Origin: Candidatus Altimarinota bacterium
GTDB lineage: Bacteria; Patescibacteriota; Gracilibacteria; UBA4473
NCBI GenBank assembly: GCA_020631075.1
Contig: JAHDHX010000001.1
Span: 124,001 to 188,000, forward strand
Direction: 5' to 3'
Length of the DNA stretch: 64,000 bases
The notes below the pieces were generated by a model. It was not told the origin of the DNA, ran no database searches, and was given only the letters and a program-made list of their open reading frames with translations. A program made the position numbers and the translations under genes. Positions 1 to 64,000 of this stretch are shown here, in pieces (within the stretch, counting starts at the first letter, position 1; each line of letters opens with the position of its first letter).

Positions 1-276
1 TATGACGAGCAACGCTTGCAGGCGGCCTACGCCACGGACGACGAAGTGCTGGTGGCGTATGAGCGACTGGCGCGTCTCGAGGGGATGATAGGCGCGATGG
101 AGTCGTGCCACGGGCTGGTGGAGGCCGTCAAGCAATGTGCGGCGCGGCCAGCCCATGAAGTGGTGGTGTGCCACCTGTCGGGTCGGGGGGAGAAAGATCT
201 CTTCATCACGGCGCGGCACTTTGACCGTGAGAATTTTCAAAAATTTGTCACTGACTGGAGCCATGACCAACAATAA
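1..276 (+). CDS. trpB: Tryptophan synthase beta chain, C-terminal part
   Basis: The open frame runs in from the left edge, so only about 91 C-terminal residues are visible. The tail motif VCHLSGRGEKDL matches the conserved LSGRGDKD end of TrpB, which condenses indole with serine using PLP. The listed start at base 16 is an internal TTG; the true start lies outside the window. The stop overlaps the start of trpA by 14 bases, the usual tight trpB-trpA coupling for the alpha2beta2 complex and indole channelling. The PLP lysine region is not visible here. Confidence 0.93.
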   Translation, partial: YDEQRLQAAYATDDEVLVAYERLARLEGMIGAMESCHGLVEAVKQCAARPAHEVVVCHLSGRGEKDLFITARHFDRENFQKFVTDWSHDQQ

Positions 277-1036
277 ACCTACGGAGGGAAAAAATAGTTT
301 GATGACCCACTTGGTCGGGGGGTACCCTGACTGGGAGACTTGGCGACAGACACTGCAGCTGATGTCTGACCTCGGGGTGGAGTACACCGAGGTGCAGCTG
401 CCCTTCAGTGACCCGATCGCGGACGGGCCGACGATCACGCAGGCAAACTACGCCGCGATAGCGGCAGGGGTAACGGTCGAGCAAGTTTTTGCCGAGCTGG
501 CGGCGCTGCGAGGGCAATTGCAGCAAAAGGTGCTGATTATGACGTATTATAACCTAATCCATAAAATGGGGGTGGGGGAGTTTGTGCGGGCTTGCGAGGA
601 CGCGGGCGTGTGGGGGGTAATCGTGCCGGATATGCCTTTAGATGAGGAGCCGCATGAGCAGTTTTGGGCGGGGTGTGCCCAAGGCCAGCTGGCGGTCGTG
701 CCCGTGGTGAGCCCCATGACGACCAGCCAACGCTTGCAACAGGTGGCGGCGATGCGCCCAGCGCTGGTGTATGGGATGAGTCGGACGGGGATAACCGGGA
801 GGGAGACGCAGTTTGGGGCGGCGTTTGGGCAATACATAGCGAGGGTGCGCGCCGCGCTGCCAGCCGCGCGGTTGGCGGTGGGGTTTGGGGTGCAGACCCC
901 AGCCGATGTGCAAGCGGTGACGGCCGTGGCCGACACGGCGGTGGTGGGGTCAGCGGTGCTTAGGCGTTTGCAGGGGGGTGGGGTGGCTGCGGTGGAGGCG
1001 TATCTGACGGAACTCTTGACGGCGGGGAAACCATGA
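263..1036 (+). CDS. trpA: Tryptophan synthase alpha chain
   Basis: This 257-residue protein cleaves indole-3-glycerol phosphate to indole for TrpB. The catalytic Glu (EVQLPFSDP) and Asp (IADGPTI) sit in their expected contexts, and the TIM-barrel segments YGMSRTGITG and GFGVQTP follow. E. coli TrpA is 268 residues. I chose ATG 263, which overlaps the trpB stop and has GGAG just upstream. ATG 302, behind GGAGGG, would start at MTHLVGGYPD and is a serious alternative, since family homology begins there. The stop overlaps trpF by 4 bases (ATGA), so trpB-trpA-trpF are co-transcribed. Confidence 0.92.
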   Translation: MTNNKPTEGKNSLMTHLVGGYPDWETWRQTLQLMSDLGVEYTEVQLPFSDPIADGPTITQANYAAIAAGVTVEQVFAELAALRGQLQQKVLIMTYYNLIHKMGVGEFVRACEDAGVWGVIVPDMPLDEEPHEQFWAGCAQGQLAVVPVVSPMTTSQRLQQVAAMRPALVYGMSRTGITGRETQFGAAFGQYIARVRAALPAARLAVGFGVQTPADVQAVTAVADTAVVGSAVLRRLQGGGVAAVEAYLTELLTAGKP

Positions 1037-1662
1037 AGGTGAAACTCTGTGGGGTGCGGACGCTGGCGGATTTTGAGCTGTGTGTGGCGCTCAACGTGGC
1101 GTATGTGGGGGTGAACCTAGTGCCAGGGGTGCGGCGACGCTGCCCAGAGGGCTTGCAGTCTGTCATGAGCACGACCCCACGAGGCACCACTCAGCTGGTG
1201 GGGGTGGTGCGTGACCAGCCACTGGGTGCGGTGCTGAGGCTGGTGGCGGACTGGGGGCTGGACGCTGTGCAACTGCACGGGCAAGAGCAGGCTGCGCAAT
1301 GGCAAGAGCCTTTGGCGCAGAAGCAGGTGATGACGATCAAGGCGGTGAGTGTGGGCCAAGCAGGTTGGGAGCAGCAACTGGCAGACTGGCTGGGGCGTTG
1401 TGGGGTGATGCTGCTGGATGGAGCGCAGCCTGGCCACGGGCAGCGCGCGCCAGCGAAGCTGCTGACAGAGGCGGTGGCACGCTGCGTAGCAGTGGGGCAG
1501 CGGTACGCCATAGCGGGGGGGCTGACCCCCGAAAACATAGGGCTGGTGCGGGCGCGGTGGCCGCGGGCGGAATTTTATGACACGGCCAGTGGCATAGAAA
1601 TGGCGGGGCAGTGGGCGGCGGAACGAGTGGAAAAATTTGTCAGTCGGGCCAGAGAAGCGTAG
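1033..1662 (+). CDS. trpF: Phosphoribosylanthranilate isomerase
   Basis: A 209-residue TIM barrel that isomerises N-(5'-phosphoribosyl)anthranilate in tryptophan synthesis. The N-terminal KLCGVRT holds the catalytic cysteine, AVQLHG and MLLDG follow (the latter with the expected catalytic Asp), and AGGLTPENI plus DTASGIE match the C-terminal phosphate-binding end. The usual glycine-rich GGTG-like segment after LLD reads GHGQ here, a deviation. The ATG overlaps the trpA stop by 4 bases. trpF after trpA is an uncommon order. The stop codon TAG is also the first half of the -10 box assigned to the next transcription unit. Confidence 0.92.
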   Translation: MKVKLCGVRTLADFELCVALNVAYVGVNLVPGVRRRCPEGLQSVMSTTPRGTTQLVGVVRDQPLGAVLRLVADWGLDAVQLHGQEQAAQWQEPLAQKQVMTIKAVSVGQAGWEQQLADWLGRCGVMLLDGAQPGHGQRAPAKLLTEAVARCVAVGQRYAIAGGLTPENIGLVRARWPRAEFYDTASGIEMAGQWAAERVEKFVSRAREA

Positions 1663-1665
1663 AAG
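1637..1665 (+). promoter_or_regulatory. Promoter of the aro leader/DAHP synthase unit
   Basis: TTGTCA (1637-1642), a 17-base spacer and TAGAAG (1660-1665) lie at the end of trpF. The purK promoter in this window is nearly the same (TTGTCA-17-TAGAAA). Predicted transcription starts about 1672, only a few bases before the leader-peptide ATG at 1676. Assigned by pattern only. Confidence 0.6.
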
Positions 1666-1675
1666 TAAAGACGCA

Positions 1676-1759
1676 ATGAAAACTCAAACGCTTTGTTACA
1701 CTCCTCAAACAGCTGCCCAGTGCGGTTGGTTTGCGTTTGCGTATTATTGGTTTGCCTGA
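1676..1759 (+). CDS. Aromatic leader peptide (27 aa) of DAHP synthase attenuator
   Basis: This small frame is too short for the ORF track. It starts ATG AAA ACT and ends with the run WFAFAYYWFA before TGA: seven of the last ten residues are Trp, Phe or Tyr. That is the hallmark of an amino-acid-sensing leader peptide (compare trpL, pheL), but here all three aromatic amino acids are read. It lies between a promoter and a set of alternative hairpins ahead of the first enzyme of the shikimate pathway, whose end products are these three amino acids. Translation probably begins on a near-leaderless mRNA, as no Shine-Dalgarno is seen. The peptide itself probably has no other role. Confidence 0.8.
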   Translation: MKTQTLCYTPQTAAQCGWFAFAYYWFA

Positions 1760-1762
1760 AGA

Positions 1763-1854
1763 GGGCTGAGACACTGAAGTTAGCACTGACTTCTCTTACG
1801 CTCAGTCACTCTGCCCACTGACCTCCTCCTCGCGGGGGGTTCATTTTTGTTTTT
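1763..1854 (+). terminator. Attenuator: alternative hairpins and rho-independent terminator before DAHP synthase
   Basis: Hairpin A pairs CTGAG (1766) with CTCAG (1801) and encloses GAAGT (1776)/ACTTC (1789). Hairpin B pairs TCAGT (1802) with ACTGA (1817) and excludes A. ACTGA occurs three times (1773, 1785, 1817) and all copies can compete for the one TCAGT. A third stem, ACCTCCT (1821)/GGGGGGT (1834), uses G-T pairs and is followed by TCATTTTTGTTTTT, a terminator. The arrangement follows a leader peptide of aromatic codons by four bases. Pairing was judged by eye; energies were not computed. Confidence 0.65.
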
Positions 1855-1882
1855 ACACCTTATTTTTTCACCCCCTTGCCCA

Positions 1883-2935
1883 ATGAGTTTCGAAATTATC
1901 CAGCGACTGCCTGACCTCCTCATGCTCAAAAAAGAAGTTCCACTGCCTGAGGAAGATTACTTGAAAGTGATGTCGAGTCGGATCCAGCTGCGGCGGATAT
2001 TTCACGGGGATGACCCGCGGAAAGTCCTGATAGTGGGGCCGTGCAGTGCCTGGCCCAGTGACGCGGTGGTGGAGTATGCGGGGCGGCTGGCGCCGCTGGC
2101 GGAGCGGTACAAAGATCGGCTCTTAATCGTGATGCGGTCATACCTACAAAAGCCGCGGACGGTCACTGGGTGGCAGGGGCCGTTGATCCAACCAGATCCT
2201 TTTGGTCAGCCAGACATGGTGGCGGGGGTGTACACCTGTCGGCAAATGATGGTGAAGATCATCCAGCAGGGGCTGCCGATCGCGGATGAGACGCTCTTCC
2301 CGCGGAAGGAGGGGTATTTTCGTGACCTGCTGAGCTACACGGCGATCGGGGCACGGTCGAGTGAAAACCAAGAGCACCGTATTTTAGCTTCGATGCTAGA
2401 AATACCCGTGGGGCTGAAAAATCCGACCTCGGGGAGCCTCAAGGTGGGGATAAACTCCGTGCTGGCCGCGCAGCAACCCAATGTGATCGGCCTGACGGGG
2501 TACCAGATGGCGACTTCGGGGAATTCGACGGCGCACCTCGTGCTGCGGGGAGGGGCAGGGAAGCCGAATTATGGCTCGGCGGAGCTGACCAAGGCGACTG
2601 AGCAGATGGCGGAGCGCGGGGTGGTGAACCCTGCGATCGTGGTGGACCTGAGCCATGAGAATTCATACAACGCGGAGGGGGTCAAAGACCCGAGTCGACA
2701 GCCCGTGGTGCTGTGGGACACCATCAACACCATGCGGGGCAACCCACAGGTGGCAGAGACGGTCAAGGGCTGGATGATGGAGAGTTTCCTGAAAACGGGC
2801 AAGCAAAACCTGAAAACGCTGAGTGACATGAGCGCGGTGGAAACGGGTGTGTCGGTGACTGACTCGTGCCTGGGGTGGGAAGAGACGGCGGAGTTGATCA
2901 CGGAACTGTACACTGAGTTGGCGTTTTTGGATTAG
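1883..2935 (+). CDS. aroF: 3-deoxy-7-phosphoheptulonate (DAHP) synthase, class I, AroF/G/H type
   Basis: This enzyme condenses phosphoenolpyruvate with erythrose 4-phosphate, the first step of aromatic amino acid synthesis. Family motifs are in order: GPCS (metal-binding Cys), KPRT (substrate Lys), IGARSSE, KNPTSG, LRGG, VVDLSHENS (metal His) and SVTDSCLGWEET. The length of 350 residues equals E. coli AroG. I start at ATG 1883 (MSFEII); the longer track frame adds a leucine-rich stretch lying in the terminator tail. It has its own promoter and aromatic leader, so expression should respond to charged Trp, Phe and Tyr tRNAs. Which feedback inhibitor it binds cannot be read here. Confidence 0.93.
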   Translation: MSFEIIQRLPDLLMLKKEVPLPEEDYLKVMSSRIQLRRIFHGDDPRKVLIVGPCSAWPSDAVVEYAGRLAPLAERYKDRLLIVMRSYLQKPRTVTGWQGPLIQPDPFGQPDMVAGVYTCRQMMVKIIQQGLPIADETLFPRKEGYFRDLLSYTAIGARSSENQEHRILASMLEIPVGLKNPTSGSLKVGINSVLAAQQPNVIGLTGYQMATSGNSTAHLVLRGGAGKPNYGSAELTKATEQMAERGVVNPAIVVDLSHENSYNAEGVKDPSRQPVVLWDTINTMRGNPQVAETVKGWMMESFLKTGKQNLKTLSDMSAVETGVSVTDSCLGWEETAELITELYTELAFLD

Positions 2936-2951
2936 AGATAATTTGGAGAAT

Positions 2952-3245
2952 CTACTCTTGGTTGGCGGCGATCGACTCGAGGGCGGACTGCAGGGTGGTG
3001 AAGTACTCCCCGATGATGGGCCAGTCGACAAACCAGCCCACGACGTAGATGATCACCCCACTGAAAAGTGTCAGCCCGACGAGGGTGCCGAAGCCGTAAA
3101 AGACGCCTGCGAGGAAATTGGTCAGCATGAGGCGCCAGGGGGAGGTGATGAGCCGACTCAGACGCCGAAACCCTGGCGAAGCCAAGGTATGGAGGAGGGT
3201 TTGCTGAGTGGACGCAGACACGGGCTTAGTGGGTGGGGTGGGCAT
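2952..3245 (-). CDS. Small membrane protein, DUF5665-like
   Basis: A 97-residue protein with a basic N-terminal half (FRRLSRLITSPWR) followed by a hydrophobic core with GVFYGFGTLVGLTLFSGVII and a C-terminal amphipathic segment. The layout (basic linker, glycine-rich one-to-two-helix membrane region) resembles DUF5665 proteins, whose function is unknown. I start at ATG 3245 because a TATAAT on this strand (3271-3276) lies 25 bases upstream; the longer track frame begins before that promoter. It converges with DAHP synthase, 16 bases away. Confidence 0.6.
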   Translation of the reverse strand: MPTPPTKPVSASTQQTLLHTLASPGFRRLSRLITSPWRLMLTNFLAGVFYGFGTLVGLTLFSGVIIYVVGWFVDWPIIGEYFTTLQSALESIAANQE

Positions 3246-3270
3246 GGGAGACTGGTGGTGGTTTCGCTTG

Positions 3271-3289
3271 ATTATAGCACTGATGGGGG
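3271..3289 (-). promoter_or_regulatory. Extended -10 promoter of the DUF5665-like gene
   Basis: Read on the minus strand this is a C-run, then GTGCTATAAT, an extended -10 (TGC-TATAAT). No clear -35 is present. The same form (C-run, 6-8 bases, TGN-TATACT) occurs upstream of the minus genes starting at 21109, 34756, 40079 and 41093. Confidence 0.55.
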
Positions 3290-3318
3290 TGGTGGGTGAA
3301 GCCACGGTGGAAAAAAGG

Positions 3319-3347
3319 GTGACACCGCTGGGGTGAGTGCCTAGGCT
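3319..3347 (+). promoter_or_regulatory. Promoter of galU
   Basis: GTGACA, a 17-base spacer and TAGGCT. The -10 ends 7 bases before the galU ATG, so the transcript would start at or next to the start codon (leaderless). Confidence 0.5.
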
Positions 3348-3354
3348 AAGGCGG

Positions 3355-4176
3355 ATGAAACCAATAACGAAGGCGATCATACCCGTGGCGGGGCTGGGGA
3401 CGCGGTTTTACCCCGCGACCAAGGTGATCGCCAAAGAAATGCTGCCCGTGTATGACACCCCCGTGATAGAGCTGATCGCTCGTGAGGCGGTGGCGGCTGG
3501 CATTACTGATATTATCTTTGTGATTTCACCCGCGAAGCAGGCCATCCACCAGCACTTCACCCCAGACCCTGAGCTGGAAGCATTGCTGGAACTCCGTGGG
3601 AAGACTGAAGCTCTGGGGCGGATACGGGCGATTACGGACATGGCGCGGTTTCACTTCCGCACGCAGGACGTGCCGCTGGGGGATGGGCACGCCATCCTGA
3701 TGGCGCGTGACCTGGTGGAAGAAGATGAAAGTGTGTTGGTGCTTTTTGGTGATGATCTGGTCGACAATGTGGCGGGCCCGAACGCGGCGGAGCAGCTGTT
3801 GGCGCGTCACGCGGAGACAGGGGCGAGTGCTATCCTCCTGACGGAGGTGGAGCGAGAGCACACGCATATGTATGGGATAGTGGCGATGGATGACTCGGGG
3901 AAGATAAGCCACATAGTGGAAAAGCCTGCGCCTGCGGCGGCGCCGTCGTGCACGGCGATCGTGGGGAAATTTGTCCTGACGCCGACGGTGTGGCGCAACC
4001 TGATGGCGGAAGAGACACCGCACCTGAAGCAAGAGGTGCGGCTGGTCGATGCGCTGACAAAAAGCCTGACGCAGGAGGCGGTGCAGGGGGTGGTGGCGGA
4101 GGGGATACGGTTTGATACGGGTGACAAGCAGGGGTTTTTGGCGGCGACGATGCACTGGGCGGGGAAAGTGGGGTGA
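3355..4176 (+). CDS. galU: UTP-glucose-1-phosphate uridylyltransferase
   Basis: GalU makes UDP-glucose from UTP and glucose 1-phosphate, the donor for cell-surface glycans. The N-terminal nucleotide-binding signature (AIIPVAGLGTRFYPATKVIAKEMLP) is complete, and GDDLVDN and EKPAPAAAPS follow in the expected places. Length is 273 residues, slightly below the usual 290-300. ATG 3355 is chosen because homology starts at once and a promoter ends 7 bases before it; the track's 3337 start overlaps that promoter. The downstream membrane glycosyltransferase on the other strand is a possible pathway partner, though with a lipid-linked donor. Confidence 0.93.
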   Translation: MKPITKAIIPVAGLGTRFYPATKVIAKEMLPVYDTPVIELIAREAVAAGITDIIFVISPAKQAIHQHFTPDPELEALLELRGKTEALGRIRAITDMARFHFRTQDVPLGDGHAILMARDLVEEDESVLVLFGDDLVDNVAGPNAAEQLLARHAETGASAILLTEVEREHTHMYGIVAMDDSGKISHIVEKPAPAAAPSCTAIVGKFVLTPTVWRNLMAEETPHLKQEVRLVDALTKSLTQEAVQGVVAEGIRFDTGDKQGFLAATMHWAGKVG

Positions 4177-4205
4177 AGTTTTACACTCTTTTGTGCTAGA
4201 GAGAT

Positions 4206-5822
4206 CTAGCGCACGGTGGCGGCTTCTTGCATATATGCCTGGCGGTAGACCCAAAAGGAGCCGTGTCGCTCTTCGCGGGCGTATTGCTCGCGGATGTGAG
4301 ACCAGTCATAGCCACGGTTGACTTCGGGGCGTGGGCCCTGCACCCGTAGGATGAGGTCGGACTGGGGGTTGATCTCGTCGGGGGAGATGACTTGGTGGGG
4401 CTCAAGCGAGAGGCGGTAGTTTTCGATTTCGGTTTCGGCCTCAGGCGTGGTGACAAACAGCACAACGGGACGCTGGTCGCCCAAGCGCCAGAGGTTGGCA
4501 CGGATCTGGATGAACTCAACGTAGTCGTTGACCACGACGCGCTGGCTGGGGTGGTCGAGGGCACGGTTGACCATTTGCTCGAAACGGTAGGGGGCGTTGA
4601 CTGGGTCGTCGACTGGGCGGGCGACCACGAGCGTGACGGTAATGGCGTATGTGGCGGTGAAAGCCATAAGCGTCTTGTGATGGCTGAGCTGGCTGACGAG
4701 CCACCAGCCGAGCAAGAGGGTGGAGCCGCCATACGGGAGCATATAGCGGTGGAGGAAGAACTGATAACCCGTGAGCTGTGAAAAGACCACGGCGAAGAGA
4801 GCGGCCCCGAGCGAAACGGCAACCAGCAAGCTGGTGACGGGGTGCGTGGGAGGGGGAAAAGTTTTTTGGTGGTGTTTGCGCAAGAGGTAGAGGCCAATGA
4901 GGAGGAGCCCGAGGATAATCCATCCCCAGGTGGATTTGGCCAGCCAAGGGAGGGCGTAGCCGTTTTCACCAAAGTGTGGGTAGATGCCAAACCAGTACGG
5001 ATAGATCCATTCACCCAAGAGGGAGAAGCGGCCAAGGGGCGTCCAGCTGGCGTTTTGGTCGAGACGGATGTGGTAGTCGATCAACGTGGGGAGCCAGGCC
5101 AAAAAGGCCAAAACAAACGGCCCGAAGAGGGCGGTGAGTCGGTGCAAGAGGGTGCGACGCAGTGAGTGGGGGGTGTGGAGCTGCTGGTGCCACTGGGTGA
5201 GCTGCTGGCGGTGTGTGGTGCCCCACCAGAGGAGGTGCAGACCCAGCCCAACGGGGATGAAGATGGCGATGTAGTGGTTGAAGTAGTTGGCGGCGAGACC
5301 AAGACCCGCGAGGAGCCAAAACCAAGATCTTTGCAGGGGGTTGGGGCGGTCGAGGCCGCGCCAGTAGGCCCAGAGGCTGAAGAGGAAGAGTAGCCAGTAG
5401 AGGGCGTAATTGCGGGCTTCGACGGAGTAGTCGATGAGGTAGGGGTTGACCGCCAAGGCGAGCAAACAGCAGAGCCGAAAGGTCAGCTGGGTGGGGGCCA
5501 GTGCCCGCAGCAGGCCCCACGCAACGGCCAGGCTGCCCACCCCCAGCGTGAGGGAAAAAGCCCGCAGGGCGGTGAGGCTGCCGCCAAAGAGCAGCGACCA
5601 GCCCTTGAGGAGGGTGAAGTAGAGGGGTGGGTTGACGTCTGGGTGGAAGTTGAAATCGATGGCGTTGATGCCCCAGTACATATATGACTCGTCGATCCAC
5701 ATGGTGAGGTCGTCGAGCCGAGCGAGGCGCAGCGCCAAGCCCACCGCGATGACGACGGCGACCAGCCACCACTCAGCCCCAGAGGGAGCGGATGACTGGT
5801 GAGCTGATGAAGCAGAAGACAT
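4206..5822 (-). CDS. Polytopic glycosyltransferase, GT39/ArnT-like (GT-C fold)
   Basis: A 538-residue membrane protein with about ten hydrophobic helices and a soluble C-terminal domain of about 130 residues. Near residue 40 the first external loop carries WIDESYMYW, the acidic Asp-Glu pair typical of GT-C enzymes, followed by NPPLYF, the PPLY element of GT39/GT83 families. Such enzymes move a sugar from a polyprenyl-phosphate donor to a protein or lipid outside the membrane. Donor and acceptor cannot be predicted. It is convergent with galU, with 29 bases between stops, and divergent from mvaS. Confidence 0.8.
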   Translation of the reverse strand: MSSASSAHQSSAPSGAEWWLVAVVIAVGLALRLARLDDLTMWIDESYMYWGINAIDFNFHPDVNPPLYFTLLKGWSLLFGGSLTALRAFSLTLGVGSLAVAWGLLRALAPTQLTFRLCCLLALAVNPYLIDYSVEARNYALYWLLFLFSLWAYWRGLDRPNPLQRSWFWLLAGLGLAANYFNHYIAIFIPVGLGLHLLWWGTTHRQQLTQWHQQLHTPHSLRRTLLHRLTALFGPFVLAFLAWLPTLIDYHIRLDQNASWTPLGRFSLLGEWIYPYWFGIYPHFGENGYALPWLAKSTWGWIILGLLLIGLYLLRKHHQKTFPPPTHPVTSLLVAVSLGAALFAVVFSQLTGYQFFLHRYMLPYGGSTLLLGWWLVSQLSHHKTLMAFTATYAITVTLVVARPVDDPVNAPYRFEQMVNRALDHPSQRVVVNDYVEFIQIRANLWRLGDQRPVVLFVTTPEAETEIENYRLSLEPHQVISPDEINPQSDLILRVQGPRPEVNRGYDWSHIREQYAREERHGSFWVYRQAYMQEAATVR

Positions 5823-5979
5823 ACTGAACTGAGAACAAAAGGGTCGTAGTGGAGGGACTGGTAAGCCGTGGTGGCTTCGCTGCCCACTGTAGGCAGGGAG
5901 AGGTGGGAAACAAATTGATTGGGAGAGGGAAAAAGACGGCAGAGTGTGTGAGCCTGAAAGTTCGCTCGATTGTCTCCAC

Positions 5980-6007
5980 TTGCCCTCTGGCGGGGGGGCC
6001 CTACATT
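5980..6007 (+). promoter_or_regulatory. Promoter of the HMG-CoA synthase operon
   Basis: TTGCCC, 16 bases, TACATT. The -10 ends 7 bases before ATG 6015, predicting a leaderless message. The 190-base gap back to the divergent glycosyltransferase gene shows no other clear signal. Confidence 0.45.
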
Positions 6008-6014
6008 GGCGGTG

Positions 6015-6917
6015 ATGACTGCACCGATCGGCATCGAAGCGATAGCGTATGCGCTGGGGAGCGACACGCGGCGGAGCCGTGCGGTGGGGCGAGCGGTGCC
6101 GTACCCGTATGAAGACAGTTTTACCTTAGGGTTGCGGGCGACCAGGCCGATCACGGTGGGGGATGAGTCGGCGTTGTACTTCGCGTCGGAGACGCCCCTT
6201 TATAGCGCGAACCCGACCGCGACACAGCTGGCGCATTGGTTGGGTCTGGGGCCGCGGACGCACGCGCATGACATTGAATTTGCGTGTAAGGCGGGTACGA
6301 GTGGGCTGATCTCTGCGGTGGGGGGGCTGCGAGCGGGGCAGAGCCAACGGAGCCTGGTGGTGGCGGCAGACACGGCCACAGGGCAGGTGGGTGACGCGCT
6401 GGCGAGCCTGACGGGGGCGGGGGCGGTGGGGGTGCGACTGGGGACGGTGGCGCCGATAGCCACGGTGGAGCACCTGACGACCTATAACGTGCATAGTCAT
6501 GACTTCTGGCGGGGGGCGCTGCAGGCGCATCCAGCCCATGCGGGGCGATTTAGTGCGGCGCAGTACACCAGCACGGTGATGGGCTGTGTGGAGCAATTTT
6601 TCACTGAGACGGGTACCACGGCGGCGGATTTTGACCACGTGGTTTTTCACCAACCGAACCCGAAATTGCCCCAGCGGACGGGGAAATCCTTGGGGTTTAC
6701 ATCACAGCAAATGGCGGCGGGGACGGTGTGGCCGACGACGGGGAACCTGTACACGGCGACGTGCTTGCTGGGCCTGCACCAAGCGCTGGCGCAGGCGGAG
6801 GAGGGGCAAGATATATTGCTGGTGAGCTATGGGTCGGGGGCGGGGTCGGACGCGCTCTGGTGGCGGACGACAGCGGCGCTGGGGGAATGCAATCTTTCTC
6901 GTTTGGTTCCGGCATGA
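6015..6917 (+). CDS. mvaS: Hydroxymethylglutaryl-CoA synthase, archaeal type
   Basis: This thiolase-fold enzyme joins acetoacetyl-CoA and acetyl-CoA to HMG-CoA, the committed step to mevalonate. The nucleophile lies in FACKAGTSG, the acid Glu in ASETPLYSANPTAT and the His in VVFHQPNPK. AADTATGQVGDAL matches archaeal HMG-CoA synthases rather than the eukaryal or firmicute form. It has 300 residues against about 350 in archaea, and the N-terminus is short. ATG 6015 fits the promoter; the track start at 5970 lies upstream of it. The stop overlaps the thiolase ATG by 4 bases. Later mevalonate genes (HMG-CoA reductase, mevalonate kinase) are not in this window. Confidence 0.88.
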   Translation: MTAPIGIEAIAYALGSDTRRSRAVGRAVPYPYEDSFTLGLRATRPITVGDESALYFASETPLYSANPTATQLAHWLGLGPRTHAHDIEFACKAGTSGLISAVGGLRAGQSQRSLVVAADTATGQVGDALASLTGAGAVGVRLGTVAPIATVEHLTTYNVHSHDFWRGALQAHPAHAGRFSAAQYTSTVMGCVEQFFTETGTTAADFDHVVFHQPNPKLPQRTGKSLGFTSQQMAAGTVWPTTGNLYTATCLLGLHQALAQAEEGQDILLVSYGSGAGSDALWWRTTAALGECNLSRLVPA

Positions 6918-8020
6918 ACACTCCTGTATACGTCCACGGTGGGGGGCAGACTGTCTTTGGGGAGCTGTATAGCCATGGCTTGCTGGAGCTGTTTGCGCTG
7001 GCGCTAGATGAGGCGTTGGGGGAGGCTGAACTTAGTCGAGGGGATGTGCAGGCGATATATTGCGCGAATATGCTAGGAGCGGTGCTGGGGGGGTATAATC
7101 ACCTGAGTGTTCAGCTGCGGCATTATTTGGGTGTTGATTGCCCTGTGTTTACGGTTTCGCAGGCGTGCGCTTCGGGGGGGGTGGCGGTGCATCTGGCGCG
7201 GCAGGGGGTGCAGAGTGGGGCTTATGACACGGTGGTGGTGCTGGGCGGGGAAAAGATGACGGATCAGGAGCCGTCGGTGGTGACGCAGGCGCTGATGGGG
7301 GCGACCAGTGTGGAGGAGCAGCTGGGAGGGCTGAGCTTGCCCCAGCTGTATGGGTTGATGGCGCAGGAGTACCTCGACGTGTATGGCTTGCCTGCGACGG
7401 TGCTGGACTATGGGCCGTTGCTGGGGCATCGTCAGAGTGTAGGGAATCCGCTGGCGCAGTTTCAGCAAGTGGTGCGGCCAGAGACCGTGCGTGAAAGTGC
7501 GGTGGTGAGTAGTCCTTTGCGACTCTTTCACTGTTCGCCGATCACCGACGGGGCGAGTGCGCTGGTGCTGCGGCGGGCAGAAAGTGCGGTGCGAGTGGTG
7601 GATTCGGTGCTGGGGTACGCCCCACCTGCGCTGGCGGATAGGCAAAACCGCTTGCGGTTGGGCGCGGTGGAGCAGGCGGCGGAGCAGCTGACCGTGCGAC
7701 CGTCGGAGTGCACAGTGCTGGAGTTGCATGATTGCTTTTCGATCGCGCAGATATTAGCGGTGGAGGCGCTGGGGCTGGCGGCAGCTGGAGCGGGGCACGA
7801 AGTGCTGCGCGAGGCGTATGAACGACCTGACGACCAGCGGGTGATCAACCGTGATGGGGGGCTGAAAGCCAATGGGCACCCCGTGGGGGCGACGGGGGTG
7901 CGGCAGCTGGTGACGGCGTACCGAGCACTGCGCAGTGGCCCGAGAGGCCAGAATGCGCTGACGCAAAACCTAGGGGGGACGGGGGGATCTTGTGTTATTC
8001 ACACCCTGAACCGATGCTAG
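6914..8020 (+). CDS. Archaeal-type thiolase (acetoacetyl-CoA thiolase)
   Basis: A 368-residue thiolase-fold protein. The nucleophilic Cys is in SQACASGGVA, the His in LELHDCFSIAQ, and the C-terminal catalytic GLKANGHPVGATG is complete. HDCF and the SCP-x-like ending place it with archaeal thiolases that form a complex with HMG-CoA synthase and DUF35, passing acetoacetyl-CoA directly to the synthase. Its ATG overlaps the mvaS stop (ATGA) and its stop overlaps the next ATG by 7 bases, so the three proteins are translationally coupled. The expected role is acetoacetyl-CoA formation from acetyl-CoA. Confidence 0.87.
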   Translation: MNTPVYVHGGGQTVFGELYSHGLLELFALALDEALGEAELSRGDVQAIYCANMLGAVLGGYNHLSVQLRHYLGVDCPVFTVSQACASGGVAVHLARQGVQSGAYDTVVVLGGEKMTDQEPSVVTQALMGATSVEEQLGGLSLPQLYGLMAQEYLDVYGLPATVLDYGPLLGHRQSVGNPLAQFQQVVRPETVRESAVVSSPLRLFHCSPITDGASALVLRRAESAVRVVDSVLGYAPPALADRQNRLRLGAVEQAAEQLTVRPSECTVLELHDCFSIAQILAVEALGLAAAGAGHEVLREAYERPDDQRVINRDGGLKANGHPVGATGVRQLVTAYRALRSGPRGQNALTQNLGGTGGSCVIHTLNRC

Positions 8021-8307
8021 ACCTGCGACCAGCGGCGGAGTTGCGCGTGTTGCCCCAATGGCGGGAGCTGATAGGCGGAGTGGGTACGGTGGAGGCCCTG
8101 ACGGTGATGCCCGAAGGCACAAGAAGCCTGCCTGCAGTGGCGGGGGTGGTGGCGCTGTCTGCGGGGAGGCAGGTGACGGTCTTGCTGGTGGGGGAAGAGA
8201 CCACGTGGAAGGTGGGGGGGAAGGCCGAAATAGGGCTGGTGCGGGCGGCGACCCACGCGGATGGCCGTGTGCAGCATTGTCTGGCGGGGTACCCTGTCAT
8301 AGAATAA
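8014..8307 (+). CDS. DUF35 OB-fold protein lacking the zinc ribbon
   Basis: A 97-residue protein. GGVGTVEALTVMPEG, PAVAGVVALSAGRQVTVLLV and the ending HCLAGYPVIE match the OB-fold half of DUF35 (OB_aCoA_assoc), the scaffold that bridges thiolase and HMG-CoA synthase in archaea. Typical members have an N-terminal rubredoxin-like zinc ribbon with four cysteines; this frame has only one cysteine, so the ribbon is missing. ATG 8014 is chosen because it sits in the thiolase stop; the track start at 7990 lies deeper in the thiolase gene. Assignment depends largely on the operon context. Confidence 0.72.
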   Translation: MLDLRPAAELRVLPQWRELIGGVGTVEALTVMPEGTRSLPAVAGVVALSAGRQVTVLLVGEETTWKVGGKAEIGLVRAATHADGRVQHCLAGYPVIE

Positions 8308-8345
8308 AAAGCTTCATCGGGTGGGGATGAAGCTTTTCTTGTTTT
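8307..8345. terminator. Bidirectional terminator after the mevalonate operon
   Basis: AAAAGCTTCATC and GATGAAGCTTTT form a perfect 12-bp stem around a 7-base loop, with T-runs outside on both strands. It starts at the DUF35 stop codon and separates it from the converging repeat-protein gene. Confidence 0.92.
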
Positions 8346-8358
8346 TTCGAATTTTTTC

Positions 8359-9336
8359 TTAGAAGTCGAGAGAGGCTTTGAGGGCTTCGGCGGCGGCGGC
8401 ATCGTCTTCGTCTTCGTTGGCTTCTTCTTTCTTGGTTTCGCTGGTTTGAAGCTCTCGTTCGCGCTCGGCCTTGAGCTTGTTGACGTCGTCGGCGAAGCGA
8501 TCTTCGAGTTCTGCGAATTTTTGTTGCTCTTCGGTGAAGATGCGGATGAGTTCGTTAATCTGCTCGATACTCAGGCGTGGGATGGCGTCGATGACGCGTT
8601 TTTTCTCTTCGAGGGTGAGAGAGATGGAGCCTTCGAGGAGGGTGAGGAAATTTTCTTCGTCGAAGGTGGTGTTTGGGTGAGGGGGAAGGGTGAAGATGTG
8701 CCCTTTCCGAGTGGTAAGCTGCCCTTTACGGAAGCCTTCTTTGGCTTCGTATTTCTTTAGGGCGGCTTTTTGCTCGTCGGTGATGGGGCCGGTCATCCCT
8801 GGAGGAACGGGTGGCTGGCCGTCACCTGTATTCCCACCTGTGGCAGCGGCGCCACCCGTGGGTGGTGTGCCAGCGGGCGGAAACCCGCCAGTGGGGCCAC
8901 CTGATATACCCGGGGTGGCAGGAACTGGTTGCTGGAAACCTGCAGGGGCGGTGCCTGGGGTGGGCGGTGTGCCTGCGTTTGGCGGGGCGTACCCTTGTGG
9001 GGGGTAGTAGCCCTGTGGCGGATAGTAGCCTTGCGGGGGGTACCCTGCGGGGGGTTGCTGGCCGTTGGGGGCGGGCTGTCCGTTGGGTGGGGGGAATCCT
9101 TGTGGGGGGTAGTAGCCTTGGGGGGGATAATACCCTTGAGGGGGGTAGTAGCCCTGTGGAGGGTAGCCCACTGGTGGGTGCTGCCCGTGGGGGGCGCCTT
9201 GGCCTGTGGGGGGTTGAGTTTGGCCTGCGCCCTGCCCAGCAGGAGGGGTCTGCCCGCCTGTGCCAACCGGTGGTGTGGGGGGCGTGGGGGTGCCGCCAGC
9301 GGGTTGTGGGGGAGTGGGTTGTGTGTTGTCAGCCAT
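8359..9336 (-). CDS. Pro/Gln/Tyr-rich repeat protein with acidic helical C-terminus
   Basis: A 325-residue protein of unknown function. Residues 1-205 are low-complexity P/G/Q/T, with YYPPQG repeats at about 57-118. Residues 205-325 look folded and helical (ITDEQKAALKKYEAKEGF...), ending in a charged coiled-coil-like segment and an acidic tail. There is no signal peptide or membrane helix, so it is probably cytoplasmic. YPPQG repeats occur in annexin-like, synexin and opsin tails and often drive self-association; that is analogy only. ATG 9336 gives MADNTQ; the track frame extends 27 codons further without support. Confidence 0.75.
   Translation of the reverse strand: MADNTQPTPPQPAGGTPTPPTPPVGTGGQTPPAGQGAGQTQPPTGQGAPHGQHPPVGYPPQGYYPPQGYYPPQGYYPPQGFPPPNGQPAPNGQQPPAGYPPQGYYPPQGYYPPQGYAPPNAGTPPTPGTAPAGFQQPVPATPGISGGPTGGFPPAGTPPTGGAAATGGNTGDGQPPVPPGMTGPITDEQKAALKKYEAKEGFRKGQLTTRKGHIFTLPPHPNTTFDEENFLTLLEGSISLTLEEKKRVIDAIPRLSIEQINELIRIFTEEQQKFAELEDRFADDVNKLKAERERELQTSETKKEEANEDEDDAAAAEALKASLDF
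8983..9168 (-). repeat. Tandem repeat coding YYPPQG
   Basis: Two blocks of near-identical units of 18 bases (Tyr-Tyr-Pro-Pro-Gln-Gly) are separated by a P/N/G/Q linker. Unit number could vary between strains by slippage. Confidence 0.8.
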
Positions 9337-9464
9337 GGAAGGGTTTGGTTTATGTGAATGGGTGGCACTGGTGAGTGCTTTCTTGTATATTCTACGCGTT
9401 TTTGGGGGAACTGCCAAGAGTCTCTGCGGCTGCTGTGTCTGTGTTTTATTCTCTCTGTGGTTGT

Positions 9465-9722
9465 ATGCCTATCCGTACCTGTATGGTGACCCGAAAAAAA
9501 GTTGAACAAAATAAGCTATTTCGCTTTACCGTTGTGGCGGAGGAGCTGCAGTTTGACCCTTTGGGACTGAGGCGGCCTGGGCGGGGGGGGTATGTGTGTC
9601 CGACGGTGGAGGCAATAAGAGGGCTCCTGAAGCTTGAAAAAAAATTATCACATTTCCTGCGGACTCCTGTAAGAGTATCGTCTGAAACCATTGAAGCACA
9701 GGTGGGGGTCATTAGTGATTAA
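9465..9722 (+). CDS. rnpM: RnpM/YlxR (DUF448) RNA-binding protein
   Basis: An 85-residue protein starting MPIRTCMVTRKK, the conserved RxCxxTR opening of YlxR, followed by FRFTV, DPLGLRRPGRGGYVCP and a helical end with LEKKLSHFLRTP. The family binds RNA and has been reported to modulate RNase P in Bacillus. It normally lies between nusA and infB; here it stands alone near tRNA-Gly. ATG 9465 is chosen by homology; the 30 extra upstream codons in the track are unrelated. Confidence 0.85.
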   Translation: MPIRTCMVTRKKVEQNKLFRFTVVAEELQFDPLGLRRPGRGGYVCPTVEAIRGLLKLEKKLSHFLRTPVRVSSETIEAQVGVISD

Positions 9723-9738
9723 GTAGTGTTAACACTAC
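9723..9738. promoter_or_regulatory. 16-bp perfect palindrome
   Basis: GTAGTGTTAACACTAC follows directly on the rnpM stop and lies 11 bases before the tRNA-Gly -35. It is not followed by a T-run, so it is a protein-binding site or simple hairpin rather than a terminator. AGTGTTAACA recurs at 14962-14971 before another gene. Confidence 0.5.
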
Positions 9739-9749
9739 CTAAAAAAAAC

Positions 9750-9778
9750 TTGCCCCTGGGGGCTGAAGTCGGTAGAAG
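9750..9778 (+). promoter_or_regulatory. Promoter of tRNA-Gly
   Basis: TTGCCC, 17 bases, TAGAAG; the -10 hexamer is the same as in the aro leader promoter. It lies about 45 bases before the mature tRNA. Confidence 0.5.
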
Positions 9779-9822
9779 TGCAGGGCTCGCATAAAAAACT
9801 GTGTGGGTGAAAACCAAATGGT

Positions 9823-9897
9823 GCGCGTGTCGTATAGTGGCTATTATATCGCCTTGCCAAGGCGGGGACACGAGTTCGATTCTCGTCACGCGCTCCA
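9823..9897 (+). tRNA. tRNA-Gly(GCC)
   Basis: The acceptor stem is GCGCGTG/CACGCGC with discriminator T and an encoded CCA. The anticodon loop TTGCCAA sits on a TCGCC/GGCGG stem, giving anticodon GCC, which reads GGC/GGT. The T arm is ACGAG-TTCGATT-CTCGT. The D stem GTAT/ATAT is weak but complete. Confidence 0.95.
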
Positions 9898-9901
9898 GTA
9901 G

Positions 9902-9929
9902 AAAATCCATAAATGAGATGGATTTTTTT
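9902..9929 (+). terminator. Terminator after tRNA-Gly
   Basis: AAAATCCAT and ATGGATTTT form a 9-bp stem around AAATGAG, followed by a T-run. Confidence 0.88.
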
Positions 9930-10583
9930 GTAGGTGTGAAAAAGTTTGTGGGGAGTGGTGTGGTGGACTGGTTGGTGGACTTTTGGCGCATAGAAAAGTC
10001 GGGGGTTGAGCGAACCGTGGTTCGCTGTCGCATCGCAGCTGGATCACTACGCTGCGGCTTCTTTGGGCTCAGCCGCCCAAAGTGCGCACTGCTTCGTGAT
10101 CGCTGCTCTTTCCTCGGCGATCGCTGGGTAGTGAGTCAGGTAGCGCGATCACCTCGGATGTCAGTCATCAGTCACCTGTCATCTTGAATACTGTCGCCGC
10201 GGTTTGTCTTCCCGTTGGTCAGACGGCACGCTGGCGACGTATTCGCTGTAGTGTTTTGAAGTGGTGAATTTCTCCGTAATCGGGGGTCACTGGTGGACTC
10301 GGGCAGCGAACCACGCTGGGACAGTTTGGGGAAAATTTGGAAGATGGAAGGGTGGTTTGGGGCTGAGGGGAGGGAAAATGTGTGGTCGCGGGGAAAAGTG
10401 TGGGGATTCGAAAAAAAGTTGGGTATGGAAAAGAGGAGGAAGTGAAAGTGAGGTGGGAGTGGGGAGTGGGGGGGGATGGCTGGTGCGGTCGGGAAAAGGT
10501 TTGGGGAAAAGGGGGTGGGTGGGGTAGTGGTGGGGGGATCTTTGAAAAATCGGGTGTGGGGAGGGGGGAAGGGTCAGGAGTGT
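9930..10583. other. Gene-poor, G-rich stretch with inverted repeats
   Basis: No frame here looks like a protein. The first part (about 10008-10160) holds several short inverted repeats: AGCGAACC/GGTTCGCT (10009-10026), TTTGGGC/GCCCAAA (10062-10081) and GATCGC/GCGATC (10098-10122). The second part (10260-10560) is almost C-free on this strand with many G-runs, including GGGG-A4-GGGGG-T-GGG-T-GGGG (10503-10524), a G-quadruplex pattern. No RNase P, tmRNA or SRP RNA signature was recognised. Confidence 0.6.
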
Positions 10584-10712
10584 ATGAAGGTCCTATGGGG
10601 GCCGTGGTGCAAGCCCTGTGATGGGTGGATCACAAAGCGGAGTGGTTTAGCAGGTTGTGTGGTAGAGTGTTTGGTTGTGAAGCTGCAGAGAGGCTGTAGA
10701 GAGGTGGCTTAG
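10584..10712 (+). CDS. Possible 42-residue protein with a thioredoxin-like WCKPC motif
   Basis: A short frame begins MKVLWGPWCKPCD. WxPWCxPC is the redox centre of thioredoxins, but the rest (GWITKRSGLAG...) lacks the remaining fold, including the cis-proline strand. AGGAG lies 3 bases before the ATG. It may be a decayed thioredoxin start, a genuine micro-redox protein, or chance. It ends 17 bases before the end of the converging Cys-rich gene. Confidence 0.25.
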   Translation: MKVLWGPWCKPCDGWITKRSGLAGCVVECLVVKLQRGCREVA

Positions 10713-10729
10713 ACGTTGAAAAGGGGGGG

Positions 10730-12379
10730 CTAGACGACGACTTTAAGGTACTCGGCTTCGCAGAGGACGCGCTCGGGTCTGTCGGGGGCGTAGGTGGTGA
10801 GGATGGGCTGGCCCGAGGCGGCGCAGGTGCGGGCGTAGAGCTGTCGGGGATTACGCAAGGCCATGCGGTCGCGGTGGCGCTGGTCGGGGCAGCGGCGGGG
10901 GATGGGGAGGCTCATTTTACGGTAAAAGCTGAGTTCGGCGCGTTGAATCTTGTAGTTTTTGCCGGTGACTTCGCAGGCGAGGAGTGCTTTGCAAATGCTG
11001 TCGTCGACGTCGGCGATATGGTCAGGGATGGTGACGGTTTGGGGTTGGTATTGTTTCTGGTCGGGGTCGCGCCAGCGGTAGCCGCGGGCGAGGGCCTGCT
11101 CTTTGGTCAGGGGGTAGTACTCTTGGGCGACGGTTTCGTTGTAGGCGAAGGGGCTGAGGGCGGCGGGGAAGAACTGGCCCCACTCGCCTGTAGATTTCAT
11201 ATGCTCGATGATCTTGGGTTTGAGGTCGTGGTATTCGGCTTCGGAGTATTGGCGGTTGAGGATGCAGTGGGATTTATTACGCAGGGAAATGCAGCCAAAA
11301 CAGTGCTGTGAGCTAACGATGAGCTCGCTGTAGAGGATGTCGGTGCAGTTGGTCCAGACGTTGGAAACGAATTGGCAGTTGTAGACGTCTTGGCCAGAAG
11401 AAATCATTTCGTAGCAGAGCTCGGAATGGTAGCCGCCAGCCATGCAGTCATGGCAGTCGGTGGAGTCCTTATAGACTGTGCTGTAGCTCAGATCTTGGCC
11501 TTTGTGAATATCAAAACAGTGTTGGCAATTTTTGGAGTTGGTGATGTAGTTGCCGGTGCAGGACTCAGACTGGAGAATTTCGGCGAAGCGGTGTGGGTGA
11601 CCTGCGAGATAGCGTAAAAAGCTGGTGTGGAGCTGTTGCAGGTGTTGGGCGGAGCTGGTTTGTAGCCTGTGGAGGCGACGTTGGTATTCGGTGGGGGAGA
11701 GTGGCTCGTTGAGCCAGTAGTATTGCTTGTTTCTGAGATTGACGGAGCCAAAGCAGTGTTGGCAGCCGATGCAGTTTTTCAGAAAAAATGAGTCACTGCA
11801 CTGTTGGCAGTTTTGCAGGTAGGCGACGTTGTAACAATTTTTGCAGTTGATCAGTTGGTAGCCAAGTTCGCATTGCTCCACAAAGAGGGAGTCGAGAATG
11901 TCGGTGGATTTGAGGCAGTTGGTGGCGTAGAGGCAGTCACGTGACCAGTCGCAATTATAACTGAGGTAGCAGTGTTTGGAGTAGCCGCATTGGTTGACGT
12001 AATGGCACTGGTCGTTGGCGATGATGTGCTGAGACATCCTTGGGGTGACGTGCTGGAGGGCTGCGAATTGGTCAAAAAAGGGGCGAGTGAAATCGTAATC
12101 TCGGCCATAAACAATGGGGTCCCAGTTGTCTGACCACCAGTGGTCGAGGCTGTAGACGGGGAAGGGAGTGGTGGCTGGGTGGTACATACTCAAAACTCGT
12201 TGCTGGGTGGCGGCGCAATGAGCCCAGTAGAGGGTGCGTTCGTTGCGGCGGGTCATGCGGAGGCGTTCGCGCTCTGGGGGGCAAAGTGTCGGCATCGGCA
12301 CCTGTAATTTTTCGTAAAATGCGCGGTCGGCGGCGGTGATCTCAAACGCTTGGCCAGAGACGGTGCAGGTGCGTTTCAT
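10730..12379 (-). CDS. Large Cys-rich protein with duplicated zinc-finger-like modules at both ends
   Basis: A 549-residue protein of unknown function. Residues 5-70 (CTVSGQAFEI..., PTLCPPERERLRM, LYWAHCAATQQRVLS) recur at 469-535 (CEVTGKNYKI..., PRRCPDQRHRDRM, LYARTCAASGQPILT). Each copy has paired Cys motifs suggesting a treble-clef-like metal site. Between them lie about 30 cysteines in recurring NCxxC, CxxCFG and LRNK elements with periodic spacing, suggestive of a beta-helix or metal ladder. There is no signal peptide or membrane helix. I recall related Cys-rich proteins being common in CPR genomes, sometimes mislabelled CaiB/BaiF. TACTCT ends 7 bases before the ATG. Confidence 0.75.
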   Translation of the reverse strand: MKRTCTVSGQAFEITAADRAFYEKLQVPMPTLCPPERERLRMTRRNERTLYWAHCAATQQRVLSMYHPATTPFPVYSLDHWWSDNWDPIVYGRDYDFTRPFFDQFAALQHVTPRMSQHIIANDQCHYVNQCGYSKHCYLSYNCDWSRDCLYATNCLKSTDILDSLFVEQCELGYQLINCKNCYNVAYLQNCQQCSDSFFLKNCIGCQHCFGSVNLRNKQYYWLNEPLSPTEYQRRLHRLQTSSAQHLQQLHTSFLRYLAGHPHRFAEILQSESCTGNYITNSKNCQHCFDIHKGQDLSYSTVYKDSTDCHDCMAGGYHSELCYEMISSGQDVYNCQFVSNVWTNCTDILYSELIVSSQHCFGCISLRNKSHCILNRQYSEAEYHDLKPKIIEHMKSTGEWGQFFPAALSPFAYNETVAQEYYPLTKEQALARGYRWRDPDQKQYQPQTVTIPDHIADVDDSICKALLACEVTGKNYKIQRAELSFYRKMSLPIPRRCPDQRHRDRMALRNPRQLYARTCAASGQPILTTYAPDRPERVLCEAEYLKVVV

Positions 12380-12439
12380 CAGTGGTAGAGTAATGAAACT
12401 GGGTGCTGGGGGCGAGCGATAATTTTGGGGGGCTCTGTT

Positions 12440-12468
12440 TTGGCGTCTTTGGGGGTTATGGATATAGT
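12440..12468 (+). promoter_or_regulatory. Promoter of guaA
   Basis: TTGGCG, 17 bases, TATAGT. The -10 ends 6 bases before ATG 12475, predicting a leaderless transcript. Confidence 0.6.
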
Positions 12469-12474
12469 CTGGGC

Positions 12475-14271
12475 ATGAAAACGCTTGAGCACTTGATTAT
12501 TGTTGATTTTGGGGGGCAGTATGCGCATTTGATTGCCAGTCGTGTCCGTCGGTTGGGGTTTTATACCGAAATCGTCGCGCCTGAAGAGTGCACGCTGGCG
12601 GTAGTGCAGCAGGCTGCGGTGCGGGGGGTGATCCTTTCCGGGGGGCCGCAGAGTGTGTTTGACGCGGCTTCGCCGTCGGTGGATGTGGCGGTGCTGCGCT
12701 GTGGGAAGCCGATCTTGGGGATTTGTTATGGGCATCAGTTTTTGGCCAGCCGGCTGGGGGGGGAAGTGCGGCCCGCGGCCGAAACGGACAGTCGGGAGTA
12801 TGGCCCAGCGGCGCTGTGTCAGCGGGGTGAGTCGCCCCTGTGGCAGGGGGTGGAAGATAAGTCAACCATGTGGATGAGCCACGGCGACGCGGTGACCAAG
12901 CTGCCTGAGGGGTTTGTCGTCATTGCGGAGTCGGCGGACTGCCCTGTGACTGCCATGGCGGATGAAGCGCGGAAGTTGTATGGGATACAGTTTCACCCTG
13001 AGGTGACCCACTCGACCCATGGGCAAGCGGTGCTGCGGAACTTCGTAGAGATGTGTGAGATCACGCCAAATTGGGGGACGGAGCAATTCTTGGCCCAGCA
13101 GCGGGAGGTGATAGCGGAGCAGATCGGTGACCGACGGGTGCTGCTGTTTGTGTCGGGGGGGGTGGATAGCTCGGTGTGTTTGGCGTTGCTGACCCAAACG
13201 CTGGGGGGTGACCGTGTGAAGGGGGTTTTTGTCGACACGGGGTTGCTGCGGGCGGGAGAACGAGAGCAAGTGGAGGCTTCACTGCGGGGGGTGGGAGCGG
13301 ACCTGACCGTGATAGACGCGGGGGAGATGTTTTTGTCGGCGTTGGGGGGGCAAACGGACCCCGAAGAAAAGCGCAAAACGATTGGGCGGTTGTTTCTGGA
13401 GGTGCAGCGGGAGTACTTCGCGGACAAGCCGCTGGGGGATGGCTGGGTGCTGGGGCAGGGGACGATATACCCCGACACCATCGAAACGGGGGGGACAAAG
13501 CACGCGGATACCATTAAGACGCACCACAACCGCGTGACGGAGGTGCAGGCGCTGATAGACCAAGGGCTGGTGATAGAGCCGATTGCGCCTTTGTATAAAG
13601 ATGAGGTGCGACAGCTGGGTGAGGCGCTGGGGCTGCCGAAGGCTATGGTGTGGCGCCATCCTTTCCCTGGGCCTGGGCTGGGGGTGCGGATCCTTTGTAG
13701 TGGGGAGGCGAAAACTGAGACACTGGTGTGGGAAAATGGTGGGGCGGTGCTGCCCCTGAAGTCGGTCGGGGTGCAGGGGGATTTCCGTACCTATAGCCAC
13801 CCGTTGCTGCTGGAGACTGCAAACGAAAACATAGCGGAGCTGGAAGCCGAGGCGGTGGGGCGGATCAATAAAAATGGGGCGATAAATCGGGTCACGGTGT
13901 GGCTGGCGGGACGAACTGCTGACACGCCTACGGTGGCGGAACTCCGCCGAGTGGACATAAACCCTGGGCGGGTGGCGACGCTGCAGGCGGCTGACGGGAT
14001 CGTGACGCGGCAATTGCTGGAGCGGGGGATATATAATGATGTGTGGCAATTCCCAGTGGTGCTGGCGCCTGTGTCTTTTGCTGGTGGGGGGACGGAAACG
14101 GTGATCTTGCGGCCGGTGGACTCTATCGATGCGATGAGTGCAGGGGTGGGGCGGCTGGACTATGCGGTGCTGCGGGCGATGGCGGATGAGATCATTATGC
14201 AGGTGCCGCAGGTATCGGCGGTGTTGCTGGACGTGACCCCGAAGCCGCCTGGAACTATTGAGTGGGAGTAG
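12475..14271 (+). CDS. guaA: GMP synthase (glutamine-hydrolysing)
   Basis: This enzyme aminates XMP to GMP. The N-terminal class I glutamine amidotransferase domain (about 1-195) has the nucleophile in GICYGHQ and the His of the triad in FHPEV. The ATP-pyrophosphatase domain follows with the PP-loop SGGVDSS (about residue 225), and the C-terminal dimerisation domain ends with the usual VTPKPPGTIEWE. The length is 598 residues against 525 in E. coli; the extra lies mainly in insertions of the ATP-PPase and dimerisation parts. ATG 12475 is chosen by homology and promoter; the track frame adds 24 codons through the promoter. Confidence 0.95.
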   Translation: MKTLEHLIIVDFGGQYAHLIASRVRRLGFYTEIVAPEECTLAVVQQAAVRGVILSGGPQSVFDAASPSVDVAVLRCGKPILGICYGHQFLASRLGGEVRPAAETDSREYGPAALCQRGESPLWQGVEDKSTMWMSHGDAVTKLPEGFVVIAESADCPVTAMADEARKLYGIQFHPEVTHSTHGQAVLRNFVEMCEITPNWGTEQFLAQQREVIAEQIGDRRVLLFVSGGVDSSVCLALLTQTLGGDRVKGVFVDTGLLRAGEREQVEASLRGVGADLTVIDAGEMFLSALGGQTDPEEKRKTIGRLFLEVQREYFADKPLGDGWVLGQGTIYPDTIETGGTKHADTIKTHHNRVTEVQALIDQGLVIEPIAPLYKDEVRQLGEALGLPKAMVWRHPFPGPGLGVRILCSGEAKTETLVWENGGAVLPLKSVGVQGDFRTYSHPLLLETANENIAELEAEAVGRINKNGAINRVTVWLAGRTADTPTVAELRRVDINPGRVATLQAADGIVTRQLLERGIYNDVWQFPVVLAPVSFAGGGTETVILRPVDSIDAMSAGVGRLDYAVLRAMADEIIMQVPQVSAVLLDVTPKPPGTIEWE

Positions 14272-14314
14272 GGGGCGGGGGGAGGCGGGGGGATTTTTTT
14301 CACATTATGAACGG

Positions 14315-14953
14315 ATGGAGACTTCCTTGTGGGTGCTGATAAGCACGGTGTTGGTGATAGATATATTGAGCATGATGAGCCCTGGGGTGGATTTTGCCAT
14401 TGTGACAAACAGTGCCCTGACGCGGGGGCGGCGGCATGGGTTTATTACGGCGTCAGGCATTGCCCTGGGGGTAGCAGTGCACGTGACGTATTGTCTGATC
14501 GGGGTGGGGGCGCTGGTGTCGCAGTCCATTGTTGCGATGCAGGTCTTGAAGGTTTTGGGGGCGGTGTATCTGGTCGGGATGGGGTGCCGGGCGATCTGGA
14601 CGGCGAGCCCTGCGCGGGTAGTGGTGTCACCCGAGATGACGGATGTGACGGCGGGGGAGTCTTTCCGACGGGGATTCGTGGCGAACTTGCTCAATGCGGA
14701 GGCGACGTTGTTTTTTGTGATGCTGTTTAGTGTGGTGATCACCCCAGAGATGTCACTGGGGGTGCGCGCTTTGCTGGGGGGGCTGATTGTCTTGATTGAG
14801 CTTTCGTATTGGGCGCTCCTCGTGACGGTGTTTACTTTTGCGCCTGTGCAGCGGGTGTTTTATCGCGGGAAGCTCTGGATAGAGCGGCTGTTTGGTGGGG
14901 TGATGGTTGTGGCGGGGGGGCAGGTTTTGGGGAGTTTGCGGAAGGGGGCTTAA
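14315..14953 (+). CDS. LysE/RhtB-family amino acid exporter
   Basis: A 212-residue inner-membrane protein with about six hydrophobic helices. The opening MMSPGVDFAIVTNSALTRGR matches the conserved PGPxxxxV...GRR of LysE/RhtB, then GIALGVAVH, LGAVYLVGMG and FVANLLNAEATLFF. These proteins export amino acids; the substrate cannot be told. I start at ATG 14315; the upstream part of the track frame overlaps guaA. Its position is 43 bases after guaA. Confidence 0.85.
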   Translation: METSLWVLISTVLVIDILSMMSPGVDFAIVTNSALTRGRRHGFITASGIALGVAVHVTYCLIGVGALVSQSIVAMQVLKVLGAVYLVGMGCRAIWTASPARVVVSPEMTDVTAGESFRRGFVANLLNAEATLFFVMLFSVVITPEMSLGVRALLGGLIVLIELSYWALLVTVFTFAPVQRVFYRGKLWIERLFGGVMVVAGGQVLGSLRKGA

Positions 14954-14986
14954 GCTGAGGCAGTGTTAACATAACGGAGTAGAAAA

Positions 14987-15664
14987 ATGTGCTATAGTGC
15001 GGAGGTGTCTGCGGTGGCGGGAGTGACCTTGCTGGTCGGGGCGGTGGGCATTGCTGCGGATGCTCGCTTCAACCAGTCAGTCAACATTCGTTCGACATTT
15101 TTGTGGTATGCGATGGTGGTGGGGTTGGTCGGGCTGCACCAGGTGAGTGAGGCGGTGGCGATCTGGGGAAATAATGAGATGGTGTATAAGTTGGGGTTGG
15201 GGTTCTCAATCTGTGCGCCGTATTGCATGATGCGGTGTATGGCGAGTGTGACGAAGCGAGAGCTCTGGACGAAACTGGTAATAGCCCTGACGGTGGCGGG
15301 GTGGGGGAGTGTGCTGCTGACTGGGGCAGTGGAATTTGAAAATAAGAATTTCTGGGTGCGGGGGTTTTCGCATGGGTATTGGTTGTTGCTTTACCTCGCC
15401 CTGGTGGGGATTGGCGTAGTACATTTGCTGGCAGAAAAAAATCTAGCCAGGCGGTACATCCTGTGGCAGATGGCGCTGGGGTCGTCGATGTTTTCTTTTG
15501 CTGGGGCGCTGGTGTATGTGTTGGTGGGGTGGGTGGTGCATTCGGTGAATTTCATGCAGGACTTTCCTTCGTTGTGGTGTACTTTCTTTGTGTTTCAGTT
15601 GTTGTTTTACCCTTGGTTGCGGGAGTTGCCGAGGGGGTACCATAAGGGAGAATGGAGTACTTGA
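14987..15664 (+). CDS. Polytopic membrane protein, MCYSAEVS type (DUF6629-like)
   Basis: A 225-residue protein with about seven transmembrane helices. It begins MCYSAEVSA, close to the MCFSAxAS start of DUF6629 proteins, whose function is unknown. Cysteines recur within helices (SICAPYCMMRCMA), which could bind metal or heme, but no family supports that. GGAG lies 7 bases before the ATG, one of the few clear Shine-Dalgarno sites in the window. AGTGTTAACA lies just upstream (14962). Confidence 0.7.
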   Translation: MCYSAEVSAVAGVTLLVGAVGIAADARFNQSVNIRSTFLWYAMVVGLVGLHQVSEAVAIWGNNEMVYKLGLGFSICAPYCMMRCMASVTKRELWTKLVIALTVAGWGSVLLTGAVEFENKNFWVRGFSHGYWLLLYLALVGIGVVHLLAEKNLARRYILWQMALGSSMFSFAGALVYVLVGWVVHSVNFMQDFPSLWCTFFVFQLLFYPWLRELPRGYHKGEWST

Positions 15665-15770
15665 TCCTTAATAATTTTTCAATAAAATAAATCTTGAAAA
15701 GGGGGGCAATGAATTATTGCTAAAATTGTTACCTCGGGTGATGTTTATGCGTATATACATAGTGAGTGAA

Positions 15771-15814
15771 GATTTCATGAAATCATCATTTTACTTAATT
15801 CCTTAGTGTAAAAT
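15771..15814. promoter_or_regulatory. Palindrome and inverted repeat before the secreted-protein gene
   Basis: GATTTCATGAAATC (15771-15784) is a perfect 14-bp palindrome. Four bases later ATTTTAC (15788) and GTAAAAT (15808-15814) form an inverted repeat that ends on the base before the ATG. The surrounding 150 bases are AT-rich, unlike the neighbouring genes. These are likely operator sites or a start-codon-proximal hairpin. Confidence 0.5.
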
Positions 15815-17407
15815 ATGCGTACAGCTGTTTCTACTGCCTTGGCAGTTGCTTTCCTTGGCTTAACGTCTGGTGACGTTGCCGCCCACCACCAGTCATATGG
15901 TGTTGGTGCTGAGTATTATCCTTACGATTTGATCATTACTAATGGTCAAGCGGTGGGATACTACGATTTCAATGGCATGGCTCGATACTTTGATGGTCGG
16001 TCGGTGACTGGGAGTACGCAGCTGAATGCGGGGTCTGAGTCAGTCCGAATAGGGGCGACGGTCAATTATGGTACGGTTTCGCCAGAAGCTGTGCAGCTGC
16101 AGGGAGGGGCGGCGACTGCCAATGTGACCATGCGTGGTAACTTTAACTATGTGAATGGTGGTGAAGCGCAAATGAACTTCAGTGGTGGGAACGTGGTGGT
16201 AAATGAGACGATGTCTCAGTTTACTGTGCCGACCCTGTATGGTGAAGATCAAGTGATCGATGTTGTCTTGGACGATATTGTCGGCGAACAGTTGGTGCTC
16301 GATATTCCTTCTCGGACTATTGATCTGCAACAGCAAGTTGTGAACGTGGATATTCCTGATCAGTTCATTGAAGGGTTGAATCTAAACCTTAAGGTTGATG
16401 ATGTTTTTGAGCCACAAAAAACTATCACGGTGACGACGCCTGATGTGGTCCTGCCCACGCAAGAGTACGTCTTGCAGATGCCAAACATTGAGCTGGAAAA
16501 GGAATTTTACACCATTGACATCCCTGGAGTGACAGCCCCCCAACAAGTCGTTGAAATTAATGGTCCTGACTTTGTGATGCCGAACACTTTGGTGCGAGTG
16601 CGAGAACCAAACGTGAGAATGCCGGCACCAATTGTGCGGATGGGGGACATTAATGTGAATAATCCTGATGCGCTGGTGAATGTTAAAGTACCGAACATTA
16701 CTGTCGGCGATCACCGCATTAATGTTCAGGGACCTGATGTTCACTTTACTGACCCGAACATTGAACTAAACCAAGGGAAAATATTTAGACCAGATGCGAA
16801 CATAGTCCTGTTGCCTGGGACTGTCACGGCTCCGAGCCCCAGCATTACGGTGAATCAGGGAGACTTTGTTGTGCCTGATACGATTGTGCAATTTAACGAA
16901 GGGCGGGTGATCCAAAACAGTGCTACGGTTGATACAACGCCGGGGAGCTTTAGCCAAGAGGCGATTTCGTTTGCGGAAGGGGCTGTCAATGTCAGAGAAG
17001 GGCAAGGACAGGTCAACATGGGGGAAATCGTGGTCACGGGAGGACAGGAGTCAGTGACGGTGGGCCAAGCGAATGTGCTGCTGACTGAAGGACAATTAGT
17101 CCAAGGTCAGGGGGTGCAGCTGGTTTCTGTGCCAGCGGGTTCGATCAGCAACACTTCGCAAGTGATTGTGATAGATGACGTGCAATTGCTGGGTGGTGGG
17201 CAGCAAAACATTGTCGTGAATGAAACGCGAAACGTAGTCACAAACCAAGCAGCGGAGGTAAACGTAGGGGGTGAATCGTTTGTGATCATTGAAGGTGGAG
17301 TCGATGGAATGGGCTCGATCGTCAATCAAGGTGGTGTCCACACTCACGCAGATGGTGTGACCCACAATCACGCTTACAACATCACGGATGCGTACATGGC
17401 GAACTAA
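15815..17407 (+). CDS. Secreted beta-repeat protein with His-rich C-terminus
   Basis: A 530-residue protein with a signal peptide (about 1-23, cleavage near DVAA-HH). The mature part has no cysteine and no membrane helix. Residues 130-370 carry short irregular repeats of alternating V/I with conserved P, D and N (VNVKVPNITVGDHRINVQGPD), typical of an extended beta structure or fibre. The last 30 residues include HTHADGVTHNHAYN, a likely metal-binding patch. Base composition is more AT-rich than the neighbours. No family is recognised. A surface fibre, adhesin or S-layer-like role is plausible but unproven. A strong terminator follows. Confidence 0.78.
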   Translation: MRTAVSTALAVAFLGLTSGDVAAHHQSYGVGAEYYPYDLIITNGQAVGYYDFNGMARYFDGRSVTGSTQLNAGSESVRIGATVNYGTVSPEAVQLQGGAATANVTMRGNFNYVNGGEAQMNFSGGNVVVNETMSQFTVPTLYGEDQVIDVVLDDIVGEQLVLDIPSRTIDLQQQVVNVDIPDQFIEGLNLNLKVDDVFEPQKTITVTTPDVVLPTQEYVLQMPNIELEKEFYTIDIPGVTAPQQVVEINGPDFVMPNTLVRVREPNVRMPAPIVRMGDINVNNPDALVNVKVPNITVGDHRINVQGPDVHFTDPNIELNQGKIFRPDANIVLLPGTVTAPSPSITVNQGDFVVPDTIVQFNEGRVIQNSATVDTTPGSFSQEAISFAEGAVNVREGQGQVNMGEIVVTGGQESVTVGQANVLLTEGQLVQGQGVQLVSVPAGSISNTSQVIVIDDVQLLGGGQQNIVVNETRNVVTNQAAEVNVGGESFVIIEGGVDGMGSIVNQGGVHTHADGVTHNHAYNITDAYMAN

Positions 17408-17434
17408 AAGCCTGTGAAAACCGTTTCAGTAAGT

Positions 17435-17470
17435 AGACCTCTCATCCTGTGGATGGGGGGTCTTTTTTTT
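17435..17470 (+). terminator. Terminator after the secreted-protein gene
   Basis: AGACCTCTCATCC and GGATGGGGGGTCT form a 13-bp stem with G-T pairs and a 3-base loop, followed by eight T. Confidence 0.9.
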
Positions 17471-17530
17471 GTTTGCTTGGTTCTGACCCTCGACCCAAAA
17501 GGAATGTCTGTGGTGTGGGGGAGGGTGGGT

Positions 17531-18463
17531 TTATCTGTGCTGGGTGACGGCTCGCCAGCAGACAAAGGGGAGGATGAGGTTGAGCGGGCCCCACAGGAGG
17601 AGGTGGAGCAAGGTGTCTGTGAAAGAGACGCTTAACGAAATGAAATCGGAGTATTGGGCGTCGGCCCAGGGGAAGACGAGGAAAAGGCTGAGGCCGAGAT
17701 AGGTGAGGTAGGTGAGCTCCAACAAAAGCAGCAGGGGGATGATGACCCCGAGGCGGGGGCGGAAGTGTTGCCAGACGGTGCGGATGATCTGTCGGGGGGG
17801 AGTGCTGGCCGGCAGGGTGACGAGCGCCGGCACCCACAGCCGCAGCGGCGCGAGAACGGCGCGAAGCAAAAAGTAGAGCAGGAGGGTGGCGAGGCCGAGG
17901 AGCAAGATGTGCTGGGAGGAGAGCTGGTGCGAGAGCTCTGCGGTGAGGGGGTCAAAGGTGATGAGGTCACGCTGGTGGAGCGTGAAGAGGCCGCCGCCCA
18001 TAAGCGCCATGAAGACCAGGGCGGGAAGGAGGCTGAACAGGAGCTGGGCACCGAGGAGCCACCCGTAGCGGCGGAGGTAGGCCGCTGACTGGCCCCAAAA
18101 CAGTGACCACCAGCTGTCAGACTGGCCGTGGGAGCGGGCACGGAGCAACAGGTGCTGGGTGAGGAGGCAGTGCCAGCGGAGGAGCTCGACGCTGAGAAAC
18201 AAGGCCAAGAGGCCCCCGCCTGCGATGAACCAGACGGAGGGGGGGACGTAGCCGCCGTTTTGCACGCTGACGGCGAGGGTGCCGAGGCCGATCTTGGACT
18301 CTAGGGAGACAAAGAGGGTCACGCCCCAAGCCAAAAACAGCAGCATGGTCACCAGTGACTGGAAAATTGTCAGGGAGGCTAGACTGCGGAAACTGCGCGT
18401 AAACAAAGTGCCCACCTGTGCGAGGCAGACACTGAGGAAGTCGGGCTGGGGGGGCTGCGCCAT
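17531..18463 (-). CDS. Polytopic membrane protein of unknown function
   Basis: A 310-residue protein with about six hydrophobic helices, broadly like the DUF975 or glycerophosphodiesterase-membrane-domain layout, but no diagnostic motif is visible. It starts 3 bases after the L31 stop, so it is probably the last gene of the minus-strand cluster that begins with the UvrD-like helicase or the FecR-like gene. It is convergent with the secreted-protein gene. Confidence 0.6.
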   Translation of the reverse strand: MAQPPQPDFLSVCLAQVGTLFTRSFRSLASLTIFQSLVTMLLFLAWGVTLFVSLESKIGLGTLAVSVQNGGYVPPSVWFIAGGGLLALFLSVELLRWHCLLTQHLLLRARSHGQSDSWWSLFWGQSAAYLRRYGWLLGAQLLFSLLPALVFMALMGGGLFTLHQRDLITFDPLTAELSHQLSSQHILLLGLATLLLYFLLRAVLAPLRLWVPALVTLPASTPPRQIIRTVWQHFRPRLGVIIPLLLLLELTYLTYLGLSLFLVFPWADAQYSDFISLSVSFTDTLLHLLLWGPLNLILPFVCWRAVTQHR

Positions 18464-18466
18464 GGC

Positions 18467-18718
18467 TTACTTCTTGCCGATCTTGGCCATGCGGGCGCGG
18501 AATTTCTCGACTCGGCCAGAGGTGTCGACGAGGCTTTGCTTGCCCGTGAAGAACGGGTGGCTGGCACTGGAAACATCCAAGCGGATGACGTAGTACTTCT
18601 CGCCGTCGATTTCTTCGACTTCCTCAGAAGTGAGGGTTGACCACATCTTGAAGTCGGTGTTGGCGTTGGCGTCACGGAAGATGACGCGGTGTGATTGCGG
18701 GTGAGTATCAGTTTTCAT
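18467..18718 (-). CDS. rpmE2: 50S ribosomal protein L31, type B
   Basis: An 83-residue protein starting MKTDTHPQSHRVIFRD and containing SSASHPFFTGKQ and DTSGRVEKFRAR, all characteristic of L31. It lacks the CxxC zinc motifs of the zinc-binding form, so it is the type B (zinc-independent) paralogue. ATG 18718 is chosen by homology; the 23 upstream codons in the track are not conserved. It lies between the FecR-like gene and a membrane protein, an unusual place for a ribosomal gene. Confidence 0.92.
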   Translation of the reverse strand: MKTDTHPQSHRVIFRDANANTDFKMWSTLTSEEVEEIDGEKYYVIRLDVSSASHPFFTGKQSLVDTSGRVEKFRARMAKIGKK

Positions 18719-18832
18719 GAGCCCAGGTAGCTGCAAATGATAATCAAAAAAGTACGTGCAAAGTAGAGGCTGTGAGCGGGATGTCAAATGAGACGGCTGG
18801 GATTCGTCAAATGTGTGAGTGTAGGGGTGTGG

Positions 18833-21109
18833 TCACTCTGTGAGAGTGTTTTCGTTGAGGAGGGTTTGGAACTTGTCGTCGAAGCGGCTGAGTGGCCAGC
18901 GTTGGCGGTGGGCTTCGATGAGCTGGGGGCCGACCTGGGCGGTGAGGTCGGTGAGGAGCTGGCGGTCGGGCTGGTACCGAAAACTAACAGGTATGCCCTG
19001 GGCCCAAAGAGCGTCGGTGACTTGGAAGGCTTTGCCCTCGGGGTCGAGGAGGGTGACTTGCTCCAAGGTGATGGTGAGACTGGTGCTGGCGGCGAGCTCG
19101 GCTTGGGCGACTTTGCGCTGGAGTATGGCTTCGCGGGAGGTCTGGGTGAGGAAGTCGCGGGCGAGGAGGTTTCTTTCTGGGGTGGGGGCTGGGTCTGCGG
19201 GGGTGAGGCGGTCGAGCCAAGCACCGAGCAGGTCGAGGGGGAGGTCGCTGGTGCTGGTCTCACCCACGCGGATGAACGTGAGGCGGGGGCTGCCAGCGGT
19301 GTAAGACACGGCGGCGGGCAGAGAGAGAGGGGAGTAGGTGCCTTCCCAGCGGATGAGTGGGGGGGTGACGGTGGTGATGGTCTGGGGTGGGGTGTCGCCG
19401 AGACGCAGCCCAGTGGCTGACAGGAGCTGGGTGAGGGTGTCGGCTGTCAGCGGGTAGGGAGATGGTGCGTCGGGGGTGTCAGGTGTGGTGGCGCTGGGTG
19501 TGGCAGTGGACTGCAGGGCGGCGAGGGAGGCTTCGAGGGCTTGCTGGTCGGCTTTGGCTTGCTGGATGGCTTCGATGTCGGCTTTGGTGAGGCCGCTACT
19601 CCCGACGAGGTCGATGAAGGCGATGGTCTCGCGTTCGTCGTCATTAAAGATGGTGCGGCCGAGTTGGGACTCTATGGTGCTGATCTCGAGCTGGTCGTAG
19701 AGGCTGAGGAGCTCACGCGAGAGGGTGATGTTGCTCTCACGCTGGAGGAGGAGTTTGAGGAGGTAGAGGATGCTGCGGGCGTTTTCTAGCCGGTGTTCGT
19801 CTTGCAGGGCGGGGGTGGGGGCGAGGGCGGTGACTTCGGCGGTGACGAGCTGGCGGTAGAGCCCCGTGAGCGTGGGGGTGATGAGCTGGGGGTCGCTGGT
19901 CAGTAGCCAGCTGAGCTGGCGGCGGGTGTGGGTGAGCTGCGCGGGGGTGAAGGCCTCACTGCCGGTGGGGGTGGAAAAAATGTCGGTGAGGGCGTGCTCC
20001 AACAAGGCGCTGGTGCGGGCGGTCTGGCCGTTGGCCCACTGGGCCTGGGCGAGGCGGAGCACCTGCTGCGTGCGGTCGGGCAGGGTGGGGTGCTGGGAAA
20101 GCAGTGACAGCTGGAGCCACGAAAAGTTGTCGGTGGTGGGGGCTTGGGTGCGCTGGGCGATGGTTTCGGACTGGTGGTAGAGTTGCCAGTCTGACTGGAG
20201 GTCGAGCGAGTCGAGGGCGGCGAGAAAGGCGGGGGACTGCCACTGGGTGAGGGTCTGCTGCGGGGGCTGCGCCAAAGGGGAGCGGTTGACCCGTGTGCTG
20301 GCGGTGGTGAGGTCGTGGACGCCTTGCTGGAGATGGGCGGTGGCGGGGTGGTCGTGTGGCTGGGCGAGGAAGAGGCCGCCCCACACTGGTAGGTCAACCC
20401 CCCACGGGGACTGGAACTGGCGGAAGCGGTCGAGGAGGCTGAGGGAGAATTGTTCCCACTGGGTGAGCCACGAGAGTCGCTGGGGGGTGGTGTCGGTGAC
20501 TTGCGTGTGCAGATCTGTCCAGCCTTCGGGGAGGGTTTTGCTCTTGGTCGAGAGGGGGGTGAGGGCGTACTCTTTGCTGAGTTTGGAGTAGTAGACGCCT
20601 TCGGTGGCGAGGAGTGAGAGAGCGTAGTCGGGGAACTGGGTGTGGCTCTGTGGGGGGAGGGTGAGCGGGGTGGTGCCGTTGCTGGTGAGGGAGAGGGTGA
20701 CCTGACCACTGAGTGGGGTGAGGTGGGTGCGGGGGGGCTGGTCGCCTTGGGCGGGGAGACGCCAGATGATGGCGCTGTGGTGAACGGTGACCTGGGCGGG
20801 GCCGACCGTCAGGGTGGCGGGGTGGTCCGAAAATGGGGCGAACAGATAGAGCCCGCCGCTGGTGAGGGTGAAGTGGTTTGTGTCTGGGGTGTGGGTGAAC
20901 TGGGCCGAGGGCGACGACAAGGCGAAGAGGGTGGGCGACGGGTGCTGCGCGGAACTGGGGCGGTGGAGCAGGGTGGTGCGGAGCTGGGTGAAGTCGGCCT
21001 GGGCCTGCCAGCTGCTGAACTGGCCGTAGAGCGTGACCCCTGCCAGCAGGCAGCTGATCGTCAGGGCGACGACCCAGCGGAGGCTGGTGGGGATTTCGCG
21101 GAGTTTCAT
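18833..21109 (-). CDS. Single-pass membrane protein with FecR-like domain
   Basis: A 758-residue protein with a short cytoplasmic N-terminus, one membrane helix (about 11-29) and a large exterior part. Residues 60-145 (GGLYLFAPFSDHPATLTVG..., LTPLSGQVTLSL) resemble a FecR-type beta domain. A long helical middle follows, with an acidic patch GRTIFNDDERE around residue 505 and a coiled segment, then a C-terminal domain. FecR proteins pass signals to sigma factors; no sigma gene is visible here, so the role is open. An extended -10 lies 7 bases before the ATG and is shared almost exactly with the operon at 34756. Confidence 0.6.
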   Translation of the reverse strand: MKLREIPTSLRWVVALTISCLLAGVTLYGQFSSWQAQADFTQLRTTLLHRPSSAQHPSPTLFALSSPSAQFTHTPDTNHFTLTSGGLYLFAPFSDHPATLTVGPAQVTVHHSAIIWRLPAQGDQPPRTHLTPLSGQVTLSLTSNGTTPLTLPPQSHTQFPDYALSLLATEGVYYSKLSKEYALTPLSTKSKTLPEGWTDLHTQVTDTTPQRLSWLTQWEQFSLSLLDRFRQFQSPWGVDLPVWGGLFLAQPHDHPATAHLQQGVHDLTTASTRVNRSPLAQPPQQTLTQWQSPAFLAALDSLDLQSDWQLYHQSETIAQRTQAPTTDNFSWLQLSLLSQHPTLPDRTQQVLRLAQAQWANGQTARTSALLEHALTDIFSTPTGSEAFTPAQLTHTRRQLSWLLTSDPQLITPTLTGLYRQLVTAEVTALAPTPALQDEHRLENARSILYLLKLLLQRESNITLSRELLSLYDQLEISTIESQLGRTIFNDDERETIAFIDLVGSSGLTKADIEAIQQAKADQQALEASLAALQSTATPSATTPDTPDAPSPYPLTADTLTQLLSATGLRLGDTPPQTITTVTPPLIRWEGTYSPLSLPAAVSYTAGSPRLTFIRVGETSTSDLPLDLLGAWLDRLTPADPAPTPERNLLARDFLTQTSREAILQRKVAQAELAASTSLTITLEQVTLLDPEGKAFQVTDALWAQGIPVSFRYQPDRQLLTDLTAQVGPQLIEAHRQRWPLSRFDDKFQTLLNENTLTE

Positions 21110-21116
21110 TCACGCG

Positions 21117-21137
21117 AGTATACCACAAAGTGGGGGC
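21117..21137 (-). promoter_or_regulatory. Extended -10 promoter/operator of the FecR-like gene
   Basis: Read on the minus strand: GCCCCCACTTTGTGGTATACT. It contains the extended -10 TGG-TATACT and the inverted repeat CCAC-TTT-GTGG. It ends 7 bases before the ATG. The element at 34763-34783 is identical except for one base. Confidence 0.65.
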
Positions 21138-21664
21138 TAGCGCACGTAGACAAAGATGATCGCGCGGCCGTGCCGATGGGTGGCGGTGGGGGGGACGCTC
21201 CCCAGCGGAAAGCCGTGGGAAATGAGCCGTGTGCCCGGGTGGAGGGTGGGCCAAATCTCGTTGGCGATGCGGTGCATTAGCCCTGGGAAGAGGTAGCAAA
21301 ATATAACCGTACGGTCGCGCCAGTCGTGCATGAAGAGGTCGCCGTGGATGAACCGTGCCGGCACCCCCCACCAACGCGCCCGCGCGCGGGCCCAGGCGAT
21401 GACTGGCCAGTAGATGTCAACCCCGACGGCGTCGGCGCACTGGCGGGCGGCCCGCAGGGTGATGGCGCCGTGGCCACAACCGAGGTCGACGCAGCGGTCG
21501 GTGGGTTGGAGCTGGGCGTGGGTGAGGAGGGCGTCGGCGATGGGGCCGTCGGTGGGGATGAACGGGGCGCCGTGCCGCCAAAACGACCAGACGGCCCAGC
21601 TGAGCAGCACGACCAAGGTGCCGAGCACGAGCGCGAACAGAAGCAGAAAAAAGGTGGAGAGCAT
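21137..21664 (-). CDS. Membrane-anchored SAM methyltransferase, FAM173-like
   Basis: A 175-residue protein with an N-terminal membrane helix (about 3-28), then PFIPTDGPIADALL and the SAM-binding motif I CVDLGCGHGAITLRAA, followed by GVDIYWPV, HGDLFMHDW and a C-terminal LISHGFPLGS. The order anchor, short linker and small class I methyltransferase matches the FAM173 (ATPSC-KMT) family, which trimethylates lysine in ATP synthase subunit c in mitochondria. Prokaryotic substrates are mostly unknown. It lies 18 bases after the helicase stop. Confidence 0.75.
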   Translation of the reverse strand: MLSTFFLLLFALVLGTLVVLLSWAVWSFWRHGAPFIPTDGPIADALLTHAQLQPTDRCVDLGCGHGAITLRAARQCADAVGVDIYWPVIAWARARARWWGVPARFIHGDLFMHDWRDRTVIFCYLFPGLMHRIANEIWPTLHPGTRLISHGFPLGSVPPTATHRHGRAIIFVYVR

Positions 21665-21682
21665 GGCTGGGGGAGGGGGGAG

Positions 21683-24682
21683 TTAGGCGTGTTGGTCGTC
21701 GAACTGTTGCCAGTAGATGACTTCATCGCGCTGGCGGTAGTCGACGGTCTGTGGGTCTATAACAGGGAAGTCAAGGGTGAGAAGCTGCTGGTGCGCGGTG
21801 GTGAGCTGGGTGGTGAGGGCGGCGAGCTGCTCGGGGCTGGGGGTGAAGGTGGGGGCTTTGAATTGTCCGTTGTCGCCCGCTTGCAGGAACTGCAGCCCGC
21901 AGGCGACAGGGGTGAGCTGGAGCTGGGGGGAGGCGGTGACGAGGGCGTGGTACATCACTAACTGATCTTGATAGTTGGAGAGGGATTTCGGTTTGGAGGA
22001 TTTGTAGTCGATGAGGGTGGCGGCGCGGGTGCCATCGGGCAATGGTTCGCCTAAGATAATCTGGTCGATCTTGCCCGTGACGGGGACTTCACCGATGGTG
22101 GGGGCGTAGGGGCGGAGGTTGACTTCTTGCAGGGTGTTGGCCTGGCCGAATGTGTGGGCGTGGGCTTCGAAATAGTGGGTCAAAATGTGGTGACCTTGCT
22201 CAGAACTCAAGCGGTGGTCGGCGGGGGAGAGATTGGGTTCGCGCTGGAGGTGCTCGTCGAAGTATTGCTGGAGCTGGGGGAGGGTTTGGACTTCGCCGGT
22301 GGTGTTGAAGTGGTCGAAGAACTTTTCGAGTGCGGTGTGGAGGGCGGAACCGAGCGCGAGGGAGGGATTAGTTCGCTGGGGGACGCGGAGGAGGTGCTTC
22401 CATTTGACCTTGAGCGGGCAGAGCAGCCAGTCACGCAGGGCGGTGTAGGACCAGCGGAAGTGGGTGAGCCGGTCGAGCAGCAGGGCGTGGGTGGTGGCGG
22501 AGTCGGACGCGGGGCGCTGGCTGGGGAGGAGGGGGGTGATGTCAAAGCTGGAGGGAGGAGTGTCAGCGGTGTCGGGGTCGGGCCAGAGGTCGGAGTCTAA
22601 CTCATGCCAATGTGGGGAGGTGCTGACGGTCTTGCCGTCGGGGAGGGTGTGGGTGGTGCTGAGGTGGAGCTGGGCCCGGGCGCGGGTGAGCGCGACAAAC
22701 AGCAGGCGGCGTTCTTCCTCCAGTGAGTCGGGGTGCTGGGTCTGGGGCATATAAATTTTCTGTTTGTTTTCACTCTTAGGCCATGTGCGTGCGGTGAGCT
22801 GGGGGACGAAGACGGCTTCGTATTCGAGGCCTTTGGCGCGGTGGGTGGTGAGGATCTGGACGGCGTCGGGGCGGCCGCCTGTCAGTGGTGGCAAGATGGG
22901 GGTGTGGGTGTCGGTGTGCAGTTTGAGGCGCTCTATAACAGCGGGGGTGTCAGTGAGGCGGCTGTCGGTGACCCACTGCTGCAGGGTCTGCAGGGCGAGG
23001 AGGTCGACCCAGCGGTCGGGGTTTTCGGGGCGGAGGACGTATTCCAACAGGCCTGACTGGTGCAGGAGATGCTCGACCACGCCGCTGGGGCCCAGATGCC
23101 GTGAGTCGCTGGCGGTACGCACCAAGGTGGTAAAGCTGTGGGCGAGTGTGTCGGGGAGGTCGAGCTGATCTGTCAGAAACTGGTCGATGAGGGTTTGGCT
23201 CCGCCGTCGCTGGCGGCTGAGTGCATAGACGGCCGCCGGGTCGTGCCCCCACCACGGGGCCAGGAGGGATTCGATGAGGAGGACGTCGGTGTGGGTGGGG
23301 GACTGGCCCGTGGGGATGACGTGAGCCCAGAGGTCAAGTAGCTGCACCAGCGCGCGCACAACGGGGCGCTGGAGGATGTCGGTGCGTTGGCGGTTGCTGA
23401 CGGGGATGCCCAAGCGGCTGAGCGACTGGGCGAAGAAGTTGCAGTGGCGGTTTATGCGGCAAAGGAGGGCGACCTCGCCCGCGGGGATGCCCGCGGAGAG
23501 GAGCTGCTGGATGGTGTGGCCGATGGCGACGGCTTCCTCCATGGGGGTTTCGTAGGTGTGGCGGGTGAGGGCGAGCCGATTGTCGGTGACGGGGCCCGCG
23601 GCGGTGAGAGCTTTGCTGGGGTCGAGGCGTTGGGCGTTGTGCCGAACGAGCTGGTAGGAGAGGTCGAGGATGTGCTGGTGGCTGCGGTAGTTTTGCTTCA
23701 GTGAAATGCTGGTGGCGCTGGGGAAGCGGGTGGTGAAGTCGAGGATGTTTTGCAGGGAGGCGCCCTGAAACCGATAGATGGCTTGGTCGTCGTCGCCCAC
23801 GACCATGAGGTTGGGGGATTCCCAGTAGTCGGTGAGGTGCCAGAGGATTTGGTTTTGGCTGCCGTTGGTGTCTTGGTATTCATCAACCATGATGTACTGG
23901 AATCGCTCTTGCAGGTCGGACTTGACGATGGGGTGGGTGGCGAGGACGTGGTTGACCCAGTGGATCATGTCGTCGAAGTCGTGGAGCTGCTGCTGGGCGG
24001 TGAGGGTTTCGAGGTGTTGCCAGACGGTGAGACACTCGAGCGTGCGGGCGAGTTTTTCTGTGTGTTTTTTGCGTTCGGCTGGTTTTTCGTCACCGGCTTG
24101 GTGCTCTTTTTGTTTACGTTTGTAGAAATTGCTGGGGTTGGCTTGGAAATCGGCTTCGGCGGCCCGGGTGATGTGCTGGCGGGCTTGGTCGGGGGTGAAG
24201 CCTTCGCGTTTGAGAGCGGAGAGCCAGCTGAAAAATGACCGCTGCCACAGATAGGGGTCGCCAAACGGGCGGAGGGGAGACTGGGCGGAGAGGGTGTCGA
24301 TGATCTGGCGGTAGAACAACGTGCGGTCGAGGTCGCTGGCGATCTGCCGTGGGCCACGGAGGGGCCAGAACTCTTCGGGGTACTCGGCCATGACCCAGTC
24401 GCAGAAGCTGTGGAAGGTGCGGATCATCACCCGATGGGCGGCGGGGCCGACGTGACGCGCGAGGCGCTGGCGCATGGCGACGGCGCCTGCGTCGGTGTAG
24501 GTGAGGCAGAGGATCTCTGTCGGGAGGGTGTCGGTGGATTGCAAAAGGTGGACGATGCGGGCCGTCAGCAGGTGGGTCTTGCCTGTGCCTGGGCCAGCGA
24601 CCACCATGACGGGGCCTTGGGTGGTTTCGACGGCGAGGCGTTGCTGGGGGTTGAGTTGACTCAAGATGTCTTTAGACTCCAT
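21683..24682 (-). CDS. UvrD/Rep-type helicase fused to a PD-(D/E)XK nuclease
   Basis: A 999-residue protein. SF1A helicase motifs appear in order: Q motif LNPQQRLAV, Walker A AGPGTGKT, VDEYQDTN (Walker B), GDDDQAIYRFQGA, QNYRS, THRAKGLEYEAVF and ALTRARAQL. The C-terminal 250 residues form a RecB-like nuclease, with GKIDQI and the core IDYKSSKPKS. The four-cysteine iron-sulfur cluster of AddB/Cas4 is not visible. CPR genomes generally use such helicase-nucleases in DNA repair. The start codon lies one base from the first possible start of the divergent DUF192 gene. Confidence 0.9.
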   Translation of the reverse strand: MESKDILSQLNPQQRLAVETTQGPVMVVAGPGTGKTHLLTARIVHLLQSTDTLPTEILCLTYTDAGAVAMRQRLARHVGPAAHRVMIRTFHSFCDWVMAEYPEEFWPLRGPRQIASDLDRTLFYRQIIDTLSAQSPLRPFGDPYLWQRSFFSWLSALKREGFTPDQARQHITRAAEADFQANPSNFYKRKQKEHQAGDEKPAERKKHTEKLARTLECLTVWQHLETLTAQQQLHDFDDMIHWVNHVLATHPIVKSDLQERFQYIMVDEYQDTNGSQNQILWHLTDYWESPNLMVVGDDDQAIYRFQGASLQNILDFTTRFPSATSISLKQNYRSHQHILDLSYQLVRHNAQRLDPSKALTAAGPVTDNRLALTRHTYETPMEEAVAIGHTIQQLLSAGIPAGEVALLCRINRHCNFFAQSLSRLGIPVSNRQRTDILQRPVVRALVQLLDLWAHVIPTGQSPTHTDVLLIESLLAPWWGHDPAAVYALSRQRRRSQTLIDQFLTDQLDLPDTLAHSFTTLVRTASDSRHLGPSGVVEHLLHQSGLLEYVLRPENPDRWVDLLALQTLQQWVTDSRLTDTPAVIERLKLHTDTHTPILPPLTGGRPDAVQILTTHRAKGLEYEAVFVPQLTARTWPKSENKQKIYMPQTQHPDSLEEERRLLFVALTRARAQLHLSTTHTLPDGKTVSTSPHWHELDSDLWPDPDTADTPPSSFDITPLLPSQRPASDSATTHALLLDRLTHFRWSYTALRDWLLCPLKVKWKHLLRVPQRTNPSLALGSALHTALEKFFDHFNTTGEVQTLPQLQQYFDEHLQREPNLSPADHRLSSEQGHHILTHYFEAHAHTFGQANTLQEVNLRPYAPTIGEVPVTGKIDQIILGEPLPDGTRAATLIDYKSSKPKSLSNYQDQLVMYHALVTASPQLQLTPVACGLQFLQAGDNGQFKAPTFTPSPEQLAALTTQLTTAHQQLLTLDFPVIDPQTVDYRQRDEVIYWQQFDDQHA
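24651..24678 (+). promoter_or_regulatory. Promoter of the DUF192 gene
   Basis: TTGAGT, 16 bases, TAGACT, all inside the start of the divergent helicase gene. The -10 ends 8 bases before ATG 24687. Confidence 0.45.
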
Positions 24683-24686
24683 AATG

Positions 24687-25181
24687 ATGAGAATTTATTG
24701 GTTACTGATCGTGATGAGTATGGGGATAATAACCACTGGGTGCCAGTGGGGGGAACAGAAACTGGCGGAGCCGCCCGTGCGGGAGGCTCCTGCGGTGCGT
24801 CAAACATTACGAACGGTAGACGTGTCGCTGCCTGCGCGGGGACAAGCGTGGGTGGTGGAAGTGGCCGACACGCCGCGGGCGCAGGTGCGTGGACTGATGG
24901 GGCGGGCGGAGATGCGTGATGAGGCGGGGATGCTCTTTGTGTGGGGGGAGGGGGGACGGCGGTCTTTTTGGATGAAGAATACGCTGATACCGCTGGATAT
25001 AGTGTTTTTGGACACGGACAAGCGGGTGGTGGAAGTGGTGACGATGGAGCCGTGTGTGGCTGACCCGTGTGCGTCACGCGGGCCGAAGACGGCCAATGTG
25101 CAGTATGTGCTGGAGGTCAATGGGGGGACTTTTGCGGGGGAGGTGGGGGATGTGCTGGAGTTTTCGCTGGGGAGTGAGTAG
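24687..25181 (+). CDS. DUF192 lipoprotein
   Basis: A 164-residue protein. The N-terminus has a hydrophobic signal and a lipobox-like GIITTGC, so it is probably a membrane-anchored lipoprotein. The domain has the family motifs TPRAQVRGLMGRAEMRDEAGMLF, FWMKNTLIPLDIVFLD and YVLEVNGG with the final E near GDVLEF. DUF192 is a small beta-barrel of unknown function. Starts at 24684 and 24687 are both possible; I chose the second from promoter spacing. Confidence 0.85.
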   Translation: MRIYWLLIVMSMGIITTGCQWGEQKLAEPPVREAPAVRQTLRTVDVSLPARGQAWVVEVADTPRAQVRGLMGRAEMRDEAGMLFVWGEGGRRSFWMKNTLIPLDIVFLDTDKRVVEVVTMEPCVADPCASRGPKTANVQYVLEVNGGTFAGEVGDVLEFSLGSE

Positions 25182-25208
25182 GGGAAAAACCATCGAGGGG
25201 AGATTGGT

Positions 25209-25237
25209 TTGACCAGCGAGCAGGCGGGCTCTAGACT
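25209..25237 (+). promoter_or_regulatory. Promoter of tRNA-Ser
   Basis: TTGACC, 17 bases, TAGACT, about 30 bases before the tRNA. It is among the best -35/-10 pairs in the window and supports TTGNNN-17-TANNNT as the main promoter form. Confidence 0.7.
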
Positions 25238-25268
25238 CCGCCGTGCTCTGACAAAATATGGCAAATAA

Positions 25269-25358
25269 GGAGGTGTGGCTGAGCGGTCGAAGGCGCTCCC
25301 CTGCTAAGGGAGTGTACCCGCAAGGGTACCGGAGGTTCGAATCCTCTCACCTCCGCCA
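25269..25358 (+). tRNA. tRNA-Ser(GCT)
   Basis: Class II tRNA of 90 bases. The acceptor stem is GGAGGTG/CACCTCC with discriminator G and encoded CCA. The anticodon stem CTCCC/GGGAG carries CTGCTAA, anticodon GCT, which reads AGC/AGT. The long variable arm is TACCCG-CAA-GGGTA, and the T loop TTCGAAT is standard. Confidence 0.96.
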
Positions 25359-25414
25359 GTAATTTGATTTTGGATATATTTTGGGAGGAGTGTCCTAGCT
25401 GTGTTTATAAAAAT

Positions 25415-25441
25415 AGCCCCCTGTGTGGAGGCTGTTTTTTT
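25415..25441 (+). terminator. Terminator after tRNA-Ser
   Basis: AGCCCCC and GGAGGCT form a stem with one mismatch around TGTGT, followed by a run of T. Confidence 0.75.
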
Positions 25442-25466
25442 GTGGCGTGGGGGAGTTGTTTCGAGG

Positions 25467-25871
25467 CTAATTCAACCACCAGATGCTGCACTGAAGCGCG
25501 GTGGCGAACAAACCCCATAGCAAGTAGGGGAGCTGGACGTAGGCCACCCAGCGAACGTGTGGCCAGACGGCCCGCACGGCCCAGAGGAGGGTGCCGACGA
25601 CGAGGAACATCCAGATGAGGGAGAGGGTCTGGTCGCGGAGGCCGAACTGGACAAAGGTGAAGGTGAGGTTGAAGAAGAGGTTGGTCGCGAAGGGCCACAA
25701 GAGTGCGCGGGGGAGGCGACCACGGAGGATCTGCCAGCCGACGTAGCCGAAGCTGAGCGCAATGAGGGGGTAGATGAAGCCCCACGCGACCCCGAAGAGC
25801 CACGAGGGTGGTGCCCAGCTGGGTTTGAGGAGGGTGGAGTACCAGAGGGTCATGTCGGTGAGGTCATTCAT
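25467..25871 (-). CDS. tspO: TspO/MBR family membrane protein
   Basis: A 134-residue protein with five hydrophobic helices. PPSWLFGVAWGFIYPLIAL matches the TspO signature (PPxWxFxxxWxxLY), and the W/N-rich helix FATNLFFNLTFTFVQFGL is also typical. TspO binds porphyrins and may help degrade them under light; no tetrapyrrole gene is nearby. ATG 25871 follows homology; the track start adds 14 unsupported codons. It is slightly shorter than usual (about 155). Confidence 0.88.
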   Translation of the reverse strand: MNDLTDMTLWYSTLLKPSWAPPSWLFGVAWGFIYPLIALSFGYVGWQILRGRLPRALLWPFATNLFFNLTFTFVQFGLRDQTLSLIWMFLVVGTLLWAVRAVWPHVRWVAYVQLPYLLWGLFATALQCSIWWLN

Positions 25872-25933
25872 AGTTTGTGTGTGTGATGTGATGCTGGTGC
25901 GATGGCCTCTCAAAATAATATCAGGAATGAGTC

Positions 25934-26383
25934 CTATTTATAGTAAACGCGAATGGCGCGATCTTTGCCCTCGCCGACGGAGTCGGAGGTGAGGTCGGGG
26001 TGGGATTTGACCAGCCAGAGGTGGACGAGGCGGCGAGTGGCGGGGTGCATGGGTTTGAGTTTGATCTCTGACAGGCCCTGCTCGCGCATGAGGTCGATAG
26101 TTTTTTGGACCTTGGCGTAGATGCGCTCATGCTGGGCGCGGCGGTAGCCGTCAACGTCGAGGGTGACGAAGACTTTTTCGTTGCATTGCTTCCAGAGGAG
26201 GTTTTTGAGCAGGGTCTGGAGGGCGTTGAGCACGCTGCCGTTGCGGCCGATGAGTTTGGGGGGGTGGTCGGTTTCGATGTTGATCATATAATGACCTGAC
26301 TCTTCGGAGACGGTGACGTAGGCGTAGTCGGCTTGGTAGGAATCAAGCAGGAGTTTGATGGTTCGTTGAATTATGGTTTCCAT
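25934..26383 (-). CDS. khpB: KhpB/Jag-like KH-R3H RNA-binding protein
   Basis: A 149-residue protein. A type II KH domain carries PPKLIGRNGSVLNALQTLL, followed by an R3H domain with YRRAQHERI and MHPATRRLVHLWL. The N-terminal Jag-N domain of Bacillus SpoIIIJ-associated protein is missing, as in shorter family members. KhpB acts as a global RNA-binding protein with KhpA in Firmicutes. Its usual neighbours yidC, rnpA and rpmH are not here; folB lies upstream, 29 bases away and probably co-transcribed. Confidence 0.88.
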   Translation of the reverse strand: METIIQRTIKLLLDSYQADYAYVTVSEESGHYMINIETDHPPKLIGRNGSVLNALQTLLKNLLWKQCNEKVFVTLDVDGYRRAQHERIYAKVQKTIDLMREQGLSEIKLKPMHPATRRLVHLWLVKSHPDLTSDSVGEGKDRAIRVYYK

Positions 26384-26412
26384 GAGGGGGGACAAAAGGA
26401 TCATTGGTAAAA

Positions 26413-26790
26413 CTAGGCTGCGGGAGGGGGGCTGTCAACGGGGGGCCACTGGACGGTGACGCTGCCTTGGGGGAAGGGGCGTTTGGTAATAGTCAGGCGC
26501 TGGGGGGTGATGTGCTGGCTGGTGAGGCGCTGGTGAAGAGTGGTGAGGAGAGATTCGACGAGGTGGGTGGGGGGGAGGTCGGCGAGGGAGATGATGACGT
26601 CGTAGACGGTTTGGTAGTCGGTGACGGCGGTGATGTCGTCGGTGGGGCTGTGCTGTGGGCTCGAAAACTGGACGGTGACGAAAATGGTCTGGGGGGTGGC
26701 GCGCTCCGTCGCGGGAACGCCGAGGTGAAGGGTGACGGGGATGTCAGTGAGGGTGTAGGTGAATGCTGGGAGGGGGCTGGGAAGGTGCAT
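26413..26790 (-). CDS. folB: Dihydroneopterin aldolase
   Basis: A 125-residue protein. LGVPATERATPQTIFVTVQF is the family opening (GxxxxERxxxQ), then TDDITAVTDYQTVYDVI with the conserved Tyr, HLVESLL with the substrate Glu, and a terminal VTITKR-like strand (LTITKRPFPQGSVTVQW). It cleaves dihydroneopterin to hydroxymethyldihydropterin in folate synthesis. Other fol genes are absent, but a PabB-like enzyme lies at 56.6 kb, so at least two folate-related steps are present. Confidence 0.85.
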   Translation of the reverse strand: MHLPSPLPAFTYTLTDIPVTLHLGVPATERATPQTIFVTVQFSSPQHSPTDDITAVTDYQTVYDVIISLADLPPTHLVESLLTTLHQRLTSQHITPQRLTITKRPFPQGSVTVQWPPVDSPPPAA

Positions 26791-26825
26791 GGGGAGGGGG
26801 GAAAGGTGAGTTGATGATTTTTGGT

Positions 26826-26853
26826 TTGACAGGGGGGGCGAGGTGTCTACGAT
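26826..26853 (+). promoter_or_regulatory. Promoter of the S10 operon
   Basis: TTGACA, 16 bases, TACGAT. Predicted start near 26860, leaving a leader of about 25-40 bases. No L4-binding hairpin was recognised in so short a leader. Confidence 0.55.
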
Positions 26854-26899
26854 CGGCCAGCTCTTTATCCAGAGTTAACTTTCCGTGTCAATCGTGTCA

Positions 26900-27259
26900 A
26901 TGACTAGCGCAGACTCAGCCTCGAAAAAGAAAACGAAAAAAGAAGCGGCCGTGCCGCCGAAAATTCGAATCATAGTGCGGTCGTTTGATTATACGATTAT
27001 AGATGAAGCGGCTCGGCTGATAGTCGAGACGGCTGAGCGAGGAGGGTCTCTGGTGTCTGGTCCGGTGCCTTTGCCGACCAAGATAAAGAAATATACTGTC
27101 AATCGGGCGATGTTTGTGAACAAGGATGCGCGAGATCAATATGAGATTCGCACGCACAAGCGCTTGGTCGACATTAAGGAGCCGACACCGCAAACGGTGG
27201 ACGCGCTGCAAAATCTGGCTTTGCCAGCGGGGGTGGATGTAGAAATTAAAATGGTCTAA
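26900..27259 (+). CDS. rpsJ: 30S ribosomal protein S10
   Basis: A 119-residue protein: the S10 fold begins at [15 protein letters not shown] and includes [16 protein letters not shown] and the loop [12 protein letters not shown]. About 17 extra N-terminal residues form a basic tail (SKKKTKKEA), uncommon for S10 (103 residues in E. coli). GTG 26885 is an alternative start. First gene of the operon, 14 bases before rplC. No Shine-Dalgarno is visible. Confidence 0.95.
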
Positions 27260-27273
27260 GTCTTTTTTGAATC

Positions 27274-27867
27274 ATGCAAGCTGTACTAGCCAAAAAAATC
27301 GGAATGAGTCGTGCTATCTCAGAAGAGACGGGTGCGGTGGTGCCTGTGACGCTCCTGCAAGTGGGGGAGGCGGAGGTGTTGACCGTGAAGACGGATGAAA
27401 AAGATGGATACAGCGCGGTGGTGCTGGGGGCATTTCCGCGGACTGTAAAGCAAAAAAATAAGAATCAGCAATTTAAGTTTGTGAAAGAAGTCTGCTGCGA
27501 AGCGGCGGGCGTGAAAGTGGGGGATAGTTTTGGGGCGGCGGCACTGGAGGGAGTGGCGGCGGTGAAAGTGACGGGGGTCTCGAAGGGGCGGGGATTTTCG
27601 GGAGTGATCAAGCGGCATAACTTTGCGCGGGGGCGTGAGACGCATGGTTCACACCACCACCGTGAACCTGGGTCAGTGGGGATGTGCTCTAAGCCTGGGC
27701 GGATCCTGAAGGGGAAGCGTTTGCCAGGTCAGTACGGTGCGAAGCAGGTGAGCCTGCGGAGTGCGAAGCTGGTGCAAGTGGACGCGGATCGCGGACTGGT
27801 CGCCGTGAAGGGGGCGGTGCCCGGCGCGAAAAATAGTTTTGTGTTTCTCTCAGCGGTAAGTGCCTGA
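27274..27867 (+). CDS. rplC: 50S ribosomal protein L3
   Basis: A 197-residue protein with KKIGMSRAI at the N-terminus, GVSKGRGFSGVIKRHNF (the peptidyl-transferase-proximal loop) and HREPGSVGMCSKPGRILKGKRLPGQYG. It is slightly shorter than the E. coli protein. The stop overlaps the rplD ATG by one base. The start has a T-rich upstream (TTTTTTGAATC) and no Shine-Dalgarno. Confidence 0.97.
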   Translation: MQAVLAKKIGMSRAISEETGAVVPVTLLQVGEAEVLTVKTDEKDGYSAVVLGAFPRTVKQKNKNQQFKFVKEVCCEAAGVKVGDSFGAAALEGVAAVKVTGVSKGRGFSGVIKRHNFARGRETHGSHHHREPGSVGMCSKPGRILKGKRLPGQYGAKQVSLRSAKLVQVDADRGLVAVKGAVPGAKNSFVFLSAVSA

Positions 27868-28502
27868 TGAAAGCTGATATGTATGACAAGACCGGAAAAA
27901 AAGCTGGATCGATGGATCTGCCTGAATCGCTTTTCGGGGCGAAGATTAACACTGACCTGATGCACCGCGCGGTGGTGCTGCGGTTGGCGAATCGACGAAA
28001 CCCGATCGCGCACACGAAAACCCGAGGGGAGGTGGTGTGTTCGACACGCAAGGCCTTCCGACAGAAAGGGACCGGGAACGCGCGACGGGGGGCGAAGTCG
28101 ACCAACCTGCTGCGAGGTGGTGGGGTGACCCACGGGCCACGTAACACGGTGAACTACACCAAGATGATGCCAAAGAAAGAACGCCGAGCGGCGCTTTTCT
28201 CAGCGCTGTCAGCGAAAGCGGCCGCGGGGCAAGTGTATGGTCTGGCGGAGCTGGGGATGGAGACGCCGTCAACCAAGAGCTTTGTGGGGGTGCTGGGCAA
28301 ATTGCCTGAAGCTAAGAATTATCTCTTTGTCTTACCGACCAATGACGTGGTGACGAAGAAGTCGATGGCGAACGTGCCCAATGTAGATACGATTATGGCC
28401 TCGTACCTCAACCCTTTGGATGTGTTGAAAGCAGAAGCGGTATTTTTTGTCGGGGACAGCGTGAAAGTTGCGGAAGAGACCTTTACCACTGTGAAATCAT
28501 GA
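27867..28502 (+). CDS. rplD: 50S ribosomal protein L4
   Basis: A 211-residue protein. HTKTRGEVVCSTRKAFRQKGTGNARRGAKSTNLLRGGG is the L4 extension that enters the exit tunnel, and HGPRNTVNYTKMMPKKERRAALFSALS is also typical. In many bacteria L4 represses its own operon; the very short leader here gives no sign of that. It overlaps rplC by 1 base and rplW by 4. Confidence 0.96.
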   Translation: MKADMYDKTGKKAGSMDLPESLFGAKINTDLMHRAVVLRLANRRNPIAHTKTRGEVVCSTRKAFRQKGTGNARRGAKSTNLLRGGGVTHGPRNTVNYTKMMPKKERRAALFSALSAKAAAGQVYGLAELGMETPSTKSFVGVLGKLPEAKNYLFVLPTNDVVTKKSMANVPNVDTIMASYLNPLDVLKAEAVFFVGDSVKVAEETFTTVKS

Positions 28503-28795
28503 CGACGACATTGCGAACAGACCAAGTGCTGGTGTCACCGATCGTGACAGAGAAATCTGTAGCGAATGCTGGGTATACGTTCCTCGTGCACCCGAAGGCG
28601 ACCAAACAAGACGTGAAAAAAGCGGTTGAAGACTTCTACAGTGTGGAAGTGGTGAAAGTGAATGTGATCAACTTGCCTGAAAAGCTGCGAACGGTGAAAG
28701 GACGACACGTTGTCCGCAAGAAAGCACCAAAGCGCAAAGCGATCGTGAAACTGAAAGCGGGGACTACTCTGGAATTTAATGCCTTTACAGCGTAA
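28499..28795 (+). CDS. rplW: 50S ribosomal protein L23
   Basis: A 98-residue protein with VSPIVTEKS, YTFLVHPKATKQDVKKAVEDFYSVEVVKVNVIN and the basic loop GRHVVRKKAPKRKA. It sits at the tunnel exit and contacts trigger factor and SRP. It overlaps rplD (ATGA) and rplB (TAATG). Confidence 0.96.
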   Translation: MTTTLRTDQVLVSPIVTEKSVANAGYTFLVHPKATKQDVKKAVEDFYSVEVVKVNVINLPEKLRTVKGRHVVRKKAPKRKAIVKLKAGTTLEFNAFTA

Positions 28796-29637
28796 TGGGA
28801 ATCCGACATCTGAAACCGATGACCAATGGTCAACGCGACATGAGCTACAATGATTTTGCTCAGGTGACTGCGGCGAAACCTGGGGTGAAGTCGCTCTTGC
28901 AGGCGAAAGCCAAGGTGACTGGTCGTGGGAATGGACGCATCACCGTGCGACACCGTGGTGGCGGGACACGAGCAAAGTACCGCGTGATTGACTTCAGTGG
29001 TCGAGACAAGCTGGGGGTGCCCGGAACGATTGCGGCGATTGAGTATGACCCGAATCGATCTTGTTTTATTGCTTTGGTGCACTACAAGGATGGTGATAAG
29101 CGGTACCGCATAGCCCACAAGGGGGCGGCTGTGGGGGACACGGTGCTGACGGCTGAGAAAGCTAAAGCGGTAGCGGGAAACCGTATGCAGTTGATTAACA
29201 TTCCAGTAGGGTTTACGGTGTATAACATCGAAGTGAAAGCCAACAAGGGGGGGCAAATCGTGCGATCGGCGGGTGGGTCGGCGAAGCTGATCTCGCTCGA
29301 GGGGGAGATGGCGCAGATCGTGCTGCCTTCGGGGGAGGTGCGGTTGATCCACAAGACGAACTACGCGACGATTGGGGTGATTTCCAACGAGGAACACAGC
29401 CAAGTGCGGATCGGGAAAGCGGGGCGGACCCGACACCGAGGTCGACGACCACAAGTGCGGGGGAAAGCCATGAACCCGTGTGACCATCCGCATGGTGGGG
29501 GTGAAGGGGGTTGTCCTATTGGTCTGACCCACCCGAAAACACCGTGGGGAGCGCCAGCCTTGGGGGTGAAAAGTCGTAAAAATAAAACGACAGACAAATA
29601 CATCCTTCGGTCACGTCACCGAGCTAAGAAACGTTAA
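28795..29637 (+). CDS. rplB: 50S ribosomal protein L2
   Basis: A 280-residue protein of normal length, with GRGNGRITVRHRGGG, the central SH3-like region and MNPCDHPHGGGEGG, which holds the conserved His near the peptidyl transferase centre. Starts in the rplW stop codon. Confidence 0.97.
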   Translation: MGIRHLKPMTNGQRDMSYNDFAQVTAAKPGVKSLLQAKAKVTGRGNGRITVRHRGGGTRAKYRVIDFSGRDKLGVPGTIAAIEYDPNRSCFIALVHYKDGDKRYRIAHKGAAVGDTVLTAEKAKAVAGNRMQLINIPVGFTVYNIEVKANKGGQIVRSAGGSAKLISLEGEMAQIVLPSGEVRLIHKTNYATIGVISNEEHSQVRIGKAGRTRHRGRRPQVRGKAMNPCDHPHGGGEGGCPIGLTHPKTPWGAPALGVKSRKNKTTDKYILRSRHRAKKR

Positions 29638-29649
29638 TTTTCCTGAACT

Positions 29650-29916
29650 ATGTCTCGTTCTGCACATAAAGGTCCTTACATTTGCGAAAAGCTGCTGAAA
29701 AAAGTGGCGTTGATGGATGCTGCTCCGAAAAAGGGGGTGATCAAAACCTGGGCACGGGCCTCGGTGATCCCGCCTGAGTTTGTGGGGCACACCTTTGGGG
29801 TGCACAACGGAAAAGACTTCACGCCTGTGTTTGTGACGGAAGCGATGGTGGGACACAAGCTGGGTGAGTTTTCGCCGACACGGAAATTCCGTGGGCATGG
29901 TGGTCGTGAACGTTAA
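29650..29916 (+). CDS. rpsS: 30S ribosomal protein S19
   Basis: An 88-residue protein starting [19 protein letters not shown], with [27 protein letters not shown] and [14 protein letters not shown]. It binds S13 and 16S rRNA in the head. Upstream sequence (TTTTCCTGAACT) lacks a Shine-Dalgarno. Confidence 0.97.
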
Positions 29917-29944
29917 AACTAAGAGTGTTCTAAAAAATATTGCT

Positions 29945-30274
29945 ATGATTGCACATTTGCGCCGTATCCGAATCTCACCGAAGAAGCTCAACCTCGTGGC
30001 TGGGCTGGTGCGAGGTATGTCTGCTCAAGAAGCCTTAACGACGTTGCAGTTTACGAACAAGAAAGCGGCGGCGTTCTTGTATAAAGCGATTCGCTCAGCG
30101 GTGGCGAATGCGGAGCATAATGACTCTGTGACGGCGGATAAGCTGATGGTCGACACAATTATCGTTAATAAAGCGGGGACAATGCGTCGGTTTTTGCCTT
30201 CGGCGCGTGGGCGAGCCCTGCCCCTGAGTAAGCCTTTTTCACACGTTAGCGTTTCGCTGGCGGTTCAATCTTAA
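29945..30274 (+). CDS. rplV: 50S ribosomal protein L22
   Basis: A 109-residue protein with LRRIRISPKKLNLVAGLVRG, the central LYKAIRSAVANAEHN and the tunnel hairpin with MRRFLPSARGRALPLSKPFSH. ATG 29945 is chosen by homology; the track's longer start overlaps rpsS. Upstream is AAATATTGCT, with no Shine-Dalgarno. Confidence 0.96.
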   Translation: MIAHLRRIRISPKKLNLVAGLVRGMSAQEALTTLQFTNKKAAAFLYKAIRSAVANAEHNDSVTADKLMVDTIIVNKAGTMRRFLPSARGRALPLSKPFSHVSVSLAVQS

Positions 30275-30280
30275 ACCTTC

Positions 30281-30925
30281 ATGGGAAAAAAAGTTTCACC
30301 GATTTCACTTCGTTTGGGGATTACTCGTACTTGGAACTCGCGTTGGTACGCGAAGGCGAACTACAAACAGCAATTCCTAGAAGACCTTGAAATCCGTAAG
30401 TTTCTGCGAAAAGAATATGGGGCGGCGGGGATCTCGCAGATTGAAATCCACCGTAGTGCAACCAACGTTTCGGTGATCATTCACTCGGCCAAGCCGGGGA
30501 TCATCATCGGGCGGAGTGGGGAAAACATCAGCCAGTTGCAGAAGACCCTGAAAGTGAAATATGGTGAGCAGTTTGACGTGTCAGTGAAAGAAGTGCGCAA
30601 GCCTGATGGTGACGCGAACTTGATCGCGCAGTCGATTGCGGAGCAAGTGAATAAGCGGTTTCCGTATCGCCGAGTGTGTAAGATGGCGGTTGACCGCGCC
30701 AAGGAAGCGGGGGTGAAAGGGATTAAGATTTTGATCTCTGGGCGTCTGAACGGGGTGGATATTGCCCGAAAGGAGACGTACAATTATGGAACGGTGCCGT
30801 TGCACACGCTGCGGGCAAACATTGATTATGCGACTTCAACGGCGATGACGACCTATGGCGTGATCGGGATTAAAGTGTGGGTGTACCACGGTTTGGTCTT
30901 CAAGAATAAGGCGCTGAACGAGTAG
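30281..30925 (+). CDS. rpsC: 30S ribosomal protein S3
   Basis: A 214-residue protein starting MGKKVSPISLRLGITR, with the KH domain core KPGIIIGRSGENISQLQ and the C-terminal GIKGIKILISGRLNGVDIARKE-like region. It is the last gene of this operon: the usual followers rplP, rpmC and rpsQ are absent and a terminator comes 49 bases later. Confidence 0.97.
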   Translation: MGKKVSPISLRLGITRTWNSRWYAKANYKQQFLEDLEIRKFLRKEYGAAGISQIEIHRSATNVSVIIHSAKPGIIIGRSGENISQLQKTLKVKYGEQFDVSVKEVRKPDGDANLIAQSIAEQVNKRFPYRRVCKMAVDRAKEAGVKGIKILISGRLNGVDIARKETYNYGTVPLHTLRANIDYATSTAMTTYGVIGIKVWVYHGLVFKNKALNE

Positions 30926-30973
30926 TGGGTAAGTCGTCTAGCGTTGTGCGGGGATGTGGATTATAAGTTATAT

Positions 30974-31001
30974 AAAAACTGCCGAGTGAGGCAGTTTTTT
31001 T
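30974..31001 (+). terminator. Terminator of the S10 operon
   Basis: AAAAACTGCC and GGCAGTTTTT form a 10-bp stem around GAGTGA with a T tail. The stop of the converging nitroreductase gene lies 4 bases beyond. The stem also has A/T flanks for the other strand. Confidence 0.93.
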
Positions 31002-31004
31002 ACT

Positions 31005-31643
31005 CTAGAGATCGGTTTCGGTGGGGAGAGCTGAAAATTTTCCCAAGGAGTAAAGCTGGCTGACTGGTTTGCGCGGCATGGGGAGCTGTGCCTGGGTGGG
31101 GTCGGCTTTGCCCAGGGCGATGAGGAGCACGGGGAACCAGCCCTCGGGGAGGGCGAGGTGCTGAGACAGGCGGCGCTGGTCGAAGCCCATCATGGGGCAG
31201 GTGGCCCAGCCGTGGGTGGTGGCACTGAGGAGGAAGCTCATAGCGGCGAGGCTGCACGAGCGTAGAGCCATGGTGGTGCGCTGCTGGGGCGGGCGGTCAC
31301 GCAGGAGTGAGCGGCTGAGCTGGTCAAGCTGCTGGGGGGAGTAGTGGCGGTGGGTGGCCCATTCGCTCAGGATGCGGTCGTGCTCGGTCGGGCCAAAGTC
31401 GCGGTGACCACACACGACCACGGCGGAGCCAGCGGCGGTGAGGTGGGACTGGCCGAAGGCGATGTCTTGGACGGTTTGGAGTTGGGTGGGGTCTTGGATG
31501 AGGATAAAGTGCCAAGGTTGGGCGTTGTAGCCGCTGGGGGTGAGGCGGACGTCGGCGAGGATGGACTGGAAATCGGTCAGGGGGATGCGCACGTCCGGCA
31601 GAAAGTGGTGGACGGCGGTGCGCTGTTGCCAAGGGTTCGCCAT
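31005..31643 (-). CDS. Nitroreductase family flavoprotein
   Basis: A 212-residue protein with QQRTAVHHF near the N-terminus, LTPSGYNAQPWHFILIQD (the FMN-phosphate and ring contacts), LAAMSFLLSATTHGWATCPMMGFD and PVLLIALGKAD. These match NfsB-type oxidoreductases that reduce quinones or nitro compounds with NAD(P)H and FMN. The physiological substrate is unknown. It ends against the S10 operon terminator. Confidence 0.87.
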   Translation of the reverse strand: MANPWQQRTAVHHFLPDVRIPLTDFQSILADVRLTPSGYNAQPWHFILIQDPTQLQTVQDIAFGQSHLTAAGSAVVVCGHRDFGPTEHDRILSEWATHRHYSPQQLDQLSRSLLRDRPPQQRTTMALRSCSLAAMSFLLSATTHGWATCPMMGFDQRRLSQHLALPEGWFPVLLIALGKADPTQAQLPMPRKPVSQLYSLGKFSALPTETDL

Positions 31644-31694
31644 GGGGAGGAGGGGAATGAGTCGGGGGGAGGGTAGCGGAAGTGGGCGGGGAAA

Positions 31695-32750
31695 TCACTG
31701 CGTGATGTCCTGAATGGTGGCGATGAGGTCGCTGCGCTCGGTGTTGGATTTGGTGGGCCAGAGGGCGGGCGGGCCGATGGCCGTGACGTCGCGAGCCAGG
31801 GCGGCGAGGTGGTCGGTGTGGTTGGCGGTGGCGCAGATCTGCTCGACCTTGCGGGTGAGGGGGGAGAGCTGGGTCTGGAGCGTGGTGACGAGGGCGATCT
31901 GGGTGACGGTGTTTTTTATCTGTTCTTGGAGTTCGGCCTTGACGGTGCCGAGGCCACCAGGGATGTTTTCAATAATGCTGTTGGTGTCAGTGCTGCCGCT
32001 GGTGATGAAGCTGGAGTCGATGTTGGCGGCGGACTGGAGGGTTTGGAGGAGGATTTGTTGTTGAGATGCTTCCAAGTCGTCGGCCTCACCCTGCAGGAGG
32101 ACGGCGAAGGTTTGCTCTTGCTGGAGCTTGCGACGGTTGAGGCTGGCGAGGTGCTGGGTGACGGATTCTTGGTAGTCTTCGATGGCTTTGTGGTTGATGT
32201 CGTCGGAGCAGTCTTCGGCGCTGTAGAGGACGGTGAGGACGGTTTTGACGATGACGTAGGCGAAAATGATGAGGAGCAGGCCGATGAGGATCCATTGGAC
32301 GGCTTTTTTCTTTTTGGCGAGCTCGTCACCGGCCATGGAGAGGATCATGCCGTTGCCAGACAGAATGAGCAGGAAGACGGCGATGGCGCCCGTGATGACC
32401 ATGATGACATTGAGTGCGCGCTGCAGGTAGCGGGTGATGTCGCTGGCGGTGCCGGTGAAATCTTGGTCGAGGTCGACGAGGTGCTCGGGGCGCTGCTGGG
32501 TGGACTGCAGCCGAGCGAGGGCGCGGAGGTCGTCGGAGAGGTTTTGGTTGCCTGACATGGGGAGGCCCCAGAGGTCGTCGGAGGCGGCGGTGGCTTCGCG
32601 GACGGCTTCGTTGAGTGAATACCCGCCGCCCCCCGCGCCACTGGGGGTGGAGAGGCGGGTCTGGGCGGTGGCGCTGAGCGGAAAACTGAGCCAAGCGGCG
32701 GCCACGAAGCCACAGAGCAGGCACAAAAAACGGCGGGTGGGGGGGAACAT
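31695..32750 (-). CDS. Secreted two-helix membrane protein, VirB2/TrbC-like, with long C-terminal tail
   Basis: A 351-residue protein. Signal peptide about 1-29 (SATA-Q). Two membrane helices at about 114-138 and 151-176 are separated by a short KKKK loop, the layout of VirB2/TrbC pilins and of related CPR proteins. The second ends IIFAYVIVKTVLTVLY. About 175 residues of helical tail follow. It is third of three adjacent genes sharing this helix pair, 12 bases after the previous stop. No ATPase or other secretion gene is in the window. Confidence 0.65.
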   Translation of the reverse strand: MFPPTRRFLCLLCGFVAAAWLSFPLSATAQTRLSTPSGAGGGGYSLNEAVREATAASDDLWGLPMSGNQNLSDDLRALARLQSTQQRPEHLVDLDQDFTGTASDITRYLQRALNVIMVITGAIAVFLLILSGNGMILSMAGDELAKKKKAVQWILIGLLLIIFAYVIVKTVLTVLYSAEDCSDDINHKAIEDYQESVTQHLASLNRRKLQQEQTFAVLLQGEADDLEASQQQILLQTLQSAANIDSSFITSGSTDTNSIIENIPGGLGTVKAELQEQIKNTVTQIALVTTLQTQLSPLTRKVEQICATANHTDHLAALARDVTAIGPPALWPTKSNTERSDLIATIQDITQ

Positions 32751-32762
32751 GAGGGAGGTGGG

Positions 32763-33608
32763 TTAGCCGTTGGCGAAGAGGAAGTAGAGCGCCCGCACGA
32801 TGGAGTAGGACAGGAGCATGAAGCCGAGGCCGAGGACGAGGTAGCGGAAGTATTCTTTGGCGTTTTTGAGGGTTTCTTCGTTGCCGTTGGCGTAGATCAT
32901 CTGCAGGCCTGTGTAGAGCAGTAGTCCCATGATGATGGGGGCGGCCAGCCGAAAGGCGATGGCGATGAAGCGGTTGACGAAGGTGGGGAGGATGCGGCCG
33001 TCATTATTGGCACCGATGGGGCCAGACTGGGACTCGAAGGTGGCATTATGCCGAGAGAGGGCGGGTGAAGTGGGATCGTAGCGCGGCACGCCCTGTGACG
33101 GGTCGTAGACGAGGAGGTAGCTGTCGGGGGAACTCTGCAGGGCGGAAGGGGAGGGCCTGATGTCTATGTACTGGACTTCGCCAGTGCTGAGCACGAAGCC
33201 GTACTCACCCGTGGGGAAGCGGTAGGGGACGTAGTCACCGCCGTTGGGGTCGTCGGGGGTGACATTAACCCGTAGGTAGGCGGGGTAGGGTTGCTGGCCT
33301 GTCTCGGGGTGGGGGGGGTGGATGAGGGTGCCTTCATCATCGAGGCTGAAGGTGTAGAGGACTTCGCGCCCTGAGGCGTCGCGGATGGTTTCGGCGTGCA
33401 TGGCGCGACCCCACTGGTCACGGGCTTGGTCGTTGTCGGGCAGGGTGCTGGGGGTGGTTTCGTACCAAGTGGGGAAGAGGTCGTCCTCGAGACTGGGGAG
33501 GGAGTTTTGCTGGTAGGAGATGCCAGCGGGCTGGGCGCTGGCCGACGCGAGGGCCCCCAGCAGGGCCCAACCACAAATAATGCCAGTGAAGAGGTGGCGG
33601 TGGGTCAT
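32763..33608 (-). CDS. Secreted two-helix membrane protein with N-terminal ectodomain
   Basis: A 281-residue protein with a signal peptide (1-25, ASASA-Q), an ectodomain of about 185 residues rich in P, Y and D, and two C-terminal helices (about 213-240 and 255-279) joined by a short charged loop. The last helix ends LLSYSIVRALYFLFANG, closely matching the next protein's LSYSLVRLVIGLNF. The ectodomain is unrelated to its neighbours by eye. Its ATG overlaps the upstream stop by 4 bases. Confidence 0.65.
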   Translation of the reverse strand: MTHRHLFTGIICGWALLGALASASAQPAGISYQQNSLPSLEDDLFPTWYETTPSTLPDNDQARDQWGRAMHAETIRDASGREVLYTFSLDDEGTLIHPPHPETGQQPYPAYLRVNVTPDDPNGGDYVPYRFPTGEYGFVLSTGEVQYIDIRPSPSALQSSPDSYLLVYDPSQGVPRYDPTSPALSRHNATFESQSGPIGANNDGRILPTFVNRFIAIAFRLAAPIIMGLLLYTGLQMIYANGNEETLKNAKEYFRYLVLGLGFMLLSYSIVRALYFLFANG

Positions 33609-34756
33609 GAGTAGAAATTAAGACCGATGACGAGCCGAACGAGGGAGTAGGAAAGCACGGCCAGGGTGAGGCCGAGGATGATCCAGAGGATGGCTTTTTT
33701 GGCGGTGGAGGCTTGCTCGGTGTCTATGCCCGCAAACAAGAACAGGTAGCCCACGACCACCAGCATGACGGTGGCGAGGATGAATGAGATGTGGATCAAA
33801 AATGAGCTGAGGGAGGGGATGAGCTGGTCGCGGACGTAGGCGAGGCCAGCGGACTCGTTGCCTTCGCGCTGGGTTTCGCCGAACTCGACCCCCGGCAGGA
33901 TGCCGTCGCCATCGTCAACAAAGGGGACGCGTGACCGACCGCAGCGTGACTGGTAGGTGGTGTTGAGCGATTCGATCTCATTGGCGAGCTGGGCGATAGT
34001 TTCGACCTCGCTGAGGAGGCCGTCGGCGGTGTAGTTGTCATCCAGCGGGCTGACGGGGGCGTCTTCCCACCATTTCCAGAGGTAGTAGTATTCTGAGTTG
34101 TCGGTTTCGCTGAGGGTTTGGGTGTAGATGTTGTCGATAACTTTTTGGTAGAGTTGCTGGGGTGTGAGAGGGAAGCCACTGATGCTTTGGTTTGAAATTT
34201 GGAGGTCTTCAAAGTAGGCGGGGATGAAGATCTGGCTGAGTGAGGTGAGGGGAGGTGCGTCAGCGGGGGCGTAGAGTTGGTATTGGTCGTTGAGGGCTTC
34301 GACTTGCTTTTGGATGTTTTCCTGAAGGGTGCGAGCGTAGGCTTGGCGGAGGGCTTGGTCGCCGTTTTGGCTGATGGGGTCTTGCGTATTTTTGTAGAGT
34401 TTTAGGTTTTCATATTCTTCTTGGATGTCCGAGATAAGGGGATAGCTGGACTCAATGGTGGTGCAGAGTTTTTCGGGGTGGTGGACTTGGACGGGGTTTT
34501 GCAGGAGGTTGGTCAGGTCGGTGATGTAAGTGCTGACTTCGCCTTTGAGCTGGTGCAGGCGGAGGTAGGACTGGAGGTACGTCTGGGAGGTTTGGCAATA
34601 GGGGGAGCTGGCCCGTGGGCCGACGGCGCCGTGGCAGGAAATCTGCTGGAGGGCGGTGGTGAAGGCGGGTGACTGTGCCAGGGCGCGGGGCTGGGCCCCA
34701 GCCAAGGTGACTGTGAGCAACAAGAGGGTCAGGAGGCGAGTGAGCCAGCGGTGCAT
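33605..34756 (-). CDS. Secreted two-helix membrane protein with large helical ectodomain
   Basis: A 383-residue protein, first of the three-gene set. Signal peptide 1-27 (ALA-Q), a mostly helical ectodomain of about 290 residues with several cysteines, a DDGDG acidic turn near residue 271, and two C-terminal helices (about 317-342 and 354-378) with a TAKKAILWIILG junction. The helix pair resembles VirB2/TrbC. The -10 TATACT ends 6 bases before the ATG, so the message should be leaderless. Confidence 0.65.
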   Translation of the reverse strand: MHRWLTRLLTLLLLTVTLAGAQPRALAQSPAFTTALQQISCHGAVGPRASSPYCQTSQTYLQSYLRLHQLKGEVSTYITDLTNLLQNPVQVHHPEKLCTTIESSYPLISDIQEEYENLKLYKNTQDPISQNGDQALRQAYARTLQENIQKQVEALNDQYQLYAPADAPPLTSLSQIFIPAYFEDLQISNQSISGFPLTPQQLYQKVIDNIYTQTLSETDNSEYYYLWKWWEDAPVSPLDDNYTADGLLSEVETIAQLANEIESLNTTYQSRCGRSRVPFVDDGDGILPGVEFGETQREGNESAGLAYVRDQLIPSLSSFLIHISFILATVMLVVVGYLFLFAGIDTEQASTAKKAILWIILGLTLAVLSYSLVRLVIGLNFYS

Positions 34757-34762
34757 CGGGGT

Positions 34763-34783
34763 AGTATACCACAGAGTGGGGGC
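34763..34783 (-). promoter_or_regulatory. Extended -10 promoter/operator of the two-helix-protein operon
   Basis: Read on the minus strand: GCCCCCACTCTGTGGTATACT, identical at 20 of 21 positions to the element before the FecR-like gene (21117-21137). It holds CCAC-NNN-GTGG and TGG-TATACT. Confidence 0.65.
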
Positions 34784-34810
34784 GGGAGACGAGGGAGGGG
34801 GTGGGAAAAA

Positions 34811-34839
34811 TTGCTTCGCGGGGGGGGGGACGCTAGAGT
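34811..34839 (+). promoter_or_regulatory. Promoter of the CNNM/CorC gene
   Basis: TTGCTT, 17 bases, TAGAGT. The -10 ends 8 bases before ATG 34848. Confidence 0.5.
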
Positions 34840-34847
34840 GGCGCGTG

Positions 34848-36191
34848 ATGACAACTCAAATAATCTTTTTGCTGTTTCTGCTGCTGTGCTCGGGGTTTTT
34901 CTCGGGGATGGAGATCGCCCTGTTTTCCCTCGGGATAGAAACGTTGCACGCGGAGCTGGCCAAACCCGGGCTGAGTGTGGGGCGGCGGGCGCGGCTGACG
35001 CGCTTGCAATCGCTGCTGGCGGACCCGCACCGTACGCTGGTGACGATCTTGCTGTGTAATAATGTGGTGAACATTTTGGCCTCATCTGTGGCGACGGTGA
35101 CGGCGCTGTCGGTGGCGGGGTCTTTTGACGTGCCGGTGAGTCAGTCGACGATCCTCGCGATCGTGACGGGGGTGATGACGTTTTTGATCTTGCTGTTTGG
35201 TGAAATCACCCCGAAGGCGCTGGCCCACCAGCACGCGTTGAAATTTAGTGAGCGGATGGCGGGGTTTTTGTGGGGATTACGCTGGCTGGCGACACCGATA
35301 GCGGTGCCGTTGTCAAAGCTGACGGAGAAATTTGTCGGGGAGCACGAAGCGAAGGGGTTGACGGAAGATGAAATTAAGGCGGCGATCTCGCTGTCGGAGT
35401 CAAGCGGGACGATCGATGAAGCGGAGCGGGCGCTGGTGGAAAAGGTGCTGGAGTTTGATGAAGTGCGGGCGGAGGCGATCATGACGCCGCGGTCGAAGAT
35501 ATTTGCCCTGAAGGGGGAGGACACGGTGGGGGATGTGCTGCCGCAGGTGATAGCGGAGCAGTATTCACGGATACCCATTATGGGGGAGTCTTTAGACGAT
35601 ATTTGGGGGATACTGACGGTGCACAACCTGCTGAAACACTGGCACGAAAAGAAAGGGGCGGCGACGCTGAAAACGGCTTCGCTGACCAAGCCGATCAAGG
35701 TGCCGCCGTCGATGCGGATCCCTGAACTGTTGCGGCTGTTTCAGGCGGAGCATACTTCGCACCTGGCGCTGGTCGTGAACCAGCACAACGAAACGACGGG
35801 GGTGATCACGATGGAGGATGTGCTGGAGGAGATATTTGGTGAAATCCACGATGAAACGGACAAGGAGAGTGTGTACATCAAGCGTATCGGGGACGCGACG
35901 TGGCGAATAGACGCGGAGGTGGAACTGGAGCGGCTGGAAACGGTGCTGCGTGACACGCTGGAGATAGGTGACATGACGCTGCATATGCCGTGGCCGCGGG
36001 AAATGGAGAATGAGTCGTTGCGATATTTCTTAATTGAAAAGTTGGAGCACTTCCCTGAAGTGGGGGAAGCGCTGGAGGTGAGTTCGGGGAGTCATGTCTT
36101 CCAACTGACGGTCAAAAGTAAGACCGATGACACGCAGGCGAAAATGGTCGAATTGCAGCTGACCGAGCAAGCCGAGGGGCAGGACGAGTAG
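34848..36191 (+). CDS. CNNM/CorC-family transporter-like protein (DUF21-CBS-CorC_HlyC)
   Basis: A 447-residue protein. The DUF21 membrane domain (about 1-190; SGFFSGMEIALFSLG, LCNNVVNI, FGEITPKALAHQ) is followed by two CBS domains (with VRAEAIMTPRSKIFAL and ETTGVITMEDVLEEIFGEIHDE) and a C-terminal CorC_HlyC domain (about 365-440). The family includes magnesium efflux proteins such as MpfA/CNNM, with CBS domains sensing Mg-ATP; sodium or cobalt links are also reported. ATG 34848 fits the promoter; the longer track start lies in the divergent gene. Confidence 0.9.
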   Translation: MTTQIIFLLFLLLCSGFFSGMEIALFSLGIETLHAELAKPGLSVGRRARLTRLQSLLADPHRTLVTILLCNNVVNILASSVATVTALSVAGSFDVPVSQSTILAIVTGVMTFLILLFGEITPKALAHQHALKFSERMAGFLWGLRWLATPIAVPLSKLTEKFVGEHEAKGLTEDEIKAAISLSESSGTIDEAERALVEKVLEFDEVRAEAIMTPRSKIFALKGEDTVGDVLPQVIAEQYSRIPIMGESLDDIWGILTVHNLLKHWHEKKGAATLKTASLTKPIKVPPSMRIPELLRLFQAEHTSHLALVVNQHNETTGVITMEDVLEEIFGEIHDETDKESVYIKRIGDATWRIDAEVELERLETVLRDTLEIGDMTLHMPWPREMENESLRYFLIEKLEHFPEVGEALEVSSGSHVFQLTVKSKTDDTQAKMVELQLTEQAEGQDE

Positions 36192-36514
36192 CTGGGTAGT
36201 GTGTAGTGTAGAGGGGAAAGCTGTGTGCGGTGGGTGAGAGGGGGGAGGGACTGTCTCGCAACAGGGGCTCAAAAAAATGGCACAACCAAAATGCCGTCGA
36301 CTCGGCCTGGGTCATTTTCTCTGAAGTGGCAGGTGGGTCACCCTACTGAGTCGGCGGGGAGCCTTCTCGAATGTTCCGGTGTCCCTTCAGAAAAATGATG
36401 GAGAAAAAGACCAGGTGAGCGAAACAAAACGTACATTTCAGTCAGGGACAGGGTAGGGGGTAGGAGGGGGGTGGTCAAGTTTTGTGTACAGGGGGGAGTG
36501 AAAAGAAAAGTGTA
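36192..36514. other. Intergenic region with partial inverted repeats
   Basis: About 320 bases without a credible gene. Long-range pairing is possible between ATTTTCTCTGAAG (about 36314) and CTTCAGAAAAAT (about 36384), enclosing CGACTC/GAGTCG-like segments and a GC-rich loop. No known riboswitch pattern was recognised. The right half is purine-rich. Confidence 0.4.
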
Positions 36515-36543
36515 TTGCAATATGCTTTTTTATAGTTTATAAA
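36515..36543 (+). promoter_or_regulatory. Promoter of the orphan gene at 36570
   Basis: TTGCAA, 17 bases, TATAAA in an AT-rich context. Predicted start near 36550, leaving a leader of about 20 bases. Confidence 0.65.
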
Positions 36544-36569
36544 TTTTAACACATTCATTAAATCTATGC

Positions 36570-38558
36570 ATGGAAAACGAAAACTGGGGCTGGCTGTATG
36601 AGGATGCAGAGGATATGGAGAAAGATAAGTGGTTCAGCTTTAATGAAGAACTTATCACGAAAATTACGAATTATCCTAAAAAGATAGACATTTTGTCTCA
36701 CCCAAAGGGGTTTACGAATGAAATTAGAAAAAGGGAAAAAGAGTTTGCTGCGATGCTCAAAGCACTGAATAGAAATAAATATGCTGGGAATAATATGGAG
36801 ATGATTCCCGAAGTGAAAAAGGTGTTGGCAAAAATTCGGTCACAGGCAACCAAGGAATCAGCGGAATATTTTAACGGGATGTATACGGATCATAACAACC
36901 CGCGGGTGTATAACCGAGTGGAGTTGTATGAGGATTTTGGGAAAATTTTTCTCAAACATTTTGATGGTTTTGTGGCGACACCGAAAAATCAAGCAGAGTT
37001 TTTGAATAAAGTAGAAAAATTTTACACAGAAGAGGCGGAAACTCGTGAGAAAATTGTGGATGGGATTTTGGAAGCGATGTTTGAAACTCGTGATGAAGAG
37101 AATGAGGTGCAAGATTTTTTCTATGACATTAATGTGTTGGTGAAAGCCATTAGTGTTGGGCCACGGTTGAATTCGAAAGAAAAATTGAAGTCGTCGGTGA
37201 TCCAGGATGTGTTTCATAAAACGATATTACCTGAGGTTTACATGGGGATAGCGAAGCGGATAGAATTAGCCCCTGGGAATTTGGCGGATGATTCAAATTT
37301 TATGAGTTTGCTTTTTACCTTGGGAACACAAAAGCCTTTTTCTCGAGATCTGCTCGGGCATAAACATGTTGAAGCTTTGTTTGTGGATATTGCATTGTAT
37401 CTTTCAGAGTTTGCGGGGATTGCACGGGTGCAGGAACTGCGAGAGGTGATAGATCAGTCGGCTTTAAAAAACATAGATATAGAGACGTTGCAGGCGGCGA
37501 GTGAGATGTTTGTCGGGTATGCGCAGCCACAGCGGGAACTGGAAGAAGTGGAGGGAAGATTGCCCTCGGGGGAGCAGGGAGTGGGGTTGAATGACAATCA
37601 GTATAAGGTGCTGATGGATAAGCCGCTCTTTGGGCATGATCGTTTTTTGGCTTCGGGGTTGATAGTCGATAAAACCGAACGGAGGGAGTACCGAAAGCAG
37701 ATAAAGTATGACTTTGGGGTTGAAAGTCAGCAGTACCGAGAAATAGAGAAAAGTATGGTGATAAATGACAATGGTTTTGGGGTGATAGGGCGGATGCCGT
37801 GGGGGGTGAATTATGTGCTGTTTCATGATGGTCACCTGGGGATGAATGAAATAAATAGTCGGCCGATGGAAAAAATCCTTTCGTCGAAGGAGTATGAGCT
37901 GATACGCCTGTATGTGTTGGGGAACTATTATCAGGCGGTTCATGCGGACTATAAAGCGGCGGAGGTGGTGGACATCATCAATGTGATCAAACGTGAGACG
38001 GCGGAACGTCAAGAGAAGGATGAAGATACGTTTACCCTGAGCCAGGCGACGACCAGAGAATTGCTGGTGCAAGAAGACTACACGAAAAATTATTTGGATG
38101 ATTATCTGCAGTCAGAGGGGATAGTGACGGGGACGAAAAGGGCCCATACGCGAATATTGCGGGTGGGGCAGAGCCCGAGCCGTAAAAAATTTGATCAGTT
38201 TAAGGCGGATGCGTCGCAGCTGAACCTGTATGCATTTGTCGTGCAAAAAGGAACGAGCCTAAGCCCAGAAGAGCGACGACGACAAACGAAGGTGATAAAA
38301 AAAGTAGAATTCCAGCAATTGGATACGTTTGAGGCTTTTGAAGATTTTCGGGATGAATTTTTGAAAACGTATGAAAAGCCTGGGTTTGAGGTTCGGTTTC
38401 AGACGTATGTGAAGCGGAAACCCAAAGATGTGGTGATGGATACGGTTCAATCTGTGCAGGAGGCTTCAGCGTTGCCCGAGGATGAAATAGTGAAGGAGAC
38501 AGGCAAGAAGGTGACGCACTTGGTGAAGCCGATAGATGGGAAAGAGTTGTTGGATTGA
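36570..38558 (+). CDS. Orphan protein of unknown function, 662 aa
   Basis: A soluble, charged, mostly helical protein with no signal peptide and no membrane helix. It opens MENENWGWLYEDAEDMEKDKW. A more compact region lies around 340-480 (GHDRFLASGLIVDKTERREY, VIGRMPWGVNYVLFHDG), and the C-terminal part is rich in K, E and Q. No family is recognised. Codon use is clearly more AT-rich than neighbouring genes, with many AAA, GAA and ATA codons, which suggests recent gain or fast evolution. It stands alone behind its own promoter and converges with the beta-CASP gene 9 bases away. Confidence 0.75.
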   Translation: MENENWGWLYEDAEDMEKDKWFSFNEELITKITNYPKKIDILSHPKGFTNEIRKREKEFAAMLKALNRNKYAGNNMEMIPEVKKVLAKIRSQATKESAEYFNGMYTDHNNPRVYNRVELYEDFGKIFLKHFDGFVATPKNQAEFLNKVEKFYTEEAETREKIVDGILEAMFETRDEENEVQDFFYDINVLVKAISVGPRLNSKEKLKSSVIQDVFHKTILPEVYMGIAKRIELAPGNLADDSNFMSLLFTLGTQKPFSRDLLGHKHVEALFVDIALYLSEFAGIARVQELREVIDQSALKNIDIETLQAASEMFVGYAQPQRELEEVEGRLPSGEQGVGLNDNQYKVLMDKPLFGHDRFLASGLIVDKTERREYRKQIKYDFGVESQQYREIEKSMVINDNGFGVIGRMPWGVNYVLFHDGHLGMNEINSRPMEKILSSKEYELIRLYVLGNYYQAVHADYKAAEVVDIINVIKRETAERQEKDEDTFTLSQATTRELLVQEDYTKNYLDDYLQSEGIVTGTKRAHTRILRVGQSPSRKKFDQFKADASQLNLYAFVVQKGTSLSPEERRRQTKVIKKVEFQQLDTFEAFEDFRDEFLKTYEKPGFEVRFQTYVKRKPKDVVMDTVQSVQEASALPEDEIVKETGKKVTHLVKPIDGKELLD

Positions 38559-38567
38559 TTTGGTTTA

Positions 38568-40079
38568 CTAGGTATGCCGTATGGGGTCACTGGCGTTGGC
38601 GCCTTGCAGGGCCTTGGGGATGATGTATTGCTGGCTGATGGGGTTGACGGTGGGGAGCTTGGTCCAGCGTTTGTTGGGGCCGAGTTCCCACATTTCCCCT
38701 GGGGAGGGGATGTCGACGATGGCGTCTTGTAAGTTCGGGAGTTGCTGGAGTTTGGATTGGTACTCGAGCATGGGTTCGTCTTCGCCGTGGACGAGGAACA
38801 CCTGCGTGGGGGAGCCTGTCTTGCCGGCGAACCCCAGCAAGGCGTGCTGGTCGGCGTGGCCAGAGAAGGCGCGGACGTTTAAGACTTCGGCGTTGAGGGG
38901 GTACTCGTCGCCGAAAATTTTGACGGGGGTTTGCTTCTCGGCGATCTTGCGCCCGAGGGTGTTTTCGGCCATGAAGCCGACGCACATGATGAGGTTTTGC
39001 GGGTTGCTGACCTGGTTGGCCAGGTGGTGGCGGATGCGCCCAAACTCCGCCATGCCGCTGGAAGAAATGACCATGGCGGGGCCCGGGAACTGGTTGATGG
39101 CTTTGGATTCCTCCACGGTGGTGAGGTATTGCACGCCTTCACACTGGTAGCAGAACGGGTCGTGGCCTGCCTCCAGCAGTTTGGTGAGCTCGCTGTCGAA
39201 GCACTCGGGGTGGACGGAGAACACGCGGGTGGCTTTATTGGACAGGGGGCTGTCGACGAAGATGGGGAAGTGGGGGATTTTACCTTGTTTTATCAGCTGG
39301 CGCATGACGTAGAGGACTTCCTGTGTGCGGCCGACGCTGAAGGCGGGGGTGATGATCTTGCCGCCGCGCTCAAAGGTGGCGGTGACGTGCTGGGCGATGA
39401 GGTCCTCGACCTCGGCCAGTTCGTTGTGGAGGCGGTTGCCGTAGGTGGACTCGGTGATAAAAACGTCGATGTCGGTCAGCTGACGGGGGTCACGCAGGAT
39501 GGGGAGGTCGAAGCGACCGAGGTCACCTGTGAAGCCAAGACGGAGGTCCTGATGGGTGTCGTGGTCGGTGATCTCGAGCTCGACGAGGGCAGAACCGAGG
39601 ATGTGCCCTGCGTCGGTGAAGCGGACGCGGACGCCTTTGGCGACGGGGATCCATTGGGCGTAGGCGACGGACTGCATCTGGGACATGATGAGGTCGACGT
39701 GCTCTTGCCGATAAAGGGGTTCGGCGTTGGCGGTTTTTTTCTTTTTATTGAGCCACTCGGCGTCGCGGGACTGAATGTGGGCGGAGTCGGCGAGCATGAT
39801 CTTGCACAGGTCGTGGGTGGCGTGGGTGCAAAAAACGGGGCCCTCGAACCCGAGGCGGGCGAGCTGGGGCAGGGCGCCGCTGTGGTCGATGTGGGCGTGG
39901 GAGAGGACGACGGCGTCGATTTCTTTGGCGTCGAAGGGGAAGTGGCGGTTCATTTGCTCGGTGACTTTGCGTCGGCCCTGAAACAGGCCGCAGTCAAGCA
40001 GGATCTTTTGGCCGTTGATGTGAAGGAGGTGTTTGGAGCCAGTGACATTACGGGCGGCGCCAGCGAATTCGATTTTCAT
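38568..40079 (-). CDS. MBL-fold beta-CASP RNA exonuclease/endonuclease with RMMBL domain
   Basis: A 503-residue protein. The metal-binding SHAHIDHSG appears at about residue 59, followed by DAGHILGSA, GFTGDLGR, the beta-CASP insert with TPAFSVGRTQEVLY and ISSSGMAEFGRIRHHL, and the RMMBL end with RAFSGHADQ and VHGEDEP. It resembles CPSF73-like bacterial and archaeal RNases rather than RNase J, which is present separately at 50.3 kb. It probably processes or degrades RNA in the cytoplasm. TATACT lies 38 bases upstream, within the preceding gene. Confidence 0.9.
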   Translation of the reverse strand: MKIEFAGAARNVTGSKHLLHINGQKILLDCGLFQGRRKVTEQMNRHFPFDAKEIDAVVLSHAHIDHSGALPQLARLGFEGPVFCTHATHDLCKIMLADSAHIQSRDAEWLNKKKKTANAEPLYRQEHVDLIMSQMQSVAYAQWIPVAKGVRVRFTDAGHILGSALVELEITDHDTHQDLRLGFTGDLGRFDLPILRDPRQLTDIDVFITESTYGNRLHNELAEVEDLIAQHVTATFERGGKIITPAFSVGRTQEVLYVMRQLIKQGKIPHFPIFVDSPLSNKATRVFSVHPECFDSELTKLLEAGHDPFCYQCEGVQYLTTVEESKAINQFPGPAMVISSSGMAEFGRIRHHLANQVSNPQNLIMCVGFMAENTLGRKIAEKQTPVKIFGDEYPLNAEVLNVRAFSGHADQHALLGFAGKTGSPTQVFLVHGEDEPMLEYQSKLQQLPNLQDAIVDIPSPGEMWELGPNKRWTKLPTVNPISQQYIIPKALQGANASDPIRHT

Positions 40080-40101
40080 GGTGGGGTGGGTGAGTGTGTG
40101 T

Positions 40102-40764
40102 CTAAGCAGTTTGCTCTAGTATAGCAGAGTCGGGGGTGGTTGTCTCGGGGGAAGGGACGGGACTGGTCTGGGGGTCGGACTTGGTGTCTGACTCTGACTT
40201 TGCCTCGGGCTGGGTGAGGGCGAACTGGTCGACGAGGTCGAGGCTGGACTCAAAGACGTCGTTGGCGAGGTCTTCGGCGGGGAACTCGGCGATGCGGTCG
40301 AGGTGTGACTGGGCGGTGTCGAACACTTCTTCGCCTGCGTTTTCGATGTCGTCGAGGAGCTGGAGGCCAGACTCTTCGGCGACCTCGAGCGGGCCGATGA
40401 ATGGAGTAAAGAAGCTCTCGGGGCCGGTGACGGTGAGTCGCTGGTGTGGGGTGTGGTGCTGGCGGGTGTGGGCGAGCTGCTGAGTGAAGTATTGGTCGTA
40501 GCGGGGGGGGCGACGGAGGGACTCAAACTCGGTGAGCTCGGCAGGGGTGAGGTGCTGCTGGAGGCCTGACTCGGTGTAGGTGAGCTCTTCGGTGACGTTC
40601 TCGATCTCGGCTTGACTGTGGTGGATGTCGTCGTGGGTGTCTTCGGCGGCGAGGAGGGCGGAGAGCTCGGGGTCGGTGGCGAGGTCGTCGGTGTAGCTCA
40701 GCGCGTCCTCAAAGTCGGGGAGGGTGTCGAACTCGCCGTAGTCGTCGGTGGTGGGGTCGTACAT
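40102..40764 (-). CDS. Acidic protein of unknown function, 220 aa
   Basis: Very rich in D, E, T and P with no signal peptide, membrane helix or cysteine. The N-terminal 60 residues are strongly acidic (DDLATDPELSALLAAED), the middle has a segment TVTGPESFFTPFIGPLE, and the end is low-complexity. It is probably disordered. It lies 23 bases after the small upstream gene and 22 before the beta-CASP gene, so the three may form an operon; the MBL promoter overlaps its end. Confidence 0.6.
   Translation of the reverse strand: MYDPTTDDYGEFDTLPDFEDALSYTDDLATDPELSALLAAEDTHDDIHHSQAEIENVTEELTYTESGLQQHLTPAELTEFESLRRPPRYDQYFTQQLAHTRQHHTPHQRLTVTGPESFFTPFIGPLEVAEESGLQLLDDIENAGEEVFDTAQSHLDRIAEFPAEDLANDVFESSLDLVDQFALTQPEAKSESDTKSDPQTSPVPSPETTTPDSAILEQTA
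40118..40136 (-). promoter_or_regulatory. Extended -10 promoter for the beta-CASP gene
   Basis: Read on the minus strand: CCCCCGACTCTGCTATACT, with TGC-TATACT. It lies within the end of the acidic-protein gene, 38 bases from ATG 40079. Confidence 0.45.
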
Positions 40765-40787
40765 AAGATGGGGAAACGAGGGAGGGG

Positions 40788-41093
40788 CTAGAGCTCGTCG
40801 AGGAGGTGCTCGATGGCTTCGGCTTCGGCCCGGGTGGTGGCCTCTTGCTGAGTGGTGTGGCGCTGGGTCGCGAGGCGGTAGAGGGCTTGCAGTCGGCCGT
40901 TGGCTTGGGCGAGCTGGTCGCGGTAGCGCTGGTGCCCGTGGGCATAGAGGTCTAGCAGGGACTGGGCGAGGGGCTCGGGGATGGTGTCAGCGTGGATGAT
41001 GACGGCGAGCACCATCAACCGTCGGTAGTCGCCTGCCAGCCCTGTGTGGGTGGAAATGGCGTGGCAGAGCTGGTCACGGGTGGAGGGGGTCAT
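40788..41093 (-). CDS. Small helical protein of unknown function, 101 aa
   Basis: The protein starts MTPSTRDQLCHAISTHTG and is predicted helical, with a Q/A/R-rich second half (YRDQLAQANGRLQALYRLA) that looks like a coiled coil. The track frame extends 444 codons further upstream through the aquaporin and purK genes; that extension is antisense shadow. I start at ATG 41093 because TATACT ends 6 bases before it. First gene of the minus cluster ending with the beta-CASP nuclease. Confidence 0.6.
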   Translation of the reverse strand: MTPSTRDQLCHAISTHTGLAGDYRRLMVLAVIIHADTIPEPLAQSLLDLYAHGHQRYRDQLAQANGRLQALYRLATQRHTTQQEATTRAEAEAIEHLLDEL

Positions 41094-41099
41094 CGGAGA

Positions 41100-41118
41100 A
41101 GTATAGCATGAGTGGGGA
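41100..41118 (-). promoter_or_regulatory. Extended -10 promoter of the small helical gene
   Basis: Read on the minus strand: TCCCCACTCATGCTATACT, with TGC-TATACT. It ends 6 bases before ATG 41093. Confidence 0.55.
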
Positions 41119-41250
41119 GGGGGTGTCTTATGAAAACACTCATAAATTGCAGAATCACAGAGGGGTGTGTGTGGTAATTTCTTAAGTATTAAATTTGATC
41201 GTGAGTACAAAAGTGTATCAATTTTCTTGCTCTGAGCTGGGCTGCGTGGT

Positions 41251-42012
41251 ATGAATGGTTTTGAACGTATTTCCTCATTTTTTCTCAATATGTGTAGTGG
41301 TGGAACCAAAGCGCTGATGGCCGAATTTCTCGGGACGCTGGCGCTCGTACTCGTGGGGTGTGGAACGGCCATCATGGCCGGGGCTGACATTGGCCTGCTG
41401 GGGGTGGCTTTGGCTTTCGGTCTGACGGTGACCTTTATGGCGTATGCGGTGGGGCCTTGCTCTGGTGGGCATTTCAACCCTGCGGTGTCAGTGGGTCTGG
41501 CTATGGCGGGGAAATTTAGCTGGGGGAAGGTGCCGATGTATTGGTTGGCGCAATTGGCGGGGGCTTTTGTCGCGGTGCTGGCGATCTGGCTGGTGCAAGG
41601 GGGTTCACCCACGGGTGAAATGGCAAACTTTGCTGCGAATGGGTTTGGGGACGCCTTTGGTGGGTATAGCCTGCTGTCGGCGGTGATTGCAGAAGTGGTG
41701 GCCACGTTCTTCTTCCTGACGGTGATCATTAGCACGACCAAAAAAGACTTCCCAGCGGGGATGGGTGGTCTGGTGGTGGGGCTGACGCTCTTTGTGATGA
41801 TTATGTTTATCGGGAATGTGACCAACGCGTCACTCAACCCTGCGCGGAGCATCATGCCGGCGCTGTTTGCGGGGGGGAAATTTGTGGAGCCGATCCAGCT
41901 GGCGGTCTTCATCCTTGCGCCGATTGCCGGGGCGGCCCTGGCGGGAGTGCTGATGGGGTGCTGTGACAGCTGCGACAGCGGAAGCTGCGACGTGAAAACC
42001 ATAGAAGCGTAA
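41251..42012 (+). CDS. Aquaporin (MIP family), AqpM-like filter
   Basis: A 253-residue channel with six membrane helices and both NPA boxes: GGHFNPAVSVG and NASLNPARS. Against E. coli AqpZ (filter F43, H174, T183, R189) this protein has F, I, A and R by hand alignment. The Ile in place of His is shared with archaeal AqpM, so permeation may differ from a strict water channel. The C-terminus ends CCDSCDSGSCD, an unusual Cys cluster facing the cytoplasm. Start 41251 is accepted, but the first 20 residues are not conserved and an internal ATG at 41290 is possible. Confidence 0.9.
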   Translation: MNGFERISSFFLNMCSGGTKALMAEFLGTLALVLVGCGTAIMAGADIGLLGVALAFGLTVTFMAYAVGPCSGGHFNPAVSVGLAMAGKFSWGKVPMYWLAQLAGAFVAVLAIWLVQGGSPTGEMANFAANGFGDAFGGYSLLSAVIAEVVATFFFLTVIISTTKKDFPAGMGGLVVGLTLFVMIMFIGNVTNASLNPARSIMPALFAGGKFVEPIQLAVFILAPIAGAALAGVLMGCCDSCDSGSCDVKTIEA

Positions 42013-42090
42013 CACAAACACAGAGACACAGGGGGGAAACTCTGCGCCCTCTGGCTGCCTTTGGCGGCTGGGGGGTGTTTTCTTTTCGGG

Positions 42091-42119
42091 TTGTCAGGGG
42101 GGCGAGGGGGGGGTAGAAA
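42091..42119 (+). promoter_or_regulatory. Promoter of purK
   Basis: TTGTCA, 17 bases, TAGAAA. The -10 ends 7 bases before ATG 42127, predicting a leaderless purK-purE message. Confidence 0.6.
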
Positions 42120-42126
42120 GTGGGTG

Positions 42127-43257
42127 ATGAAAAAAATAGGGATCATCGGTGGGGGGCAGCTGGGGCGGATGCTGCGAGAGGCACCGACGGCGGCGCGGTA
42201 CACGATAGGGCAACTGGTGCCGAATCTGGATTGTCCGTGTCGGAAATTTAGTAACCTGACGGTCGGTGACTGGCAAGACGCGGACACCGTCGCGGCGTGG
42301 GGGCAGGGGTATGACGTGGTGACGGTGGAGTGGGAGCACGTGAGTCGGGTGGGGCTGGAAAAACTGGAGACGATGGGGGTGGAGGTGTACCCCCAGGCGG
42401 GGGTGCTGGGGGTGATAGCGGACAAGGGGCGGCAAAAAGAATTTTATGTGGAGCGGGGGTTGCCGACGGCGGAGTATATGCTGTGGGATGGAGAAGGAGT
42501 GTTGCCCGAGGGGGTGGAGTTGCCGTGTGTGCAGAAGGCCCGCACGGGGGGGTATGACGGGCAGGGGGTGCAGGTGGTGCGCGAGTGGGGTGACCTGTGG
42601 CCGGTGCCAAGCGTGCTGGAGGAACTGGTCGAGATAGACCGTGAAGTGAGTGTGGTGGTGGCTCGTGGGGTGGGGGGGCAGATGGTGCACCTCCCGCCAG
42701 TGGGGATGGAGTTTGACCCAGTGGCGAACCTCGTGCAGTGCCTGTATGCGCCAGTGGGCCTGGCCGAAGACACGCTGAACAAATGTGTGCGGGTGGCGCG
42801 AGAGACGGCGGCGGCGTATGGGGTGGTGGGGTTGCTGGCGGTGGAGCTGTTTGTGACGAATGAGGGCAGGGTGCTGATAAACGAAGTGGCGCCACGGCCC
42901 CACAATAGCGGGCACCACACGATAGAGGCGTGTAATGTGAGCCAATATGATTTGCATTTGCGGGCGATCGCGGGGGAGGCGTTGCCCGAGCCTGCGCAAA
43001 CGTTTGGGGGGGTGGCGATGGTGAACATCCTCGGGGGAGAGGGCCACGGGGAAGCTGTCTGGCGGGGAAAATCTGTGCTGAGTGAACACCCGAATGCGAC
43101 GCTGCATGACTACGAAAAGACGATGACGAAGCCTTACCGCAAGATGGGCCATGTGACGGTGACTGCGCCGACGGTGGCTGAAGCAAAAGCGGTGGCCTTG
43201 GGTGTACAGCGGCGGCTGGAGGTGGTACCTTCGGCGGTGTCGGGGGTGAATTCTTAA
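42127..43257 (+). CDS. purK: N5-carboxyaminoimidazole ribonucleotide synthase
   Basis: A 376-residue ATP-grasp enzyme that carboxylates AIR with bicarbonate and ATP in purine synthesis. It opens MKKIGIIGGGQLGRML, with EWEHVS, KARTGGYDGQGV and VELFVTNEGRVLINEVAPRPHNSGHHTIEAC, all typical of PurK. Length is normal. ATG 42127 fits homology and promoter. It is followed by purE 15 bases on. With guaA, it shows some purine capacity; the other pur genes are not in this window. Confidence 0.95.
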   Translation: MKKIGIIGGGQLGRMLREAPTAARYTIGQLVPNLDCPCRKFSNLTVGDWQDADTVAAWGQGYDVVTVEWEHVSRVGLEKLETMGVEVYPQAGVLGVIADKGRQKEFYVERGLPTAEYMLWDGEGVLPEGVELPCVQKARTGGYDGQGVQVVREWGDLWPVPSVLEELVEIDREVSVVVARGVGGQMVHLPPVGMEFDPVANLVQCLYAPVGLAEDTLNKCVRVARETAAAYGVVGLLAVELFVTNEGRVLINEVAPRPHNSGHHTIEACNVSQYDLHLRAIAGEALPEPAQTFGGVAMVNILGGEGHGEAVWRGKSVLSEHPNATLHDYEKTMTKPYRKMGHVTVTAPTVAEAKAVALGVQRRLEVVPSAVSGVNS

Positions 43258-43272
43258 AAATTACAAAAAAGT

Positions 43273-43857
43273 ATGACCACGAAAGCTGAGCAAGAAACGG
43301 CGCTGGCGCTGACGACCCCAGTGGTGGGGGTGGTGATGGGGAGTAAGTCTGACTTGGTGGTGATGCAGGAGGCGACGAAGGTGCTGGACGCGCTGGGGGT
43401 GATGTATGAACGGACGGTGGTGAGCGCGCACCGCACGCCAGAGAGGATGTATGAGTACGCCAAGTCGGCCCGTGAGCGGGGACTGAAAGTGATCATTGCC
43501 GGGGCGGGGGGCGCGGCCCACTTGCCCGGGATGGTGGCCAGTCTGACGACGCTGCCCGTGGTGGGGGTGCCAGTGAAGTCGAGTAACTCGATTGCGGGGA
43601 TAGACTCGTTGCTGTCGATCGTGCAGATGCCCGGTGGGGTGCCAGTGGCTACGGTGGCGGTCAACGGAGCGAAGAATGCGGGGATATTGGCGGCGCAGAT
43701 AGTAGGAACGAGCTGCCCCGTGACGGCCAAGAAGTTGGCTGAGCACAAAGCGGAAATGGAAGCGAAAGTGCTGTCAACGGTGGGGGAAGTGGAAAAGCAA
43801 TCCGCCAGTGGGGGGAAGAAGGGGTGGCTGGGGAGTATATTTGGGAAGCGGGGGTAG
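43273..43857 (+). CDS. purE: N5-carboxyaminoimidazole ribonucleotide mutase
   Basis: A 194-residue protein. [54 protein letters not shown] and [11 protein letters not shown] are the PurE core, which moves the carboxylate of N5-CAIR to C4. About 25 extra residues at the C-terminus ([21 protein letters not shown]) are not part of the fold. It follows purK as usual. Confidence 0.95.
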
Positions 43858-43860
43858 GGG

Positions 43861-44229
43861 ATGCTGGAACGTGCACTGATGGAAGCGGCGCTGGGGGTGC
43901 TGGGCAAAAAAACGAACCATACGGCCCAGTGGGGAACCGTGGCGTGTGCGCTGCGGGCGGCGAACGGGAGGGTGTATCGCGGGGTGTGCATTGACCTGCG
44001 GTGTAGTCTGGGTGCCTGCGCGGAACAAGTGGCGGCGGGGCAGATGGTCACTGACGGGGAAACGCGCGTCAACGCGCTGGTGTGCCTGCGGCAAACGGCT
44101 GCTGGGTATGAATACTTGAAGCCGTGTGGGAAGTGTCAGGAGTATCTGGCGCAGCTGGACCCCGCGAACCGTGAGACGCTGGTCGTCTGCGGGGAAGAGG
44201 CGGTGGAGCGGCTAGGGGAGGGGGCCTAG
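43861..44229 (+). CDS. cdd: Cytidine deaminase-like protein
   Basis: A 122-residue zinc-dependent deaminase. CAEQVAAGQM gives the CAE motif (Cys ligand and catalytic Glu) and PCGKCQEYL gives the other two Cys ligands, the arrangement of tetrameric cytidine deaminases. The N-terminal NxxxxE-like substrate loop is not obvious, so the substrate could be another nucleoside or a blasticidin-like compound. It begins 3 bases after purE, probably in the same operon. Its stop codon shares the palindrome CTAG with the stop of the converging transketolase gene. Confidence 0.82.
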   Translation: MLERALMEAALGVLGKKTNHTAQWGTVACALRAANGRVYRGVCIDLRCSLGACAEQVAAGQMVTDGETRVNALVCLRQTAAGYEYLKPCGKCQEYLAQLDPANRETLVVCGEEAVERLGEGA

Positions 44230-46136
44230 GGGAGAGTTTTCAAGGCTTTGATGATGCCGTCACTGTCTATGCCGGCCATGGCGTAGAGCTGGGCGCTGGT
44301 GCCTGAGAGCTGGTAGCCCGTGACGGCGACGGACTGAAAGTGCTGCAAGGGGATGCCCTGCTGCGCGGCGTGTAGAGCGACGGCGGCGGCGAGGCCGCTG
44401 GGGGCGCAGTGGTCCTCGACCGTGATGACTCTGTGGGTTTTGCGGAGGGAGGCGGTGAGGGTGTCGTCGAATTGCTTGATGCTGCTGGCGATGATGATTT
44501 CGGCGTCTATGGCGCTGGCCTTACGCGCGAGGAGGGCTTCGCCAGCGAGGGCACCTGAAGTGACGATGGTCACGGACTGACCCTCGCGCAGGCGGTCGCA
44601 CCGACCGTAGGTGTAGACGTAGTCGGGGCCGAAGAAGGGTTGGCCGTCTTCGGTCAGCAAAATGGGGAACTTATGCCGGCCCATGCGGACGTAGAAGTTG
44701 CCGTAGTGGGTGCCGATGTAGCGGATGATGCGGTCGCAGTGGTTGGCGTCGGCGGGTTCGATGACGTGGGTGTCGAACATCCCCAAGAAGGAGCCCATGT
44801 CGTCGATGGCCTGATGGGTGGGGCCGTCCTCGCCGACGCTGAGGCCACAGTGGGTGGCGACCATTTTGACGTTGGCGTGGTTGATGTCGTTGACGCGGGC
44901 TTGGTCTTTGGCGCGGGAGGACATAAACGCGCCGAAGGTCGAGCAAAAGGGCACGAAGCCGTGCAAGCTGAGGCCACCCGAGAGGCTGACCATTTGCTGC
45001 TCGCAGATGCCGCACTCGATGAATTGCTGGGGGTGGTCTTTCTTCACGCCGGTGGTCTTGACCGAGCCGCCGACGTCTGCGGTGAGGGCGAGGACGGTGG
45101 GGTTGGCGGCGGCGAGGTCAGCGAGGGCGGCGCCGTAGGCACTGCGGCAGTCTGTCATGGTGCCAGCGTCGTAGACCCGTGGGGTGCCCGCGGACAACCC
45201 CTGTAGGGGGCTGAGTGAAGCGGGGGAAGGGTGCAGGGTGGGGCGGAAGGCGCGGTCGGCTTGGAAGTTTTTGAGGATTTGCTCTTGGTCAGGAGTGAGG
45301 GCGAGGCGGTCGAGCTCGGGTTGGGCTTGGTCGGGTTTAGGGGCTTTGCCGTGCCAGGCGGAGGACTTGGCTTCGCCAGTGGCCTGCATGAACTCGATCC
45401 CTTGACCCATGACCGTCTGGCCGACGATGCAGGTGGGGCGGTCGGACTGGGTGGCGGTGTGGTAGGCGGCCCAGATGGCTTCGGGGTCGTGGCCGTTGAT
45501 CTCGAGAACATTCCACCGATGGGCGCGGAAGATGGCGGGGATGTCGATGGGGACGATGGCGTCGAGGGAGTCAGTGAGTTGGACTTCGTTAAAATCAACG
45601 AGGACGGTGAAATTTTTGAGGTTTTCTTTGGCGGCGAAAAGCGCCATCTCGTGGATTTGGCCTTCTTGGGCTTCGCCGTCGCCGATCATGGCCCAGACGT
45701 GGCGGTCGGTGCTTTTGAGCTTCTCAGCCAGGGCGAACCCGCTGGCGGCGCTGACCCCCACGCCCAGTGGCCCAGTGCCGAACCAGATGCCCGGGACGTG
45801 CCGCGTGACGTGGCCTTCATAGGGGTGGCCTGCTTTGCGGAAATTAGCCACGACCTCGTCACGGTCGATGACGCCGCACTCGGCCAGCAGGGCGTAGACG
45901 GCGGGTGAAATGTGGCCGTTGCTGACGACGAGGACTTCGTCGGTGTGGGTGAGCCGCCAGCAGTAGAGTGTGGCGAGCATGTCGAGGGCGCTGAGCGCGC
46001 CACCTGGGTGGCCTGACTGGGCGTTGGTGACCATGTGCAAAATGTCGTGGCGGCAGGCCTGACGGAAGACTTCATAAAAGGCGAGGCGGTCAGCACCGAG
46101 GGGTTGGCCGAGGGTGGGGCGGGAGAAATCAAACAT
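44226..46136 (-). CDS. tkt: Transketolase
   Basis: A 636-residue enzyme of the pentose phosphate pathway, moving two-carbon units with thiamine diphosphate. NAQSGHPGGALSALD, GTGPLGVGVSAASGFA, the ThDP motif GDGEAQEGQIHE...VDFNE, and the pyrimidine-domain IECGICEQQMVSLSGGLSLHG are all present. Erythrose 4-phosphate from this reaction feeds the DAHP synthase encoded at 1.9 kb. The start is uncertain: I chose ATG 46136 (MFDFSRPTLG), and the track's 46178 is an alternative. Confidence 0.94.
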   Translation of the reverse strand: MFDFSRPTLGQPLGADRLAFYEVFRQACRHDILHMVTNAQSGHPGGALSALDMLATLYCWRLTHTDEVLVVSNGHISPAVYALLAECGVIDRDEVVANFRKAGHPYEGHVTRHVPGIWFGTGPLGVGVSAASGFALAEKLKSTDRHVWAMIGDGEAQEGQIHEMALFAAKENLKNFTVLVDFNEVQLTDSLDAIVPIDIPAIFRAHRWNVLEINGHDPEAIWAAYHTATQSDRPTCIVGQTVMGQGIEFMQATGEAKSSAWHGKAPKPDQAQPELDRLALTPDQEQILKNFQADRAFRPTLHPSPASLSPLQGLSAGTPRVYDAGTMTDCRSAYGAALADLAAANPTVLALTADVGGSVKTTGVKKDHPQQFIECGICEQQMVSLSGGLSLHGFVPFCSTFGAFMSSRAKDQARVNDINHANVKMVATHCGLSVGEDGPTHQAIDDMGSFLGMFDTHVIEPADANHCDRIIRYIGTHYGNFYVRMGRHKFPILLTEDGQPFFGPDYVYTYGRCDRLREGQSVTIVTSGALAGEALLARKASAIDAEIIIASSIKQFDDTLTASLRKTHRVITVEDHCAPSGLAAAVALHAAQQGIPLQHFQSVAVTGYQLSGTSAQLYAMAGIDSDGIIKALKTLP

Positions 46137-46192
46137 GGGCGAATAGTGGGGACAGCGGAGAAGGAGTGACTTTTTCAAGAGAATGATACACT

Positions 46193-47110
46193 ATGGGGGT
46201 GTTTGGTTCACTGAAAAATATGATGGAATTTTGGGATGGGGCGTACCTGCTGGCTTCACTGAAAAGTTGGTTTGAAATTTTGCTCATGTATGGGCTGGTC
46301 GTTATACCTTTTATGGTGCTGGGGTGGCTGTGGTCGCTGTGGCGAGGACGGGCGGATCATGTGGACATGATGTGGGGGTTGGGTTTTGTGCTGATGGTGT
46401 GGAGTGTGGTGGGGGCGTATTCTTTCCTGCAGTGGTCTACTCCTGAAGGGATACGCGGGGTGCCTTTGCCGGCTATGACGTATAAGTATCTGCTGTTTGC
46501 GGGGCTGGTGACGCTGTGGGGGGGGCGGTTGGCGGGGTACATAGCGCTGCGGGGGCGGGGAAAACCCGAAGACTGGCGGTACGCCAACTGGCGGCGTGAC
46601 TGGGGGAAGCACTTCTGGTGGCGGAGTTTGTTGCAGATCTTTCTGTTGCAAGGGCTAATAATGCTCGTGATGGGGGCGCCGCTGATGATGGAGGGGACGC
46701 GGAATTTGATATTCTTGGGGGATGAGATGGGGGTGTCTGGAATGGTGAAATTTTGGCTGGGAGGAGGGTTGGCGCTGGGGGGGATACTCTTTGAAGCGGT
46801 GGCGGACTGGCAGTTGTATACATTCAAGCAGAAACCTGAAAATAAGGGGCAGGTGCTGGATGCTGGCCTGTGGGGGTGGTCGCGGCACCCGAATTATTTC
46901 GGGGAAATAGTCATCTGGTGGGGGTTGTGGGTGATGGTAGGGGGGACGGTGGGGACGGTCTTGTCGCCGTTGCTTATAACCTTCCTTCTGGTGCGGGTGA
47001 GTGGGGTGGCGATGACGGAGCGGCGGTATGCGGGGGATGATGACTATAGCCGCTATAAACGGCGGGTGAGCGCGCTGGTGCCGTGGTGGCCGAAAAAACA
47101 GGCCGAGTGA
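46193..47110 (+). CDS. DUF1295 membrane protein (steroid 5-alpha-reductase-like fold)
   Basis: A 305-residue protein with about seven membrane helices. The C-terminal signature LWGWSRHPNYFGEIVIWWGLWV matches DUF1295 and related isoprenylcysteine methyltransferase-like or reductase-like enzymes, where this segment binds the cofactor. The function is unknown. The first ATG (46193) directly abuts a -10-like TACACT (46187-46192), so the true start may be GTG 46199, 6 bases after the box. The two choices differ by two residues. Confidence 0.82.
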   Translation: MGVFGSLKNMMEFWDGAYLLASLKSWFEILLMYGLVVIPFMVLGWLWSLWRGRADHVDMMWGLGFVLMVWSVVGAYSFLQWSTPEGIRGVPLPAMTYKYLLFAGLVTLWGGRLAGYIALRGRGKPEDWRYANWRRDWGKHFWWRSLLQIFLLQGLIMLVMGAPLMMEGTRNLIFLGDEMGVSGMVKFWLGGGLALGGILFEAVADWQLYTFKQKPENKGQVLDAGLWGWSRHPNYFGEIVIWWGLWVMVGGTVGTVLSPLLITFLLVRVSGVAMTERRYAGDDDYSRYKRRVSALVPWWPKKQAE

Positions 47111-47159
47111 GGGGCCAGTGGGTGGACGAGCAAAGCGGTGAGGAGTAGGGTATGGGGTG

Positions 47160-48683
47160 ATGCTGGCAAAAATACGGTCGTTGAATGTGTTTGGCCTGAC
47201 GGTGGACCCAGTAGAAATACAGGTGGATGTGCAGCGGGGTTTACCGAGCTTTAGCGTGGTGGGGCTGCCCGACGCGGCCGTGCAAGAGTCGCGCGAGCGG
47301 GTGCGGACGGCGCTGATAAACTCTGGGTTTACCTTCCCGCGGCAGAAGGTGGTGGTAAACCTCGCGCCAGCGGACCTGAAAAAATCTGGGGCGCGGTTTG
47401 ACCTTGGGGTGGGGGTGGGGATCTTACACAGTACGGGCGAAATAACCCTGGCGGACTGGGACACGGCGGGGTTTGTGGGGGAGCTAAGCTTTGACGGGAC
47501 CGTGCGGGCAGTGAGTGGAGTGCTGCCGACGGTGGTAGCGGCGAAGAAGCTGGGGTTTGCGAGTGTGTATGTGCCAGCGGCCAACGCGCGGGAGGCGGCG
47601 CTGATAGACGGAATAGATGTGTATAGCGTGGAGAATCTGACCCAGCTGGTGGGGCACCTGCGCGGGGATGCGCCGCTGACCCCCGAGCCGATGGCAGACC
47701 TGACCACGGTGCTGGTGCCGCCGAGTGGGGAGCGAGATATGGCGCACATTCAGGGGCAAGAACACGCGAAGCGGGCGATGGAGATAGCCGCGGCGGGGGG
47801 GCACAACATCCTCATGGTGGGGCCACCCGGGAGTGGGAAGACGATGCTGGCGAAGGCGTTTGGGACGATCTTGCCCCGACTGTCGATCGATGAGGCACTG
47901 GAGGTGACGGAGGTGCACTCCGTGGCGGGGTTGCTGGACCCCGAAGAGCCCGTGGTGCGACGGCGGCCTTTCCGCTCGGTGCACCACACGGCGAGTGCGG
48001 TGGCGATCATTGGTGGAGGGAACCCGCCGCGCCCCGGAGAAATATCGCTCTCGCATCGAGGGGTACTCTTCCTTGATGAGTTCCCTGAGTTTGCGGTGAA
48101 GACACTGGAGACGCTGCGACAGCCGCTGGAAGATGGGGTGGTGACGGTGTCACGCGCGTCGGGGACGTGCCAGTTCCCTGCGCAGATCACGCTGGTGGCG
48201 GCGATGAACCCGTGCCCGTGTGGGTTTTTGGATGATCCTGAAAAAAACTGTGTGTGCACGGCCAACCAGATAGCGCGGTACCAAGCGAAACTTTCGGGGC
48301 CGTTGCTCGACCGCATTGACCTGCACGTGCAGGTGCCGCGGGTATCTTTTGACAAGCTGGCGGGACGGGGGACTTTGGCGGAGCATTCGGAGAGTATCCG
48401 CGCGCGGGTGGAAGAGGCGCGAAACCGACAGCTGGCGCGGTTTGCGGGGATGGAGGGGCTGGTGTGTAATGCGGATATGACTTCGCCGTTGATCAAACAG
48501 CACTGTGTAGTGGGCGACGAGGCGGGGAGCCTGCTGCAAAGTGCGGTGCAACAAATGAACCTGAGCGGGCGGGCGTATTTCCGCATCCTCAAGCTGGCGC
48601 GGACGATTGCTGACCTGGCGGGGAGTGATGAGATTAGCCTGACGCACGTGGCGGAGGCGATTAGTTACCGTGAGGGGGCATAG
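47160..48683 (+). CDS. comM: ComM/YifB Mg-chelatase-like AAA+ ATPase
   Basis: A 507-residue protein. The N-terminal Lon-protease-like domain (LPSFSVVGLPDAAVQESRERVR) is followed by an AAA+ domain with Walker A GPPGSGKTMLAK, Walker B LFLDEFPEF and the conserved MNPCPCG, then the C-terminal Mg-chelatase lid. ComM is a hexameric helicase that extends branch migration in natural transformation. A ComEC-like gene at 61.7 kb makes DNA uptake plausible. TAGGGT ends 8 bases before ATG 47160. Confidence 0.92.
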   Translation: MLAKIRSLNVFGLTVDPVEIQVDVQRGLPSFSVVGLPDAAVQESRERVRTALINSGFTFPRQKVVVNLAPADLKKSGARFDLGVGVGILHSTGEITLADWDTAGFVGELSFDGTVRAVSGVLPTVVAAKKLGFASVYVPAANAREAALIDGIDVYSVENLTQLVGHLRGDAPLTPEPMADLTTVLVPPSGERDMAHIQGQEHAKRAMEIAAAGGHNILMVGPPGSGKTMLAKAFGTILPRLSIDEALEVTEVHSVAGLLDPEEPVVRRRPFRSVHHTASAVAIIGGGNPPRPGEISLSHRGVLFLDEFPEFAVKTLETLRQPLEDGVVTVSRASGTCQFPAQITLVAAMNPCPCGFLDDPEKNCVCTANQIARYQAKLSGPLLDRIDLHVQVPRVSFDKLAGRGTLAEHSESIRARVEEARNRQLARFAGMEGLVCNADMTSPLIKQHCVVGDEAGSLLQSAVQQMNLSGRAYFRILKLARTIADLAGSDEISLTHVAEAISYREGA

Positions 48684-48703
48684 GGGGAGATATAATTTTG
48701 AAA

Positions 48704-49204
48704 ATGCATAAACGTATAACGCAGTTTCTGGATCGGCATACTCGTCAGATGTTTGACGTGGATAAAGGCCAACTCAAAGAATTTCCCCGACCAGTGATCT
48801 GGTGGGTGTATTTGATGAGTATGAGTGTGCTGTTGCAGGGGTTGGCGGATATAGTGCTGAAAGTGGGGGGGTATGCGGGGGTGATGGTGAAATTTCCGTG
48901 GCGGATGGATTTTTTATTTCTCACGGTGATATCTGTTTTGATGGGGTATCAAACCTTGATCGGTATGCGGAGGCGGGAGCTGGATGTGACGCGGAATTCG
49001 GTGCAGATTGGTTTATTGGTTGAAATTGGCCTGGTGGTGGGGGACGTGTACTTCGTACTTCAAAATTATGACTGGTTGCCTGAGGCTTTGGTGATCCGTG
49101 CACCGTTTATTGTTTTCACGACTCTTAATATATTTATCTTGCTCTATATTGTTTGGAAGTTGAGCTTGTTTCGTGATGTGAACGGGGAGTGGAAAGTTTT
49201 TTGA
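48704..49204 (+). CDS. Four-helix membrane protein of unknown function
   Basis: A 166-residue protein with a basic N-terminus (HKRITQFLDRHTRQMF) and four hydrophobic helices. Its layout resembles DUF2127-like small membrane proteins, but no diagnostic motif is visible. AT-richer than its neighbours. It starts 20 bases after comM; TTG 48698 is an alternative start. Confidence 0.6.
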   Translation: MHKRITQFLDRHTRQMFDVDKGQLKEFPRPVIWWVYLMSMSVLLQGLADIVLKVGGYAGVMVKFPWRMDFLFLTVISVLMGYQTLIGMRRRELDVTRNSVQIGLLVEIGLVVGDVYFVLQNYDWLPEALVIRAPFIVFTTLNIFILLYIVWKLSLFRDVNGEWKVF

Positions 49205-49266
49205 AGATATTTCTGTTTCCTCTAATCAGTTTTTTTGCTTCGGTGAGGTGGTGTAGGGGAGTGTTT

Positions 49267-50256
49267 TTAGCTTTGTTCAGCGATGTAGTGTAGGCCTGCG
49301 TCTAGGGCGGGGAGGGCGTCTTTGTTGACTTTGGTTTCATGAGCACCATTAGGACCAACCATCATTAGTTTGACATTATTGTTGGCGAGACTGTTGAGGT
49401 CTTCAGCATGTCGAGTCATTTCGTCTAGAAATGCACTTCGGGCGCTGAAAATTTGCTTTGAATCTAGTCCCATAAAATGTGTGTATTTGGGTTTGTCTTT
49501 GGCGAGTTGGAAGTCTTTGGCGGTGGCAATGATCTGCTCGGCGGGGAGGTCCAGGGTGACGACAACATTCAGGCTGCGGCGGAGGTTGAACTCGATGACG
49601 TTGACGCTGTCGAGAAATGACTCGGTGATGTGGGTGGGGGCGATGCCCAGCTGCTGCGAGACCATGCGGGAGACAAACTGGCTGAGGTCTTTGCTGACGG
49701 TCATGAGACCTTGCTCGGTGTTGGTTTTGATCTCGGCCTGGTTGCTAGGGGCGTAGGCCTGCGTGATGCCGAAGGTGAGCATGTCGGGGGCGTTGCCGGC
49801 GTCTTTGGCGCGGCCACTGGCGATGAGTTGGCCGTCGGTGCTGACGATGGTGGCGGAGACGGTCGACTGGGAGGGGAAGTCGTTGGCCTGGCCAGAAGCT
49901 ATTTGTTTGAGGATGGACTGGTGCGCTTTGGGGTTGGCTTTGAGGGCGTCCCACTGGGCGGTGAAGTCCGGGTAGTTGGACTGGGTACAGAGTATATCTA
50001 CTGTTTTGGCTTGGGGAATGTCGAGGACGAAATCGGCCGAAGGAAGGACTCTGTCGCCGCTGAGTTGGGCGTATTTGGCCTGGAGCTCGCTGAAATTGGC
50101 TGGTTTGGGGAGATCAGATAGCACGTTTTGGCTGATGTTGTCCTTGGTATGGAACTGGACAGCATGAAGCGGGTATTTCTTTTCACTTCGCTGGTAGAGC
50201 GGAATGACACCACTGTAGGGATCAGTTTCGTAGCCGTAGAAATTTTCAAGAGACAT
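49267..50256 (-). CDS. Soluble protein of unknown function, 329 aa
   Basis: It opens MSLENFYGYETDPYSGVIPLY and has no signal peptide or membrane helix. The central part has alternating strand-like segments (VSATIVSTDGQLIASG, NVIEFNLRRSLNVVVTLDL) and the end has NNNVKLMMVGPNGAHETKVN. I do not recognise a family; a Nudix-like strand pattern was considered but the Nudix box is absent. It has its own promoter (TTGACT-16-TACCCT, 7 bases before ATG) framed by an inverted repeat, so it is probably tightly controlled. Confidence 0.7.
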   Translation of the reverse strand: MSLENFYGYETDPYSGVIPLYQRSEKKYPLHAVQFHTKDNISQNVLSDLPKPANFSELQAKYAQLSGDRVLPSADFVLDIPQAKTVDILCTQSNYPDFTAQWDALKANPKAHQSILKQIASGQANDFPSQSTVSATIVSTDGQLIASGRAKDAGNAPDMLTFGITQAYAPSNQAEIKTNTEQGLMTVSKDLSQFVSRMVSQQLGIAPTHITESFLDSVNVIEFNLRRSLNVVVTLDLPAEQIIATAKDFQLAKDKPKYTHFMGLDSKQIFSARSAFLDEMTRHAEDLNSLANNNVKLMMVGPNGAHETKVNKDALPALDAGLHYIAEQS

Positions 50257-50291
50257 CTGCCTGAGGGTAGACAGATGTCTGTTTTAGTCAA
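50251..50291 (-). promoter_or_regulatory. Promoter framed by an inverted repeat (likely operator)
   Basis: On the minus strand: TTGACT (-35), 16 bases, TACCCT (-10), 7 bases, ATG. AGACATCTG within the spacer and CAGATGTCT over the start codon are perfect 9-base arms on either side of the -10. A repressor bound here would block initiation. Confidence 0.6.
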
Positions 50292-50321
50292 AAATTTTAT
50301 TATTTAAATACAAACTTCCAA

Positions 50322-52367
50322 TTAAGCACTGATGACCACTTCGACGAGAGAGTCTTTTTTGAATTTTTGGTAGAGGATCTTGCCGATGGCTTTTTGGATC
50401 ATGGTTTCGAGGGCTTTGGGGGCGCGCTCTGGGCTGGCGTTGCGTTCGTAGAGGGATTTAGCTTCTTTCTCGATCTGTTTGAAGATCTCGTGCGAGAGGT
50501 CGGCGCGGAAGCCGCGGGCGCGGATATTCACCTTCTTGACACTGGAGCCGCCTGTGCGGAGGTGCACCAAGATAAGTCCGCCTTCGGACATCAAATGGCG
50601 GTCGGTGAGGGTGGATTCTTTAATGGCGTGGCCGTTTTCGATCAGTTGCATTTCGGACTTGATGGCTTCGCGCTCGGTCATGAGGCGGGCGCCTTTGGCA
50701 CTGAGCACGACGCCGCGGCCGTTGCGCATGACGAAGCAGCTTTTGGGGTTGTAGCCGAGGTCGCGCACGACGAGGTCGCGGTGGCCGTTACGCATGTAGA
50801 GCTCACCATGGATGGGGGCGAAGTAGCGGGGGTTGAGCAGGGAGGTCATGAGTTTGCACTCTTCGGCGTAGCCGTGACCAGAGACGTAGATGTTGTCGGC
50901 GAGGTGGTCGATGACGTGGACGCCTATTTCGGCGAGGTTGTTGCGGACGGAGACAATGGCGATCTCATTCCCGGGGATGGGGGAAGACGAAAAGACGATG
51001 GTGTCGTCGCGCCGCAGGCGAACCTGGGCGTGGCGGCCAGCGGCCATGCGGGTGAGGGCGGCGAGTTCTTCGCCCTGTGACCCTGTGGAGAGGATCAGGA
51101 CGCGGGAGGGGTCCATGGTGTCGGCTTTTTTGCTGATGCGCTGGATGGTGCGTTCCTTGCACTTGAGGTAGTTGAGCTTGCGGGCGATGCCGATGTTTTT
51201 TTCCATCGAGCGGCCGCTGAGGAACACTGTTCGCCCTGCGGCTTCGGCGGCTTCGACGATCTTACTGACGCGGCCGACGCTCGACGCGAAGGTGGCGATG
51301 ATGAGGCGGCCTTTGGTCTTGTGCACGAGTTTGGCGAGGTTGGCCTCGACAATCGACTCGCTGATGGTGTGGCCTGGCTTCATGGCATTAGTGGAGTCGA
51401 CCATGGCGAGGGCGACGCCCTCACGTCCGAGCTGCCCGATGCGGGTGAGGTCGGCGGGTTGGTCGTCGGAGGGGTTGTGGTCGATCTTGAAGTCTGATGT
51501 GTTGACGATCTTGCCGTAGGGGGTGTTGGCGACTATCCCGACCCCGCCCGGGATAGAGTGGTTGATGTGGAAAAATTCCATGTTGAATTTGCCCAGTTTG
51601 ATCTTGGACGTGGGGTCGATCTCGGTGATTTTGAGTTTTTTGGTGATGCCGAACTCTTGGCTGTTGGCGAGGATGAGTTCCTTAGTCAAGCGGGTGGAAA
51701 ACATGGGCGGATAGCCGAGCTGGGGCACGATGTAGGGCACGCCGCCGATGTGGTCGAGGTGGCCGTGGGTGTAGATTATCCCCTTGATCTTGTGTTTGTT
51801 TTTGATGAGGTAGGTGAGGTCGGGGATGAGGATGTCGACCCCGTAGTGCTCGGGGGAGGGGAACAAGAAACCTGTGTCGATAATGACAATGTCGTCGCCC
51901 CACTCGATGAACATCATGTTCATACCGACTTGCTCCATCCCCCCGATGGGTACGACGCGGATGTCGCCGACGTCTTGGGGTCGGGTGCGGCTGAGAATGT
52001 GAAATTTCTCGCGTTTCTCGGCCGTGACGCGGCCCTTGTGCGGGTCGTGGTCGGTGAACTGCTGCGGGCCGCCACGGCGACCACCGCCTCCGCCACCACC
52101 AGAGCGACCACCACGCGAGCGGTCGCCCCCTGAGCGGCCTGCGCCGCCGCCAGAACGGCCGTGGCCACCGCCAGAGCGACGGTCAGACCCTGAACGGGAG
52201 CGGTCGCTGCGACGGCGGTCGCCCGCGGGTTTGCGGGGGGAGTCGCTGGTGGTTTTATCTGCCTTAGGAGTAGAAGCAGAAGCAGATGAGTCTGCGGAAC
52301 TGCGAGAGGAGCTGGAGCTGACGAGGCCTTGGGCGCTGAGCCAGCTGGTGAGTTTGGATCCGGCCAT
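50322..52367 (-). CDS. rnj: Ribonuclease J with RGG-like disordered N-terminus
   Basis: A 681-residue RNase. The catalytic part begins near residue 115 with DIRVVPIGGMEQVGMN, then YTHGHLDHIGG (metal site), HSIPGGVGI, NTSDFKIDH, the beta-CASP part with FASSVGRVSKIVEAAE and LSTGSQGE, SGHGYAEE, and the C-terminal domain. Residues 12-105 are S/K/R-rich, then G/R/S repeats (RSGGGHGRSGGGAGRSGG), an RGG-like tract likely to bind RNA. ATG 52367 (MAGSKL) is chosen; the track's 120 further codons are P/S-rich non-coding. Confidence 0.93.
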   Translation of the reverse strand: MAGSKLTSWLSAQGLVSSSSSRSSADSSASASTPKADKTTSDSPRKPAGDRRRSDRSRSGSDRRSGGGHGRSGGGAGRSGGDRSRGGRSGGGGGGGRRGGPQQFTDHDPHKGRVTAEKREKFHILSRTRPQDVGDIRVVPIGGMEQVGMNMMFIEWGDDIVIIDTGFLFPSPEHYGVDILIPDLTYLIKNKHKIKGIIYTHGHLDHIGGVPYIVPQLGYPPMFSTRLTKELILANSQEFGITKKLKITEIDPTSKIKLGKFNMEFFHINHSIPGGVGIVANTPYGKIVNTSDFKIDHNPSDDQPADLTRIGQLGREGVALAMVDSTNAMKPGHTISESIVEANLAKLVHKTKGRLIIATFASSVGRVSKIVEAAEAAGRTVFLSGRSMEKNIGIARKLNYLKCKERTIQRISKKADTMDPSRVLILSTGSQGEELAALTRMAAGRHAQVRLRRDDTIVFSSSPIPGNEIAIVSVRNNLAEIGVHVIDHLADNIYVSGHGYAEECKLMTSLLNPRYFAPIHGELYMRNGHRDLVVRDLGYNPKSCFVMRNGRGVVLSAKGARLMTEREAIKSEMQLIENGHAIKESTLTDRHLMSEGGLILVHLRTGGSSVKKVNIRARGFRADLSHEIFKQIEKEAKSLYERNASPERAPKALETMIQKAIGKILYQKFKKDSLVEVVISA

Positions 52368-52914
52368 GATAGAACTGGATAAAAGAATAGAAGGGTTTGA
52401 TTTCTGGGGCTCGGACACAGACGGAAATTTCTTTTGGATTCCTCGAGGTTCGTTTTCCTCCTTTAGAGAAGGAAGATAAGAGGGGGCGAGGGGGGCTCTG
52501 TCACACGGTGGGTGAAAATAAAAGCACCTGACGAGAGAGTGGTGAAGTGGCTGGCGAGCGTAGACGCTGGGCAGCGGTAGGAGAAATGTCTGTGGCAAAG
52601 AGCGAGAGGGCGTGGGGCTCCGAAAGGGTGAGGTGCGGGTGGGGCGTGGGTGCGGGGGACTCTTCACAAGGGGAGGCCAGCACTGCCCGACGAGGCACGA
52701 GAGAGGTGGCGGGGGGTATGACAGCAAAAGTTGTCAAAACCGAGCGCGCGACACCGAGGGAGCCGCCAGAGGCGGAGGGCTCACAATTCTTGACTGACTG
52801 GGGGGTTTGGATCTCGACAAACCGAAGAATTGCAGCAGAAATCATTCATAGTATACAGAAATGTGGGCTGAGTGCGAGGGAAGTGGGGGGATTTTGCAAT
52901 GGAAGTGTTTTTAA
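52368..52914. other. Long leader/intergenic region before RNase J
   Basis: About 550 bases between the GNAT frame and rnj, both on the minus strand. No credible gene is visible on either strand. On the minus strand it is C/T-rich and has a strong but unused AAAGGAGG at about 52463-52470, with no start codon at proper distance, and a -10-like TATACT at 52849-52854. It could be an RNase J 5' UTR with autoregulatory cleavage; that is speculation. Confidence 0.4.
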
Positions 52915-53382
52915 TTACTTCTTTTGCGGGAGATTGATTTTGATCCACTGACTACGAGGTTCGGCGGGATAAGGCGGTGAAAGAAGGGGCTGACAATGAC
53001 TGATGTGCTGGTAAAAACCAAGCGCGGATCGGGCGATCTTTGTCTGGTTGGTTGTCTGAGGGAGGTGCTGGGCTTGCCATTGGAGTAGCAATTGCACGAT
53101 TGTTTTCCCGATGTTTTGGCCTCGGTGATGTGGGTGCACCACTACGCTTCGGAGTTGGGCAAAGGTTTCAGTGGGGTTGTGGCTGAGGCTGCCAGTGCCA
53201 AGGAGGGTGCCATTGGCTGACTGCGCAATGGCGGTGATGACGTAGTGCTCGTAGTAGTGGGGAGTCCGAACTGGGTCGCTGGGGGTGAGGAGGTGCTGGG
53301 TGATGAAGTCGTTGACAGTGGGCAGCAGAGGGTGAAGCTGCAGATGGGGGATAAGCTGGAGCGTGAAATTTGGGGGCGTTAT
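52915..53382 (-). CDS. GNAT-family acetyltransferase frame without an ATG start
   Basis: The track lists only a 75-codon GTG frame, but the same frame is open back to tandem stops (TAG TAA) that end hisS. The added part reads as a normal GNAT N-terminus (ITPPNFTLQLIPHLQLHPLL, EHYVITAIAQSANGTLLGTG), then the acetyl-CoA motif VVVHPHHRGQNIGKTIVQLLL and ARSALGFYQHI. No ATG, TTG or upstream GTG is in frame; ATA at 53380-53382 is where a start would be expected. Either ATA is used, only the GTG-started C-terminal half is made, or the gene has lost its start. Substrate unknown. Confidence 0.5.
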   Translation of the reverse strand: MTPPNFTLQLIPHLQLHPLLPTVNDFITQHLLTPSDPVRTPHYYEHYVITAIAQSANGTLLGTGSLSHNPTETFAQLRSVVVHPHHRGQNIGKTIVQLLLQWQAQHLPQTTNQTKIARSALGFYQHISHCQPLLSPPYPAEPRSQWIKINLPQKK

Positions 53383-53397
53383 TGTTTTTTGCTGTTA

Positions 53398-54759
53398 CTA
53401 TTCGGTGATGGTGTCGTCGGGGATGAGGGCGACCTGATAGAAGGACTCTATCAGATCGCTGACAGTTTGGGTGGTTTGCTCGCCTGTCTGGAGGTGCTTG
53501 ACGGTGAGGGTGTCGGAGTGGGCCTCCGTGTCGCCGATGATGGCGACGCGGGGGATATTGAGCTTATTGGCGTAGGCGAGTTTTTTCTTGAGCTTGGCGT
53601 CCTCGAAGTAGACTTCGCAGGGGATGCCCATCTGCCGCAGGGTCTGGCAGGCGGAGAGAGCCACGGGGATGTGGGCTTCGGCCATGGGGGCGAAGAGGAC
53701 TTCGGTGGGGACGGGGCTGAGGTCGGTGGGGAGGGGGTAGGCGGCGAGGTACTGGCTGAGCAGGCGGGTGAGGCCAATGGAAATGCCGACCCCCGGCAGG
53801 GCGCGGCCAGTAAACACCTCGGCCAGGTCGGCGTAGCGGCCGCCGCTGCAGACGCTGCCCCACTCGGGGTGGGTGAGGACTTGGGTTTCCATAACCGTGC
53901 CGGTGTAGTAGTCGAGCCCGCGCGCGATGGACAGGTCGACCCGATAGAGGGTGGGGTCGGTGCCGAGGGCTTGCAGAGCGGTGAGGACGGCGGTGAGCTC
54001 AGTCACGCCTTGCTGGTAGGTGGGGGAGTCGCAGGCGTTGGCCAGCTGGGGCAAGGTGCTGGTGGTGACGGGGTGGTCGAGCCAGGCGAGGAGCTGTGAC
54101 TGTTGGCTGGGGCTGAGTCCGAGCTCGGTAAAGGCGCTGGTGATCTGGGCGGGGGGGAGCTTCTCACGGTCGTCGATGACCTTGAGAGTGGCGGACTGGC
54201 CAGCGGGGTCGAGCCCGAGGGACTCCAGATAGCCGAGGAGGAGTTTGCGGTTATTGACCCTGATCTGGCAGGGGCCGATGTCGAGCTGGGTGAAGATGTC
54301 GCACATGGTGGCGATGACTTCGGCGTCGTGGTAGTGGGATAGGCTGCCGTTGCCGATGATGTCGATGTCGCACTGGGTAAACTGGCGAAAGCGGCCTTTC
54401 TGCGGGCGTTCACCGCGGAAGACAGGGCCGATGACTGAGCGACGGAAGGGGAAGGCGATGTCGTTTAAGTGGCGGGCGACGTAGAGCCCGAGGGGGACGG
54501 TGTGGTCAAAGCGCAGGGCGGCCCCGCTGTCGGCGTCATTCGTGTCGGCGTGGAGGCGACGAAGGACGTACATTTCTTTGGCGTTGCCGCCTTTGGCGAC
54601 GAGGTTGGTTTCGCGCTCGGCTAAGGGAGTAGAGATGGGCTGGAAGCCGTGGAGGATGAACTGGGATTCGATGACGGCGAGCCACTGCTGACGGAGGGAT
54701 TCGGCGCGGGGGGAGAACTCGGGGAAGCCGCTGATGGTGCTGGTGTTGGGGCGAGTCAT
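53398..54759 (-). CDS. hisS: Histidyl-tRNA synthetase
   Basis: A 453-residue class II synthetase. FDHTVPLGLYVARH (motif 2 region with FRGERPQKGRFRQFTQCDIDIIG), the histidine-specific ARGLDYYTGTV and GGRYADL (motif 3 region GVGISIGLTRL) are in order, and the C-terminal anticodon-binding domain ends in ALIPDD. No T-box or leader peptide was found upstream. It ends with tandem stop codons 15 bases before the ATA proposed for the GNAT frame. Confidence 0.95.
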   Translation of the reverse strand: MTRPNTSTISGFPEFSPRAESLRQQWLAVIESQFILHGFQPISTPLAERETNLVAKGGNAKEMYVLRRLHADTNDADSGAALRFDHTVPLGLYVARHLNDIAFPFRRSVIGPVFRGERPQKGRFRQFTQCDIDIIGNGSLSHYHDAEVIATMCDIFTQLDIGPCQIRVNNRKLLLGYLESLGLDPAGQSATLKVIDDREKLPPAQITSAFTELGLSPSQQSQLLAWLDHPVTTSTLPQLANACDSPTYQQGVTELTAVLTALQALGTDPTLYRVDLSIARGLDYYTGTVMETQVLTHPEWGSVCSGGRYADLAEVFTGRALPGVGISIGLTRLLSQYLAAYPLPTDLSPVPTEVLFAPMAEAHIPVALSACQTLRQMGIPCEVYFEDAKLKKKLAYANKLNIPRVAIIGDTEAHSDTLTVKHLQTGEQTTQTVSDLIESFYQVALIPDDTITE

Positions 54760-54801
54760 GGGGGAGGGAAAGGGGGTTTTCGTGTTTCAGGCTATTTTTC
54801 T

Positions 54802-54823
54802 CTTGCCAAAAGGCGAGTTTTTT
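54802..54823 (+). terminator. Terminator-like hairpin between hisS and rpmF
   Basis: CTTGCC and GGCGAG form a 6-bp stem around AAAA, followed by six T on the + strand. No + strand gene precedes it, so it may stop antisense transcription through hisS or act in an rpmF leader. Confidence 0.5.
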
Positions 54824-54944
54824 CTAGTTTGCGGGGTGAATAGGCTTGCCGCATGGCGCAGTGAAGGGCGTGAAAGTGCTTCTGGACTGCGGGATGAGGA
54901 GGTACAGGCCTCAAGAAATTGTTTCTCTTTTATTTGAGACTTGT

Positions 54945-55190
54945 ATGTCTAAGAAACCCGTCCCTTCCAAAAAGCAGGCTCGCTCGTCAACCCGTTCACG
55001 CTGGGGGACGTATGTGCGGAAACAACGCACAAAGCTGAGCAATAAGCTAAACATCATTACTTGCCCACAGTGTGGTGCCCCGACCCGAGCGCACTTTGCC
55101 TGTGCTGACTGTGGGTACTATAACGGCAACCAAGTGTATGTGCCTCGCAAAATGAAGGCGCTTAAGGCCTTTGCGGAGATCGAAGCGTAG
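54945..55190 (+). CDS. rpmF: 50S ribosomal protein L32
   Basis: An 81-residue protein: MSKKPVPSKKQARSSTRSRW is the L32 N-terminus, and ITCPQCGAPTRAHFACADCGYYNGNQV gives the zinc ribbon with two CxxC pairs. E. coli L32 is 57 residues; this one is longer at the C-terminus (YVPRKMKALKAFAEIEA). ATG 54945 follows homology; upstream TTTGAGACTTGT has no Shine-Dalgarno. The plsX/fab genes that often follow are absent. Confidence 0.94.
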   Translation: MSKKPVPSKKQARSSTRSRWGTYVRKQRTKLSNKLNIITCPQCGAPTRAHFACADCGYYNGNQVYVPRKMKALKAFAEIEA

Positions 55191-55270
55191 GCGAAAATAG
55201 TATCGAGAAATGGAAGTTTTTCTGTTTCGGGTGCCATCTATGGTGAGGTGCCTGTCGTGATGTCCACTGT

Positions 55271-55317
55271 ATTTTACCCAGAACTGGTTCGCCCAGGGCT
55301 GGGTAAAAATTTATAAT
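55271..55317 (+). promoter_or_regulatory. Inverted repeat and -10 box upstream of nusB
   Basis: ATTTTACCCAG (55271) and CTGGGTAAAAAT (55299-55310) are inverted arms separated by 17 bases. TATAAT (55312-55317) follows at once; the best -35 (TTCGCC, 55288) is weak and lies between the arms. The arms lack a downstream T-run, so an operator is likelier than a terminator. Confidence 0.5.
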
Positions 55318-55393
55318 GCGGGTGTAGGGGGGATAAAAGGGCGGGCGGGGGGCCTTGGGAAATTAAAAAGACCTTTTAAAAACAGTCCAGCCA

Positions 55394-55885
55394 ATGGAAG
55401 CACCAGAAAGACGGAGCCGTCGAGCGAGTCGGATCAATGCGATTAAGAGTTTGTTTGCCTTCATCGTGCGGCGGGAAGAGCAGCCGTTGCAGGCGTGCTA
55501 TGAACACGTCGTGTATGAAGTGGCGGAGCTGACTGGGGATAGCTTTGCCGAGAGCCTGGTGGAGGCGGCGGGGGAGCACCTGTCGAAGGCGAGGCTGATC
55601 GTGAAGGGGTATGCGAAGGAGTTTGATTTTGCCAAGATAGCGCCGATCAACCGAGCGATACTCTTGATGGGGATCATTGAGTTGAAATATTTTGAGACGC
55701 CGCCAGTGGTGGTGATCAATGAATACATCGAAATAGCGAAGGACTATGGGGAAGACCGTTCGGCGGCGTTTGTGAATGGGGTGCTCGATAGCTTGCGTCA
55801 GAACCTAGGGCTGGGGGAGTCAAAAAAGGCGCGACTGGCCGCGGAAGCGGCGCAAGAAGAAGTAGTGTCACCGACGGTCGAATGA
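55394..55885 (+). CDS. nusB: Transcription antitermination factor NusB
   Basis: A 163-residue helical protein. [16 protein letters not shown] replaces the usual RRxARExAxQxLYxxD opening, and the C-terminal half is canonical: [56 protein letters not shown]. NusB with S10 binds boxA in antitermination complexes. It is about 20 residues longer than usual at the C-terminus. It overlaps rnc by 4 bases, which links rRNA antitermination and processing in one operon. Confidence 0.92.
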
Positions 55886-56595
55886 AAAATGATGCGGTGA
55901 CTGATTACGCAGAGTTGTTTGGTTTGTTTGGGTTTGCGGTGCACGACGAGGCGCTGTTGCAGGAAGCTTTTGTGCATCGGTCGGCGATGAAGCTGCGCCA
56001 GCGGGGGCAGTCACACAATGAGCGGTTAGAATTTTTGGGGGATGCGGTGCTCGAACTCATCACGACAGAGTATTTGTTTCACCATTTCCCTGATAAACCT
56101 GAGGGAGATCTGACAAATTATCGGTCGTCGCTGGTGCGGGGGGACCACTTGGCGGTGGTGGCGAAGCGGCTGAACTTGGGGCAGTATATGCTGATGTCTG
56201 CGGGGGAGCGACGGAGTGGGGGGGCGGAAAAGGAGTATATCTTAGCCAATGCGGTGGAGGCGCTGATAGGGGCGGTGTATGTGTCAGAGGGGATGGAGCT
56301 GACGCGGCGACTGGTGGAGCGGTTTGTGCTGGTGGATTTGGAAAACATTATAGCGCAGGGTGACCACATAGACGCGAAGTCGCACTTCCAAGAGATAGTG
56401 CAGGGGCAACTGGGGGTGACGCCGCACTATGCGCTGCTGTCAGCGACGGGCAAAGACCATGAGAAGACCTTCACGATGGGGGCGATGATCGGTGAGAAGC
56501 AGGTGAGCCAAGGGACGGGCGCGTCGAAAAAAGAGGCGCAAGCGGCGGCGGCGAAAGCGGCGATTGCGGTGAAAGATGATTGGCTGGGGCGCTGA
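55882..56595 (+). CDS. rnc: Ribonuclease III
   Basis: A 237-residue double-strand-specific RNase. The catalytic signature [14 protein letters not shown] is complete, with the second acidic site [11 protein letters not shown], and the C-terminal dsRNA-binding domain has [13 protein letters not shown] and [18 protein letters not shown]. It processes rRNA precursors. It overlaps nusB (ATGA), and pabB starts 2 bases after its stop. Confidence 0.96.
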
Positions 56596-56597
56596 AC

Positions 56598-57668
56598 ATG
56601 ACGACGGTAGAAACAGCCTGGGCGCGAGTGGCTGAGCACTGGCGAGCGGGCCGTGACGCGGTGTGGTGGTGCCAGCGAACTGCGCGCGGGGTGGAGTATG
56701 CGTGGGGGGTGGGAGAAATGAACGTGGGGAAGTGGGGCGAGCCCGGGACGTGGTGGGTGACTGACGCGAGCGGCGCCACGATGACACTGGTGCGCCCAGA
56801 AAAGTGGGGACGAAACGAACTGCCACCAGTGCTGGAGCCAGGCGCGGTGCGGGTGGCGCAGCCAGCAATGCAACTCAAACCCGTGTGGACCGACCACGTG
56901 GCGGTGAGCCGTGCGACGTGGAAGGCGTGGGTGGAGGCACTGAAAACGGCGGGGCGACGCGGCGAGGTGTGGGTGGGAAACCTGACGACGGAGCTGCGTG
57001 GGGACAGAGAGCAAACAACTGACCCAACGCGGGACGTATGGGGGCTGTATGGTAGACACTTGCGGCGTGGGGTGCCGTTGGCGGGTGGATGCTGGCGGGT
57101 GGGTGGGCGCACGTGGGTGAGCCTGTCGCCTGAGACTTTTGTCGAGTGGCGAGCGGGGGAGCTGCATACTTACCCCATAAAAGGGACGGGGACGCGGGCG
57201 TACCTGACTCAGAGTGAGAAAGAGCGTTCGGAGCTCGACATGGTGACGGATCTGCTGCGGAATGACCTTGGGCGGATATGCGACCGTGTGGAAGTGCGAG
57301 CCGAGCGGACGCTGACAGAGCAGGGGGGGTATGCCCATGGGCAGAGCCACATAGTGGGGGTGAAGCCTGAAAAATTGACGATGGAGGAGTTTCAGAAATT
57401 ACTCCCAGTGGGGTCGGTGACGGGGGCGCCGAAGCGGCGGGTGTGTGAGATATTAGCTGGGCTGGAGGGGCGAGAGCGGGGGGACTACACAGGGACGTGT
57501 GGGGTGTGGCTGGGGGAGCGGGAGATGGTGTCGGGGGTGATGATCCGTGTGGTGGAGGTGACGGACGAGGGGTGGCGGTATGGTGTGGGGGGGGGAATAA
57601 CGGTGGAGTCAGACCCTGAGCGGGAGTGGCAAGAGCTGGGGATAAAAGCGGGGGTGTTGTGGAGCTGA
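56598..57668 (+). CDS. pabB: Chorismate-utilising enzyme, PabB-like (aminodeoxychorismate synthase component I)
   Basis: A 356-residue protein. The motif TYPIKGTGTRA has Lys where TrpE has Ala (PIAGT), which is diagnostic for PabB. SEKERSELDMVTDLLRNDLGRIC, the SHIVGVKPE segment and GSVTGAPKRRVCEILAGLE follow. It makes aminodeoxychorismate for folate. It is shorter than E. coli PabB (453), with a reduced N-terminal domain, so the tryptophan-site part may be lost. The glutaminase PabA and lyase PabC are not nearby. ATG 56598 is chosen over the track's 56580, which overlaps rnc. Confidence 0.85.
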   Translation: MTTVETAWARVAEHWRAGRDAVWWCQRTARGVEYAWGVGEMNVGKWGEPGTWWVTDASGATMTLVRPEKWGRNELPPVLEPGAVRVAQPAMQLKPVWTDHVAVSRATWKAWVEALKTAGRRGEVWVGNLTTELRGDREQTTDPTRDVWGLYGRHLRRGVPLAGGCWRVGGRTWVSLSPETFVEWRAGELHTYPIKGTGTRAYLTQSEKERSELDMVTDLLRNDLGRICDRVEVRAERTLTEQGGYAHGQSHIVGVKPEKLTMEEFQKLLPVGSVTGAPKRRVCEILAGLEGRERGDYTGTCGVWLGEREMVSGVMIRVVEVTDEGWRYGVGGGITVESDPEREWQELGIKAGVLWS

Positions 57669-57687
57669 AAATATTTTCTAAAGTTGA

Positions 57688-59130
57688 ATGGCAATGCAAA
57701 AACATCGTTTGGGTTTGGTCCTGTTTCGTCGGGACTTGCGACTGGTTGACCACACGGCGCTGCGGGCGGCGGCGGCCCAGTGTGAGCGAGTAGTGGGTGT
57801 GTTTACCTTCAACCCGCGGCAGGTGGATGCGGAGCACAATGAATACTTTGGGGTGCCGGGGATGACATTTTTGCTGGAAAGTCTGGCGGAACTGTCGGCC
57901 GAAATGGCCACACAGGGGAGTGCGCTGGTGCTGCGCTGGGGGGAGCCGCTGGAAGAGATAGCCGCGCTGGTGGAGGAGACGGGGGCGGGGGGGGTGTATT
58001 ATAACCGTGACTATACGCCGTTTGCGCGGCGGCGGGACGCGGCGCTCAACCGCTGGTGCCTTGAAAAAGGGATAGCGGTGGAGGCGCATGATGATGCGTT
58101 GCTGGTGAAACCCGAAGCGGTGAAGACCGGGGGGGGGACGCCGTACACGGTGTTTACGCCGTTTTGGAAAAAGGCCAGAGGCGTGCCGGTGGATGACCCT
58201 GTAGACCAAGGTCGTGACCAGCTGTTGCCGTTGTCGGAGATGAACCAAAGCTGGTCGACGGTGACGCTAGACGAAGTGGTGGCGCGGACGCTGGGCGAAA
58301 TGCCGACGCATTACCGACTGCGGGGAGGGCGGAGCCGTGCGCTGGAGCGGCTGGAGCGGGCGGTGGGGCTGACCAACTATGCCGCGGAGCGAGACATCCC
58401 CGCGCTGGCGGGGACGAGCACGCTGTCGGCGGATCATAAATATGGGACAGTATCTGTGCGGGAGACGTATTGGCGGGTGGTGGCGGGGCTGGGGCCCGAG
58501 AGTACGCTGTTGCAGGAGTTGTATTGGCGGGACTTTTTTCACCACATAGCGTGGCACTGGCCCCATGTGTTTGGGGGGGCGTATCGGTCAGTGTGGGAGG
58601 GACTGGAGTGGAGTGATGATGTGACGCGCTATGAACGGTGGCGCAAGGGGGAGACGGGGTACCCCATCGTCGATGCGGGGATGCGGGAGCTGAATGAGAC
58701 GGGGTATATGCACAATCGGGTGCGGATGATCGTGGCGACTTTTCTGGTGAAGCACTTGCGGGTTGACTGGCGGTGGGGGGAGCGGTACTTCGCCCAGAAG
58801 CTGACGGACTATGACCCGTGTGTGAACAACGGAAACTGGCAGTGGGCCGCCAGCACGGGGTGTGATGCGCAGCCGTATTTTCGGATATTTAACCCTTGGA
58901 GACAGCAGGAGCGGTTTGATCCAGACGGCGTGTATGTGCGGCGGTGGGTGCAGGAGCTGGGGGAATCAGACGCGGTGACGATAAAAAAATGGGAGCAGCA
59001 CAGCCCACCAGAGACTCTAGAAGTCGTGGATGAACGTTGCCCAGAGACGGGGTACCCGTACCCCATGGTCAACCACAAGGCCGTGACGGTGGCCACGAAG
59101 GCGCACTATAAGGCGGTGAAGGGGGGATGA
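57688..59130 (+). CDS. phrB: Deoxyribodipyrimidine photolyase, class I
   Basis: A 480-residue flavoprotein that repairs cyclobutane pyrimidine dimers using light. The N-terminal antenna domain begins LGLVLFRRDLRLVDHTAL. The FAD-binding part has LYWRDFFHHIAW, GYPIVDAGMRELNETGYMHNRVRM and DYDPCVNNGNWQWAASTGCDAQPYFRIFNPWRQ, including the Trp residues of the electron-transfer chain. It implies at least occasional light exposure, so a surface habitat or host. ATG 57694 is an alternative start. Confidence 0.96.
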   Translation: MAMQKHRLGLVLFRRDLRLVDHTALRAAAAQCERVVGVFTFNPRQVDAEHNEYFGVPGMTFLLESLAELSAEMATQGSALVLRWGEPLEEIAALVEETGAGGVYYNRDYTPFARRRDAALNRWCLEKGIAVEAHDDALLVKPEAVKTGGGTPYTVFTPFWKKARGVPVDDPVDQGRDQLLPLSEMNQSWSTVTLDEVVARTLGEMPTHYRLRGGRSRALERLERAVGLTNYAAERDIPALAGTSTLSADHKYGTVSVRETYWRVVAGLGPESTLLQELYWRDFFHHIAWHWPHVFGGAYRSVWEGLEWSDDVTRYERWRKGETGYPIVDAGMRELNETGYMHNRVRMIVATFLVKHLRVDWRWGERYFAQKLTDYDPCVNNGNWQWAASTGCDAQPYFRIFNPWRQQERFDPDGVYVRRWVQELGESDAVTIKKWEQHSPPETLEVVDERCPETGYPYPMVNHKAVTVATKAHYKAVKGG

Positions 59131-59149
59131 TTTACTAGAAGTATTATCT

Positions 59150-59857
59150 TTATACTCTGTGGTTTTTTTTATATTTTGAGTACCTCCACATAGTAGGATG
59201 AAGTGGGTTTTTGGAGTCATATTTATATTCTTTGCCTGCATATTCGAAATATTTGCGGACACGATCAACTTTAACTCGATTGAATAGCCAATCAGACTCT
59301 GATTGTTCGGCATATATAGTCTCTTTTTTAAAGTAAATGTAATCAGCATCTACATCGCTGAAATCTTCTTCTTTGCTTGGTTCGCTGAAGTTGCCTTCCA
59401 AAAGTGCATCATTGATGGCTTCTAAGAACATTTCTACATTTTCATTATTTATATTGATGGATTCTTTGGTTTCGTTTTTAGCCTGAAAGCCAATTTTAGA
59501 AAGTAGTATTTCTATGAATTCTTTAAAAATTGCTGCATTTTTATCAGTTACTTCAGGATTTTTTTCATTGAATTTATTTATTTTTTCAACATATTTTTTG
59601 TATTCTAATTTTTTTTCGATTGTAGAAGTTATGTCTTTTTGAAGATCAGTCGTGATGAGAGTTTCGTCGATTTCAGAACCGACGAGTGAAACGGTGATTT
59701 TGATTGCTAATTTTGCGTCTTGTTTCTCGGCTTCTTCAAAGCCACTTTTTTTAATTTTCTTTTCTGTTTGATTTAGTTCTGCCTTGATTTCTTCAATTTT
59801 TTCTTGTGAAAAGTTCTTTCCTGAAAGTCTATCTTGCAAGCTTTTAATATTTTTCAT
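59150..59857 (-). CDS. AT-rich orphan gene, 235-aa helical protein
   Basis: A Lys/Glu/Ile/Asn-rich protein (KNIKSLQDRLSGKNFSQEKIEEIKAELNQ...), predicted helical, with no signal peptide. The last 60 residues have aromatic-rich short segments (YAEQSESDWLFNRVKVDRVRKYFEYAGKEY). The coding sequence is far more AT-rich than everything around it, with T- and A-runs and codons such as AAA, ATA and AAT. No family is recognised. Together with about 80 AT-rich bases upstream, it forms an island inserted between photolyase and serine dehydratase. No terminal repeats or integrase were seen. Confidence 0.7.
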   Translation of the reverse strand: MKNIKSLQDRLSGKNFSQEKIEEIKAELNQTEKKIKKSGFEEAEKQDAKLAIKITVSLVGSEIDETLITTDLQKDITSTIEKKLEYKKYVEKINKFNEKNPEVTDKNAAIFKEFIEILLSKIGFQAKNETKESININNENVEMFLEAINDALLEGNFSEPSKEEDFSDVDADYIYFKKETIYAEQSESDWLFNRVKVDRVRKYFEYAGKEYKYDSKNPLHPTMWRYSKYKKNHRV

Positions 59858-59938
59858 TTTTTGAGATATTTAAATCACTTTCTTTATATTTTTTAAAACA
59901 TCTTGTGTCAACCTTTTTGCTATATTGGCCAAATAGTG

Positions 59939-60907
59939 TCAAGCCTGAGAGTAGTGGCAGCTGTGTTGGGCGCTGGGCTCTGCGGTGGGGGGAGTGTCTT
60001 TGGCGAGGGCGGTGCCGAGGTTTTTGCCGAAGATCATCTTGGTGATGCGTTTGCCAGTGGGGGTGACGGCGAGGCCGCCTTTGGATGTCTCACGGATGTT
60101 GGCGTGCATATTGGCGGCGACGTTATTCATGGCTTCGACGACTTCGTCGAAGGGGACGTTGGAGGTGATGCCAGCGGCGGACATTTCGGCGCTGGTCATA
60201 GCGTGGGCGACGCCGATGGCGTTGCGTTTGACGCAGGGGGCCTCGACCAAGCCAGCGATGGGGTCACAGGCGAGGCCGAGCATATTTTTGAGGGCGAGGC
60301 TGGCGGAATTGAGGCAGCGCTCCGGCGAGAGGCCGCGCATGGCGCTGAGTGCGGCGGAGCACATGGCGGTGCTGACGCCGACTTCGGCCTGGCACCCGCC
60401 TTTGGCGGCGGAGAAGGTGGCATTGTGCGCGATGATGATGCCGATGCCCGCGGAAGTGAGCAGGCCGTCAACGCATTGGTCTTCGGTCATGTGCCACTCC
60501 TCTTGCAGGGCGATGATGCCGCCTGGGACTATCCCCGCGGAGCCCGCGGTGGGGGCGGCGACGATCTTGCCCATGCGGGCGTTGGTTTCCATGACGGCGA
60601 GGGCGTACTGGGTGGCGCGGTGCATGACAGGGCTGAGGAAATTATGCTCAGGGGTGTGCTCGTGCATTCGCTTGGCGTCGCCGCCAGAGAGGGTGGATTT
60701 GGTGCGGGCGGGGTTATGAAGGCTCTGGGAGATGGCGTCACGCATGACGGTGAGCCGAATGGCCATGTTGGCTCTGATCTCTGTGGGTTGGCGGCTGGTG
60801 AGCTCATGCTCGGCGGCGAGGACGGCGTCCGCGATGGTGGTGAGGTCGTCGTGCTGGGCGATGAGCTGGAGGAGCTTGGCGGCGGAGAAAAACTGGCGGG
60901 AACTCAT
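59939..60907 (-). CDS. sdaAA: L-serine dehydratase, alpha (iron-sulfur) subunit
   Basis: A 322-residue protein. PTAGSAGIVPG, HNATFSAAKGGCQAEVGVSTAM and LGLACDPIAGLVEAPCVKRNA carry the Cys residues that hold the 4Fe-4S cluster. It deaminates serine to pyruvate with the beta subunit. The ATG overlaps the beta-subunit stop by 4 bases; the track's longer start is within that gene. The C-terminus is an extended S/P/H-rich tail. Confidence 0.93.
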   Translation of the reverse strand: MSSRQFFSAAKLLQLIAQHDDLTTIADAVLAAEHELTSRQPTEIRANMAIRLTVMRDAISQSLHNPARTKSTLSGGDAKRMHEHTPEHNFLSPVMHRATQYALAVMETNARMGKIVAAPTAGSAGIVPGGIIALQEEWHMTEDQCVDGLLTSAGIGIIIAHNATFSAAKGGCQAEVGVSTAMCSAALSAMRGLSPERCLNSASLALKNMLGLACDPIAGLVEAPCVKRNAIGVAHAMTSAEMSAAGITSNVPFDEVVEAMNNVAANMHANIRETSKGGLAVTPTGKRITKMIFGKNLGTALAKDTPPTAEPSAQHSCHYSQA

Positions 60908-61599
60908 GACTGGTCGTAATGAGAGATGTGGTTGAGGTAGCGAACCCATTTGACGTCAAACCGTGAGGTGATCTGCTCGATGATGGCGGACTCGAACCAT
61001 TGGCGGATCTCAATATCAAGGATGATGCGGTTTTTATAACTGTAGGTCTCGGTTTTGACGGGGTCGAGGCCTTCCTCCATGGCGAATTTTAGGAAGTCCA
61101 TCAGGGAATGCTGGCCTTCGTCAAAGCAAATGACGAGGGAAGAGTAGGCGCCTGTGAGTCGGACGGGGATTTTGTCGATTTCGGTGATGGCGATCTTGCC
61201 CCCGCCGAGGGATGAGCCGACGATGACCATGCGTTTGTCGTTGCCTTGCAGGTCGAACTTGACGGTGTTGGGGTGGTACTCGGCCCCGAGGTGGCAGGGT
61301 TTTAGCGTGATGCTGATGCCAGCGGCCTCGGCCAGGTCGTAGGCGGTGGCGATGCGGCCGTCGTGCGGGAGCAGGCCCAAAAGGCCGCCAATGATGGCGA
61401 CGTCGGTGCAGTGCCCTTCGTAGACCTCGCCGAAGGAGCCGTGCAGGTGCAAGGTGGCGGACTGCAGCCCGTGGCCGAAGAGTAGCCCAGCCATATAGCC
61501 CAAGGTGCACGCGCCAGCGGTGTGGGAGCTGCTGGGCCCGACCATGACGGGGCCGATGACGTCAAAGATGCTCCAAGTGTCGGTGGTGGGCTGGGCCAT
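60904..61599 (-). CDS. sdaAB: L-serine dehydratase, beta subunit
   Basis: A 231-residue protein. SIFDVIGPVMVGPSSSHTAGACTLG is the family opening with the serine-binding SSSHT, then HGSFGEVYEGHCTDVAIIGGLLG, and a C-terminal ACT-like domain (IAITEIDKIPVRLTG). ATG 61599 is chosen; the track start is a TTG 8 codons earlier. Separate alpha and beta chains are the Firmicute-like arrangement. It lies upstream of and overlaps sdaAA. Confidence 0.93.
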   Translation of the reverse strand: MAQPTTDTWSIFDVIGPVMVGPSSSHTAGACTLGYMAGLLFGHGLQSATLHLHGSFGEVYEGHCTDVAIIGGLLGLLPHDGRIATAYDLAEAAGISITLKPCHLGAEYHPNTVKFDLQGNDKRMVIVGSSLGGGKIAITEIDKIPVRLTGAYSSLVICFDEGQHSLMDFLKFAMEEGLDPVKTETYSYKNRIILDIEIRQWFESAIIEQITSRFDVKWVRYLNHISHYDQS

Positions 61600-61670
61600 G
61601 GGGAGGGCGAATAGTAGTCTCAAACTACGCTGGGGGGAGAAATTTGTCTACTGTTATTTCTTGGCTATTT

Positions 61671-63170
61671 TCATGATTTGTTTTTGGCCAAATGAATGTG
61701 TGAACTGTCGCTGAGGGTGCCCCAGAGCAAAGCGAGGCAGACGAGCCCCAAGGAAAAGGCGCCGAACCAGGCGGGTAAGATGACGGGGTCAACCCAGCCA
61801 GTGAGGGCGGCAGCCCAGAGAAGAAGCTCGATGCTGGTGGTGGTGGCGGCGCCACTGAGCGGGCCGAGCACGGGCAAGGCCCCGACGAGGCTGCTGAGGG
61901 TGGAGGTGGCCATGACAAGGGGTACGAGTGGGTCGGCGAGGAGATTCGCGATGAGGCCGACCCAGCTGACCTGGCCGAAGTGGGTGATGAGCAGGGGCAT
62001 GACGCTGAGCTGGGCGGCGAGGCTGGCGGACAAGAGCCGCGTGAAACTGGGGTGTGGGGAGGGGAGTGGGGTGAGAAGGGACTCGAGCGGGGGGGTGAAG
62101 ACGAGGAGCCCGAGGGTGGCGAGGGCGCTGAGCTGGAGCCCGACGTCGTGCCGCAGGAGTGCGGGGTGCCAGAGCCCGATCAAGAACAAGCTGAGGAGCA
62201 GCAGGGTGCGGCCGTCGGCGTAGCGGCCGATGAGTAGGCTGTAGCCCGAGATGCCGCCCATGAGGGCGGCGCGCAGAATGGGGCCGTCGCCCCCCGTGAG
62301 GGCGACGTAGGCGAAAAGCGAGAGCAAGGAGCCACCGAGCATGACCCGTGGGCCGAGCCACTGCAGGGCGTAGCCGACGCACAGAAACACGAGGGTGACA
62401 TTAAACCCTGAGACGACCAGCAGGTGCTGCAGGCCAGCGCGCTGGAAGGTGGACTGGGTGAAAGCGGGGAGGGACTCGCGTTCGCCGAGGAGGACGCCGA
62501 CGGCGATCAAGGCGTGGGGGTCGGGGACGTGGGTGCGGATGGTGGCTTTGAGGTGGTTGCGGAGTCGTTTGGCGGTGCGGATGAAGCCAGAGCCGCCCTC
62601 CTGCCCGATGATGGTGATGTCGGTGGGGTCGGTGACGAGTGCGCTGATGCCTTGACGGGCGAGGTAGGCCCGATAGTCAAACTGGCCGAAGTTGCGCGGG
62701 GGGTGCCGAGTGCCGGTGAACTGGAGTGTGGTGCCGTAGTCCCACTGGGGGGAGGGCTGGGAGCTGACGAGGAGAATCTGGTCGGTGGTGGGAGTAGTGC
62801 CGTGCGTGCTGAGGGCGAGGTGGTAGCGGGTGGTCGTGGGGCGGACGTCGGGGAAGCGCACAATGGTGCCGACCATGGTGACTGGCTGGTCAGTGGAAGA
62901 AAGGGGCAGCTGGGGCGTGAGCTGGTGCCATTGCTGTGAGAGCTGGGCCCAGAGGCCGCCAAAGGTCAGCACAATAAAAACACTGCCGAGCCACCAGCGA
63001 AGCGAGACGCTGACCCAGAGGGTGATGACGCAGGCGAGGGCCCACAGTGAGAGCTGGGGAGGGAGGCTGGCCCCGAGCCAGAGCCCCGCCAGACCACAAA
63101 GCAGGCCAACGCGAAGCTGCCAGCTGGGGCGTTGTGCGTGCCACCACGTCTCTGCGGAGGGGAGAGACAT
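61671..63170 (-). CDS. comEC: ComEC/Rec2-type DNA uptake channel without the MBL domain
   Basis: A 499-residue polytopic protein. An N-terminal pair of helices and a DUF4131-like OB region (TIVRFPDVRPTTTRYHLAL) precede the Competence domain with LLGERESLPAFTQSTFQRAGLQHLLVVSGFNV and ILRAALMGGISGY. About ten helices follow. The C-terminal metallo-beta-lactamase domain of Bacillus ComEC is missing. ComEC moves single-stranded DNA across the membrane; with ComM at 47 kb, natural uptake is plausible. It starts 9 bases after the M23 gene stop. Confidence 0.9.
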   Translation of the reverse strand: MSLPSAETWWHAQRPSWQLRVGLLCGLAGLWLGASLPPQLSLWALACVITLWVSVSLRWWLGSVFIVLTFGGLWAQLSQQWHQLTPQLPLSSTDQPVTMVGTIVRFPDVRPTTTRYHLALSTHGTTPTTDQILLVSSQPSPQWDYGTTLQFTGTRHPPRNFGQFDYRAYLARQGISALVTDPTDITIIGQEGGSGFIRTAKRLRNHLKATIRTHVPDPHALIAVGVLLGERESLPAFTQSTFQRAGLQHLLVVSGFNVTLVFLCVGYALQWLGPRVMLGGSLLSLFAYVALTGGDGPILRAALMGGISGYSLLIGRYADGRTLLLLSLFLIGLWHPALLRHDVGLQLSALATLGLLVFTPPLESLLTPLPSPHPSFTRLLSASLAAQLSVMPLLITHFGQVSWVGLIANLLADPLVPLVMATSTLSSLVGALPVLGPLSGAATTTSIELLLWAAALTGWVDPVILPAWFGAFSLGLVCLALLWGTLSDSSHIHLAKNKS

Positions 63171-63179
63171 GGGGAAAGG

Positions 63180-64000
63180 TTAGAAGTAGTTGTTGGGGTT
63201 GACTTTGCGGCCGTTGATGCGGACCTCGTAGTGGAGGTGGATGCCTGTGCGACCGAAGACGCGGCCGGTATTCCCCATCAGGCCGATGAGTTGCCCTGCT
63301 TCGACCCATTGGCCGACGCTGACTTTGCGGACATTGAGATGTCCGTAGAGGGTCTGGACACCGTAGCCGTGGTCGACGATGATGTAATTTCCGTAGCCGT
63401 AGTTCCAGCCGTTGGACGAGGTGATGACCTTGCCGGGGGCGGAGGCGTAGATGGGGGTATTCATCGCGGAGGCGATGTCGAGTGCGTAGTGGCCCCGGTG
63501 GTAGCCTTGGGTGAGGATTCCCTTAGTGGGGCGGCGGAGGCGGTAACCAAGTGAGCTGATACTCCCGCCGACGTAGTTGCCGCTGGCTTGGCTCTGTGCC
63601 CTGGTGGCGGGGGTGATGGGTTTGACGGCTGGGATGGGTTTGGGCTGGACGGCGGGTTTGCTGAGGGTGCTGTTGTTATTGCTCCCTGGGGTGACGGGGG
63701 TGTCTTTATTGCCTGTATTGGTGCTGGCGGGTTTGGGGTCGGGTTTGGCGAAGACGAGGACTTTTTTGGCTTCGGGGAGGAAGAGTTCTTGCCCTGGGGA
63801 CAGAGCTTTGGAGCGTGAAATTTGGTTGTAGGCGTAGACTTTTTCGACTTCGATGCTGTGGTTGGCGGCGATGTCGGAGATGGTGTCGTTTTTGAGCACG
63901 GTGTAGAAAACACCGTCGACGACGGGGATGCGTAATGTCTGGCCGACGTCGAGGGTTTGCTTGGCGGTGAGGCCGTTGGCCCAGTTGAGCGTGGTGACGC
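63180..64000 (-). CDS. LysM-containing M23 metallopeptidase, N-terminus beyond window
   Basis: The frame stays open to the right edge, so the start is outside; the track's GTG 63899 is internal. At least two LysM motifs are visible (GLTAKQTLDVGQTLRIPV and TISDIAANHSIEVEKV), then a P/N/T-rich linker and an M23 domain with the zinc ligands in GYHRGHYALDIASAMNTPIYA and GIHLHYEVRING. Such enzymes cut peptidoglycan cross-links outside the membrane during growth or division. All expected HxxxD and HxH ligands are present, so it is probably active. Confidence 0.93.
   Translation of the reverse strand, partial: VTTLNWANGLTAKQTLDVGQTLRIPVVDGVFYTVLKNDTISDIAANHSIEVEKVYAYNQISRSKALSPGQELFLPEAKKVLVFAKPDPKPASTNTGNKDTPVTPGSNNNSTLSKPAVQPKPIPAVKPITPATRAQSQASGNYVGGSISSLGYRLRRPTKGILTQGYHRGHYALDIASAMNTPIYASAPGKVITSSNGWNYGYGNYIIVDHGYGVQTLYGHLNVRKVSVGQWVEAGQLIGLMGNTGRVFGRTGIHLHYEVRINGRKVNPNNYF

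What the first reader, a model, noticed from the sequence alone, without database searches (positions are those of the whole stretch)
10730..12379. Cys-rich protein with the same metal-site module at both ends
Residues 5-70 and 469-535 share the pattern CxVxGxxFxI, FYxKM/LxxPxPxxCPxxR, RN, LYxRxCAxSGQxIL. About 30 further cysteines in recurring NCxxC and CFGxxxLRNK units lie between. A bookended, metal-rich repeat protein without a signal peptide suggests a large metal store, RNA-binding scaffold or redox device in an otherwise lean genome.
Basis: partly seen in the sequence, partly recalled or inferred. Interest (0 to 1): 0.7.

Follow-up and report, generated by a model that had tools for sequence, protein, structure and literature searches.

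The report
Many-copy solenoid partner of secretion ATPase
This gene belongs to an unnamed protein family, present in up to about 45 copies in tiny Patescibacteria genomes, whose two ends and cap stay alike within each genome while its middle varies, and which travels with (its solenoid is in one genome fused to) a type IV secretion-type motor, suggesting a set of specialised cargo or adaptor proteins for contact with other cells.

Summary
In detail: a 549-residue ORF has homologous modules at both ends (profile-profile 99.9%, E 4e-31). The metal-store reading does not. The ends are zf_Tbcl-type treble clefs; in relatives, diagonal cysteine pairs are kept or lost together, as expected of zinc sites, but this copy has only half-sites. 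Of its 33 cysteines, 25 lie in two homologous solenoids with 12-residue coils, on every third residue, as small core residues.

The larger find is the family. It is absent from Pfam and NCBIfam and reaches 48 matches in one 0.9 Mb genome, often in tandem arrays. Trees of the ends and cap follow the genome, while trees of the solenoids do not. The window copy shares a nearly identical 3' cassette with a paralogue whose 5' two-thirds is about 50% identical.

The family co-occurs with one clade of VirD4-type coupling ATPase (28/2/1/29 of 60 genomes), usually within 5 kb on the same strand. Stand-alone single-solenoid relatives all sit beside, or in one case are fused to, such an ATPase.

Best reading: a repertoire of coupling-ATPase partners with constant docking parts and target-specific solenoids, probably exported cargo. 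Export itself is inferred, not shown.

The parts
10730..12379 (-). 549-aa family member (two end modules, two solenoids)
   Evidence: AF2 model mean pLDDT 84.7, pTM 0.85
12170..12379 (-). N-terminal treble-clef-type module, residues 1-70; degenerate site C5/S8/C33/E36
   Evidence: hhalign with C module; cysteine table; zf_Tbcl/zf_Tbcl_2 hits in relatives
12020..12169 (-). conserved linker, residues 71-120 (WWSDxWDxxxYGRDFDFxRPFFxQF)
   Evidence: alignment A1
11705..12019 (-). solenoid A with first CFG cap, residues 121-225, 12-residue coils, 14 Cys
   Evidence: DSSP strands every 12 residues; Cys autocorrelation lag 3 = 0.36, lag 12 = 0.46
11570..11704 (-). helical spacer, residues 226-270
11225..11569 (-). 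solenoid B with second CFG cap, residues 271-385, 11 Cys; homologous to A
   Evidence: hhalign E 3.7e-37
11000..11224 (-). conserved helical linker, residues 386-460 (EHMKxTGEWGEFFPxxxSPFAYNET)
   Evidence: alignment A1; follows genome in trees together with the cap
10733..10999 (-). C-terminal treble-clef-type module, residues 461-549; degenerate sites C469/T472/C497/Q500 and C519/S522/C540/E543
   Evidence: CxxC-x17-CxxC (TIGR04272) hits in 17 of 34 relatives
10648..11266 (-). 3' cassette nearly identical at DNA level (95-100% per 30 codons from residue 391) to paralogue G000:C35, running about 82 bases past the stop; upstream identity about 50%

Best explanation
The gene encodes one of a repertoire of partner proteins for a dedicated VirD4/TraG-type coupling ATPase. 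The end modules and the cap are constant parts that dock on machinery shared by all copies in a cell; gene conversion keeps them matched within each genome. The two 12-residue-coil solenoids are the copy-specific part and decide what each protein binds. Most likely the proteins are cargo handed to the type IV secretion channel and delivered to the cell on which these ultrasmall bacteria live. Shown: architecture, concerted ends with genome-independent centres, genomic linkage, one natural ATPase-solenoid fusion. Inferred: physical docking, target recognition by the solenoid, export. In this copy the end modules have probably stopped binding zinc.
For: A coupling-ATPase clade (PF02534, PF10412, PF12696 matches) is present with the family and absent without it in 60 relatives: 28 both, 2 family only, 1 ATPase only, 29 neither; Fisher p 2e-13. 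In 22 genomes it lies within 5 kb of a family gene, 19 on the same strand. Stand-alone solenoid proteins occur in 5 of 380 phylum genomes and in all 5 sit directly beside their own ATPase clade, in G336 fused in one 629-aa ORF. In G025 the ATPase, end module and double solenoid are neighbouring separate genes. Genome-label changes on trees: N module 27, cap/linker 27, C module 22, against about 54 shuffled; solenoids 57 and 56. Solenoids match best in other genomes (median 0.49 vs 0.41 within), so centres are old specific types. No signal peptide or TM in any of 98 members by hydropathy. The closest central relatives of the window copy are G018 and G014 proteins; the G014 gene lies 52 bp from the ATPase.
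Against: The natural fusion and the single-copy stand-alone forms fit a permanent ATPase subunit or adaptor better than exported cargo. The coupling ATPase clade has no TM segment, unlike classical VirD4, and also matches HerA (DUF87) weakly. In the genome of the window the ATPase lies about 1 kb from a 61-aa family fragment, not beside an intact copy. The own genome has a VirB4-like ATPase only below the curated cut-off. Co-occurrence and adjacency are not independent if the genes are inherited as one block. A published survey notes that the VirD4 homologue of Ca. S. epibionticum is not essential and may be exapted (PMC12102498).
Confidence: 0.45

Rival explanations
1. The proteins stay inside the cell as interchangeable adaptors of the coupling ATPase, each solenoid recruiting a different substrate, in the manner of adaptor subunits on the C-terminal side of other coupling proteins.
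For: Solenoid fused to the C-terminal side of the ATPase in G336; stand-alone single-copy forms in ATPase operons.
Against: Up to about 45 copies against one ATPase of the clade per genome is many for adaptors; end modules are absent from the stand-alone forms.
Confidence: 0.3
2. The ATPase is a cytosolic HerA-like nucleic-acid motor rather than a secretion part, and the family forms its specificity subunits in a nucleic-acid or conflict system.
For: ATPase without TM segment; DUF87/HerA and weak mad8 matches; basic end modules.
Against: VirD4/TraG/TrwB-type models score comparably or better than HerA models in most members; no PADLOC match for the family or the stand-alone solenoid; no nuclease recurs in the neighbourhood.
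Confidence: 0.17
3. Metal store or redox protein.
For: 33 cysteines; all-or-none cysteine pairs in the end modules of relatives.
Against: All potential Cys4 sites of this copy are half-lost; central cysteines follow the solenoid core grid and are exchanged for S, A, G, V; no redox or metal gene recurs beside the family.
Confidence: 0.03
4. A selfish or mobile gene block that spreads by tandem duplication, the coupling ATPase being part of a decayed conjugative element.
For: Tandem arrays, gene fragments, patchy distribution.
Against: Central types are conserved between genomes, most copies stay full length and open, divergent TrmB-type regulators recur; no recurring transposase or relaxase cluster in the neighbourhood.
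Confidence: 0.05

Closest known systems
zf_Tbcl (PF13451), zf_Tbcl_2 (PF23477) and TIGR04272 (CxxC-x17-CxxC)
   Same: Relatives match these treble-clef zinc domains (6 of 34, best E 5e-8; 20 of 34, best 2.8e-6; 17 of 34, best 3.7e-5)
   Different: No match in the window copy; its metal ligands are half-lost; the known models cover short domains, not a two-module protein with solenoids
phrog_15341 (phage family of unknown function)
   Same: Matches 30 of 34 members, window residues 124-218 (solenoid A) at E 6.8e-6
   Different: 276-position model with unknown function; whether its members have end modules was not checked
Insect antifreeze (Tenebrio-type) 12-residue Cys-rich beta-helix
   Same: 12-residue coil with small residues including Cys facing inward every third position; the comparison structure is recalled, not tested
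   Different: No Pfam antifreeze match and no PDB fold match; no signal peptide; here two solenoids with caps
T4SS effector families with shared secretion domains and variable functional parts (e.g. BID-domain or XVIPCD effectors, from general knowledge)
   Same: Many copies, constant part plus variable part, linked to a coupling protein
   Different: No sequence relation known; export not shown; constant parts at both ends and evolving in concert
VirD4/TraG-type coupling proteins of Patescibacteria (PMC12102498)
   Same: The partner ATPase falls among VirD4-like proteins
   Different: The clade linked here lacks TM segments and travels with the solenoid family; the passages of that survey read here do not mention it

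Membership tests
zf_Tbcl / treble-clef zinc domain (end modules) | profile match of the window copy | tested here: not met
   no zf_Tbcl match reported with the limit at E 10; relatives do match
zf_Tbcl / treble-clef zinc domain (end modules) | four Cys ligands, CxxC plus CPxC | tested here: not met
   window C5/S8/C33/E36 and C469/T472/C497/Q500; 55 and 28 of 98 relatives have all four
zf_Tbcl / treble-clef zinc domain (end modules) | ligand pairs gained or lost together in the family | tested here: met
   8/36: 56 both, 39 neither, 3 discordant; 472/500: 28/70/0 with at least 8 changes on the tree of that region
zf_Tbcl / treble-clef zinc domain (end modules) | tetrahedral metal geometry | not testable with these tools
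   the AF2 model was built without metal and its coordinates could not be measured
T4SS coupling-ATPase cargo or effector | genomic linkage to a coupling ATPase | tested here: met
T4SS coupling-ATPase cargo or effector | no Sec signal or TM segment | tested here: met
   98 members (hydropathy only)
T4SS coupling-ATPase cargo or effector | export through the channel | not testable with these tools
   needs experiment
VirD4/TraG coupling protein (the neighbour ATPase) | T4SS-DNA_transf / TrwB_AAD_bind match above cut-off | tested here: met
VirD4/TraG coupling protein (the neighbour ATPase) | N-terminal TM anchor | tested here: not met
   no 19-residue window above 1.6 in the clade members checked
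Metal-storage protein (metallothionein-like) | cysteines conserved as ligand clusters | tested here: not met
   central cysteine columns swap with S/A/G/V on the core grid

The most novel reading that the evidence does not exclude
Ultrasmall epibiotic bacteria keep a large, regulated repertoire of solenoid recognition proteins whose constant ends and cap evolve in concert to fit one secretion-type motor while each solenoid is retained across species as a distinct specificity: a delivery system of a new protein class that would explain what type IV machinery does in Patescibacteria without relaxases.
Probability: 0.35. Interest if true: 0.9.

Novelty: new variant of a known kind. Interest (0 to 1): 0.72.

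Why it matters
What the type IV machinery of Patescibacteria moves or handles is open; a 2025 survey (PMC12102498) found it widespread, mostly without relaxase, with many VirD4 homologues far from virB4. A many-copy family tied by co-occurrence, adjacency and one fusion to a specific VirD4-type clade gives named candidates that can be tested. It is also a clear bacterial case of concerted ends around old, species-crossing centres in genomes of about 1 Mb. No description of the family was found in the literature searched.

Tried and rejected
Pfam, NCBIfam, PADLOC and PDB sequence searches of the window copy gave nothing reliable: DUF547 at E 0.086, mS111 at 0.8. Foldseek of the whole model found no PDB fold; in the viral library the best match was a zinc-ribbon phage protein (E 0.03), presumably to the end module. 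Phage and plasmid tblastn gave only chance-level matches, one called insect antifreeze protein. Plain purifying selection on the ends as the sole cause of their likeness was rejected, because trees of the ends sort by genome while trees of the centres do not and a sharp DNA breakpoint exists. Random hypervariability of the centre was rejected, because centres match best in other genomes. A structure job on the natural fusion was not sent, because that locus came from a tool not named in the structure tool's stated list; the accepted alignment A1 did contain rows from genome-search loci. Literature searches for the family found no description.

Full report
Observation. The ORF at 10730-12379 on the minus strand is real and open for 549 codons. 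It sits next to a gene on the other strand that reads as guaA by eye (12403-14271). The two ends are homologous: residues 4-75 and 468-538 align by profile at probability 99.9, E 3.9e-31, while column-shuffled controls fail.

Architecture. The AF2 model from 34 aligned relatives has mean pLDDT 84.7 and pTM 0.85, with the solenoids at about 70-80. Its strands in the first half of the centre repeat every 12 residues. In the family, cysteines of solenoid A repeat at lags 3, 9 and 12 (0.36, 0.30, 0.46), and the same columns hold S, A, G or V in other members. That is the pattern of inward-facing small residues in a narrow solenoid. Solenoid B shows the same only weakly. Relatives match zf_Tbcl, zf_Tbcl_2 and CxxC-x17-CxxC models. 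The second-position cysteines of the end modules appear or vanish in pairs: 8 with 36 (56 both, 39 neither, 3 discordant), 472 with 500 (28, 70, 0), 522 with 543 (90, 7, 1), with several independent changes on trees. So the modules are likely metal sites in many relatives. In the window copy every pair has lost a member, so four-cysteine zinc binding is unlikely there. No metal geometry could be measured.

Family. The own genome (1.46 Mb, 50 contigs) has five full copies and one fragment. Of 60 relatives 37 have matches, with counts up to 48 in the 0.9 Mb genome G026, some of them fragments. In many genomes copies follow each other head to tail, as in G013, G044, G027, G031 and others. In 380 genomes of the phylum, 52 have a match at E 1e-10; about 30 of these look full length by my reading of the table, mainly in the same class. 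Named relatives include Candidatus Gracilibacteria MAGs. Some members come from genomes that read TGA as a sense codon (G058).

Concerted ends, independent centres. The window gene and its paralogue on contig 35 are about 50% identical in DNA over the first two-thirds. From about residue 372 they become 95-100% identical, through the stop codon and about 82 bases beyond. The same shape recurs in other genomes, less sharply. On trees of 78 copies from 12 genomes, the genome label changes 27, 27 and 22 times for the N module, cap-linker and C module, against about 54 for shuffled labels, but 57 and 56 times for the two solenoids. The best match of a solenoid lies more often in another genome (median identity 0.49 against 0.41 within; maximum 0.78), while ends match slightly better within. 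The centres are therefore old types kept across species, and the ends are homogenised within each genome. This is what one expects if all copies in a cell share one partner through their constant parts while each centre has its own target. That last step is inference.

Partner. Two neighbours recur. The first is an ATPase of about 750 residues with VirD4/TraG-type matches and no TM segment. Its full-length clade co-occurs with the family in 60 relatives (28 both, 2 family only, 1 ATPase only, 29 neither, p 2e-13) and lies within 5 kb in 22 genomes, 19 on the same strand. The one ATPase-only genome, G005, holds a 27-residue family remnant at a contig edge. The two results are not independent if the genes are inherited as a block. 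The second neighbour is a TrmB-type regulator (PF01978), within 500 bp in 16 of 43 genomes examined, 12 times divergent upstream. Outside the class, a 230-residue single-solenoid protein occurs in 5 of 380 genomes (G122, G240, G336, G352, G394) at high score. In four it directly follows a related ATPase gene (gap from -13 to about 20 bp) and in G336 the two are one 629-residue ORF. In G025, ATPase, end module and double solenoid are separate neighbouring genes.

Interpretation. I commit to a repertoire of coupling-ATPase partners with constant docking parts and specific solenoids, probably exported cargo (0.45). The strongest rival is a non-exported adaptor set (0.3), which the fusion favours. 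A HerA-like nucleic-acid machine remains possible (0.17). Metal storage is unlikely (0.03). Linkage to the ATPase is the well-supported part; export is the weak step.

Novelty. No Pfam or NCBIfam family and no paper found covers the full protein. The parts belong to known kinds (treble-clef modules, narrow beta-solenoids, coupling ATPases); the combination, copy number and mode of evolution are new to me.

Noticed in passing
L056:6133-6954 (own genome) and 15 other genomes: TrmB-type HTH regulators lie within 500 bp of family genes, mostly divergent upstream, suggesting regulated expression of the arrays.
   Followed up: partly
L081:2199-4085: Natural fusion of a VirD4-like ATPase with a solenoid-cap domain in one ORF (G336).
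   Followed up: yes
L063:3488-7360: Split form in G025: ATPase, 105-aa end module and 342-aa double solenoid as neighbouring genes.
   Followed up: partly
L079:3737-4030 and others listed: Proteins of about 100 aa made of a single end module occur in Patescibacteria that lack the full family.
   Followed up: no
window 8359-9417: ORF on the minus strand with repeated YYPPQG units, Pro/Gly/Gln-rich.
   Followed up: no
window 5970-8020: Adjacent ORFs that look like HMG-CoA/ketoacyl synthase and thiolase, unusual for a small genome; identified by eye only.
   Followed up: no
window 15815-17407: 530-aa ORF with a signal-like start and a centre of degenerate beta-rich repeats, by eye.
   Followed up: no
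L059:4776-4958: 61-aa remnant of a C module about 1 kb from the coupling ATPase in the own genome, possibly marking a lost array copy.
   Followed up: partly
L041: IMG/VR contig end encoding a partial relative (43% identity); with phrog_15341 it hints that solenoid genes also occur on viral or mis-binned contigs.
   Followed up: no
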